Below, piece by piece: positions 1-64,000 of a stretch of DNA of 64,000 nucleotides. Made by a program: the position numbers and the translations under genes. How positions within the stretch are numbered: position 1 is the first letter of the stretch; each line of letters starts with the position of its first letter. The notes under the pieces were generated by a model. It did no database searches. It worked only from the letters and a program-made list of their open reading frames with translations, and was not told the DNA's origin. The stretch is taken from positions 1,590,001 to 1,654,000 of the forward strand of contig NC_052409.1 in NCBI RefSeq assembly GCF_009389715.1, given 5' to 3'. Origin of the DNA: Phoenix dactylifera. Lineage: Eukaryota > Streptophyta > Magnoliopsida > Arecales > Arecaceae.

Positions 1-5
1 TAGAG

Positions 6-167
6 ATGGGATCTACCTCGACGCCGGAGAAGGCGAACGCTTCCGCCTCCGCGGCCGCTGCCTTCGGCGGTCCTCCCTCGGCCGCTGATGCTACCGCGAG
101 GAAGAAGAGATGGTCTTATTGTTTCGAAGGAAAGCCGTCGCATGTCGTCGCCAAATATATAAAATAA
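6..167 (+). CDS. Small uncharacterised ORF at the window edge
   Basis: An ATG at 6 opens a 53-codon frame that is GC-rich and alanine-rich at first, then basic (RKKRWSYCFEGKPSHVVAKY). It ends at a TAA at 165-167. Its composition is unlike the AT-rich DNA that follows, which suggests a first exon or a fragment of a real coding region. I do not recognise the family. An exon ending before the stop is possible, but I see no downstream exon that continues it. It may instead be a gene relic or chance. Confidence 0.2.
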   Translation: MGSTSTPEKANASASAAAAFGGPPSAADATARKKRWSYCFEGKPSHVVAKYIK

Positions 168-443
168 CATTGGTACGGGGTTGCGGGATAAAAGTGCTTT
201 GGATAAATTTGTTCCAGACCCCGCGCTACAAATTAAGAAGTCGCAAAGTTACACATAACACCTTATTCATATCCAATATTATGGTTATAAAGAAACATCT
301 CATGCGTGTTTGCGATAATACTTCAGATAAATTTGAGTTGGTATCGGCAGTCGCAGTGCCGGAAGATGCAGTTTTATGCATAGCCGCCTAACATTGGAAC
401 TATAAACAAGTATCTATTATATATTTTAAAAACAATGCTTCGG

Positions 444-1044
444 TTTTTTTTTTTTTTTGGTGAAATAGCTGCTAATATTACCCTAGCATGAGCACAGCTA
501 GCCACATCAGCATCAAGCAAACAACACAAAATAAAAGGAATAAAAGACTGTTGCATCAAAAGAAGGTCTCTAGAATGGTACGCAGCGAAGGAGGCGAGCT
601 AGTCAGCAGCTTGGTTCGCTTCCCGCAAGACATGCCTTTGGAGAACCCGGCACTCCCGTAGCATCTGACGAATGTCGTCCAGAAGTGGGTGCTCCACCTC
701 CTCCCGCCCCTCCTCTCTTAGGCATGCCATCAGGGAAGCCGAGTCTCCTTTCAAAACGATGCAACCAGCTTGCAGAACATATCTCGCATAAGAAAGTCCC
801 TTCCAAACAGCCCTAAGCTCCGCCCCAAAAGTCGAGGCCTCGAAAGAACGTCACCCACCTGCTGCAATCAGCCTAGCGCCATGATCTCTGATAACAAATG
901 CTACATCCGTCCGATCGGCACCGCCGGACAGACTTCCGTTGAAGTTCACCTTTAGATAGCCAGGAGGTGGAGGCTCCCAAGAGATAGACAAATCCGGGCG
1001 CTATAGTAGCGAAGAGGGGGTCCTAGATGTCCCTAGCCATCGCA
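444..1044 (-). mobile_element. 5'-truncated L1-type LINE with RNase H domain
   Basis: The element lies on the minus strand, with its poly-A tail seen as a T run at about 444-458. A 12-bp direct repeat AATGCTTCGGTT (434-445 and 1045-1056) flanks it and is the target-site duplication. On the minus strand, between about 820 and 460, a frame reads like the C-terminal half of the RNase H-like domain (RVT_3 type) of plant LINE ORF2: a VLKGDSASL stretch, then EHPLLDDIRQML, then LREANQAAD, then a SCAHARVI-like end just before the tail. Only about 600 bp of the 3' end is present. A stop follows the AAD of this frame, so it is non-coding today. Confidence 0.75.
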
Positions 1045-1056
1045 AATGCTTCGGTT

Positions 1057-2064
1057 GGTTTTTACTGATAACGGCCGGGACTGAATGAAGTGTAGTAGAA
1101 GCAAAATTTCATTTAACCCCTAGCAAACATGAGTCCTGCAAATGTGTTGGATGTATGAGTGATACTGACTCGACGAATTTGAACTCCGGCAATAGGCGTG
1201 CCGAGACTAGATAAAATTCAAATGCAAAAATTACAGCTAACACCCTTACAATCGTGAATATTGTATTTAGCTATCTGATGTATGCATGCAATAATGCTTT
1301 ATGATGCTTCTGCGCAATTTGAACTCCAGTGCTTGGTCTGGAGGAAGTAGCTCAAATTTTAATAATACTTATATATACCCCCCTGTTAACGCCAATTTTA
1401 ATTTAAACCCCAGGTGCATGTTTCTTGTCATATTTAAAGTGGTGCTCGCAATTTGCATGGAGGGTATACTGGCCTCTCTTGTAAAACAATAAATACAAGG
1501 GTTTGTAAGATGTCACAAAGCAATGGTGTTGGTCTCGTGTTGGCATATAAAAAAAGGGCTATATCCTGGTTCGTTGCTTGCCGTGACAAGGAATCAAACC
1601 ATCGATTTTTCAACAAAGATCTTTGAGAAATAAATTTTAGACGGAATTGGCAAAGGAAGTAGCTATGCATCGATCATATTATCGAAGGCGCTTTGCCACA
1701 TGGTATTTAAATTGTGGGGGAAATCTTTCCATCATGTGGAGGTTGAGACTCTCCTTTATATATTTTTTTATCTTTTTATTTTGGCAAGGGTCGATATATT
1801 GAAAATATGTTGCAAAATTGTTAATAGTCATGTCGGTGTAGTCTTGAAATTCCATCAATGCCATGAACTCATCATTTTGATCAATTGCAAATTGACAAGT
1901 TGATGGTCATCTAAACATGTGAACATGATACTATAAATGAGCATGTAATATTTAAAAGAATATCTCCTATTACTTGCCAGAACGTAATGGCATAATATTT
2001 TTATTTCAAAAATTGAATTTTTGCAATTCACATAATAGCATGCATTTGAGTTTTCAATACTACT
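1057..2064. other. Intergenic, no gene seen
   Basis: This is AT-rich sequence between the LINE copy and the probable solo LTR. Short open frames occur on both strands but none has a recognisable motif or exon structure. Confidence 0.5.
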
Positions 2065-2603
2065 TGATAAGGGGAATGTCGGACATCTCCATCTTGGGTT
2101 AGATCGACCTCCTTGACCTCGATATTAACCGAGGTGAACAATTTTGGTGAAAATCGAGAAGTCAATTCGCACATGCTAGCAAAGACTGGCAGTTATGACA
2201 ATATTGCTGTAAAATGCACGATAGACATAATTTCACACAAAATATTTTCCACATTGTAAACGCTCAACTGACCGTTATCTAATAATTAAAGCGCATCGCG
2301 CCAAATCAGGTAACGGATCAATGGACTACTCTATATAAAAAGGGTAGTCCAGGGATCCTCATAAAAGCTCATTTGGAAACTCTACTTTATACAAATTTCT
2401 CCTTTTTATACTACTGCATCACTATTTTGACTTAGCCATTGAAGAATTTTTTTGTCGAAAACTTTTTTGCAAGTAAACTTCTTGCAGGTTATCTTCGAAG
2501 GAAACTAGTTCTTCTACATCTTTGTCGCTTTTAGTTTGGATCACATTATTCTCAAAGCAAACCAAGTAGTGCTCCGACCTCGGTTCGAAATTCAGCGACA
2601 ACA
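2065..2603 (+). mobile_element. Probable solo LTR of a Ty3/Gypsy-type element
   Basis: The segment begins TGATAAGGGG and ends GCGACAACA, the TG...CA form of an LTR. It is flanked by CTACT on the left (2060-2064) and CTATT on the right (2604-2608), a 5-bp target duplication differing at one base. A TATA motif (CTATATAAAA, 2331-2340) and a short pyrimidine-rich R/U5-like part lie in its right half, as in plant LTR promoters. No internal region or partner LTR is visible, so this is best read as a fossil solo LTR left by recombination. The family is inferred from layout only. Confidence 0.5.
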
Positions 2604-3888
2604 CTATTTATGCTCTCCATTCTCTTGTGACCTTTAAGATGCTTATCTATAAAACTAGAACCTAAAAAGGGAGAATAATTAGCTTAGAATAAATAATCAT
2701 ATGATCTTCAAGATACCATATTCTCATCTTGAAGGCAGCTTGTCTTGCCTTGAACTAGTAGTTGGGATATGTGATGCTCGCGACGGAAGCATAGACACCA
2801 TCCCACTTTTAGTTCATACAATTCCTTTTATTTTTATGCCCCTTGGCAGTGCATTCTTGTTAGATAAGAGGGCAAGAGTGCTCTATAGATGGATATGATC
2901 ATGCTCCTATTCCACGAGCTATCCCGTTTAGAATAGGCGTGGTATCAAGTAATTGGTGCGATTATGAAACATTAGCTTAATTGTTAACCTTTTTGGGTTC
3001 TCTCATGCATCTGTTTTAGAATGTAAGAGTAGGAGCCCTAAACTCAGTGGAGTGAATTAGTCTAGGAAAAGGGCAAGAGAGCGGCATTTTTGGCGTAGTA
3101 GCAATCTTTTGCAAGGGCGCTGTTAGGTTTAGCCTTGCAAGGTGGGTGAGATTCCCGTGAGGCGTCCTTTCGGTGCGCTTGCGTCTCCAATTCTAATTTT
3201 TCTTGTTATTTTTATATTTTCCGGCACTTTCATTCTTGATCTCGGGCCGCCGATCACGACGAGGTTTGTGCCGTTCCATGTGTCAAACCGCGTTTGCACG
3301 TGCGCTCACCAGTCAAGCTGGCAGCAAATCACAAGCTACCACGTATTCCCGTGGTTGTCGATTAACCTTCACGTGAACTCGGAGGAATTATGCCATTTGG
3401 CTCCCAACAATGGGGGCCACGTATGCCGCCCGCCCCACTACGAGAAGTCAAGGTCAATCACAAAAGTTTCACCGAGCTGCCGATCAAGAACGCACCCATA
3501 GATTTGGCCCTCTCCGCCCCCCTCCGCCACCCGGTCCATGACGGCACCACCCCGGCGCCCCAAAACTACGCACGCCCTTTTTCGCAACCTTTATGCGATA
3601 ACCTAATCTGCCGTTCGTGTTGTCCTCCGCGAACTACGGACGGACCGGATGCATCCTCGCATAGAAATACACGTAAGCGCCGACCTTATGAGTGGTTTTC
3701 CACGGAACACGTGCGCAAAAAAAGGAAAATAATATTAATAAAAAAAGTAATTTGGAGGGCCATAAAGGGCGGAGCTCGCTCGCCTTCGCGGGTCCTGGAA
3801 CCCTTCGATCGGGGTATCTCTTTCCTGCTTCTCTCTGGAGGGAGGAAAGAATATAGTATTTTAATTTTCTTAGATCGGAATAAAAGGC
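2604..3888. other. Intergenic and distal promoter of ABCF1 gene
   Basis: No gene is seen. The right half (about 3140-3720) is GC-richer, with open frames in several phases and a CACGTG-like core (ACACGTGCG, about 3708). I read it as promoter DNA of the ABCF1 gene, not coding, because no frame shows conserved domain features. Confidence 0.45.
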
Positions 3889-3910
3889 AAACCCTAAATA
3901 AAAACCCTAG
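3889..3910 (+). promoter_or_regulatory. Twin telo-box motifs upstream of ABCF1
   Basis: Two AAACCCTA motifs occur close together (AAACCCTAA at 3889-3897 and AAACCCTAG at 3902-3910), about 200 bp before the start codon. Telo-boxes near the transcription start are known from plant ribosomal-protein and translation-factor genes, which suits an ABCF gene. The transcription start itself cannot be seen. Confidence 0.5.
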
Positions 3911-4010
3911 CTCGTTTGCTCTTTCCCAAACCCTCGCCCTTTCGCCGCATCTCCAGAAACCGCCGTCCTATCCGATCCCGCTGATTCAATTCCTAGCATT
4001 TTTTTTTTTG

Positions 4011-4108
4011 TGTGAGTAATTTCGCTTTTTAAGTTTTAAAGTTTTCTTGATCGATCCGGGATTCTTGGAGCGTTTTTAAAGGGTCTTTCTTGGATTTTTT
4101 TAAAGCAG
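4011..4108 (+). other. Possible 5'-UTR intron of ABCF1
   Basis: A donor-like GTGTGAGTAA near 4011 and an acceptor TTTTTTAAAGCAG ending at 4108 bracket about 97 T-rich bases. The start codon lies four bases after the acceptor. A leader intron here would be typical of a highly expressed plant gene. This is inference from splice-site shape only. Confidence 0.35.
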
Positions 4109-4112
4109 GAGA

Positions 4113-7100
4113 ATGGTGTCGGACGCGAGCAAGAAGAAGGCGGCGGCGAAGAAGGCCGCGGCGGCGGCAAAGAGGGGAGGGAAATCTCCGGCGACGTCGT
4201 CGTCCAAGGCCGCCGTCCAGGCGCAGAACGGTGGAGCTGACAAGGTTGCAGATGGTGTTGGATCCCTCCGGATATCCGATCGGACGTGCACCGGGGTCCT
4301 TGCCTCTCATCCCCTCTCAAGAGATATCCATGTAAGTTGTCGTTACTTTCTCGCAGATCTTTTTTTTTTAAAAAAAAATAATAAATTCTTTAGAAGTATC
4401 AAAATCGGAATGTTGGCTACCGAAGGATGAAAATTTAGGCGAATTTTGCAGTTCCAGAATTCTGATTTTCGTGCTTTAGTGAGGTCAGAGAATCGGTAAT
4501 ATTAGGTTTTGGATCTCTATCTCGAGTTGAGTTCCAAGTTTGAACGGCAAAATGCGATGATTCCTTTGTAGCTCTAAATCCGATGTCCTTGTGTTGAAAT
4601 GGTGATTCTGTTTTATTATTGACACTGCTAGTACGAGGTTCCTATCATAGGTCATGTTGGTAAGAACGATGAAAAAATCTGCTAACTCTGTTTCATTGTT
4701 TACACTGATAGTATGAAGTTCCTATCATATGTGTTGTTGGTAAAGAACGATGAAAAATCTGCTAATTTATCGTACTTGGTTTACTACCTTAACTGAACAG
4801 CGTTGTAAGTTAAAAATGGCTTCTTGTTCTCTATTGGACGCTTTTTTTGTTTCTTTTTTCTTTACCAAGAAAAAAAACACTAACTTTGGATATCCTTTTA
4901 GTTGTTCGATCGTGATCATCTACGTCCAATTTGATTTGGACAAAATGCTAAAAAAAAACAGATTCAGTGAATGGAAATCATTCGTAGTAGGTAAGTTGAT
5001 GCAGAAGCCCCTTGCTATTACAAATCAGGCCTCCTACTTATTTTATGTGGGGACCCTGTCTTGAATTTTGAAGCTTGTTTCGTTCTCTGATCTGGAGAAT
5101 TATATTGGGACTGAACAATTATCTGGGAACTTATAAGTAGTGGGAAATATTTCTTTGTTTGTTACTATTGTGTTGCTATTTTTGCATACTATGAATTACT
5201 TCTGTTTATTCCTTACACAGGCTTAGGCATGTTGAGGTGAATGCTGTAAATCTTTTGCTTTTTATTTTTTCTTTTCACTCTAGGCTGTATTATGTGTTGT
5301 ACAATTCTATTATAAATGGATGCTTGTTTGAATTATTACTTCTCAGAATCTCATATGCTCATTGCTGATTGTAGAAAAAAAAATGCTGGAGGAGTTTTTG
5401 CAATAGGAAAACTAGTGCATGGGTTTCTATTTATCGTAAGCATTGGTTTAAGCATTAGGGGCCATCTTCATTTTTTATTCTTTTGTTTTCATGTAGAATA
5501 TGATATTTGTCTCTTTTAGAAAAAAAATGCTCATGGAGATTATTTTTCGTCTTACTTGCATAAAGCAGCAGCACTTATCAATTACATGTGAAATGTTTGG
5601 AGCTTTAGAAGCATCTGTACAATAGCTCACGTAACTCCTTAGCAAAAAACCTGAGGTGGACTCAAGATTCCTTACCTGTTAATGGATACCGTGAAAGAGT
5701 TGATCTTTAATTTAACTCCTTATCAACTACACCTAGCTCACCCAACAACTTTAATTTCTCTCTAATTAAATAGGCACTTATATTTGTTATTTTTTTGTGT
5801 GTGCTTTTTGCTGCTCAATATAAGGAAGTAGCTATGTAAAAATCAGTAACTGTTTTAATCATGTTCTAGGCGACCGACTGTTTAGTATTCATGTTGTGGT
5901 ACTCTGTATTTTTATCTCTGCATTCTCGTAGTTGTACTTTTATGTGTGGTAAGTTTCATGGTTCACGATGAGTAATCTGTTACATACATCTCTTTGGATT
6001 TTTAATATTCTGATGTTTCTCTGCAAATTGTGCACATTTCAGATAGAGTCTCTATCATTAACATTTCATGGACATGACCTCATAGTCGATTCTGAACTGG
6101 AGCTTAATTACGGAAGGTCTGTCCATATATCATATCAACCTTTTCATACAAATAAATTGGACCACATGTTATTATGTTAATCTCGTGCTAAATGTTTGTT
6201 TCCTCCAGACGTTATGGTCTGCTTGGATTGAATGGCTGTGGGAAGTCTACTCTCCTTACATCAATAGGTTGTAGGGAGCTCCCAATTCCTGAACACATGG
6301 ATATCTACCACCTCACCCGGGAGATTGAAGCTTCAGACATGTCTGCACTTCAGGCTGTCATTAACTGTGATGAAGAAAGGCTAAGGCTGGAGAAAGAAGC
6401 TGAAATCTTGGCAGCTCAGGTGTGGTTTTAAGACACATCTAAGCATTAGAATTAGAAGTATTTTTATTTTTGATGTTATTTGAAATAATTTTCTGATGTG
6501 AAAGCATTATCAGGATGATGGTGGTGGAGAAAGTTTGGAACGCATCTACGAGCGCTTAGACGCAATTGATGCCTCTACTGCCGAGAAGCGCGCTGCTGAA
6601 ATTTTATATGGGCTTGGTTTCAATAAACAAATGCAAGCAAAGAAAACTCGAGACTTCTCGGGTGGGTGGCGTATGAGGATTGCGCTAGCACGAGCACTGT
6701 TTATGAACCCAACCATCCTTTTACTTGATGAGCCCACAAATCATCTTGGTAAAGTTTCTACTCCTTGGATCTAAATATCAGCAAATAGCATAATACTCTG
6801 TTTGTCATAAATAGCATTACCTTTAAGAATTTATCCATGTTATATGGAGTTTTGGGTGTAGAAATGCATAGTTGGGCAGGGAAAGTCGATCTGACTAATA
6901 AGGTAGCCAGCTCTCTACCCGAAAGAAGGATTGGATTAGGGTGCTTCAGAGGTCAGGTGGGTCTTTGGACAACAAGACTAGGTGGTAGCTAATGTGCTTG
7001 AGGGGCTGATGGCCAATGAATATTTTTGGGAACTATTAGGCAATCATGTCCTCTTTCGGTGAAAAGAGGAAAAACATTCAATGACAATAGTGGAAACCAT

Positions 7101-8791
7101 GTTTTGTACAATGCTCCACTGCAAGATAAACTATGAGAATTGTTTATTAAACATAATAATGGGATCTAAGGTTTCTAAAGCTTATGTAATTGTCTAGGTT
7201 TGTTTTTTAATGTATGTCAACCACCCTGTCATAGCTAGATGGCACCTCTTTCCTGAAGGCTTACTCTTGGGAGAGCTCTACAGTTCAAATCCTGGCATAT
7301 TGCTCAAAAAAATTGTCATGTATGGATGGTGCTCTGTGATGCGTAATTATATATGTTATTCATGTGAAAGTTAATTCATGATACTTGGGTTATGTTGAGT
7401 GTCTTAACTGTGTTAATTTATCTCAGATTACCAAGCCATTCGCCCTTACCTGGCCTAAACCCAACCCACCACGTAAGCTATACATACGTACAGTCAATCA
7501 AGCTAGTCCATGGGGCACCTCTAATTGGGTAGACATGCAGTTGGTCATCCTAGTCCTTGGGGTACATAGGCTGGTGGTGCTGAGCTGAGGTTATTCAAGC
7601 ATTATCAATATCCCAGATGAGCTCAAGCGTACCTGTGGCATGTCATGGGCTTTTTAAATGAACCTATAATTTGTTTTGTGATACAGGAAATCTATTGAGC
7701 TCAGATTTCTTTCTTGTTTTGTCTTTGTGGCAGATCTTGAAGCATGTGTGTGGCTTGAAGAGATGCTAAAAAAGTTTGATCGTATCCTTGTCGTCATCTC
7801 ACACTCTCAGGATTTTCTTAATGGTGTCTGTACCAACATCATCCACATGCAGAACAGGAAACTTAAGTTCTACACAGGCAACTATGACCAGTATGTCCAG
7901 ACCCGAGCCGAGCTGGAAGAAAACCAGATGAAGCAGTACAGATGGGAGCAGGAGCAGATTGCTTCCATGAAAGAGTATATTGCTCGTTTCGGTCATGGTT
8001 CTGCTAAGCTGGCCCGCCAAGCCCAGAGCAAGGAGAAAACCCTTGCTAAGATGGAGCGTGGTGGGCTTACTGAGAAGGTTGTTAAGGACAAGGTACTGGT
8101 CTTCCGCTTCACGGATGTGGGTAAACTTCCTCCACCAGTACTGCAGTTTGTGGAAGTCACCTTTGGGTACACCCCTGACAACCTCATCTACAAGAACCTT
8201 GATTTTGGGGTGGACCTTGATTCGAGGATAGCATTAGTGGGACCTAATGGAGCAGGGAAGAGCACATTGCTCAAGCTGATGACTGGTGACCTTGGTCCAC
8301 TGGATGGTATGGTAAGGCGTCACAATCATCTCAGGATTGCTCAGTTCCATCAGCATCTGGCAGAGAAGCTTGATTTGGAGATGCCAGCTCTCCAGTTCAT
8401 GATGAAGGAATACCCTGGGAACGAGGAGGAGAGGATGAGGGCTGCGATAGGTAAGTTTGGATTGTCTGGAAAAGCCCAGGTGATGCCTATGAAGAACTTG
8501 TCAGATGGACAGAGGAGCCGGGTGATCTTTGCTTGGTTGGCCTGGAGGCTGCCCCACCTGCTGCTGCTAGATGAGCCAACAAACCATCTGGACATTGAAA
8601 CTATTGATTCCTTGGCAGAAGCGCTGAATGAGTGGGATGGTGGATTAGTTTTGGTGAGTCATGACTTCAGGCTGATCAACCAGGTGGCTCAGGAGATCTG
8701 GGTGTGTGAAAATCAAACAGTGACTCGGTGGGAGGGCGACATCATGGACTTCAAAGAGCATCTGAGGAATAGGGCTGGGTTGCCTGAGTGA
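4113..8791 (+). CDS. ABCF1: ABC transporter F family member 1 (GCN20-type)
   Basis: Five exons join in phase: 4113-4331, 6043-6116, 6209-6419, 6514-6748 and 7734-8791, giving 598 aa, close to the roughly 595 aa of Arabidopsis ABCF1. It has two ATP-binding cassettes and no membrane segments, so it is a soluble cytosolic ABCF protein. The N-terminus is lysine/alanine-rich ([20 protein letters not shown]). Cassette 1 has Walker [10 protein letters not shown] (104-112), signature [14 protein letters not shown] (from 216) and Walker [12 protein letters not shown] (D240). Cassette 2 has GPNGAGKST (416-424), [15 protein letters not shown] and [12 protein letters not shown] (D526). A charged linker of the ABCF type lies between them. 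Family knowledge: ABCF1/GCN20-type proteins act with GCN1 and ribosomes in GCN2 signalling and translation control. All catalytic motifs look intact. Intron 1 (1.7 kb) and intron 4 (about 1 kb) are the long ones. Confidence 0.97.
4608..4766. repeat. 80-bp tandem duplication in ABCF1 intron 1
   Basis: Two copies of an approximately 80-bp unit sit side by side (4608-4687 and 4688-4766). They share TTCCTATCATA, TGTTGGTAA and GAACGATGAAAAA...TCTGCTAA, with scattered mismatches. This is a local duplication inside an intron, with no coding effect. Confidence 0.7.
7217..7317 (+). mobile_element. Short tRNA-derived SINE-like element
   Basis: In ABCF1 intron 4, a pol III A-box-like TAGCTAGATGG (7232-7242) and a B-box-like AGTTCAAATCC (7282-7292) are spaced as in tRNA genes. 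A short A-run (CAAAAAAA) closes the unit. A 7-bp direct repeat ATGTATG flanks it (7210-7216 and 7318-7324). The B box departs from the consensus at two positions, so it is probably an old copy. Confidence 0.4.
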
Positions 8792-10336
8792 GTTCTGAAA
8801 GGAAGTAGAAACATCTCAAATTTATCATGGAGCTTATATTGTGAATCCTTAATATTTGTAATATTGGCAGTATTTATTACATCTGACTGCCTTCTGTTTT
8901 TCATTCAATGTTCCTGGGCAGCCTATTAAGGCCTGAAGAAGCCTCTGCTTGGAGCAGCGCGAGTAATTTGCTTTCTCCTTCTTTGAAGATGATTTACTCT
9001 TTAGCCTTAATATATAGTATAATGTTTTTTCTGAATTTCTTGCTTGCTAAATTCACCAAAATGCAATTAAAATACGAGCATTGCAAAATCTTCAAGTGAG
9101 CGTGTTTATTTGGGATGATGATACATGAAATCTAGGATTGAAAGTTTGTGACTGATTATGGAAAGAGAATTTACTTGCAGATAGAGGTGGTCTGAGGAAC
9201 TGAATGCAGCTCAGGTTTGGATTGGTGTTATATCAATGAGGAAATCAGAACATGTATTCCTTGGTTAGCAGCCAGAGAACTGAGGTCATGCATCTCATTG
9301 TGATCAATGAAGAAAGTAAATGGCGAGGGTTATAAACGAATTATGATATGACCAGGGCCAAATGTGTTCATTTGGGGCTGGTTCGATGCGAAGGGGAAAA
9401 TGTGCGGGAGAAAGGGAGTGAGTTAAATGGGGACAGATTGTGCTTTAATGTCTAAGTACGAGGTAATGTTTTGTCCTGACAAGTTGATGTTGCTTGCAAA
9501 ACATAGGTAAAAAAAAATTCTAAGGGCATATTTGAATGATTGGATAAAAAATTTTATAGAGTTTATAGATTGAACCAATACAAATAGCAAAATCATAAAA
9601 TTATATGTTGGACTAAGTCTATATTCTAGATTAGACTATCTATGTTCATAAATATTTAGAAATAGTTTTGGACCAGTCCAAATTTTATGGCAAGAAAAAA
9701 AAATCCAAGCCAACCATCCAAACAGACATAAAAATGAGTAGATTTTGGGGATTTTTTTTTTTTTTTAAGAATGATCTTTGAAATTCTACCAACCAGGTTG
9801 GAGGAATTTCCACTAGTTTTTTTTTCTTTGAAATTACTCCAGGCCTATTGAGAACCATGGAAATCAAAAATGCATCCAAACAGTCATTGTGCTTTTTTCC
9901 TCTGCCATCACCCTCAAAACGATGAATAACAAGTACGTCTTGGATGCTTTTCTGCTATCAAAATCATACAATTTACAAATTTCAACACAGTGGTTAATCA
10001 GTTGGCAGTTCTTCCCTAATGTTACTTGACGTTTTCTCTACAGAGTTTAGAATTGTACATTCATATTATGGTTCCAAGCATTACTACAGCAAGTTTCGAC
10101 ACTAAATTAACCAAACAGTAACTTTGCATGCCAACTCAAAACTTAGAACAAGCAATCAGGAGTTGATTATTGCAGCTTTTTTGCTTTTCTACAAGGGCCA
10201 AGACTGAGAGACAAGCCACATCCTTATACGACGTTTTCCAGATCATTTACATGTGCATGTGAGGAATCAGCCTTGCTCTTCAATACCTAAACAAAAACAC
10301 CAATAATAGCTTTTGCATGAAGGTTGAACCACCACC
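8792..10336. other. ABCF1 3' region and convergent intergenic spacer
   Basis: This holds the 3'-UTR region of ABCF1 and, from about 10150, the 3' UTR of the U-box gene transcribed from the other strand. The two genes converge here. Apart from a MITE-like segment at about 9519-9730 I see no gene. Confidence 0.5.
9519..9730. mobile_element. Possible MITE with degenerate inverted ends
   Basis: The left end reads GGGCATATTTGAATGATTGG. The right end, read backwards, gives CTGTTTGGATGGTTGG. They match in the TTTG(A/G)ATG(A/G)TTGG core, a common pattern of plant MITE termini. A clear target duplication is not visible, and a second similar end occurs near 9886. Confidence 0.3.
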
Positions 10337-13300
10337 TTATGCCTCCATATTCTGGCGCATGAGCTCTAGAAGGCTTCCAGCTTTCCTTTTGGCGCGACTG
10401 GTTCCGGTCCCAGCGAGCTCCTTCAGTGCCTCTTCTGCACCTGATTCCCTTGCAGCTCTCAGTTGCTGCGCATCACCAGTACATAGCGACCATAACACTG
10501 CAGCAGCATTCTCGCGGTTTCGAGGGGTTCCAGTTTTCATCACCTCTACCAAGACAGGAATGGGGTTTGACCGTGCAATTGCTAGCTTGCCATCTGGATG
10601 GCCTGCAAGTACTGCCGATATAGCGAGTGCCTCATCCACCATACCTCCACCGGGATCCACTAATAGCCTCATCAGGTGTTCCACAAGCCCAGCCCTCACA
10701 GCCTTCACCTTGTTACCCTGGTAGATACACAGATTAAAGATTGCAGTTGCCGCATCTTTCTTACCTCTTGGGCTACCTTGGCATAGCAGATCAACAAGTG
10801 CAGGTATTGCGCCAGCTGCCCCAATTGTCACCTTGTTTTCATCTACAACTGATAAACTGAAAAGGGTAGCTGCAGCATTTTCCCTTGCCTCCATGCTCCC
10901 ATTTTGCAGCACACCTACTATCCTTGGTATTGCACAGGCATTCACAATATTGCCCTTGTTGCTCTCATTGATTGAGAGGTTGAGGAGCGCTGTAACTGCA
11001 TGCTCCTGTATTCTAGGATCCGGAGACGATAGGAGTTCCACAAGGAATGGAATTGCACCTGCTTCAGCAATGCACACTCTATTGTTTGCATTCCTTTTTG
11101 CGAGCAACCGCAGTTCACCGGCAGCTGCCCTCTGCTCATCTTGATTCCCACTTTTTAATTTCTGCAATAGTGAGTTGATACCAGCACGGTCACAATCTGG
11201 GTGACATCCTGGCTTTTTCGCTTGGCAATTCCCTTGCTTCTTTGGCAGTTCAATGCCATTGGCATCACACCATTGTGCAATCAGGCTTCTCAAGACAAAA
11301 TTAGGAGTAAGAGCAGTGTGAGACAAGTTTTGCTGTGTCTTGGGGCAAGTTCTGTGTCCAGCATCAAGCCATTTCTGGATGCAAGACCTCTCATAGGTCT
11401 GCAAAAAGCAGAAAGATACAAATAACTTATACAAGACTATTTAGAGAAAAAGGTTAAGTTCGTCTAAGATTACAATAATTATTACCTGCCCTGTGGAGAC
11501 GATGACCGGGTCCTTCATCAGCTCAAGGGAAATTGGGCACCGAAAATCATCTGGGATAATAGGAGATCTGTGCTTCACAGAGCTTGTTTTATTTTTGAGA
11601 GTATCAGAAGAAGGATTTTCCACGACTACACAATTTTTAAGCTTCTTCAGCAAGGATGAAATTTCGTCCAAGCATTCCTCAGGTTCTCCGCCACTAGAAA
11701 TTACCATTTCATGTAAAGCAACCGATTCCTTCTTCATGTCATTTATTGTGCTGAGTTGCAACTTCCCTGAAATTCTTCTAAGGATAATAGGGTCACAGTG
11801 CTTTTCACTGAGTGCCCATTTTAAGTCCTGGAGAAGTTGTAAATCAGGCGAGTCAATTTTTCCTCTTGCTCTTCGAAACTGGGCATGCACAAGTTCAATC
11901 TGGAAAATTTTGAAAAGTCAGTATTCAGCCATAATTCTTGATCAGATTACCATACTCATACCATATGAATGTAGCTGAAAAGTATACCAGCAGAAGAAAT
12001 GGGGGACACATGCATGGATGATGGATGTGGACAAGCCAAAGAAAGGAATATGGCATATTGGATGTTTTGGTATTCAAGGAAACCACATATCTGTGCATAT
12101 AACTTTCACATGATCACATTGGCTTGCTTGGGTGGGTGGGGGATGGATGGGGATGTTGTATTGTGTCTTACCAATCTTTTCTTGTTGCCAGTTGTTCTTT
12201 TAGACTCAATGGCTTGCCACTCTATCAGGCTGTATCAGCCCTCTTCACCAAAATGAATCAAAACAGTCAAAAGAGAAGAGAAAGCTTTATTTATTTATTT
12301 TTTGGGTTGATTGCTCAACTCCAAACCCAAATTGTACCACCACAAAAGGAAATGAAAAGGCGCTAATTGGATGTGCAAAGTTCTTGTCCTTCCCCAATTA
12401 CAACAGGACAAGATTTACTGTGGCTGTGCATATTCATACTCTGCTGCTAGTGCAGGTACAGTAATTATTATTCATGCCATCAGCTACGTGATAGAAGAAA
12501 TTGACTTTCAAAACATTACATATAATATGCATGTAGTAACTATATAATTTTTTTCTCCATCCAACTTAACCAGGCAACAGGAAACAAGAAGGGGGGGACA
12601 TGTCATGGCAGTGAGGAATCAGCTTTTTTTCCCCTCTTTTTTTGAGGAAAGAGGAGGCAGCGATACAAAATGCACGTGATTAAAAAATCTAGAAACCTTT
12701 TCATAAGAGTATTGATGCTCCAGATATGTATGGTTTGTGCCCATGAATTCACTTAAAATAGATGTGCATAGCACAGTCATTTGGAATGATAGTTGCTCCA
12801 ATGGAAGCACATACAATGGAAAAACTGAAGGAATATGATTTCAAAGGATTTTTTACAGAAATAAGCATATAAATACCAATATGAACTAATTAAATTCATA
12901 TTTAGGTTGCATGATCAAATTCTTGCAGGATACACCATAAACTTAAGTATAAGGCAAGTTCTAATGAAATATATATATTTTGATAGGATCACGCTTTTTT
13001 TTCTTTGATGTTACCTGCTCTTTAACTTCTTCAGATATATCGAGCTCGTCATAGGATACTTCACTTAGTGCCTTCTCAATATGTTCGGTCACCTCTAGAA
13101 ATTGATATACAAACTTTTCCCTTTGTAGAGCCTGGTGCAAAATAAATTATTGGTTTAGAGATATACAAACAAGGGAAATGAATGTAAAGTTGACTAACTG
13201 TTCATGACATGGTTGTTCTTTCAGGCTAGCAGAAACAGTAAGCCACCTCTTTTATCTCTCTTGTAATACTATGGCTGCTGTTCTTCTAAGCTCAGTTTAA

Positions 13301-14476
13301 GAAAAACAGGGTGCCTCCTTTTGCTATCGATGCCCAGCCCAATAAAGGCATTACCCTAAGGGTTAAGGGTCCATTCAACCATAACAAACTCTGTGTATTC
13401 CAAAGTTGCCCCAAATGCAGCAAAATTAGGTTGGCTAGCTGATAACTTTCTTAACCCAGCATGCACTGCAGATAGGATGTCAGAGTATTTGAAATTAAGC
13501 TAAATGCTGGCCTGATACAAGGATCAACTTGTATTTGCATGGATGTGTGATGCATCTTAAGTTTCAAGAACAATTAGATATGGACATGACATAGTTTTCC
13601 CAAGAAAATACAAATCGATAATCAATCAGTTCAAAGATAGATCACATGTCAAGATTTAGTAGTTCTAATCTATTTAATCAATTGCATATGTTTGAATCAT
13701 CAACAAAAGTGCTTCTACCTTAAGCAATTACAGATTAATTTGCTCGTTAATGAAATATGGACTGCACATCATATTATTTGAAATCTATACGAAACTGAGG
13801 ATAGAACATGCATTAAATGATTTGAAATCTCCATAACTGGAGGGGTCTCATTAATTGACAAGGTAATTATATGTTAGCTTTCTTGTTACAAGTAACATAG
13901 AGGCTGGAGGAAGTTAAAAAAGAATGCAGAAGATTGAGACAACAAAGTATATTGAACATAACTAAGGTTGGTCTTGATAGTATGGCAGTAATAACCAAGT
14001 TAATCAAAGTTGGATTGAAGAGCGTAGCTACCATATACTTGTCATATCTCGATTCTCCAACGGTCACTTACAGAGGCAAGAAATCAGTTATTTGCCTTTC
14101 TTTTTCTCTCCATAGCAATCACTGCAGCCCATGAATGACTCTGATTCCAGCATAGGCCACAGTTGTATGCAATCAATTCGGATGTGATTCATACCAGATT
14201 GAGGCGCCAACAAGCAATTTTCGGAGCACTTCAAAAATTCATTGGTGAAAAGTTTTCCACCAAAACTTAGTTTTCATTATCCTGGTTGTACAATATCAGA
14301 ATGACATGATTTATTGGAATAAAGTCTATTCTTAACTAGAGCATGCAAATGAACAGTGATGTGCATGGTTACATAATGTTGCATGAATGTTAGCATGCCA
14401 GCAATTGAAAATAAAATTCTTCAAAATCTGGCTATCCTGGACATTAGGTTCTCCCTTCAAATTGATGTATATGGCC

Positions 14477-14509
<33 letters not shown>

Positions 14510-15242
14510 TGAACGCATGCATACATACATAGATACATACATGTACATATACATACATACGTACATGCATGCATATGTGTGTATATATATATTATGTATA
14601 TGTGTGTAACTGTGTATACATATACATAAACACATACAGATGCAGATACGGATACAGATACATACATACTCCCAAAATTACGGGGTTTGGTGAAGAAATC
14701 ACGTCTCTGAACTTAACCAAGCATCCTTTTTTATAAGATTCACCATCATCAATAATTTCCAATTTGGATAATTCAAGTCGGCTACACTCAATTATCATCT
14801 CTTCCCTACTAGAAAGCATAATTGAAGCAACCCCCTATCTCTAGGGTTCAAGATTCTAAAGGTGGCTCTTTTGAACCTCCAACATGAAAGAAAGAAGGAG
14901 TAGCACCGGAATTAAAAGCGATAGGGGTACCTGATAGAACTTGCTCCCATCATTGACGGAGACGAGGAGCTCCTTGGCTTCCACCAAGGCGTCGTGGAGC
15001 GAGGCGAGGGCTTGGGCCTGGAATTCTCTAACGGAACCGCCGCCGCCGTCCCTCAGCTCGTCGAAGAGCGGGCTGAGGAGCTTCACCCGCCTGGTGAGAT
15101 CGCAGCAAAGCCTCCTCAACGGCCCCCGGCTCTCCGGCAGCCCCGCTATCTCCGCCACCGCCCTCGACACGGTTTCCACGACCGCGATCCCGCCGAGGCC
15201 GCCCCCGCTTTCCGGCTCCTCCTCGTCGGTCGTCGGCCCCAT
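10337..15242 (-). CDS. U-box/ARM-repeat E3 ubiquitin ligase (PUB13/PUB14/SPL11-like)
   Basis: Four exons on the minus strand, in transcript order, are 15242-14931, 13131-13015, 11899-11486 and 11398-10337. Every junction keeps the frame and the product is 634 aa. The N-terminal half (about 1-250) is the UND domain of plant U-box proteins ([14 protein letters not shown]...). The U-box (about 258-332) starts [20 protein letters not shown] and continues [14 protein letters not shown], with TCPKTQQNL and [12 protein letters not shown]. The intron between exons 3 and 4 falls between TGQ and TYE. From about 355 to 630 there are tandem ARM repeats ([46 protein letters not shown] and so on). Family knowledge: U-box proteins bind E2 enzymes without zinc, and PUB12/13/14 and rice SPL11 act in immune and cell-death control. 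The length fits PUB14 (about 632 aa). It looks intact; the exact orthologue cannot be decided here. Confidence 0.95.
14460..14680. repeat. Compound microsatellite in U-box gene intron 1
   Basis: This is a run of ACAT/ATAC tetranucleotides, (AC)n and TATG-type units, with GATACAGATACATAC at the end. It produces several low-complexity open frames that are not genes. Confidence 0.85.
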
Positions 15243-15377
15243 CGCGACGATCCTAATTGGAGATCGAATTCGATTTCTTTGCGAGAAAATGAATTGGTTT
15301 TGATGCCGGAGAATAATACAATAGACAGGACGAGAGAGAGCAGGTGGGGAAAGCGGAGACGCAACCCGCGGCGAGAA

Positions 15378-15385
15378 CTTTTATA
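15378..15385 (-). promoter_or_regulatory. TATA box of the U-box gene
   Basis: TATAAAAG on the minus strand lies 136 bases before the start codon at 15242. It would place transcription start near 15350 with a leader of roughly 100 bases. A strongly AT-rich stretch lies just upstream (15395-15840). Confidence 0.55.
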
Positions 15386-17216
15386 ACAGCAAGACAAAAT
15401 AATAATAATAATAATAATAAATTATATTTTTTAATATTTATATTTATTATATTTGTAATTAATAGTTTGTAAATTCTGTTAAATTAATAATGTTAATAAA
15501 ATTACGTACATTATATAAAAAATTAAAATTATTTTTGAATGGCAATATATATATTCTTATGTAGTTATGTCATTGGTTTTTTATTTTTTGCTTAAGTTTA
15601 TTTTAGTTATTTTTTATTTTTTCTAATATAGCACTTGAATCTTATTTAAGATCAATAATTTAACAAGTTATGAGCTACGGTATTAGATAAAAATAAATTT
15701 TTAAAAAATAAGTGTGATTTTTCAATTTATTGGATGTAAATATAATTTATTTCTAGTTTTAGATAATTTTTATAATTTATTCTAATAATGATAGTTATTA
15801 TTGTTATTATTATTAATATTAAAAAATAAAAAAATTATGGTAGTTTTCGGACAAGCTGGAAGGCAGACATTTTCCATCAGCCACACCAACCGTTCGTACA
15901 CGACACAATTGTCAAACAGAGCAGGTGGAATATAAAAAATTCGGCTTGCGTAGCCACCCATTTTTAAACAGCTTGATAGAGACCATGTCCAAGATTCTAA
16001 TTTGCAACTTTAATTAAAATTAAAATATCAATAGAGTTTAGACATCCAATTAACTAAATATTTGTATTTATTGGAAATTTAGGAGCCTTTGGTTATTACC
16101 AATATTTTAAACTCACAATCCCTATCACCATTAGTTTAGTTGAGTTTGGTGGTAACGTGGCCTTGTACACTGAGATGTTGATGTTGACTGTGGATTTCTA
16201 ATTATGGATGGCATGAAGAGCGCTGCATGATGATGCCTCAAAGTTATAATTATATTCCACCTAACATCTTAATGCATGTTTTCCTCATCTGTTAGGCAAG
16301 TTGTTTTGACAAAGTATTTTATAATATTTAATTGAGAAGGTCAATATTTATCCTCCTACTTTCGTAACTTATATTTTCTAAATATTTAATTGAGAAGGTT
16401 GGAAATAAACCTAGCTTCAAGCTAAACTCCGAATTACTTCGATGTCTTTGAGTAACCGTATCACAGTCTGCAAACTCCACTGCCAAATGATACTAAAAAC
16501 CCAAATTATTTTAGCTTTCCATGTGTATTACTTTGATACTAAGTCTTTTTATTGACGAGAGCTACATAATGACTGTCTGTAAATTGTTTACAGCCTCTAC
16601 ACAGTATGTTGAATAGACTTAGGTTAGATGGAAAATTACTGGAGGAAATGGCTCCAATTATAGTAGTGGAGAAGCGATAAAAGCCCTAACCATCAAAGAT
16701 TAGGTCTTGACCATACCATGTCGGGATGAATTAGACTTGCATGTGCGAGCGAATAATGAGCACATTTGAACTACCATGTAGGTCCTAATTACGGATACTA
16801 GAAATGAAACCTATAGAGGAAGCTTGGATGGATGCAATTTGCGCACGATGCGTGGAGATAATTTAATTTCAAACAACGTGTACATCCAGCATTCCTTATT
16901 TCAGACACAAAATTGATGAAGGTATTATCGATCTGGTGGTACGACACTCATTCGGCAAACAATGTCCATCATCATCAATCAAGCAAACTTACACATGCAT
17001 TCGATCTTAATCATCCACATGCTACAATCATCATTCACATCTCAATTGCTTGCCTAACAATAAATACGGCATAGCAAATGCATCTCTGATTTCTGGTTAA
17101 TAAGATCCAATCTGATCCTTGCTATTGCGACTCGATCAACAGACCTTTTTTTTTTTCCTTTAAGAAAAAGAGATGGAGAACCAATGGACATGCATGCATG
17201 GGACTTGTCCTCTTCC
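15386..17216. other. Intergenic, AT-rich, no gene seen
   Basis: The first 450 bases are extremely AT-rich, starting with an (ATA)n run. The rest is ordinary AT-rich spacer without recognisable coding or repeat structure. Its left end is upstream of the U-box gene, and its right end is downstream of the SAUR gene. Confidence 0.5.
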
Positions 17217-17585
17217 TCACAGCTCTGTAATTATCTTCTCCAGATCGCTCGGCCGGCAGGGTATAGCAAGGGCCCCCTCATGCTGGAACCCAAACTCCTC
17301 TTCTGCCAACTCCAACCACCTCAGAAACACTGGGTGTGAGAGGCAGCTCAACGACACCACAAATCTTTTTGGCTTCTCGTCAAAGACTGCCACCACTGCA
17401 AAGTGGCCTTCCTTCACATCCTCCGGCAGCACCCCAATTCTGTCAGCCTCTTCGAACTCGTCGGATAAATGACCCCATATTGAAGGAGCAGTCTTCATCT
17501 TTAAGAATGGAAGAAGACTCCTCTGCAGGACTTGAACTGCATGCTTGAGAACACTGCTTCTCTTGATGAACTTTGCCTTGGCCAT
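17217..17585 (-). CDS. SAUR-family auxin-responsive protein
   Basis: This is a single intronless frame of 122 aa, typical for SAUR genes. The N-terminus is basic (MAKAKFIKRSSVLKHAVQVL). The conserved SAUR core follows: LPEDVKEGHFAVVAVF, KRFVVSLSCLSHPVFLRWLE, LAEEEFGFQHEGALAIPC and a closing leucine-rich tail. An in-frame ATG six codons upstream (17603) would sit almost on the TATA box, so the ATG at 17585 is preferred. Family knowledge: SAURs inhibit PP2C.D phosphatases and so activate plasma-membrane proton pumps during cell expansion. The subfamily is uncertain. The PSIWGHLSDEFEEAD segment before the core is longer than in the shortest SAURs. Confidence 0.92.
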   Translation of the reverse strand: MAKAKFIKRSSVLKHAVQVLQRSLLPFLKMKTAPSIWGHLSDEFEEADRIGVLPEDVKEGHFAVVAVFDEKPKRFVVSLSCLSHPVFLRWLELAEEEFGFQHEGALAIPCRPSDLEKIITEL

Positions 17586-17623
17586 GTTTTTCCTTGCTGT
17601 CAAAGGTTTGGCTCCTTTGGCTG

Positions 17624-17631
17624 CTTATATA
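17624..17631 (-). promoter_or_regulatory. TATA box of the SAUR gene
   Basis: TATATAAG on the minus strand lies 39 bases before the start codon at 17585. It leaves room only for a very short leader, which also argues for the downstream ATG. Confidence 0.65.
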
Positions 17632-17664
17632 GGGGATTAAGCGAAAGGAATGGGACTGCCTTCT

Positions 17665-17670
17665 TGTCTC
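17665..17670 (+). promoter_or_regulatory. TGTCTC auxin-response element
   Basis: This is the canonical ARF-binding hexamer, in reverse orientation to the SAUR gene and 34 bases upstream of its TATA box. A single six-base match can occur by chance, but the position fits an auxin-induced gene. Confidence 0.4.
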
Positions 17671-18337
17671 GAGAGATACGCTTGTGCCGGCCTGTTTTCG
17701 ATTAGCTCGAGAGAATAATATTGAGTGCAGCGTGATGTAGGTATATGGAGGCTTTCAGTTTGTCCTAATGGCCTGCCCCCCCGCCCCGAACATGGCTTTC
17801 AGCCTGTGGAAGGGAGCCCTCGGATGCTTGCATAACTTGCGCTTAGAGCCAAATATCTCTTAACTCAGATAATTTTTAGAACCATGCATCCACTTTTCAA
17901 AATATCAAGGGAAATGCTTTCGGGGTGCCGGTTGCATGGACACGAAAATTTCAACACGCTAAGAATGTTCCATTTGGCTCACAAATTTGGTCTCGATTCT
18001 GCGAGGCTCTAAGATTGGCCGATATTTGCTCCTCTGGTGTCGACAGCAGTATATTAATCCAGCTCTCTCTTTTGCTCTCCTTGTGCTGGTTGCAGGAACT
18101 GCATGATGCTGCTTCGTTAAGAGAAACATGAGATTATTTCTTAATAGAAGCTCCATAGAATTGGTGAAATGGAAGATCTTGTGATCATATAAAGACAAGG
18201 AATTCTTCCTGAACTTCTCTTAATGGCTACAATAGTTTTGTTTCTATCGTTCTTTTTGTAAAGACTCCATGTGAATCCTATTTCTCTAAATTCAATTCTC
18301 ATAATAAAGTTCTGGGTGGCTCTTAGCCTCCCATACA

Positions 18338-18371
<34 letters not shown>

Positions 18372-19894
18372 CAATGTTTAATTTGGCAACATCCATAATT
18401 AACCAACCCATATGTTTGGCAACAACGCGAGTCACGCTTATCCTCTCATATCACATGGCTAGAGAATTGAGCATTGCTCAAATATCAACAGCATGCAGTT
18501 TTGTAGTCTTGTAGGTTATTAGGGCGAATTAGCCACTGTTTATGGGTCGACGAGTCCTTCACTGACCAAGTTCACGGAACCAATCTAGCAGCTTTTGATG
18601 GCACCCAACTTAATTTGCACCATTTGGAGGGACATAACATATCTTATCTTGCTTGAAGTGACCCACTGCAGACTAAATTGGATAGCTGACATGATATACA
18701 CCCATTCTCAAACAACAAACCATCAACACCTATGTGAGTTTTTCATGCCTATGGTTATAGATGATTCGTGCCCTCGACGCACCTAACCAAATTAGAAATA
18801 GAAGGGAAAAAAAAAATTGAAAGGCCCGTCCCGATCGACTATTTTATCATGCAAACTCTCTTATCATTGAATTTCCAAAAAAAAAAAAAAAATCAATTAC
18901 CCATAATTTCCAGTTAATGGAGGAATATCCATTCCATGGAGCATTCTATATTTTCAAAGGTTTTTCATGAACATGATTGTATTTATTAAGAATTTGTACA
19001 TAAGTATCTAATTAAAGATAAATGATTTTTTTTTTTCACAACAGATTTGTTAGGGAAAACTATTTGTACTTGCCTATAAATCAATTCTGTATAACCTGTA
19101 TGCCTACAGTGCACTTATATTTGCCAAGCAATACATCATTTGGAACAGATTCCAATAGTCTCTTCCACAAAATAACATTAAAAAGAGATCACTTTCACCA
19201 GAAAAAGAGTGATCATATTAGCAATGCGTTTAGTGGTGAATCATTGTCCACCTTGGCGCCTTCAGGGTCCTCCACAAGGCCAAGCCCATCATGCTCCAAA
19301 CTCTATCCTGAGTTGTTCATTTGAGAGAGGGCATGCATGCAAGCTCCTCCAGCCATGCATCTTGCCTCCCTTTTCCCCTCCGCAAAATATTATAGCTGTC
19401 ATTAATCAGACCCCTTCTTCTCCTCCCTTCCTTGCCTCCCCTTAGACCAGCAGCAGAGTTCCGTTGGGTCGTTCATCTGAGAGCCCGAGTCTCCAACCTT
19501 GAAGATATCCAGCTTTCAAGGACGACTCCCTAGTTGGAGCCGGGCGACACCTTGTCCTGCGGTACAAGATATCCCCGGGTCAAACCCAGTTTCCGGATTG
19601 GTGGCACCAAATGGGCAGTCCCCTGTGGGGCGGTGTCCCGGACGTCTCTTTGCCGCACATTTAAGCTCATTTCTTTCGCTCGATATCTTAAGAAACCAAC
19701 GCTCGTTTTGGAACGTTTATTGCTTGTATCCGATGCGTGCGGGGATAAGCCAGTCTGATATCCATGGGGATAAGCTGCAAGAAGTATGCTCATAGTGTTT
19801 TCCAATTCCATATGTATAAATGGTGGTGATGGAGATGCCACGCCAATCCGAGGGCCCAGCGTACCTAACCTATGTTAGTGTTGAAGTTTCTCCA
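17671..19894. other. Intergenic; possible SINE-like piece near 19.5 kb
   Basis: No gene is seen. An (ATA)n run lies at 18341-18371. Near 19532-19590 a TAGTTGGAGCCGG and a GGGTCAAACCC spaced about 30 bases apart weakly resemble pol III A and B boxes. The surrounding 19480-19680 is GC-rich relative to its neighbours and may be a retroposon piece, but I cannot confirm it. Confidence 0.35.
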
Positions 19895-20134
19895 TGTTGA
19901 ATCCATCGGTTCCTCAAATCATGGAAGCCATCGTCATCTCCTCCCTGATCGACAACAACAGCCCTTATCCCATCACAACAAATAACCAACTCGGTTTCTC
20001 CTCCTTATCTAAACAGAGTTCTATAACTTATTTAAACTAGTGTATTGTGGACGAAACGGTGTAACGGGAAACATATCTCTCTCTCACTGAAACGTTTCGA
20101 AGTCTCATTTGTTCTTCTCTTTCGATTCTTTATA
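19895..20134 (+). repeat. Left LTR of the Copia element
   Basis: It matches the 3' LTR at 21519-21772 from TGTTGAATC to TTCGATTCTTTATA, and is directly followed by the tRNA-Met-type primer-binding site. Confidence 0.85.
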
Positions 20135-21518
20135 TGGTATCAGAGCAAATGATTGACAAACATCCTGATGTCAATCACTGGGCAATCTCCTTCCGAATCC
20201 TCTGCTGAGAATGTCATCCCCGCTTATCCCACCTTTACAGCGATACCTCATATGCTCACAGTGAAGCTTACCCGTGACAACTTTCTCTTTTGGAAGGCTC
20301 AAATGGTTCCATACTTTCGAGGACAAAATGTGTTTGGTTTCCTCGATGGATCAATCAAAGCCCCATCCCCTTGGTTACTTCCGTCTTCAAATGATGACGC
20401 CGAGAGTTCTCGGATACCCAATCCTGCTTTTCATCAGTGGGTGAAATAGGATCAACTTATCCCGAGCACCCTCATGTCCTCTCTTTCAAAAGGTATTCTC
20501 GCCCAAATCATTGGCTATACCACTTCCCATGAGGTCTGGCAAGCTTTGGAGAGGAGCTTTGCCTCACATTCTCACGCACGAGTTGTGCAGTTGTGCACCC
20601 GGTTGGCAAGCTTGAAGAAAGGTAACCTCTCTATCACTGACTATTTTCGTAACCTGAAGAAGATCTTCGATGAACTTGCTTTAGCCGGACATTCGTTAAG
20701 CAGTGATGCTCTTCAAAGTTATTTACTCGTTGGTCTTGGATCTAACTATGATCCTTTTGTTACATCGGTTACCACTCGTTTTGATCCTCCATCTCTTGAG
20801 GAACTCTACTGTCATCTCCTCACTCATGAGTCACGCCTCACACACCAAAATCAGCCCTCCTCTTTTGCTGACATTGCTGAACCATCCGCAAATATTGCTT
20901 ACTCTGTTCATTCCGTTTGCAAGTATATACATCGTCCCTTGAACTCTCATTGGCAAGCTATCAAATCGATCCTTCGGTACTTGAAGTCCTCCATCTCCTT
21001 TCGTCTCCTTATTTCACCGTCTTCCTCCCTTCAATTGCACGCCTTTACCGATGCTGATTGGGCTGGTGACAAGGATGATCGTCGCTCCATTAGTGCCATT
21101 GTATCTATCTTGGCACTAATATGATTTCCTGGAGTTGTAAGAAGCAAGCTACTATTGCTCGAAATTCTACTGAGACTGAGTATAAGGCTCTTGCGAATGG
21201 TTTTGCTGAGCTCCAATGGCTTGGCTACTTGCTATCTGAGTTGGGCTTCATCAAGCTACCGGTTCCTTGTCTCTGGTGCGATAATATTGGTGCCACCTAC
21301 CTCTCATCTAATATAGTTTACTATGCTTGCACCAAGCACATTGAGTTGGATTTTCACTTTGTTCGTGAGAAGGTTGCTAAGCGCCAACTTCTTGTGCGGT
21401 TCCTCTCCAGCAAAGATCAGATTGCTGATGCTCTGACCAAGCCTCTATCGACGTCTCGCTTTCATTTTCTGCGATCTAAACTCAACGTCCGGTATCTTCC
21501 GTTGAGTTTGCGGGGGCG

Positions 21519-21772
21519 TGTTGAATCTATCGGTTCCTCAAATCATGGAAGCCATCGCCATCTCCTCCCTAATCGATAACAACATCCCTTATCCCATCAC
21601 AACAAATAACCAATTCTGTTTCTCCCCCTTATCTAAACAGAGTTCTGTAACTTATTTAAACTAGTGTACTGTGGACAAAATGGTGTAACGGGAAAACATA
21701 TCACTCTGAAACATTTATTCCTCTCTGAAACGTTTCGAAGCCTCCTTTGTTCTTTTCTTTCGATTCTTTATA
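21519..21772 (+). repeat. Right LTR of the Copia element
   Basis: It is the partner of the left LTR, somewhat longer, and is preceded by a G-rich polypurine tract. Confidence 0.85.
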
Positions 21773-23455
21773 CTTTGGAGACAGAGGGTAGATTAGAGAT
21801 AATTTGGCTCATACGAGTAGAGGACTTGTTAAATAGTCTGACTGGTTTCCAACCTACAAATTTTGCACTCCTAAACCCGAAAACCTCATATGTTGTATGA
21901 GGCATCAAGTATGCATCATCTATTCGAGTATGGACAGGAAACTGCTCTGTAATATTGGCCAAGTGGAGTTTTAAGCATCGAACCTGTTGCCGTTGGAAAG
22001 CAGCCCGACCAAGATGCGGAGCTGGTTGAGTTGCTAGAAGGCTCGGATGGTTGGTTGTTCAGACTGTAGAGATTAGTCAAAGATCACGATGTGCCTTTGA
22101 AGATGTTGATGTGCTCGGATGGCGTTGGTTCCAATGCTAGTCACTCTCGAGATGGTGTTGGAAAGAGAGGATCATGCTCGGACGTTCGCTCTGATATCGG
22201 ATCCGACTTAAAACAACAAAGACAAAGAAGTCATGTTACCGGAGAGTATCCGACAAGGAACCCTCCGACGCCTAAATTAGAAAAACTTTCAGGGAACGGC
22301 AGAGGCATTGTGAGAGTGACAGAACGACGACATAAAGACGTAAGAAGCCTCGAGAGCACTTATCTGGAGAGTTCTTCGGGAATGGTTTGTATGGAAAAGG
22401 GTCGGTGTCCGTCACTGAGGAATTCGGGTTTGTGGATTTGTCATCTTTGGTAGTCCATCACATGTCTCGAAGGTCACAAGAAGATATTTTGCTTGTGCAT
22501 CATGTTCTACGAATCTCGCCCATGTGGTTAAGAAAATTGCTCGTGATCGTGGCTAAGATGTTGCCAGTTAAGGAGAGAATATAAAATTTGAAGGACTCTC
22601 CACACGTTTTTGGATTAGTCATGTAACAAGCTTTGATTGGTTGATCGAGAGCTTGTAGCAAGCTTTAATTAGTTGGTTTACTATATCAGTTATAGTTAGT
22701 TCTGAGGCATATCAAGGCTCAAGTCACACTATTGTCTAGGTCGGTGTCATAGTATAAGAAAAAGCTAAATATAAAATTGATAGAGCAACCAAAGAACTTA
22801 TAAGAAGATTTGCATTCAAATGCTTCAGTTGATAGCTTCCATCTACCAGTCAGAGATGATTCAAAGAAAACTCGTTATAAGAAAAAAATATAAAAGAAAG
22901 AGATTTTCTACGCAAAGCTCTCTATCTTGCTAGGACTAAGAAAGCCTCCATGCAAAAAGATAGTTCCAAAATTCTATAAATTAATGAAAAGAAACGAAAA
23001 CCTACATTTACAAAGATCTTAAAAAATATGGTCGACTCATGCAATGTACCGAAGCTCCTACGGGCCAGGAATCCAAAAAGAGACCTTTTTGACTTGTGTA
23101 TCCTTTGAATACATCACACCACAATGAGGAGCATTTTATGTATCATCACGAAATCAGATTGTACATACGGATTACTTGTATGCATGATGTGTCATCAGCT
23201 GGGTTCACTCTTATCATAGGCCATTTATATTGGTCATACATCTTATCCTCTTGAAAAAAAAAAAAAAATCTCTTCATACTCTCGAACCTGTTGAATTTAT
23301 TATACTTTTGTTTTCAACATTTAATCTTTTCACCTCTCAATTTTTCAGCAATAAAGTGCAATTGATGTAGCAGCCAGTTTGAGCAGACTCACTTTTGTAG
23401 GTTTGAGTTGACAAAATGTCATGCCATACTTCAAAAATTAAATATAAAAAATATA
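21773..23455. other. Intergenic; unclassified moderately GC-rich block
   Basis: Between about 21990 and 22560 the DNA is GC-richer and keeps an open plus-strand frame of 120 codons (22091-22453). It has CGGAT-type repeats such as CTCGGATGG. The composition resembles the untranslated or LTR parts of monocot retroelements more than a host gene. I do not recognise a domain. The rest is AT-rich spacer. Confidence 0.35.
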
Positions 23456-23457
23456 TC

Positions 23458-23549
<92 letters not shown>

Positions 23550-23590
23550 TGATACAATAGTCCTCTCTCTCTCTCTCTCTCTCCCTCTTT
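23456..23590. repeat. (TA)n microsatellite followed by (CT)n
   Basis: About 80 bases of nearly perfect TA dinucleotides are followed, after a short break, by about 20 bases of CT. The open frames here encode YIYI or IYIY repeats and are not genes. Confidence 0.95.
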
Positions 23591-23861
23591 CCTTCTTAAT
23601 TTCCTTTCATCAGTAGATAACGCTTGCAGGTTGCTTTGGACTGCAAGCCCATAGGAGCTAGTTTTCCCAAAAGACCCCAATACCGCTGCATCCTTTGTCA
23701 AAGCAGGGTTCCATAACTTCCTCAGACCATAAGAGGAATATGCAGAATATCATAGTGACAGTGGTGGCTCACCGAAGTAAAAAATTCTTAGGTGGACCAG
23801 TCTAACCAGAAAGCAACATTGAAAGAAAAGGAAGAAAGAGAAAAGAGAGCTGGTGGCCCTC

Positions 23862-24094
23862 TTTTTTTTTTTTTTTTGTTTTGGTGAAAACGACAATTTT
23901 CATATAGCTCTAACGTGAGTACATCCAGCCAAATCAAAAGAAAATAAAAAGTATAAAAAAGTAGGAATGTCAGCCACAGATGTCCAAAGGAACTCTTCGG
24001 AGTGCCGGGCAACGTAGGAGGCGATCCAGTCAGCTGCTCTGTCAGCTGGAGGCCCTTCGAATCTCCATATTGCTTTCTGGTTAGATTGGTCCAC
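23862..24094 (-). mobile_element. LINE 3'-end fragment with RNase H tail
   Basis: The poly-A tail is seen as the T run at 23862-23877. On the minus strand a frame reads RAADWIASYVARHSEEFLW, then FDLAGCTHVRAI and stop, the C-terminal end of a plant LINE ORF2 RNase H-like domain. It matches the LINE pieces at 38.2-38.7 kb and near 0.5 kb in its FLWT...LAGC(A/T)HV pattern. The copy is severely 5'-truncated. A 25-bp inverted repeat (23791-23815 and 24070-24094) brackets it. Confidence 0.65.
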
Positions 24095-24099
24095 CGCTA

Positions 24100-27066
24100 A
24101 GCTGGTAGACTTGGTTCAACTAATAATTTCTCTCTGGAAGCAATAATGAGACGAGGAGGAGAAATTCTTTGGATGACTCAAAAATCTGATACTTGATTTC
24201 CTTTTACACGATGAAGCTAAACTAATCAAAGACAGCTTTCCTCAAGGCATTTGTAAATTGTGATGCAGTGTGGCAGATTAAAGGACATCAACAAATATTA
24301 ACTAAAGAAAATATGACATCAACAAATGAATCTTTTTTTCTCTCTCAATAAACAAATGATTTTGAAAATGCTAGCTAGACTACTAATAAGGTTAAGTTGT
24401 TTCAAACCATGGGTCTCTCATAAGTGAAGGGGGGGATGCCAGCCAGCCATTGCCAAACTAATGTACATGGAGCTAAGTGGCAAGGAACTATAGAATATCC
24501 AAATAGGTAGTAGGATTGGATGAGAAGCTAGCACAAACACCAGTTCTTTTGCCGGCGATTTTCTTATAAAATTTATAACAAACGTAACCATGTTGGGCAA
24601 TGTCTGAACATTATATAAAAATACCTTCAACCTAAGCCAGTCAAGTTGAGCATGCAACCTAAAATGAAAGTAGATCTATAGCAAATATTCTTTGCGATTC
24701 TGTTCACAAATATATGGTAAATTGCTCGTGATAACCTAGTCTTGTACATTCTTGAATTACCAAAAAGAAATTTCCTCAAAAAAAATTACTACACGAAATG
24801 CACATATGACTTATTATCTTATTCTAGTTTATTATTCATTCCTTCATCGTGTTAATAGAGTGAATCTGATCATTCTTAATAAAATATCTAGCATTATTTA
24901 ATATTGTTATCAGATTATTTCAGTTTAAAACCCGAAAGCATTGGATGGAAAAACAAAACACAAATTCCACTACCAGAACCGGAGAAGTTCTCTATGGTTG
25001 ATTAAATTTCCTATTAAAGAAGAAAGAAAAAGGATTCCCTTAAATTTGCTTATGAAAATAGGAACTCTGCATATGTTAATCATCATTTGTTTTCCTGCCA
25101 TTCATTTCTTTGTTTCAGTTTAATAAAAACCTCCTTGTTTCTTTCAAAGGCACTAAAATAGTGGTTAAGTCACACATACGCCGATAACATGCTAATCTGT
25201 TGGTTCAGAAATCTAGGAGAGAGGGAGGGAGAGTAAATGAACAAGAAAAATAAGTATGAGATTAAAACAAGCCAGCATGAGATGAGATATTATAATGGAA
25301 GCATACCCATTAATTCCATGTGACGACTCCAATCCTCACTTCCTTCTAGGACCAATAGCCAGGAAGCCATATGGAACCAAGATAAGAAAAGCTTGGGATG
25401 GATGGCGAGCTTGGTGCAAGATAATACAACCTTCCATTAAAAAATGGCTCGTTGCCTCCTCTCCTGATGGCTTCAAACATGGTATCATGACAGCCATGGC
25501 TGGTCGTATCAATTAATGAGACAGCCCCATGAGTTGGGCTCGCCAACCATGGCTGGTCGCATCAATTAATGAAGCAGCTCAATGAGTTGGGCTCGCAATA
25601 AAACTTAAAAATAAAGCTAGGGAGCAAGGCAAGGCTGAGCGTGTGAAGTACAGCGATATGAGGATTTGGTGAATACCCGTTTGCGTAAAGCATCCGTGCT
25701 GAGAGCACGTTGATGGGGTGGAGATTGGTGGCAGCTAAATATAACGCGGAGCAATCATGAGGGAGTGCACCAAGCCTCAATGAGTGCTGCGATGAGCCTA
25801 GGAGAAGAAATTATTGGTTGATGAGATCCAAACATAAAAAAAAAAATATAAATATAAATTAAAAAAATATTAAAAAAATTATTATCTACACTACATATAT
25901 CGGCATGTGTGCGGCCAATTATAGCCACCGGTTCCTATGATAGGCACCAAGATTCGTGCTTAATTAATAGAGCTCACATAAACTAGCAGAATAGCAGCTG
26001 TTGTTGGTTGCATGTACGACCATTTGGTGCAGGTAGCGTAGGTAAAAAAATTTTAGAGTAAAAAGGAAGTAACAAAGGTATATTCTTTTGTTGTTGGACT
26101 GGCCGATGGAGATGATTTAGCCAATAATTTTGCACCACGAAAGGATTCGAAGGAAGGCATGATTTTTCGCTGCTTCTCTCATTTTATGCTACTAATGAAT
26201 TGCATCTGAATTGAAGTTATTCTCATCAGAATTGTTAGCTTTCTCCAGAAGGAATGCAATCCAGCAAGAGAGCAAAGCAGGATGGTTGTGCATAGGAGAG
26301 AGAATCTTCTTTGCCAATATGACCGAGATTTCGTGGTTTTCATGAGAGAGATAGAGAGAGATGATATCTTTGTCCCAAATCCATGTATGCAAACAAAAAT
26401 TTCTATCCATAGGACCTAACCCGGTCCTTCCTCTCATGGATTACTCAGGGGCTGAACAATTTGGTGAATGAAATTTATATAATTAAGTGGTCGTATTGCT
26501 CTGAATGGAAAGAAAAAAGTGGACCCCTGGAAGGTTACATACTTCAAATCGACCAGTGCCTAAACTAATAGCAAGTCTCCCCATGATCAACGTTATGCAC
26601 GATTTAAGGACCGGGGTACGTAACTAACGATAATGGAAGGTAAAGAATGTGCTTCGTTTTGCTTTTGTTATTTATGTCCTTACCAACTAATGCAGCAAAC
26701 AAAACAGTAGCAGTTTAACAAAAACCAAGAAAAAGAAAGGAGGATATTGGGAGGAATTTTGTGTGTTCTCGGGAAATATACATACGTACGTACGTACGTA
26801 TGTATATGTATATGCATATATATTAGGATTTGTAGATACAAGAAAGCTGTGATGATTTAAAATGGACGAATAATGGTGAAGGATAAATAACTAATGACAA
26901 CAACGTAATGATACAACTGAGTGCTGTAAACTATCCTGTTGCTTTTCGAGTGCCTGCAGGCTGCTTCTATGTACAGTGGTGCTTGGAAAAAGCACAAGGC
27001 CGTCAAAATCATAAAATTGAGATGGGAGGGTGAAAAGCCACCCCAGGAAGGTATTCTTCGGCACTC
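24100..27066. other. Intergenic, gene-poor
   Basis: This is AT-rich spacer downstream of the dolichol kinase gene. It holds a 54-bp tandem duplication (25494-25600) and an (ACGT)n microsatellite near 26781-26800. No coding structure is supported. Confidence 0.5.
25494..25600. repeat. 54-bp tandem duplication
   Basis: Two copies beginning CATGGCTGGTCG(T/C)ATCAATT lie back to back at 25494-25547 and 25548-25600, differing at a handful of bases. Confidence 0.8.
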
Positions 27067-30000
27067 TCACAAACAAAGGAGGCCATAGAATACGAGGGGG
27101 ATGAAAGCATTGTCAAGCTGTGCTGTGTAGGCCTCCAATAAACCACTCACAGTGACCGCCAGAAGCAAAGATAACCAGTGCTGCACCGATAAGAAAGAAA
27201 GACAAAGCTTCAGCATGATGTAATAACCTTGTAGACAGGAAGCATAAGCATTCATTAAGAAAACCAAAAAAAAAAAACAAAATTTGTAAAACTGGTGCCA
27301 TGAATGTCTTTTTAGGTATGACTGGCTTGATTTGCACCATGACCTATCCATTTATTAGCCTTGAAGGCAATGCCATTTCTGATACTAATTTGATGAGAAA
27401 AATGCTAGCAATCACCCGCCATATCACCTCAGTTCACTGGTCCTGTGTGGAAGTTGGTGATTGGCTGAGCAGTACATGTGGCCTCGGCTGCCGCCACCTA
27501 TCCCCCATGTACCGTACCAATTCTCGACTGCCACATCGGACTAGTGAAACGGAGCAGTGAATGATCAGTGATCGGTAGCAGTACTTGTTCAATAAACATC
27601 TGCAGCACCCTATATGGAAACTGTGGAATTCAGTCTTTCGTGTCACAGCAGTCCCCAACTATGACTACACTCTTGTCGCATGGAAGAAGGCATACGCATC
27701 AGGCAACATGATAATTTTTTCGCTTTAAAGTTTCAAGGATTGAGGAAAGAGATCGAACCTGTGACAGTATATAGCCGGTGGATGCTAAGAGAGGAAGTAG
27801 TATTGAGCAAGCTGCTAGGACTGATGTTATGCCAGCAGCAGTACCTTCAATAGTTTTCTCTAAGAATGGGAGAATGCACATGTTAGTAGCCTGAACAAGG
27901 AAACCAAATTTTAATGATCCATGTAACCAAAAATGTACAGGATGGAAAATTCAACTCACTCCCAGTTTTGCTCCACCTGAGAACACCATACTTGTGGCCA
28001 ACCATTGATGCCTGGGGAAAACGAGCCACTATCATGAGTATGGTCACAAAGCACTCAGGCACAGCAGAAAGGCCATGGCAATACTTCAAACATACATGCG
28101 CGCACACAGAAAAACACAATTTACCAGCACAATAGCACCAGTCATCAGCAAATTCGAAGTCGCATCTATAATTCTTTCTTATAATTTAAATAGAAACGGC
28201 CCTTTTCCTTTTGTTCTAATGTATCACGTGAAAGTGGCTCATAACTGCAGTTTATTAGCTACTCAAGCCTCTCTAAACCACATCCTAAAGTCTGGAAAAC
28301 TTGGTTTTCTCTCCTTTTCTTTCTAGCAAATTCGCTCAAAAATTACAAAATAATCAGAAGAAAATGAGAGAGATGTTCAGCAATTTTCTTTCAGCAAGTC
28401 AATTCAACACTGGGGAGAAAGTAAGTTCTGTTGCTTATTTAATAAAACAACATAAGGTTGGGACAATTACTCGCTAATCTCATGGATAAAATAATGAAAG
28501 AGACGGAGAATAAGATAAAGGAAAATGAGACATTTGAGCATCATCATCCATCATGTCAAAGTGAATAGTTTTGATCATCATCAAGATGATAACTAATAAT
28601 TATCTTTTTTTCCAAAATATGAGATTAACAATATGAAAACAGCATGTTTTATCCTATCTAGATGGGGTTGGACAAAATCCTAGAATAGAAATATTTGTTA
28701 AAGAATATACGGCACACTCAGTTGCCCTTCTCCATAACTATCTGCTTAACAAACACTGTGCATAAATGCATAAATATAAAAATTATTATAGTCTGTTTAC
28801 CCACTTAACAATATAATGGCATATTACAGTACAATGATTACTCATGCATCATGACATAGAACAAAATAAAATGTCAAATCAATTACAAAAAATCCTAGCT
28901 TTTGGCAAGGTTCAAGATGACATTCAAAAAATGTTTATATTGATTCGATCTACATCATAAACAAAAAGACACAATAATATGAGAAAGTAACAGCCAGCAA
29001 ATCATCATTGTCATACTTTGTTATTTGATAAACATAATCCAATTAATCTCATTTTCTCAGATGGCAACATCGGAGTCAGAGGCATGCAAGACAGGGGTAA
29101 GCGTACAAAGACTACCTAATAAAATATGAGCATAATACTGACCATGGTATCACCAATTCCTAAGCTCAAAATTCCAGCAAAAGGCGCAAGCGGTCGATCA
29201 TTGAACCCAGAAGACATCCATTTTGGAAGAGCACATCCTAGTAAGAGGGAAAAATGACTGAAACAAACCAAAACAGAAACAAGGGAAACATCAATAGTTA
29301 ACCAAAAATGCAAAGAAACGACTCGATAAAGTGCTAGAGAAATTCATGCCTGATGATAAGAATCTCAGAGTCACGATGATCAGTAAATGCATTCATGAAC
29401 TGATGTACAAGGTGCCCCAGAGGCCATATCTTCCATACCTGCACACACAGTGTACGTTTAATGAGGCTTGAGAACAAATTTTTGGTTGTGTCATTAATCG
29501 CATGAAGCATTCAAACGGAGACATTTACAAAGGTGTGTGTACAGACATACACATGTTAACATTCCTAAAGTTAGAGGAGGGCATAATACAGTATAAAAGG
29601 AGCTCACCATTTAAATTAACCTTTAAATATCTTGCTGTACGTGACCTTATCACAGTTTTTCTCCAAAGAACTCACAACCACTCCCCGTGACGAGAAAACT
29701 GTTTTTATATTAGGGTTTCACCAATATGATGCCTTGAATGAGCATACCACCTATAGGGCTCATCTAATCAATTATCCCAATCATTTTCCTAACAATCACT
29801 TCTGATTCAACTTCCTTAGAGAAGTGATCCTCTACCATTTTTGTAATGATCTTCCCAGCCTAATGCATTATCATAAAAAACTGAAGAAAGATGACTCCCT
29901 TAAGCAAAAGAAATTTTTTCCATCTGAATGATGACTGCTAGGTTCGCAAAAACATGAAATAATTTGTCAAAAACTACCATTTACCCCACTTGCTGGGGAT

Positions 30001-33000
30001 GGCCTCGATACAACATGAGGTGTTTCGGATAAGTGCATCCGAAGGTTCAAGACCTGGTTTTCCAACTTGGCCAAGGACTCACCAACTTGCACGTCTTCTT
30101 CTATGATCTCTTCCACCAACTCCAAGAAGGCAAAGTAAAGATAAAATCTTTAAAATTCAAGGGACAATAAAGATGCACATACCCTGACTTTACCATTATG
30201 ACATTAATATAAGTTAGTCCAACAACTGCTTCTAAACCATGTTCACCACCAAGGATAATTCTAACCTATTAACATTCTTTCCGATTGTTGATGCATCATT
30301 TTCCATCTTACCTACTACATGGCAGGATAATGATGTCATAAATGGCAACATGCATATCTCGCAATCTTGTCTACAGATCGAAAGTTCTACTTCAATTAGG
30401 ATGATTTTCAGTAGCTAAAAGACATCAATATTTTGCTTTGGTACTTTAAAAAGCCCTTAAAGGACCATGTATCTGTTTGTCAATAATCCACCATTAGAAG
30501 ATGATGTACCATTACAGTTAATATTGGTAGACTAGCATTTGGGTCCCCCCAAAAAAAAAATCCTGGTTTGAACTAGACAATATTCATAAAGTGTCAAACT
30601 AAGAATACATCATCGTTGTCCTCAAAATACTAAAATGTGTATATTTGGTGGACCATAAATGGAAGTATGCACAATGAGAACTGAGAAGATAGAAGTCAAG
30701 TGTTGGCAACTTGATCTAACATAAATGAATCAATTTTTCATGCTTATAAATAGGAATGATTCAACCATAAAAGCATTTATAGGATAATGTTGCTTTAGAT
30801 GTTCTGAGGATGGACCACACTGGTAAGTGGGACTTCAATCAAAATTTCATTCGGTTCAATTTCAAGATGAAATATAGAAAGCAAAAATAACAAAACTGAC
30901 AAAAATAAGGTGGTTTTGCACTACTGTTTTTTAATTATTCACATTTTAAATCATGTGCCTATCTTTTTAATGCTTACACGGGTTGGAATTCCTATCTTAT
31001 TTATTTACTAATTTACTAGTATCTACAGTAGAACAAAAATTAGGAAACAAAGATTCAAAGTAGCTAATTTTTCAAAACAATTATTCATGCTAGATCTGTC
31101 ATGAATAGTGGAGACACAAGTGAGGACCAAGAAGCACCAGGAAGGTCAACGAAAGTAAGTCGCAGATGAAGTGGTGGGCAGAATACTCATGCAAGTACTT
31201 GACTTCAAAACTTCATAATTGTGAACTATACTTGCTTCAATACTCTATTAAAATACAAGGAAGAACATAAGTCTGAAAATCATTTGACACAATTTGAAAA
31301 TGTATTGGGTCATTTCTTCATTTAAAAATTTAACACATCAGCAGTAAAGGGGAGTTTATACACGTACGAAGAGAGCTAGACTTCTTGCTTCACATTGATC
31401 ATGTTTCAACATCTAATTATGGAAGTTAACATACACAGTGTTTTAAAGAATAATTACTATCTGGTTGAAAACTTACTCGAATCATTTCCAATACTAAGAA
31501 AACTGCCAAAGCTGCACCAAATGCTAGGTCCAGAAAAGATGGCTGCAAAGTACGGATACATTAACCATTAAGAGGAACCATGGGACTACTGAAGGCATCA
31601 GCTAAAAGATTTAAAACATCACCTGAAACAGAAGAGCAGGCAAAAACATTAGAACTGCCACTAAATGGTAGTATTTTCGGAGAAGAATCCTCTCAATCTT
31701 GCTGTGTTTTGATATATTGTAGAATCGCAAAACAGATGCACATATCACACCTATCCAGTATATGCATAATGCCAGCCGTTTCAGTGGGTCAGTGAGCACA
31801 AAAGTAAATACCCTGCCAAAAGTCATATGATATACTGAAACATCCCGATCATTTGGATTGAAAAAGATTTATTGCACCGTAACTTTTATACCAAATATGA
31901 AGAACTTATCCATCCAATCAATTGAAGAATTAAGTTATTATAAATAACATAAACTATAGTCAGTGACACCTACAAACAGTCATTTATCTTAATTAGTTCT
32001 CAGACATGCTAGATCAGCTGGAGCCTGAAGAATGTGAATAACTAGAGGTGAAAATCAGCATACAGGCCGTGAAGCCTAGTCTGAAACTAACAATAATGAA
32101 AATACAGACCAGAAATCAAATATATATTTGATGCTTATATGCATTCTAGGAGTGTTCAGTGTTTGCACTTACTATTGATCTGCTCTTCGCTACATATTTT
32201 ATAATAAGGTCCATATCTTGAAATGCAATAAGAAAGATTCATTGATTGATCACCTAAAGTAAGAAAAAAAAATTAATTAACCTTTTCTTTTCTATCCAAA
32301 TTAGAGTTTTTCCTTCAAATTAACATCACCTGCAGCTGACATGTGTTCAGGAAAAATAACTATAGATCAGAAAAATAATCTCACTCTCTGCAGGTTATTA
32401 AAGGTTAGGGCAATTTTATATTTTGCAATTTAGATGTTTTATTCACGGATGGTAGCTGCCTTTTGTTCATAACACCGTATCTAATATGAAAGGATATTGA
32501 CCACCAAGCAATCCATGACTGGCAGAAAAGTTATGCACTAACAAGTGATCATAATCCCAACCAGTGTTTATAAAGCAATTCACTTTAGCATATCACTAGC
32601 AGCTTCTATCAAGAATTTAACTGCTTAAAGAGCAGTATTTTGTAGCAATAACAGAAACCCTCTAGCCTTCTGACATGGATAAGCTTTCTCCTCCTGTCAT
32701 GAGAATTTTCAAATATGAATGTTTGTTATTTATTAAAAAAAAAATAAAATATCACTACAACAGAAAATCTTAATCTACAACTTCATATTTCCATGGTCAT
32801 ATTCCAGCAGAAAAGCCACAGCTTTAAGCATGACTTGAACTAAAAGGAATGACATTAAAGGTGCATTTTGAAGTACTGGTATTCTTCCTACAGTTGGAAA
32901 GCAAAAGCCATTTATAGCTATATTATAGACATAGCATACTTCATTTACTCAATGCGCTCGCAACTGGGAATAGACTAAAAGTTTCCAATCAATTCTGTAC

Positions 33001-36000
33001 CTAGAAATCAAATGTCAGGGATGCTTACCATAGCAAAGGATGCACATGAAAATCCTGAATGAAGTACATCCACGCTGGAACTAAAATTGTAAACATAACT
33101 AACAGAGAAGCATAAAATACAGCAGAACTTCCAATCCTTCTATATGTCCATCCTTCAGCGGCTTGCTCTTCAGGCTTATTCAAATTTGCAAAGTACATCC
33201 AAATTTGAAGTAGACTTTTGTAAAATACTGGCAAAAGGAGAAGACCAAGCAAGTGTCCCTTCAAGAAAGATAAAATCCTTCCATTCATTCAAAGAACTGA
33301 TAGAATTCATTCAAATGTTATAATGGATCTTACCTGAATAACTGTGGCTATTTCACTTCGAGTTCCGTATCTTATGAAATTTAATTTTGATGATAATAAG
33401 GAAAAATTGATCTGTTAAATTATTCATAAGAAGCGAGTTAGTTTTGCTAATACTTTTTTCTTGGATTTCTCAAAACATGGAAAGGGGAGAAAAAACCAAT
33501 TATCAACTTATGAAGCAAACAATCAACCTTTGAAAGAGTCAGTCCCAGCATATCACCAAAGTAAAGAACCAGACCACTTGACACCAAAAGCGCTTCTCCT
33601 GAAATTAAAACAAAAGGCTAAGGTTTAAAAGATAAGAAAGGCAGTTCTTCATATTCAACTTAGAAAAACTGAATAAGGATTTTTTTTCAGTAAGCAATAA
33701 CACAATAATCTTGCATCAAACAGTCTAAATTAAGAATTGGTTTAATCCGATTGTTTGCTGCCCTAAAACCTGTATATGGGGCAGCAGTGATAGATTTTGA
33801 GATTAAGGACAAATAAAAGGTCAAATAAACCATTCTAGGGTTTTGATGTTGGGAAAAGAGAAGATGAATAAGGTTTTAAAAGGTCACGGGGTAAAGGAGA
33901 GAGTCCGTTGTTGATGTATAACTGAAATTTAGAAAATAGTGTGTGCATAAGCTATTTCCATGTTTCAAACCTATGATACCCAAATCAAATCTTACAATTG
34001 TGCCAAAGCCCGCCATCATGCAATTTCAAAGATTTGTTTATAAAAAAAAATAATTTAAAACAAAAGGCAATAATGCAATCTTAATAGTATATAATGTCAT
34101 AAGACCAATGCAAATCTGCTTAGGCCATAAAACACACACAATAGAATGTAGGTTTCAGATACAAACCTATGGAGGCACAGGATGGAAATGTTTGAAGAAT
34201 ATGCTGGATAAGAAACACAGTAGTCAGTCCATGCCAGAGTAACCACAATAAATTATTTGTGATAAACCAGCCTGTAAAAAGATAAAGAGATAGATCAGCT
34301 TCATATCATGAGATAGATTGCTCTTACTGTAATTTAAGCCAATAACATGTCAGTATAGTATTACATATTGCAGCAGAGCAAATCTTAAAGGAGTTATGGA
34401 CTGACCACTGTCTGATTTTGTTGCAAACAACAGACAGCACGTAAGTACATACAGAACTGTGTGGAGAAAGCTATATTTTGAAGCTTGAGAACTCGAACTT
34501 GCATTGTTGGGAGAACGCCTCAGTATGAAAAAGAAGAAGATTAGCACACCAAAGCAGCTAACTGACACGGTCCAATATTGCATGCTCATATAAGCAAGCT
34601 CTGCCCATGCAAAGAGAGATTACTAGATTTAGAATAAGTAATAAAATAAATTATTCAAAGCAGGAAAATGAAAATGAAATATAAACGAAGCACGAGGCAG
34701 CAACATTTTTTTCCATGACAATAAACAATTTAGTTTCTTTCTCAGAAAAAAAGGTGTATTCCCTAGATCAGACAACCTTCATGTTTACATGGAGGCCACA
34801 AATCTGCAAGCTTGCAATCAGTCTAGAACAGTAGAAAAATATTAAAGAACAAAATAGACAACACAAACAGACACACACACATATATATGCAACCAGCCAC
34901 TTTTCTAGCCTAATAATATAATCTGCAAATGAAGAATTAATTGTTTATCATTTCCATATATATACATACATGTGTGTGTGTGTGTACACACACATATATA
35001 TACACATATGTATATATACACACACAAAAAAACAAGACCCAGCAAATTGCATTATAGGCAAACCTCTTATCAAGCTATTAATTGTCCTCAGGACAATTCT
35101 CTGGTTTAGCGTCAGAAAGCATTTGATAATTGATATATTTAGATTAGATGAAATCAGGTTTAGTTGAAAACATGATGAGAGACGCTAACTAGTTTGGAGA
35201 TGGACATTTGATTCACCTCTTCAATGGCTCCAGTAGAGCTTCATTGGTGTGAAAGGTATAAATCATCCAGTTGCCATACTAATTTAGAGGAATATTGTCT
35301 GTCAAGAAGATTCAGGATTTTACAACAGTTGTTGCATTATGCCCTTGAAAGATATCATAACTTGGAACTTTCTTGCTCAATATTTTTAAAGTATAATCGG
35401 CTCTTGCAAACATATGTATGTTTTTCATTGGCTCACATGGATAGAAAAGAATAGTAGGATATTTAAAAGGAAATTTGAATCCCCAAAGGAATAACTCGAG
35501 GTGTGTGGGGGTGCGGGTTTCCAGAATTGCTGCTTGCAGTCCCAATTCTATCTTGTTACGATTTCAGAAAGACTTCATTATATATATTTATTTTTTCAAT
35601 TATGTCTCTGGCTTTTTCTTGAAAATTTGTGATACAAGTTGAGAACTTTAGCATAAATCTAAATCCATCTTTTGTCATGAACAAAATCAAAGGCTTCTTG
35701 AATCAAGTGGATAAAGTTAAGATCTTATTATGTTCTTCGATATAGTTTATCATTTTCTAGATTGACAACACAAGAGTTGTTTGATATTTGCATACCGATT
35801 AAGTCTGCAACAGATATGGGTCCACGACAATGAATTAAGCAACTGCAAAATCTACAGGTCTACAGGGCAGTGGCCTCAGTTGCAACAACACTGTCAGATC
35901 CAAAGTTCGAAAGTAAAATCTGAATGATCTGTCAATAGTAATATGAGTCATGAAACTAAACCAAGAGGTCCCAAATCTATCATATTATGATTTCAGAAAG

Positions 36001-37331
36001 ACATCATTATATATATTTATTTTTTCAATTAAGCCGAATGGTAGCACATGATCCTTCTTATGGTTTTTTCTTGAAAATCTATGATACAAGTTGGGAATTT
36101 TAGTATAAAACTATATCCATCTTTTGTCGTGAGCAAAATCAAAGGCTTCCTGAATCAAGTGGATAAAGTTAAGATCTTATTATATTCTTTGATATAATTT
36201 ATCATTTTCTAGATGGACAACACAAAGTTGTTTGATATTTTGCATATCGACCAATTCTGCAATGGATATGAGTCCATAGCAATGGAATTAAGCAACTACA
36301 AAATCTATAGGTCTACAGGGCAGCGGCCTCAGTTGCAACAATGTTGTCAGATCCAAAGTTCGAAAGTAAAATCCGAATGATCTGTCAATAGCAATGCAAG
36401 TCATGAAACTAAACCGAGATCAGCCACTCTTACCTTCAGGCCCAGCATCTTGCCTCAATAGTGCCCTTGAGAGTTGTATCAACCGTGACAGCATGACAGT
36501 AGGCAGTGTGACAGCACCAAGTAGTATCCCAGATGAAGCGCCAGGCCTAAAAACCAAAGGGAGAGACAAAGGTCACAACATCGTCCCAAAGGAGAGTTTT
36601 CGAATCCGCCCCAGTAACCTATAGCTCCAAGATGTCATAAACTTCAAAAAGAAAAAAAGATAAAGAAAACGACCGTTCCCAAAATCATATTTCACGCAAT
36701 CTTCGTGCTGAAAAGATACGAAATTTATCCACTATAGTTTGCAGAAAAAATAAATTAAGAAATATTATCTCATAATAAATAAGGCATTAGATGTAGAAAT
36801 TGAGAAACATAACGAACCCTAAAGGATCATTGTTTACCAATGGAGTTCAGACGTTTTTTAAACCTAAAAGAAGGACCGGGAAAAATGGAGTTTTGAGGGA
36901 GGATATTTAATGAAAATGAAACAACAGCATCAATCACACGACCAAATTATCCCTTTGAGGAAAACAGCAATCAAACTCAAAAGAAACGCCGGAGGGGAAA
37001 TTTGCCAATTAATCGGTGGCGACCGATCTAAGACCCGTTTCTTGGAAGAGCATTCTTTCGAAAGAAAACTTTTGGGATTTTGGTACGAATAATTAGGGAT
37101 AATTGCTGAAAGAACTGTGGGGATGGGGAGGAGAAAGGCGGACCTGGTCTTGAAGCGGTCGAGGGCGGTGGAGCAGTCGGCGGAGATCTCGACGACGAGG
37201 CCGCAAACGGTGAGAAGGACGAGGGCGGCGGCCTCGAAGGAGAGGGAGAGGGGGGCGGAGAAGAGGACGCGGGAGACGAACAGCAAGACGACGGCCCTCT
37301 CGCCATTGCAGTGCTGGGCGGCCCCGGCCAT
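27067..37331 (-). CDS. DOLK: Dolichol kinase (EVAN/DOK1/SEC59 type)
   Basis: Fourteen exons, in transcript order, are 37331-37144, 36546-36434, 34600-34406, 34271-34167, 33598-33528, 33411-33334, 33258-33029, 31812-31623, 31542-31477, 29438-29350, 29257-29143, 28011-27960, 27859-27759 and 27180-27067. They join in frame to 568 aa, about the length of Arabidopsis EVAN. The enzyme phosphorylates dolichol with CTP in the ER membrane to make dolichyl phosphate for N-glycosylation, O-mannosylation and GPI anchors. Many hydrophobic segments are visible. The conserved C-terminal signature is present: RKYYHLVAVLMFLPAL, FAGILSLGIGDTMAS, GHKYGVLRWSKTG then KTIEGTAAGITS (CTP-binding region), ending DNAFIPLVFYGLLCL. 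Exon 10 ends in a GC donor (CAG|GCATGA); no nearby GT keeps the frame open. All other introns are GT-AG. The gene looks intact and spans over 10 kb. Confidence 0.95.
29348..29349 (-). other. Non-canonical GC splice donor in DOLK intron 10
   Basis: Exon 10 must end ...CTTATCATCAG so that it joins TCATTTTTCCC of exon 11 and reads LIISHFSLLLG. The two bases after the exon are GC, not GT. Reading on through the intron meets an in-frame stop within a few codons. The CAG before and the AG acceptor after are normal, so this is a U2-type GC-AG intron. Confidence 0.75.
34860..35030. repeat. (AC)n/(AT)n/(GT)n microsatellite cluster in DOLK intron 2
   Basis: Short CA, TA and GT runs alternate (for example TACATGTGTGTGTGTGTGTA at 34966-34985 followed by ACACACACATATATATAC). 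Parts are palindromic and could fold. Confidence 0.75.
35539..36418. repeat. Approximately 430-bp tandem duplication in DOLK intron 2
   Basis: Copy 1 (35539-35967) and copy 2 (35968-36418) are directly adjacent and start GTCCCAA(T/A)TCTATC. They share long stretches such as ATCAAAGGCTTC, GTGGATAAAGTTAAGATC and TACAGGGCAG(T/C)GGCCTCA. Copy 2 carries a short extra segment near 36033-36060. The second copy ends 16 bases before exon 2, so the duplicated DNA abuts the donor region of intron 2. Confidence 0.85.
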
Positions 37332-38189
37332 GGCGCAGGGACCAAGGATGGAAACAGTACGAGGAAAAAACAAAGAAAAAAAAAAAAAGGTTCGGGAAAC
37401 CGGGTGTATACGCCAGCCGCCGTTAGCGACCTGGACGCGCAACGCGGATGATCATGGCACGCGGTGCAGGATATAATCTGCCGTAAACGGCGGTTTTAGC
37501 GAAGAAATATCCACACGGTGGACTAATTCAACCAAAAATCTTCATATCATGCCACGTCAACAATTATAACCGCTCATTTCCGGTGGACCTCATTAATATA
37601 GCACGTCTCTTGATGCATTATTGCAAGAATGAGGGGTTGTAATTGATGGCGTGAACCTGGTGCATGGAAAATAATCTTTTTGAAAAGAAAGGAGTAACGC
37701 AGGCAGCGCATATTGGTTCGTATTTAGATTGGTCCGCCAGATCGGCGGTAGGCCTGGAACGACTAATACTTTTACGCCTTGGCGTTGCGAGCTGAGGCGA
37801 ACGGGGTGGGCCACCACAAACGCGTCGCTGAATCGGTAACCGGTTTACGTCATCGTGTAGGTTGCGGGTACTCGCATCGCACAGCTCAGCGGACACCTAT
37901 AAATATCTAGTACCGTAACAAATCCCTTTAGAACTGACGTGGCAAAAGTCTATTGGAGTGATACGCGAGACCAGCGTCATTGACTAGTTGGCGCGCCAGC
38001 AGGAAGCGACACATTAGGCTGTCGCAAGTTGGTAAGGGATTTGGGCCTCATAACTTTCCTGGACTATTGTGAGGTCACCGAGGGTCTCGTGGTTGCTTAT
38101 GGCTAGGGAAATACGTGACTACCTTTATGCTACTACAGCATTCGGTTTTGTTCTTTGCATCTTAGGAGCCCCTACCCCTATACTATCTT
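37332..38189. other. Upstream region of DOLK, no gene seen
   Basis: This is moderately GC-rich DNA upstream of the DOLK start codon, followed by spacer. No clear TATA box is visible, as is common for housekeeping genes. Short open frames here lack recognisable features. Confidence 0.4.
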
Positions 38190-38703
38190 AAGATGAATTT
38201 TGATAAAAATCTGCCAAGCAGAGGTGAGGGAGATGGAATTGCTTTTACGAATAGGAACCAAGACTCTAGATTGATTGCGGCAAGAGGCGACATTCCTTCA
38301 AGGCATCAATTATTGGGCCAGAGCTCCGTATTGTATGGAAGGGTATTTTCTATGTGAGACAGGTGTTAGGGGCTGGAAGCATCATTCTTGAAGGAGACTT
38401 AGCCGTGGTGATTAGATGGATATTGGACGAGGAAAGGAGGGGATCAGATCACCCGCTCCTAAGTGACATACAGTGGCTAGTGAGGAAGTGTAATACCTTT
38501 CAAGCTGTGCATGTTTACCAAGAGGCGAACAGAGTTGCTCACCGGGTCGTCTCATATGCTGCTTATCACTTCGGCGAGTTTCTTTGGACTCGGAGTACTA
38601 CTTTTCTTTCTCCACCTAGATACCTTCTTGCTTTTGACACTGCTGGTTGTGCTCACGTGAAATTAGTGTGAGCAGCCAATGTACAAAAAAAAAAAAAAAA
38701 AAG
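38190..38703 (+). mobile_element. LINE 3'-end fragment with RNase H domain
   Basis: The plus strand reads MNFDKNLPSRGEGDGIAF, then NRNQDSRLIAA and, after a frame change, a 105-codon frame with LGAGSIILEGDLAVVI, NTFQAVHVYQEANRVAH and LAFDTAGCAHVKLV. This is the RNase H-like domain at the end of plant LINE ORF2, here including its N-terminal strand. A long A-run follows the stop (38681-38710). The 5' part of the LINE is missing and no target duplication is evident. Confidence 0.7.
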
Positions 38704-38710
38704 AAAAAAA

Positions 38711-39944
38711 AACTTGGCAGTGATGTTTTTTTTAGAAAAAAGAAAAAAGAGAAGTTGCTATATAGATAAAAAAAAAAATCAAGAGAGTTTACGGATTACA
38801 ACCATTATACCAAAACATAAAAGCAGACACACATTACATATATACAGAAGGCCAATACTCAAAAGTATAAGAAGCCCAAAGAAGCACTACCATGAAGGGG
38901 TAGCGAACATAAGCTTTGGCCTTTATAATCTTCAGAAACCATATGCTAAATAAGCTTTGGTAGTGGCTAGCTGATGAACTACTATTGAGCCACAAAATCC
39001 AGCTAAGAGAGCTGATTCAAACTGCCTTTGGCGGGCAGACGAGTTCGGTGCAATCCGTACTTGAAAATATGGCTAATAATTAATAAGAAAGCTCCTGTTG
39101 GATCGCAAAATAATTTAAACTCGAGCTTGGTTTCGGCATCCATTTATCTGAAGTTGCACTTGAGATAGGTCTAATCCTGAACAGTTGAGCTTATTTTGAA
39201 CTTGAGCCAATGCCTGAATGTTTCCTCGATGTGACCGAGCCCATATTCCAAACCTTGACTCACTCCACTCAGCTCATTCTAGGACTGAATTCAGGAGTTT
39301 ATTATGATTGAGTTACATGGAATAGGGATAAAACCATCATTGATCATGGAATCAGGTTAGAAACCAACAGTTGCAACATGCTGTAATTTGGGTGCATGTC
39401 AAGAAATTCTTTGCGAAATCGAACTGTTTTTTGTTTATTGATGGAAAGACGCCACCGATTTAGATGGCATGATTTGTTTTATTGGATTCGAGGATCTAGA
39501 TTACTTCTAGAGAAAAGTTATTAACATCATATAGTCGAAAATCGTAACCAATGCTATTATTTTGCAAACAAGGAGCATTCAAGAATGTGATTGGATGGTT
39601 AACCATTGTGCTCATGTACATTAGCTATGGAGTCATAGTAGGGTCGAGCCCTTTTGCATGTACCCATATAAAATTTATTGTTAACAATTTATTAAGGCAC
39701 GAACGACATAAGTCACGAGTTCTTAACACAAATTCACAATGGTCTATCTACTAGTTTATTTGGAAGGAGCCATGCTAAGATCCAACTGGTTATGTTTGAC
39801 ACTACCTTATGACTTGTATCTGGGTATTGGAACTGTATTCAGTCTTCCCACCAAGATTCAAAATATTTAGAAGCCTGATCTGAAGGATTATCAGATCAGG
39901 AGCCCATGTAGTTACTTAACACCCTTCAAGCTTATCATAGGAAC
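38711..39944. other. Intergenic spacer
   Basis: This is AT-rich DNA between LINE fragments. No gene or clear repeat is seen, apart from A-rich runs at the left that may belong to the preceding LINE tail. Confidence 0.45.
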
Positions 39945-40240
39945 CTCCACATACAAGAAAAATTCTAGGGCAGAAGTCAAGGATGTTATGGTGTAAAGAT
40001 GGTGATGCAAATACCAAATAATTATATAGATCAACCATTTTGAGGAGGCGTCGCAACCACATCAGTATGATACGTAATCCACAAGGAGGATGGAAGGAAG
40101 TTGAGCAGACTATTAGAGATTTAGTCCTCAACAATTTCCAAAAGAGATCGGATCGACAACCATATCAGCCTCAAAATTTGTTAGCGCCCTTATCCACCCA
40201 AATCACACGTGAACAATTGATCGCGGGTGATAGAGAATGA
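39945..40240 (+). mobile_element. LINE ORF2 fragment (linker before reverse transcriptase)
   Basis: The plus strand reads LGQKSRMLWCKDGDANTK, a stop, then YRSTILRRRRNHISMI, GGWKEVEQTIRDLVL and NNFQKR. This is the conserved WxKDGDxNTKFFH...RRRRNxI pattern that precedes the reverse transcriptase domain in plant L1-type LINEs. One in-frame stop breaks it. No RT domain follows, so it is an isolated piece, perhaps of the same element as one of the neighbouring tails. Confidence 0.65.
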
Positions 40241-40526
40241 AATAGATGGTATTATTTAGATTTCTTGATTTTGTAGTGCGTTGTGCAGTTCGTAAATTTA
40301 AACCCTAACAAATATGGCTTGAAGAAGACTGTTACGATTTTAACATGAATTTCATTGATTTCCAACCTGTTGATTAAAGACTTTGATGCAATGAAAAAGA
40401 ATTATACATGTATTTTGAAGCCAGCCATATCTATCGAGACTGGAATTGCTCGGCAGATTGGATGACTGCGGCTACGTTAGCAGAAAACATCTAGTTTTCA
40501 CCAAACGACAGGCTTCTAGCTGAGTT

Positions 40527-41070
40527 CTTTTTTTTTTTTTGGTATATCGGCTGGTCACACTGATTTTGCATGAGTACAGTCAATTACATCACTGGCAAGA
40601 AGGCTATACAAAAAAAAAAGAACAGAAGCCTGCTGGGTCTAAAGAAATTCTCCAGAATGATGGGCATCAAATAAAACAATCTAATCAGCAGATTTGTTCG
40701 CCTCCCGAAATATATGCCTGACCTGGAAAGCACGATACTCCCGCAGCATCTGTCGTGTGTCGCCTAGGAGCGGATGCTCTGCCTTCTCCCGCCTCTCCTC
40801 TAATAAGTGCTCAATTAACGAGACTGAGTCCCCCTTCAAGATGATATATCCAACCTCTAATACATGTCTCACATAGGAGAGTCCCTCTCATGCTATCCTG
40901 AGCTCCATCCCAAATGCTAAAATCTCGAAGGAACGATAATCCTCACAATAATCAATCTGGAGCCATGGTCCCTAATCACAAATGCCACTCTAGTACTATC
41001 ATCACTAGCAGGCAGACTTTCATTGAAATTCACCTTAAGATGACCAGAGGATGGGGCCTCCCAAGCCTCC
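40527..41070 (-). mobile_element. 5'-truncated LINE with RNase H domain
   Basis: The tail is the T run at about 40527-40540. On the minus strand the RNase H-like domain is recognisable in pieces (VNFNESLPAS, VAFVIRDHGSRLI, VGYIILKGDSVSL, EHPLLGDTRQML, HIFREANKSAD), with several frame breaks. A direct repeat AGCTGAGTT flanks the copy (40518-40526 and 41071-41079). It is a separate and more decayed insertion than the one at 444-1044, inserted in the same orientation. Confidence 0.7.
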
Positions 41071-41137
41071 AGCTGAGTTTTTAAAACGTTATTTGATGAC
41101 TCTAGTAGTGTAATACACTACATATCCTAGTTTTGGC

Positions 41138-41736
41138 TAGGGGTGGCAAAATATGACCCGACCCGCCAACCCGACCCGTGTTCGACCCGCCATAAACAGG
41201 TTTGAGTTTAGCCTAAACAGGTTCGGGTCGTAAACAGGTCGACCCGTTTAACCTGTTTATTAATTGGGTCGAATACGGGTTTTAGATGTCTGACCCGTTT
41301 AAACCGTTTAATCCGTTTAACTATTGGGCAGGTTAAATAGGTCTAAACAGGTTAAATGGGTTAAACGGGTTAAACAGGTTAAACGGGTCTAAACAGGTTA
41401 AACGGGTCTAAATGGGTCTAAACAGGTCTAAACAGGTCAGGTTGGGCAGGTTAAACAGGTTGGGTTGGACAGATTAAATAGGTCTAAACAGATTAAACGG
41501 GTCAGGTTGGACAAACAGGTTAAACAGGTCGGGTCGGGTTGGGTAAACAGGTTACCTGTTTATTAAACAGGTTAAACGGGTCGGGTCGGATTACCTGTTT
41601 AATAAACAGGTCAGGTTCAGGTTTGTAATTCCTGACCCGTTTAATAAACAGGTCGGATTCAGATTTATAGTTTTCTGACCCGACCTGTATTTGACCCGAC
41701 CTGTTTATGCCTGACCCGACCCGATTGCCACCCCTA
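41138..41736. mobile_element. Complete hAT-type MITE made of degenerate short repeats
   Basis: Perfect 12-bp terminal inverted repeats TAGGGGTGGCAA (41138-41149) and TTGCCACCCCTA (41725-41736) bound the element. A perfect 8-bp target duplication GTTTTGGC flanks it (41130-41137 and 41737-41744). TIRs starting TAGGGGTG with 8-bp duplications are diagnostic of hAT. The 599-bp interior has no coding capacity. It consists largely of variants of GGTTAAACAG / GGTCTAAAC and ACCCGACCCG units, with the strand bias reversed toward the right end, so the whole can fold back. It ends 243 bp before the CDC48 TATA box. Confidence 0.9.
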
Positions 41737-41979
41737 GTTTTGGCACAGCTTTTATGTATTATCAAAAAAACGAACGGCCCTGATCCACCCACGTCAAACC
41801 AAATCCGTTCTCGACTGCGAGTGGCTCAGCTGTGGGGAGGGGAGGCCATCAGGCCACGGAGATCTCATACTAGGACTAGGAGCGCTCATCCAACGGGTGA
41901 GATTCTTTCTTTGAGAGCAAGGGGAGTCCAAGTCCAACCGGGAAGAAAAGTATCCCGGGCCTCGGGTCCCTTCGGCTTC

Positions 41980-41987
41980 TATAAATA
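41980..41987 (+). promoter_or_regulatory. TATA box of CDC48
   Basis: TATAAATA lies 81 bases before the CDC48 start codon, implying a leader of about 50 bases. The region between the hAT MITE and this box is only about 240 bp. Confidence 0.6.
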
Positions 41988-42060
41988 AATACCTGGAGAT
42001 CTCCTTGCTGCCCATCGACCCCATATATTTTTCTTTCCCTGCATCGATTTCTTCTCCTCG

Positions 42061-48624
<6,564 letters not shown>

Positions 48625-50092
48625 ATTATGAACATGCAGTCACGCACCGTTCTACCATTTATCTTTTGTTAAATGTTGCAACTACTTATTCAATTATTAA
48701 TATGTTAGGATGGCTTATGGGGCAACGGATTCAGGACTTAACTGGCCTATTTAGAATGGAGTTTAACAGAAATTCTTCGGTTTACGATGTATATGGCCTT
48801 TGGTGCCCTACAAAACTCAATGCCGAAATTTCAGATTTTAGTAGCTTAAATTGTTTTTGTTTTTTGCATTTATGAAGTCATAACTATCTCGCTGCATATT
48901 CTTCTCTAATTTTAAGACTTGTTCGATGCTTTCCTGTTTTCAAATGCTCATGCATCTCAATAGTCTGAGATTAGAACAAGTGATATATTGAATCTGGCCC
49001 ATAAGGTAGTAGCACATACTGTTATCGATGGACGGTAACTAGCTCCGAGCCATAACCTTTTGAAACGAGGTCCGATTGGCGCTTTTTCGCTCAGTGATAC
49101 TGTCATTGAGAGCAAATGGAAAAGCTCAGCTAATGTTGGTTGTATGAATTAGCGTGCCATGATTCAAGTCTCCAGCCAGTTGATTTTTCAGTTGCATAAC
49201 TTTGGCAAAGTCGAGTGCACTAGACGAAGTTAATTGAAGGGACAATGTCATCCAGATCGTGTCATAGAGCTTCTGACATTCTTACAGCTAGTATGATCTG
49301 AAAATCATGGAGTTCCTTAGATGCCCACTTCATGCTTGTGAATGGAGATTTCTTCTTCTTCTTATTATTATTATTATTTGTTGGGGGTGCTAGGGTGGGA
49401 CAAGAGTAGGTTTTGGGGTTCAGCAATGGAGAAATCAATTTAAATTAGAGTATCACATGGTCGGAAAAGTTTTAGTTAAAGAGTCGCTGATTCCACATTA
49501 AATAACAACAACGCAGCTTCTTGTATGTCTGCCGTTACAGGGAAGACAAACAAGTCCAAGTTTCTTCAAGCTATCAACTTGAACCTGAGACCTCTTCATT
49601 AAATAGAGTAGGTTATCGAACAAAGTGCAGTTTTGGTCTGAAATTTGCTGTATTTTGATTTTTTTGAATGTATCCAAATTAAATATATATAAACCATCTA
49701 TTTCAGGCAAAAAAAAAAAGAAAGAAAAAAAAAAAAGAGAAGAAAAGAAAAGAGGCTGTCTTCTTTGACTGCCATGCGCATATAACCCAGCGTCAAATAC
49801 GTTCCCATGATTTGTCCCAACCAATGACGGGCCCAGGTATTGTAAGGAACCCAGTCCGAGGCGTACAGAAGATCCGGCCCGTTAAGAGCCTGCTGGTTCT
49901 TGGTACAATGCTTTGTACTTATAACCCGAAAATGTCGCTAAAAGTCGTGCCAACCCGGTCGATTTTGCCATTACAGCCCTTCCGGGGACACGTAGCACTA
50001 TTTTCCTGCGCGGACTTCCGGTTCTTATCACCTCGACGGTGAACGAGAGGTGGGCGGCTAAACGCTCCCACCCTTCTCTTCCTGCTCTCGAA
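48625..50092. other. CDC48 3' region and spacer
   Basis: The first few hundred bases are likely the CDC48 3' UTR. The rest is AT-rich spacer with an A-rich tract at 49708-49752. From about 49800 the DNA becomes GC-richer as the promoter of the next gene. No further gene is seen. Confidence 0.5.
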
Positions 50093-52432
50093 ATGGTGCT
50101 CCGACCACCGACAGCCCCATCAACGAATTGCTTTCCCAAAAGGGGTACTCTGCTAATCTTTCCTACTAACTTTTTTAGATGAATTTCTCGATAACGCCTC
50201 GATATTCTGTGCCCCTCCTTCCTCCTCTCGATTCTTATTGGTACTTCTTTTGTTTGGCTCTATCTGATAATTTGAACCGTTAATGCTAATTGAGATCGTT
50301 GCTGGATTCTATTTTGTTCTTTTGTTTGTGTTTCTGGAATTTGATTCATGTTCAATTCTTTGTTGGCCTTTCCGACGTCAACACGCATAGTTTGCCGGAT
50401 TTTGGTGAAGCCCGTCTCTCGACATATGCGATACGATCGATATAATGCGAGACCGAGGGGAGTTGGGCGTTACCTATCCCTCCCGTTGGCATCTCAAAGT
50501 AGACTTATTCTGGAATTATTCTTTCTCGGGAATGCAGGTATTGAGATTCCGATGGGTTATAATATATAGTTCGGAGAGGTTTTCGACGCTGTATGCTGAA
50601 GCTGAGGAGAAATGATGCGAAGCAATGGAGCTTCTTAATTGAAGTGGGACCAGGAAGAGAGGGAGTCACTTGGATGCAACTCAAGAGTTGTGTGCTGGGG
50701 ATGGGATGGGAGAGCAGGTTTTTTTCATGATCTGATTGGAGTGAGGAGGACAAGTTTATTCTAGAAGATTAAGGTAGTTGGAATCATGGAAGAAAGGTTA
50801 TTAAGAAAGATAAACTTTTTATATATCTATGTTTTGTAAATTGGATGGTCCATGACTCAGACTAGAATGAGTAGGATTAGTTGCAATAGAGGAGAAAAAA
50901 AAGGTAGCTGCTGCAACTTCTTGACTTTTCTTTGGTCATGCCTAGGTAGCTTGAACTTGCTAATGTTTTCATCTGGTTTTACCTAAGTTTCGTGGGCTGG
51001 AAATGGGTGTAATATATGTTCTGTCACAGTAGCAGGGAAACCATATATTATTAGGGTGCTTTTGGTTCGCGACTGGAATCGGAATCGGAATAGATCGGAA
51101 TGAGGATCGGAATGGCCATATCCTCCGACGTATTTAATTCGTGACTGGATAAGAATCGGAATTGGAATGTGATTTGCATACTAGGAAAGAGTAGGAATTG
51201 AATTTTGGGGGTTTGGGGTGTTCTTATTCCCCTCCGGAATCGGAATGGGAATCGGACTTCCCCCAACTAAATTCTTATTCCAAAATCCAACTCTTCTTAA
51301 CCAAACATGCCCGGATGCCCAAAAAGTTAGGATCATCCTAGAACGAAATAAAAACAACTCCAAATGCAGCACAAGAATTAAACAAAGAACATTTTTTATC
51401 CTTTTTCTGAAAATAATAAAAAAAGAGGTTTGTATATAAAAACCATCATACAAGGAATTATTGATTTATTGATGCTGAATTAATTGAAGCAAGGACAGTC
51501 TTGATTGAATATGACAGAAATAGAACAAGTTTGACGATGTGGGTATAGAGGCGTTGCAGGTAAGTGGCTGTATGAATGTATCTAGGTCTTGCCCTTGGAT
51601 CATGGATACATTGAGTACAAGGGAAGATGGCCCTTTTCTTTTAACCGTACTCACTTCAGTTAGTCCAACATGTAAGAGAATAACTTTTGATTTCAAAAGT
51701 ATATATCTTGTTTATGTTTTGATATCTTTCTTATGGATTTTTTTTCATAGTGAATTTCTTTCAGACTTTTGCACTTAATTTAATTTTTTCCACTAATTTG
51801 TACTTGTTCCTGATAATAATATTTATGCCTTGAAGCCATTATAATTTCAAATTTCAAGGTACAAGGTGCCAACAATCCTTCTACAGGGTCTCCATTTCAC
51901 TTTAATTCACACGGAAGGACACAAAAAAATCACCTGGTGTCCTCTGCATTACCTGAAACTGCTGCATCAGTGATAGTTTCTGCCATTGCTGTGAGTGCTG
52001 CAGCGGCACTTCTTGCAAGGACAAAGAAAGCTTCTGACCCCACCGTGGTGTGTTCTCTGATCATCATGTAACATGGATCCTGTTGTTTGCATTGTTATTT
52101 CCCTAACTACATTCTCAACTAGGCAGAGCTCTTTAAAAATTTGCGAAGATTGTGCTGGTTCTGGTATTTGTGCTGAATGTAATGGAGAGGGATTTGTACT
52201 TAAGAAACTGTCAGAAGACAGTGCTGAGAAGGCAAGAATGGCTGCAAAGAACATGGCCACTCGATACACTGCAGGGTATGCCAGACTTTTCACTGTCCTC
52301 CACACAGCATGCTTATGAAACTCATACCTGTTTTGGTTCTTCAGGCTTCCAAAGAAATGGAGTTACTGCTCGAAATGCTCTTCAGCTCGGTCTTGTCGTA
52401 CGTGTGGAGGGACTGGGAGAGTAAGCTGGTAA
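50093..52432 (+). CDS. DnaJ-type cysteine-rich zinc-finger protein, no J domain
   Basis: Four exons, 50093-50144, 51887-52047, 52127-52275 and 52345-52432, join in frame to 149 aa. The N-terminus (MVLRPPTAPSTNCFPKRG) is basic and rich in hydroxylated residues, like an organelle transit peptide. Residues 45-61 (SVIVSAIAVSAAAALLA) form one likely membrane or thylakoid-type hydrophobic segment. Two paired-cysteine blocks follow, C77-x2-C80-A-G-x-G plus C86-x2-C89-N-G-x-G, and C129-x2-C132 plus C138-x2-C141-G-G-x-G. These make the split zinc cluster of DnaJ. Proteins of this class (BSD2, LQY1, PSA2 and relatives) act as chaperones or thiol-redox helpers, mostly in plastids. Which of these it equals I cannot say. 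Exon 1 is the least certain because it is short and separated by a 1.7 kb intron. Confidence 0.75.
51054..51312. mobile_element. Possible PIF/Harbinger-type MITE
   Basis: The left end GGGTGCTTTTGGTT follows a TTA. The right end, read backwards, is GGGCATGTTTGGTT, matching at about 10 of 14 positions. Inside, GGAATCGGAAT repeats occur in both orientations. TTA on one side without a matching TAA on the other leaves the family uncertain. It sits in intron 1 of the DnaJ-type gene. Confidence 0.35.
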
Positions 52433-54698
52433 GCCTCTTCAGATTGGGTTATAACCAAGTACTATAGTCTCGATCGTGTGTTTGTTGTGAACATATATAT
52501 CCTATGCATGACAGCCCTGTAAAACATCAAATTACAATGGATTTGAAAAATTTCTTTGCCAAGCAAAAAGATATGTGAAGTGGATGGATTGTTGATTTAT
52601 GATATACAGCATGTAGGTTACATTGTTTCTAGCTGGTCCTGCTTTATGTCTCCTGTAAAAGTTTAACAAGACCCTCTTCATTACACATGCAAGGATATCT
52701 TCCTTCCTCAAAAACCTGACACTACTTGGAAAGCAAACATATCATCATAATTTATTTTGCCCAAGAAAAGAATCATACTTTCATATTATTTCCTGTTAAC
52801 ATCTGGTTGCTGAAAGATCCCATATTCATTCTCAAACCACTGTCCTTACCCGAACATCATCAAGCACTCTGGCTCCTCTCTTCTTAACTCCATTTCTTAC
52901 TTCCTTTATACGAAGAAGAGGAAAGTGTTGCCTGCTGTTGGTAGTTGCCGCTCTGGCTCCGCTGCCGATAGCCCGACATATTCTCCGAGATGCAACCTGA
53001 CCTGCTGAAAACCAAGCTGAACATGGTCGGAGAAGAAAGAATATATCCACTGCCATAACCTTCACATCCACAGCAGCCGGTGGATAACTGAAGACGATCC
53101 AAGTTCTTCACTCCAACCCAACATGCAATTCCTCCATGGCACATATTAAATTGGCAATATCACAAATCCAAGTGCCAAGCCTAAACAATATGAATTCATG
53201 CAACAAGAAAACAAAAATAAATAAGGTAGCATAGACTGGAGTAGAGGGAGAAGCAGTAATTGGGTTATCCTGAGCATATTTCTTACAAGATATGAGAAGG
53301 CTACGAAAGAGAATAATAAAATATGAAAGAGAGGATTCTGGGTAATCACCTGGCCAATGGAAATGGCGATGGCGACAGCATGGAAGACACATTCCAGGCT
53401 CTAGAGATTCTCGGACACTATTTCTGACTCTTATGGTTGTTTGTGAGATGAATTTAGCATTGCTCAGTTTGTAAAAAATAACAACAATAATAATAAACTC
53501 CCTATGATGAACAAGAGGCTTATTTAAATATGCCTCTCAATGATAAATGCATTAACAAACTCGGCTGTAATTCAATTATAAGTAGATAATATGATCATAT
53601 AAATATAATAAAAGGAAAAATAAAAATGTATACTAGATATACATTGTATTGCATCCAAGCAGAAAAAACTAATGCATAACTTTCTAGAATATTGATCAAT
53701 AATACCTCTTAATTGGACTTGCTATACTATACTGCATCTTAAAAAGGCGTACACGCAATCTTTCTTCTTCTTTTTTTTTTTTGGAGGTAAGAACGTATAT
53801 GTATTCAAACATATTTTTTGCAGGAAAACTTGTAGCAAACATTACTGTTGGCGAATGCAGTATCTGACATGAACTCTGGATAAATTTATATGTGCATTTC
53901 AAAGAAAAACAAGTGAAACAAGGTTACTTAGCAGTGGTTCGGAAAGAATAAAAGATTAAAGGAAGTGTGTGGAAAATATCTTTAGCTTACTTTTATTTAC
54001 TACTACACGGGCATGAGCTTAGCTGCTCTTGTTGAGTTTTCAAGGAAACATCACATGGTTCAGCAGCCTGTAGCCCCCACGAGGGCCTGCGCCTTCACAT
54101 GCAATGCTTACAGACTAAAGCTAAACACTGTAGCTACTTTGTACTAATAACCACGGCAAAGCAACGCAAGCAAACCAAAAGAAAAAGGGAGCGACATGAA
54201 AGATTATGGTCTCAAACAAAAGAAGTATGTAAAAGATTTTCATATTGTCGCCGGGCGAGTTGGCTCACAAATTAACTTGGAGTTGGTGGGTGTTTTGTTC
54301 CGAAGATTAATGAACCAAATAAAGATTTGTCATAGTAGTATATGATAACAACATGCTTAAAATAAACATCATCTTGAGAGATCAAAAGCCTGAATTCATA
54401 ATAATCCAGCGACAAGGAGGTAAATTTAAAGAGATCTGAAAGCATGCAGTACCATGGCCCTTTCAAGTCCAATCCTTTGGGAGTAACATGAATGACAAGC
54501 TGGTATGAGCTGTAATAAAGTGTTCCTTCTAATCAATTATCCTCTAAGGTCTCTTTTTATGGCTTTTGGTTCGGAAAATACCAACATGAGCTTCCTTATT
54601 TTTTTTCTTAGAAAAAGCTAATATTGGTCAAATCTGACCCGCAAGATTCTAAGAGCATAAATTCCAAGTAAATACAAAATGCAAGTCTCTTTCAAAAA
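52433..54698. other. Intergenic; weak unassigned minus-strand frames
   Basis: Minus-strand frames at 53108-53400 and 52832-53144 are open for up to 94 codons. A possible donor lies after GGCCAG at 53351. They contain no motif I recognise, so a transcript, if any, may be non-coding. The rest is AT-rich spacer. Confidence 0.35.
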
Positions 54699-55874
54699 TG
54701 TTGGTGGAAAAATGGACCACCCCACAAATGTAATTATAGCACCCAAATCCATCAGCAAGCTCGAGCTCATCCTAAGTGATGGAGCTCTTCCGCTCTCGAG
54801 CTCATCCTAAGTGATCGGGCTCTTCCGCTCTCGAGCTCATCCTAAGTGATCGAGCTCTTCCGCTCTCGAGCTCATCCTAAGTGATCGGGCTCTTCCGCTC
54901 TCGAGACCAGAGAGCCGAGACCAGAGAGCCGAGACCAGAAGGCCGAGACCAGAAGGCCGAGACCAGAGAGCCGAGACCAGAAGGCCGAGACCAGAGAGCC
55001 GAGACTAGAAGGCCGAGACCAGAAGGCCGAGCACAGCAGGCCGAGCCCATGCCTTAGCCAAATATCCAATTTCCACCTAACCCTCTAAGGGACTTGACAA
55101 CTCCTACGGCTTGCGACCTGCCACTATTTCCAAGCCATCAAGGCATAAGATCTCCGCAGGCGTTCGGCACGACCTGCCATTAATGCATGAGACTCCCTCA
55201 AGTCTCCGATGCACTCAGGCATTTAATGAACACGGCCCAAGACGATCTCCGGATCACTGAACCATCAGAGCGTATGGCTCTACCTGACCGTCGGTTCATT
55301 CGGTAATAAATGCACTTACCATCCACAGACCCCAGGCCCGCTACGGCCGGCGGTTCAACCACTTCAACAGGTCCGATCGACCGTGACAACTCCCTGGTTC
55401 CGGTCTGATTCGGCCCCGTTCTCCACTATGCCATAAATGGGCCAAATCGTGCCCAATTATCACAGACAGGGACAAATCCCCCGGTTACCTCCCAGGTAAC
55501 GTAATCCCCTCCTATAAAAGGGAACCTGGGAGAACCAAGGGGAAGAGGACAACAAAAAAATGGAAACAGATCCCCGGGACTGAACCCGCCGGGAAACACA
55601 GACACAAGGGAGGACATCATCCTCTTCGTCTTCTTTATCTTATCCAAATGTTCTTGCTGTTTTCTCCACATACTCTCTCCACATATTGGCCCCCTTTGAC
55701 TTAAGCATCGGAGGGCCGGCGCCGGGGAGCCCGGCCACCGGCTTTTTGCAGGACTTACACCCCTCCAGGAGGACGTCACCGGCCGGCGCGCCGCCGTCCG
55801 CCCTTCCGGTAGCGGAGCTCCTCCTCCCCCTGTCCTGGCTTCGTGGTAGCCCCCGGGTCCAATTTCCAGCAACA
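54699..55874 (+). repeat. Left LTR of the Gypsy-type element
   Basis: It contains four copies of a 35-bp unit beginning TCGAGCTCATCCTAAGTGAT (54757-54900), then a run of 12-bp GAGACCAGA(A/G)(G/A)GCC units (54901-55040), and a TATA box TATAAAA at 55513-55519. Confidence 0.9.
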
Positions 55875-57029
55875 GTTGGCGCTAGAGGAAGGGACCGAGT
55901 TCGCTGCCATGAAGCTAAGAAGCAAAGGGGCTTCCAATGCCTCTCAACGTCCTCCACCTAGCCCGGAGCGTTCCGTCCGAAACTCATCACCTCCGACCGA
56001 GTCAGTTCATCAAGTTCGGCCGGAGCAGTTCGATGCCCTGGTACAACAGGTGCAGGCCTTGGCTACCGCTGTCCAAAGCCTGCAACCCAGGGGCATCCCA
56101 ACGGCACCGCCTCCTCCGGCTCCAGTTCAACCGGAGCCCCCTACAAGCGGGTTTCCCCTTCGAGTATCATGCTCCAAGTCCCAAACGCTCAGCCCAAAAT
56201 TCACCATCAAGATCTCCGGTAGATCAAGTTCCACAAGTCCAACTCGAGCACTTCGATGCGCTTGTGCAGCAAGTCCAAGCGCTAGCTATTTGCAGCCCAA
56301 AGCCTGCAACAAGTGGAGGCCCCTCCTGTGCCGCCTCCACGGAATCATGTGAAGCAGAGGAAGAAACTTTCTCCTGACTCCCGAGCCATCTCGAATCAGG
56401 CATGGCTCCCGCTGCAACGACGTATGTGGGGGCAACCAGTGAGAAGTAGTAGTCCAAGTCTCACGTCAACGAGTTGGGGGGAAAGAGAAATAAAAGCTGA
56501 GGTTTGGAGAAGGAAAGTTATGGAGCTTTAAAATGGGATTGTAAGCCTCTGTGACAAAGGGTACAGCCCCATTAAATCCCATTATCCTTCCAAGTCTTCT
56601 GTCTTCCGGCAGCAAGCAAGAAACCAGCATGTACTCCCTCCTTACGGGCGTAAGTCCTTGGGACGGCGCCCGCGACATTGCTCCCCTTTCAGAGCGTCGC
56701 CATCACTGAAGCCCCCGTCGAGCTCATGCAGACCGAGCTCAGAAACCCGAGCGCAAAACACCTAAAAAATCAAGCCAAAGAAGGCCGGTGCCGAACCAAG
56801 TCCTGAGGGACCTCGAAGCTCGAGAGTTATTAAAATATCTCCAAAAGGTACAGGACGCCACTTTGGCTTCAAATAAATTCAATATTTTATCTATTTTCAG
56901 GTTAGCCAACGAGCTCGGCTCGTTCTCCTACCCTGACCACGGTCAGGATGCCCTGCCACAGCGGGATGCCCCGATTCGTCGGGATGGCCCGAGACGTCGG
57001 GATGCCCCGGCTATAGGGACGCCCGAGAC

Positions 57030-57420
57030 GTCGGGATATGAGTTAGCGGTCCTCTCTGACCGGACGAGCTCGGCTCGTGCTCCATCGGCTATGAGTTAGC
57101 GGTCCTCTCTGACCGGACGAGCTCGGCTCGTGCTCCATCGGCTATGAGTTAGCGGTCCTCTCTGACCGGACGAGCTCGGCTCGTGCTCCATCGGCTTCCA
57201 CCGTCGAGCTCGGCTCGTGCTCCCCGAATATGAGTTAGCGGTCCTCTCTGACCGGACGAGCTCGGCTCGTGCTCCATCGGCTTCCACCGTCGAGCTCGGC
57301 TCGTGCTCCCCGAATATGAGTTAGCGGTCCTCTCTGACCGGACGAGCTCGGCTCGTGCTCCATCGGCTATGAGTTAGCGGTCCTCTCTGACCGGACGAGC
57401 TCGGCTCGTGCTCCATCGTC
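57030..57420. repeat. 53/86-bp tandem repeat inside the Gypsy-type element
   Basis: Six copies of GAGTTAGCGGTCCTCTCTGA occur, each followed by CGAGCTCGGCTCGTGCTCC. Some units carry an extra TTCCACCGTCGAGCTCGGCT-type insert, giving an alternating 53 and 86-bp pattern. Confidence 0.85.
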
Positions 57421-57459
57421 TTCAGCCAACGAGCTCAGCCCGCTCTTCTATTTTTGGAT

Positions 57460-57810
57460 TTCTCTGCCGACGTCCCCAAAGAACGGAGTCCGAGCAGAGA
57501 AGCGTCTTCAGTCGCTTCGGCGTAAGGACGCACACGGTACAAGGTACCCATTCATTTAATGTCTTTACATTATTTTATTCTTAGACTTTTCTCTGCCGAC
57601 GTCCCCCAAAGAACGGAGTCCGAGCAGAGAAGCGTCTTCAGTCACCTCGGCGCAAGGACGCACACGGTACAAGGTACCCATTCATTTAATGTCTTTACAT
57701 TCTCATTTATCTTTACTTGGATTCTTCTCTGCCGACGTCCCCAAAGAACGGACTCCGAGCAGAAAAAGCGTCTTCAGTCGCCTTGGTGTAAGAACGCTCA
57801 CAGCACCAGG
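57460..57810. repeat. About 130-bp triplicated repeat inside the Gypsy-type element
   Basis: Three copies start TCTCTGCCGACGTCCCC(A/C) near 57460, 57590 and 57725. Each runs through AGCAGA...GCGTCTTCAGTC, and the first two through CACACGGTACAAGGTACCCA. Confidence 0.85.
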
Positions 57811-57880
57811 ACGATCGATGACTGAACTACTTCCTTCGCCCGAGCCAAAAAGCAGCTCGGACTCGGAAGTCGGGGGGTAG

Positions 57881-59061
57881 TGTTGGTGGAAAAATGGACC
57901 ACCCCACAAATGTAATTATAGCACCCAAATCCATCAGCAAGCTCGAGCTCATCCTAAGTGATCGGGCTCTTCCGCTCTCGAGCTCATCCTAAGTGATCGG
58001 GCTCTTCCGCTCTCGAGCTCATAGACCAGAGAGCCGAGACCAGAGAGCCGAGACCAGAAGGCCGAGACCAGAGAGCCGAGACCAGAAGGCCGAGACCAGA
58101 GAGCCGAGACCAGAAGGCCGAGACCAGAAGGCCGAGACCAGAGAGCCGAGACCAGAAGGCCGAGACCAGAGAGCCGAGACCAGAAGGCCGAGACCAGAAG
58201 GCCGAGCACAGCAGGCCGAGACCATGCCTTAGCCAAATATCCAATTTCCACCTAACCCTCTAAGGGACTTGACAACTCTTACGGCTTGCGACTTGCCACT
58301 ATCTCCAAGCCATCAAGACATAAGATCTCCGCAGGCGTTCGGCACGACCTGCCATTAATGCATGAGACTCCCTCAAGTCTCCGATGCACTCAGGCATTTA
58401 ATGAACACGGCCCAAGACGATCTCCGGATCACTGAACCATCAGAGCGTATGGCTCTACCTGGCCGCCGGTTCATTCGGTAATAAATGCACTTACCATCCA
58501 CAGACCCCAGGCCCGCTACGGCCGGCGGTTCAACCACTCCAACAGGTCCGATCGACCGTGACAACTCCCTGGTTCCGGTCTGATTCGGCCCCGTTCTCCA
58601 CTATGCCATAAATGGGCCAAATCGTGCCCAATTATCACAGACAGGGACAAATCCCCCGGTTACCTCCCAGGTAACGTAATTCCCTCCTATAAAAGGGAAC
58701 CTGGGAGAACCAAGGGGAAGAGGACAACAAAAAAATGGAAACAGATCCCCGGGACTGAACCCGCCGGAAAACACAGACACAAGGGAGGACATCATCCTCT
58801 TCGTCTTCTTTATCTTATCCAAATGTTCTTGCTGTTTTCTCCACATACTCTCTCCCCTGCTCTCTCCACATATTGGCCCCCTCTGACTTAAGCATCGGAG
58901 GGCCGGCGCCGGGGAGCCCGACCACCGGCTTTTTGCAGGACTTACACCCCTCCAGGAGGACGTCACCGGCCGGCGCGCCACCGTCCGCCCTTCCGGTAGC
59001 GGAGCTCCTCCTCCCCCTGTCCTGGCTTCGTGGTAGCCCCCGGGTCCAATTTCCAGCAACA
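57881..59061 (+). repeat. Right LTR of the Gypsy-type element
   Basis: It is nearly identical to the left LTR but has about two of the 35-bp units and a differently ordered 12-bp minisatellite. Its TATA box is at 58688-58694. Confidence 0.9.
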
Positions 59062-59066
59062 AAAAA

Positions 59067-61600
59067 TCTTGTCAAATCCTCGATCAAAATATTCTAGGGA
59101 GAGCTCATTGACTAAAGAAGTCAGCAATGTCAAGTATAATCCTATTAGGACCGACCAGTTGAGAGCTTTAGGTGTGCAATGGAAAGAAATATCAAAGAGA
59201 ACAAAGTAGCATTGCAGGCATGCAGGTTTTTTTTTTTGTGTAAATGTCAGTCTGCATCAAAAGTACCGGTCCTCTAAGGACACTCTTCTTAAAACTACTT
59301 GCAGTGCCTTAAAGGAGAACATCACTTTGCAGAACTAAGTGCAATTCATGAAGTCCTAAAAAGTAAGCATCTGAACTTATATGAAGACCAAACTAATTCC
59401 AGTCCGGTGCATGTGTGTGTGTGTGTGTGTGTGTGAGTGAGAGAGAGAGAGAGGAGCATATGTTATGCACTAAGTGAACAGTTACAAAGGTATATGTGTA
59501 TGTTTGAGTTACTGTTATGTCTCTCTTTTTGTTTTTTGAGAAATTGAGTTACTATAATTTCTAACATACATAATATGATGTGTTAGAATGTATAAAGCAT
59601 TTTAAACACACAAAAAAATGTTCCAGAGGCCGAGTGTGCATGCTTCCATTGTATATATTCAGAGTCAATTTATACGTGAAGAAGAGGGGTGGAATTCACT
59701 TTACAGACACCTCTCTGTAAGATGTCCTGAGGGGTCCCTCCACCTTACATACAAGTATTAGCAAAATGGATATACCTTATGCTGGGTGCATGTGCATGTG
59801 TCATGGATAAGTGTTAACTAATTAATGGTAAACCCTGCCTTGCCCTTCTTTTTCTTTGTTGCTTTCATTCTAAGGGCATTTCCATGTCTCAAGTCTTTTC
59901 TTCCACTGATAAGCTCTTTCAGAAGGCTCAAAAATGATTTTCCTGCACCTTGTCTGACTACATTTTTCTTTTTGTTTTTCTGAAAAAAGAACAAACAATG
60001 AAAAGAGAGGATGAAATAGTACAGCTAGAAAAGAAGTAGAAGAAATAGCGGCCGATATACTCGAAACTTGTCAATGGGAATTCACACATATTCAAGAGGA
60101 TGAAATATTGCATTCTTGAATGCAACTTATATGCCCGCAAAACTTGTAGCTATACAACCATGCATATACATGCAACGGATTGGAATACTTATTTGTTGTT
60201 CCGTTATATTGATCTCTTGAACACATTCAAGTTCTTTTTTTTCCCCCCATAACTTAAATCTTAGATATAAGTTGGAATCTGTCACTCTGATTGATTCAAA
60301 TTCTGTAAAAAAATTAGTAATCTTTTTTTAAGGTGTCCACTGCTACAGAAATACAAATATCCAAAAGGATCACCAGACCATTCATCCAATATAACCCGTA
60401 TTATCATTTGCAGATGTACTAGAAGTTTCACAGATAGACAAGGAAACCCGGAAACAAATATTCTTTTGATGCAATTAAAGATTGGACAACCCATCATCCA
60501 ATCATTAAGAAATGACAGTCGATAACAGCTCGATAAGCCTGCAGTCCGACGCTCAACAATCTAGCAATGGATGCATGCTTAAAAGTATGATCAATGGTGA
60601 TATATATATCTGTGGGATTATCATTGCAATAATGTAGTATGCTTGATCTACAAAGCAAGAAGGGCATGGAATCATTCTTAGCAGGAAAATTAAATGCTTT
60701 GCAAGCTCTCATTCTCTTAGACAAAAAGCTTAGGTGGGTTATTCCTCCCCTTTTATCAAAAAGAAATGCACAATGGGAAGATCAAGAGAAACCTATTTCT
60801 CCTTTTATGATGTTCCTTAGCTTGATGGGGTTCATACGCCAAAGCTGCAGAGCCCAATAATCCATCTGCAGGATTAATTAACTCAATCATTGTGAAAAAT
60901 TAACCTCAAGAAGTTCACTGAAAAAAAGTTCCCGGAGCCGAATGCCAGCATCTAACAAATTAGGCATAACAGGTCTCTGGCCCTTCTTGTTTCCTTCAAT
61001 AAAATTTCCCTTGATGCAACATATATTTCAATAAAAATTCAAGGCCACCAAGAGATGAAACCAAACTGTGGTGATACTGGATCAGCTATATTACCTGCAG
61101 TAGTGGATGGATACTCACTGGGAGTGTGCCCTTGCCTCATGTAGCATCACCCTTCCTCCATGATATTCTCTCCTTGATTCCCTAAAAGCTAACATCCAAA
61201 GGGCCACAAATGAAGAAGAAGCTAGCAACCAACCTAAAGAATCAAAACTTTGGCACCAAATAAGCACAACTTATTCATAGAAAGATCAAGCATAAAATTA
61301 TAGGCAAGGTTTATATAAAATCCATCCTCCACTCGTGGACTAAAACGATGGAATCATATTGTGATTCTCATAGACAACGCATTTGAATCTCTACCGAAAA
61401 TAGGAAAAAATATATAACACAAATCAGCTCAAGGGAATAGTGAGAACCTGGAATTTATCTTGCAGGATTAGCAATTAATCTACTTTGCTGAGGGCATAGC
61501 ATCTCAAGCCTCAAATACCCATTCTAAATACTCCATCAATCAGGTTATTCTCTTCCAAAGCAAAAAATCAGGTTATTCTCTTTATACTCCGGCAGTAAGG
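59067..61600. other. Intergenic, downstream of MIR172
   Basis: This is AT-rich spacer with a (GT)n-(GA)n microsatellite at 59411-59452. The 3' part of the minus-strand primary MIR172 transcript may extend into it. No coding gene is supported. Confidence 0.45.
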
Positions 61601-61768
61601 TAGGAAGTTAAAAACAAGAAGGAATAAGTACTCCTATAGACAAACAAACAGTCCCAATAATTATATGACAAGAAGGACATAAAGAAATCCAACCTCGGTG
61701 GAGTGGGTAAAGAATGGCAGTGGAGGCAGCATCTTCTTCCAGATCGCATATATAGTCGCTTATTGCTG

Positions 61769-61789
61769 ATGCAGCATCATCAGGATTCC
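61769..61789 (-). ncRNA. miR172: Mature miR172 (3' arm)
   Basis: These 21 nucleotides start GGAATCC and end GATGCTGCAT. The seed GAATCC is one change away from the usual GAATCT. Position 7 faces a mismatch with the 5p arm. Confidence 0.85.
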
Positions 61790-61828
61790 CATTTGGGACC
61801 ATGTCACGATCTCGGATCGCCCAGCCCA

Positions 61829-61849
61829 TGTGAATCTTGATGATGCTAC
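61829..61849 (-). ncRNA. miR172-5p (star strand)
   Basis: These 21 nucleotides start GTAGCATCATC and end GATTCACA. They pair with the 3' arm through one G:U pair and one internal mismatch. Confidence 0.8.
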
Positions 61850-62429
61850 ACCCGCAAACACCGACTGTTTCCGTCCAAACCCATGCAGTAGCGTTGCATC
61901 CAAATGAGATGGAGAATAAAAGTCAATAAAAGCCAAAGTCTATGTCTGGATATTGGTCCAAAAGAAGAGATGGCAGCAACAAGAAGGTAAAAATGAGATC
62001 TATTCCATCTATTCTATGCACAACTAATGAACACAAGAATCCAGTCCAGTCGTGCAGTAACCTCCACAAAAGTCCGGATTCTAGCTTGCATGGTGCCGCC
62101 GCCACCGAAATCCAAGGAACAAGGAGATCCAAGTCCTGAAGTTATTATTTTCTCCCCTCACCTCTTCTGGAGAGACCGAGGACTAGGAACAGATAGATAC
62201 GTTTCAAAATAATAATAGGGATCATACAGGGAGTAAAAGAAGAAGGATAACAAACGACTAGAGCGAAATATAAGAGAAGAAGGCTGCCTGATTCCGGCCA
62301 AGAACCGGCTGGATCCTCACTTTCCGCCCGAGATCTGACATGTCTCCACCTAAAAAGCCATGGTCATCTAATCAAGGATGGCCAGAAAAGGCAGCTGAGT
62401 GGCTGGAAGGAGAGAGCATGGGGAGACAG

Positions 62430-62460
62430 AGAGACAGTGAGAGAGAGAGAGAGAGAGAGG
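62430..62460. repeat. (GA)n tract in the MIR172 leader
   Basis: GAGAGAGA on the plus strand is a CT-rich stretch of the minus-strand primary transcript. It lies shortly downstream of the expected transcription start, as in many plant leaders. Confidence 0.8.
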
Positions 62461-62507
62461 AGGATGGATAGATCATAGGGGGATAGCGAGAGGGAGAAGT
62501 TCAGGGG

Positions 62508-62515
62508 TATTTATA
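62508..62515 (-). promoter_or_regulatory. Probable TATA box of primary MIR172 transcript
   Basis: TATAAATA on the minus strand is followed by ACCCCTGAACTTCTCC and then the CT-rich tract. This is the classic layout of a plant pol II core promoter. It lies about 640 bases upstream of the hairpin with no ORF between, and supports the minus-strand assignment. Confidence 0.6.
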
Positions 62516-62711
62516 AATTGAGCCGCAGATCTGGGTGGTGATATTTCAGCCCCCATCTTACGATGGGTCCACGCACGCTTCTTGTTTCCTTGCAGCTGTA
62601 GTTTCTCCTTCCTTTCCTTGCAGCTGTAGTTTCTCCTTCCCCCCAGTGAACAACTGTAGATCTTTTGTAAGGCAGGAAGACAATTATTTCATTAAGTCGT
62701 AGATAAAATAC

Positions 62712-63630
62712 AAAAAAAAATTTATACATATCTTTCTAAATATTAAAATTTACATAAATACCTTTCTAAAATTGATATTTACAAATATATTCTTATAAAA
62801 TACTTGTTTTCCATATATACTTTTTATTTTACTTTTTTCTTGCATATATACCCACACCATCCAACGCCATCAAGAAATTAACGGTTTAAAATTAAAAATA
62901 ACTGAAATATCCTTAATGGATAGATATATAAAAAAAATATTTATAAGGGTATATATGCAAATAATACTTCGAGAGGATATTCATGCAATTTTATATATTT
63001 AGAAGGGTTTACATGCAAAAACTTCTAATTTTATTTTTTTTATTTCAATCTGTTTTAACACTCGGATTTGTCTAATGCCTGCTCCTTAATGTTTTCTATA
63101 AAAATAGTGCTTAAGAAAAGATTGATTCGATAATTAGATAACAAAAAGATTTATGGAAGTTCTTTCACTAATCATGAAATTATTCTATTTTATTCTTCTT
63201 CATTTATAATAACTACTATATCTAATATTTATCAATTTGAAGGAAATTTATGTAAATTCTAATATTTAGAAGGGTATCTATGCAAATATTTAAGATTTTT
63301 TTTTTTGCCTGTATACCCTTCTAAATATATGAAATTGTATGAATACTCTCTAAAATTGCTATTTGCATAAATACCCTTATAAACTTTTTTTTTGCATGTT
63401 TACCTGCTAAAGGTATTTTCATTATTTCAAATCTAAATTGCTAAATTCTTAATGGCATTAGATGGCATGGGCAGATACGCAAAAAAAAAAAAAAAGAAAA
63501 AAAAAAGAAAAAGAAAGGTATATATACAAAACAAGTGTTTAATGAGGATATATATGCAAATATCAATTTTAGAAGAGTATTTATGTAAATTTTAATATTT
63601 AGAAAGGTATATATACAAAAAAACCTAAAT
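62712..63630. mobile_element. Mutator-type MITE with long inverted arms
   Basis: A perfect 9-bp target duplication ATAAAATAC (62703-62711 and 63631-63639) flanks the element, the size typical of Mutator. The arms of about 310-330 bp (62712-63023 and 63303-63630) are inverted copies with many small differences. For example CTTTCTAAATATTAAAATTT on the left faces AAATTTTAATATTTAGAAAG on the right. Within each arm short units of the form TTTAGAAGGGTATATATGCA recur. The roughly 280-bp centre has no coding frame of note. It has no transposase and is non-autonomous. Confidence 0.75.
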
Positions 63631-63639
63631 ATAAAATAC

Positions 63640-64000
63640 TTTATTTTGTATCTTCCAAACATCATGGTAATTTTTCAGTTAAAAGATGTGTGCTATTTTA
63701 GTATATAGCACATTTCCATCAATATTTTTGCTTTCATAAAATGTTATCGTAGGCTAATAGTTTTCTGAAAAATCTAGCTAGTATAAAATGATTTTGTTAT
63801 ATCGTCATTCTGTCATTGTAGTTATTAGTAGCTGTTATAATAGCATATAATAACTTGCACAGCAATAGCATTGTCATCTAATAGTTAACCAAATTATAGA
63901 TGCATATATACTTGAACATTATTGAAAAAGGGAACCAACAATAAATTTTGATATTTTCTTGGTGTCAGATGGTGATCTGATGTTTGTAAAATAACAAGAT
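63640..64000. other. Terminal AT-rich spacer
   Basis: I see no gene or repeat boundary in the last 360 bases. Confidence 0.5.

Follow-up and report, generated by a model that had tools for sequence, protein, structure and literature searches.

Whether a base change inside the seed region of miR172 alters, weakens or spares its pairing with AP2/TOE mRNAs is the question raised by a hairpin near the end of the 64-kb stretch of date palm DNA analysed here (64,000 nucleotides on contig C18; hereafter the window). The first-pass annotation had read a MIR172 gene on the minus strand whose mature RNA has C at position 7 where U would be usual (hereafter 7C and 7U), and suggested either that the RNA may pair differently with its targets or that this copy may be a diverged member of the family.

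The hairpin and its mature RNA

A search of the window against Rfam returned RF00452 (MIR172) as the sole match at the gathering threshold. For the minus-strand hairpin the score was 76.7 bits, above the gathering score of 70 (E 3e-15), and the alignment spanned the full length of the model, which places the hairpin in the curated family. A MIR172 gene on the plus strand was rejected, the same region scoring 67.3 bits there, under the cut-off. Folding of minus-strand positions 61700-61920, the check that the first-pass annotation had proposed, gave a stable hairpin of -77.4 kcal/mol (z -3.08), and 2 of 200 shuffled sequences were at least as stable; the hairpin folded alone reached a predicted -58.5 kcal/mol. 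The feature is a genuine MIR172 hairpin and the original observation is confirmed. The coordinates of the hairpin and of its surroundings are collected in Table 1.

Table 1. Features in and around the MIR172 locus (window positions)
Feature	Position	Strand	Evidence and remarks
Block with part of a CDC48-like AAA ATPase gene	45003..49122	+	80.2% identical to C17 over 4,258 alignment columns; limits of the block, not of the gene
Hairpin and flanks conserved with the C17 partner	61652..61904	-	80.3% over 259 alignment columns
MIR172 hairpin	61753..61867	-	RF00452 match 61759-61861; inverted repeat with stem arms 61754-61792 / 61828-61866
Mature miR172 (3p arm), starting with G and carrying 7C	61769..61789	-	Sequence and predicted pairing
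miR172* (5p arm), same in the C17 partner; its A lies opposite the C of mature position 7	61829..61849	-	Sequence, alignment and predicted pairing
Further block conserved in the C17 partner, within the putative primary transcript	62226..62463	-	72.8%, alignment
12-nt motif identical to that of the C17 partner, putative start-site region	62481..62492	-	625 nt upstream of the hairpin; exact match, inference
Putative TATA box	62510..62515	-	648 nt upstream of the hairpin; C17 partner has TATATATA in the same setting

A chance inverted repeat or a hairpin of another type, such as a transposon remnant, is a vanishingly improbable origin for this structure. Repeat-like matches do lie close by, at window 62728-62948 and 63375-63625, but the E value of the family match, the diagnostic sequence of both arms, a related hairpin in the matching position of a duplicated segment and further paralogues in the genome all argue against it. 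The two repeat-like stretches are in opposite orientation, and both match a single place on contig C17, at about 15.8-16.0 kb of the joined stretch, that breaks the collinear order; they probably represent two copies of a dispersed repeat, lying upstream of the putative MIR172 promoter.

The predicted fold has the layout of a plant MIRNA, with a 21-nt guide on the 3' arm, the star on the 5' arm and 2-nt 3' overhangs at both ends of the duplex, as the first-pass annotation had described; star nucleotide 1 pairs with mature nucleotide 19, and mature nucleotide 1 lies opposite star nucleotide 19. Mismatches within the duplex occur at guide positions 1 and 7 only. The mature RNA agrees in 20 of 21 letters with (G/A)GAAUCUUGAUGAUGCUGCAU, the canonical form of miR172 and also that of the other loci of the genome. 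The exception is position 7, where the C noted at the outset is indeed present and faces an A of the star, giving an A.C mismatch in the duplex; with U restored at this position in silico, the hairpin energy changed from -58.5 to -62.7 kcal/mol. Such a mismatch is probably tolerated in processing, since an A-C mismatch in Arabidopsis MIR172A, at what may be another place of the duplex (position 6 as numbered in that report), had only a small effect on the miR172 level (PMC7577975). A C-C mismatch at that same place lowered the level (PMC7577975).

A duplicate partner and the MIR172 family

The window from 34801 onward, together with the next 20 kb, matched C17:9535000-9594999 in inverted orientation and mostly in order, with a few short matches out of order. 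The comparison covered this stretch of C17, and the part of the window before 34801 lies beyond it. Since the mostly collinear inverted block spans both a CDC48-like gene, whose open reading frames carry the Pfam domains AAA, CDC48_2 and AAA_lid_3, and the hairpin, contig C17 holds the duplicate partner. Noncoding blocks are collinear as well, the arrangement of flanking genes and noncoding sequence expected of segmental or whole-genome duplicates, and on this collinearity the C18 and C17 copies are read as a pair left by such a duplication. Elsewhere in the window, a Copia-type gag and a reverse-transcriptase-like (RVT_3) fragment were found by Pfam at 20450-21121 and 38270-38668.

The partner on C17 has the same 5p arm, lower stem, collinear surroundings and TATA/start layout as the C18 copy. 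It differs in the loop and in the mature RNA, which starts AGAAUCUUG in the partner and GGAAUCCUG in the C18 copy (positions 1 and 7). Nothing else differs across the stem arms and lower stem, about 79 nt, whereas identity to C17 is 66-82% in the alignable blocks that flank the hairpin block within window 59091-62463, so that the C18 hairpin has probably been under constraint as judged from the alignment. The binomial probability of two or fewer changes in 79 is 5e-6 at 20% divergence and 3e-4 at 15%, rough values that take sites as independent and use 79 nt picked after the alignment had been viewed.

A promoter layout on the minus strand had also been claimed. A TATA-type box and a 12-nt motif are common to this copy and the C17 partner; the annotation gave no coordinates, and these may or may not be the layout that it meant. 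The order common to both copies is TCAATTTAT, a TATA-type box, ACCCC and the exact 12-mer CTCTCGCTATCC. The 12-mer is offset from the start of the TATA box by 23 nt in the C18 copy and 27 nt in the partner, where it lies 665 nt from the hairpin, and the region 62492-62481 is a plausible, putative transcription start site. More TATA-like hexamers occur further upstream of the putative TATA box, and a perfect 28-bp tandem duplication lies just upstream of it at 62585-62640. A scan for sigma-70 promoters found 7 sites against 4.8 +/- 2.4 in shuffled sequence, a count that is uninformative for a plant, the model being bacterial.

A genome-wide search with RF00452 identified at least seven MIR172 loci (14 rows over both strands), on contigs C2, C3 (two), C5, C13, C17 and C18, each matching model positions 1-114; of 169,908 first-look candidates 46 were scored, which makes seven a lower bound. 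An exact pattern search of the genome recovered the same seven 3p arms. As a control for the covariance search, 1 of 14 well-known genomes matched, a methanogen, under the cut-off. The number of distinct loci is six, the two C3 hairpins being identical and set in stretches 99.2-99.8% alike. These stretches (C3:8857-8991 and C3:904800-904934 for the hairpins) are inverted on the one contig, one of them about 9 kb from the contig end, and represent a probable assembly duplicate or very recent copy.

Six of the seven loci encode U at position 7 (T in the DNA), and C was read only in the C18 copy. On the sense strand its Rfam score of 76.7 bits is also the lowest, the other six scoring 83.4-84.9, and the suggestion of a diverged family member holds. 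By parsimony on these sequences 7C is taken as the derived state, because the C17 partner and the other five loci have 7U and the C18 star keeps an A able to pair with U.

The distinct loci appear to form three pairs, C18/C17 and C5/C2 with common flanks and C13/C3 with hairpin similarity only, and the pair identities amount to 91, 91 and 97% without gaps and to 89, 90 and 66% when the alignments are taken in full. Six date palm members, pda-miR172a-f, were described in 2013 as three duplicated pairs with pre-miRNAs 93, 88 and 75% similar (PMC3738527). The count of members and pairs given there resembles that of the present assembly, and the reported identities are near those computed here but differ from them. 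The C18 locus is probably one of pda-miR172a-f, a correspondence drawn by count and pairing, not by sequence.

Pairing with AP2 target sites

Searching the whole genome with the miR172-site pattern gave 14 exact matches, comprising the seven MIR172 3p arms and seven sites elsewhere, and five one-mismatch sites, namely two MIR172 5p arms and three others on C7, C9 and C16. Eight AP2 loci carry an exact or one-mismatch site (the seven exact sites and that on C7, the count covering these two classes), each with both AP2 repeats upstream and AASSGF encoded in one frame; contigs C1, C3, C7, C11, C12 and C13 are among those that bear them. Their assignment comes mainly from tblastn matches to both AP2 repeats with consensus sequences as probes; in Pfam, four of six short AP2 exon pieces matched AP2 at E 0.0013-0.0055, all under the curated cut-off, and two gave no match. 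The near-match sites on C9 (several mismatches) and C16 had no AP2 match by tblastn. The distinct AP2 loci number seven, one gene being present twice, at C11:4749500-4759000 and C1604:39500-49000, 98.5% alike over 9.5 kb; this is probably a second haplotype left in the assembly.

The base opposite mature position 7 is G in all eight AP2 loci. The common 7U therefore forms a G:U wobble at these sites and 7C a G:C pair, and the idea that 7C weakens AP2 pairing is rejected for the loci found. Because of this G, the predicted pairing improves with the variant. Under penalty scoring in which position 7 counts double, the C18 form (G at position 1 with 7C, hereafter G1/7C) scored 0.5 at the site on contig C1, 1.0 at that on C7 and 1.5 at the six other AP2 loci. 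The common A1/7U form scored 2.0-3.0 on the same eight sites and the G1/7U form of C13 scored 1.5-2.5. Duplex energies with the AP2 sites followed the same order, at -36.4 to -38.7 kcal/mol for G1/7C, -33.7 to -36.0 for G1/7U and -32.6 to -33.7 for A1/7U. Near-perfect pairing with AP2/TOE mRNAs at the AASSGF-coding site is thus predicted for all eight loci. The suggestion that this RNA pairs differently with its targets is overstated insofar as harm is meant; G:U becomes G:C at position 7 and no harm to AP2 targeting is predicted, the penalties improving at all eight loci. At the non-AP2 sites on C9 and C16 an A lies opposite position 7, and the penalties there were 7 and 4.5 with 7C versus 5 and 2.0-2.5 with 7U.

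In the frame of the AP2 sites the G opposite position 7 opens a glycine codon, GGA, and an A in its place would encode arginine. A target able to pair with U would accordingly need a G-to-A change that turns Gly into Arg, which is why the target side is probably locked by the protein, as far as the reading frame of the site indicates.

These predictions bear on an unlikely reading of the locus, a decaying duplicate in which constraint has been lost, 7C arose by chance as the copy was turning into a pseudogene, and function is left to the 7U copies. Such decay would fit the Rfam score, which is the lowest of the seven loci, and the unchanged star, where the A.C mismatch costs the hairpin 4.2 kcal/mol of stability relative to U; on these two grounds a mild decay of the C18 copy is possible. 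Only two changes in about 79 nt of arms and lower stem, when nearby alignable blocks diverge by 18-34%, the retained promoter-like layout and the improved predicted pairing with every AP2 locus found speak against a copy released from constraint.

The position-7 C in other plants and its likely effect

The 7C variant is known in other plants, and the C18 gene counts as ordinary within an established family. In cotton, a miR172i-like RNA was represented by 22 clones, with the U-to-C change at position 7 named and a match to Populus miR172i stated (PMC2564936). Chickpea miR172_1 (PMC4190074) and, in a monocot, sorghum sbi-miR172f (PMC10716288) carry 7C too. The fern Pleopeltis has the same base in a shifted isomiR, pmi-miR172_v2, with a count of 335 and matched in that report to mtr-miR172a (PMC5426797), and a banana miR172 with 7C was predicted by homology from ptc-miR172i (PMC12250125). 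The cotton, chickpea and sorghum reports already file the variant under miR172, and the string GAAUCCUGAUGAUGCUGC, which carries 7C, is printed in RNA or DNA letters for cotton, chickpea, sorghum, fern, banana and Eucommia.

In these accounts ptc-miR172i, cotton miR172i-like, chickpea miR172_1, sbi-miR172f and pmi-miR172_v2 have 7C as in the C18 copy, but they start with A (the fern RNA with CGAGAAUCC) and have other 3' ends, whereas the C18 mature RNA has G as its first base and U as its last. From Eucommia, Eu-miR59, CGAAUCCUGAUGAUGCUGCAU, has 20 of 21 letters as in the C18 mature RNA; it differs in the C at position 1 and bears the paper's own Eu-miR number in place of a miR172 name (PMC5099690). 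The exact 20-mer GGAAUCCUGAUGAUGCUGCA, with G at position 1, was not found in the searched literature in either RNA or DNA letters. For date palm leaf and root small RNAs, the sole miR172 3p sequence of the main text is the 7U form GGAAUCUUGAUGAUGCUGCA, with a total of 11; a pda-miR172i is named in the target table of that paper (PMC4633500).

The same base in sequenced miR172 of other plants also counts against a consensus error or a heterozygous allele, with T as the true or common base. This is a very improbable account, although it was judged on a single sequence of the C18 locus, and the near-duplicates in the assembly (the AP2 gene at 98.5% and the C3 stretches at 99.2-99.8%) indicate that alleles may be poorly separated elsewhere. 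C is the base that fits the targets, as a random error rarely would, and no second copy of the locus appeared among five BLAST matches or among the exact pattern matches.

The explanation considered much the most probable is that the C18 locus is a genuine and probably working MIR172 gene, one member of a duplicate pair, which acquired 7C after the duplication and should silence the same AP2/TOE targets at least as well. Transcription would start probably near 62485 on the minus strand, and the transcript would form the usual hairpin, from which DCL1 would release the 21-nt miR172 GGAAUCCUGAUGAUGCUGCAU by the usual pathway. This RNA would silence AP2/TOE-type mRNAs. The U-to-C change at position 7 would have arisen in the C18 copy after duplication, and G:C in place of the G:U wobble of the other copies at AP2 sites would render silencing at least equal and perhaps stronger. 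The hairpin with its strand and family, the paralogues, the duplication, 7C as derived by parsimony, the target sites and the predicted pairing are read from the sequence, whereas the transcription, processing, loading and silencing strength of this copy are what we infer.

Previous studies bear on the last step. In sensor experiments full pairing with miR172 gave stronger repression than the wheat q site, where one mismatch and one G:U occur, and an extra G:U in the wheat Q allele lowered miR172 cleavage further and affected spike form (PMC5482987). Induced changes of a wheat AP2 site to G:U or A:C led to smaller lodicules (PMC10722097), and in rice a G:U pair is marked between miR172 and AP2-like sites (PMC13360268); the natural wheat and rice G:U pairs may lie at other positions of the site. 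The Arabidopsis mismatch and the wheat and rice G:U reports, taken together, suggest by analogy and from the modelled pairing that 7C most likely leaves the targets unchanged and their silencing equal or somewhat stronger. What may be usefully added here is an explanation, that on the predicted pairing 7C removes a wobble rather than making a mismatch, with G present in every AP2 locus found. An earlier statement of this idea for miR172 was not found in a literature search too limited to claim novelty.

A broader proposition, tentative and rather doubtful as yet, is that miR172 has a built-in weak spot which U-to-C changes at position 7 have repaired repeatedly and independently; after duplication one copy would be free to become a stronger silencer, and the G1/7C RNA would be a high-strength isoform sharing the labour with its 7U partner. 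Under such a repair, the wobble could be removed only on the miRNA side, because the AP2 site has to keep G to begin its glycine codon. Since in wheat a swap from G:C to G:U at the site cuts cleavage and alters the spike (PMC5482987), the reverse swap, made in the miRNA, could if expressed have an influence on phase change or flowering in a palm. If expressed, the C18 copy would offer a natural test of how far one seed-region wobble limits a conserved plant miRNA, as one genome holds 7U and 7C copies with matching surroundings and the same predicted targets; otherwise it would be a routine annotation. Among those targets, the proposed repair would leave the G1/7C isoform best fitted to the AP2 pair on contigs C1 and C7. 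As a separate observation, the AP2 site at C7:8188673 has TCG in place of TCA, both encoding Ser, which places a wobble at position 8 for all three mature forms in the genome.
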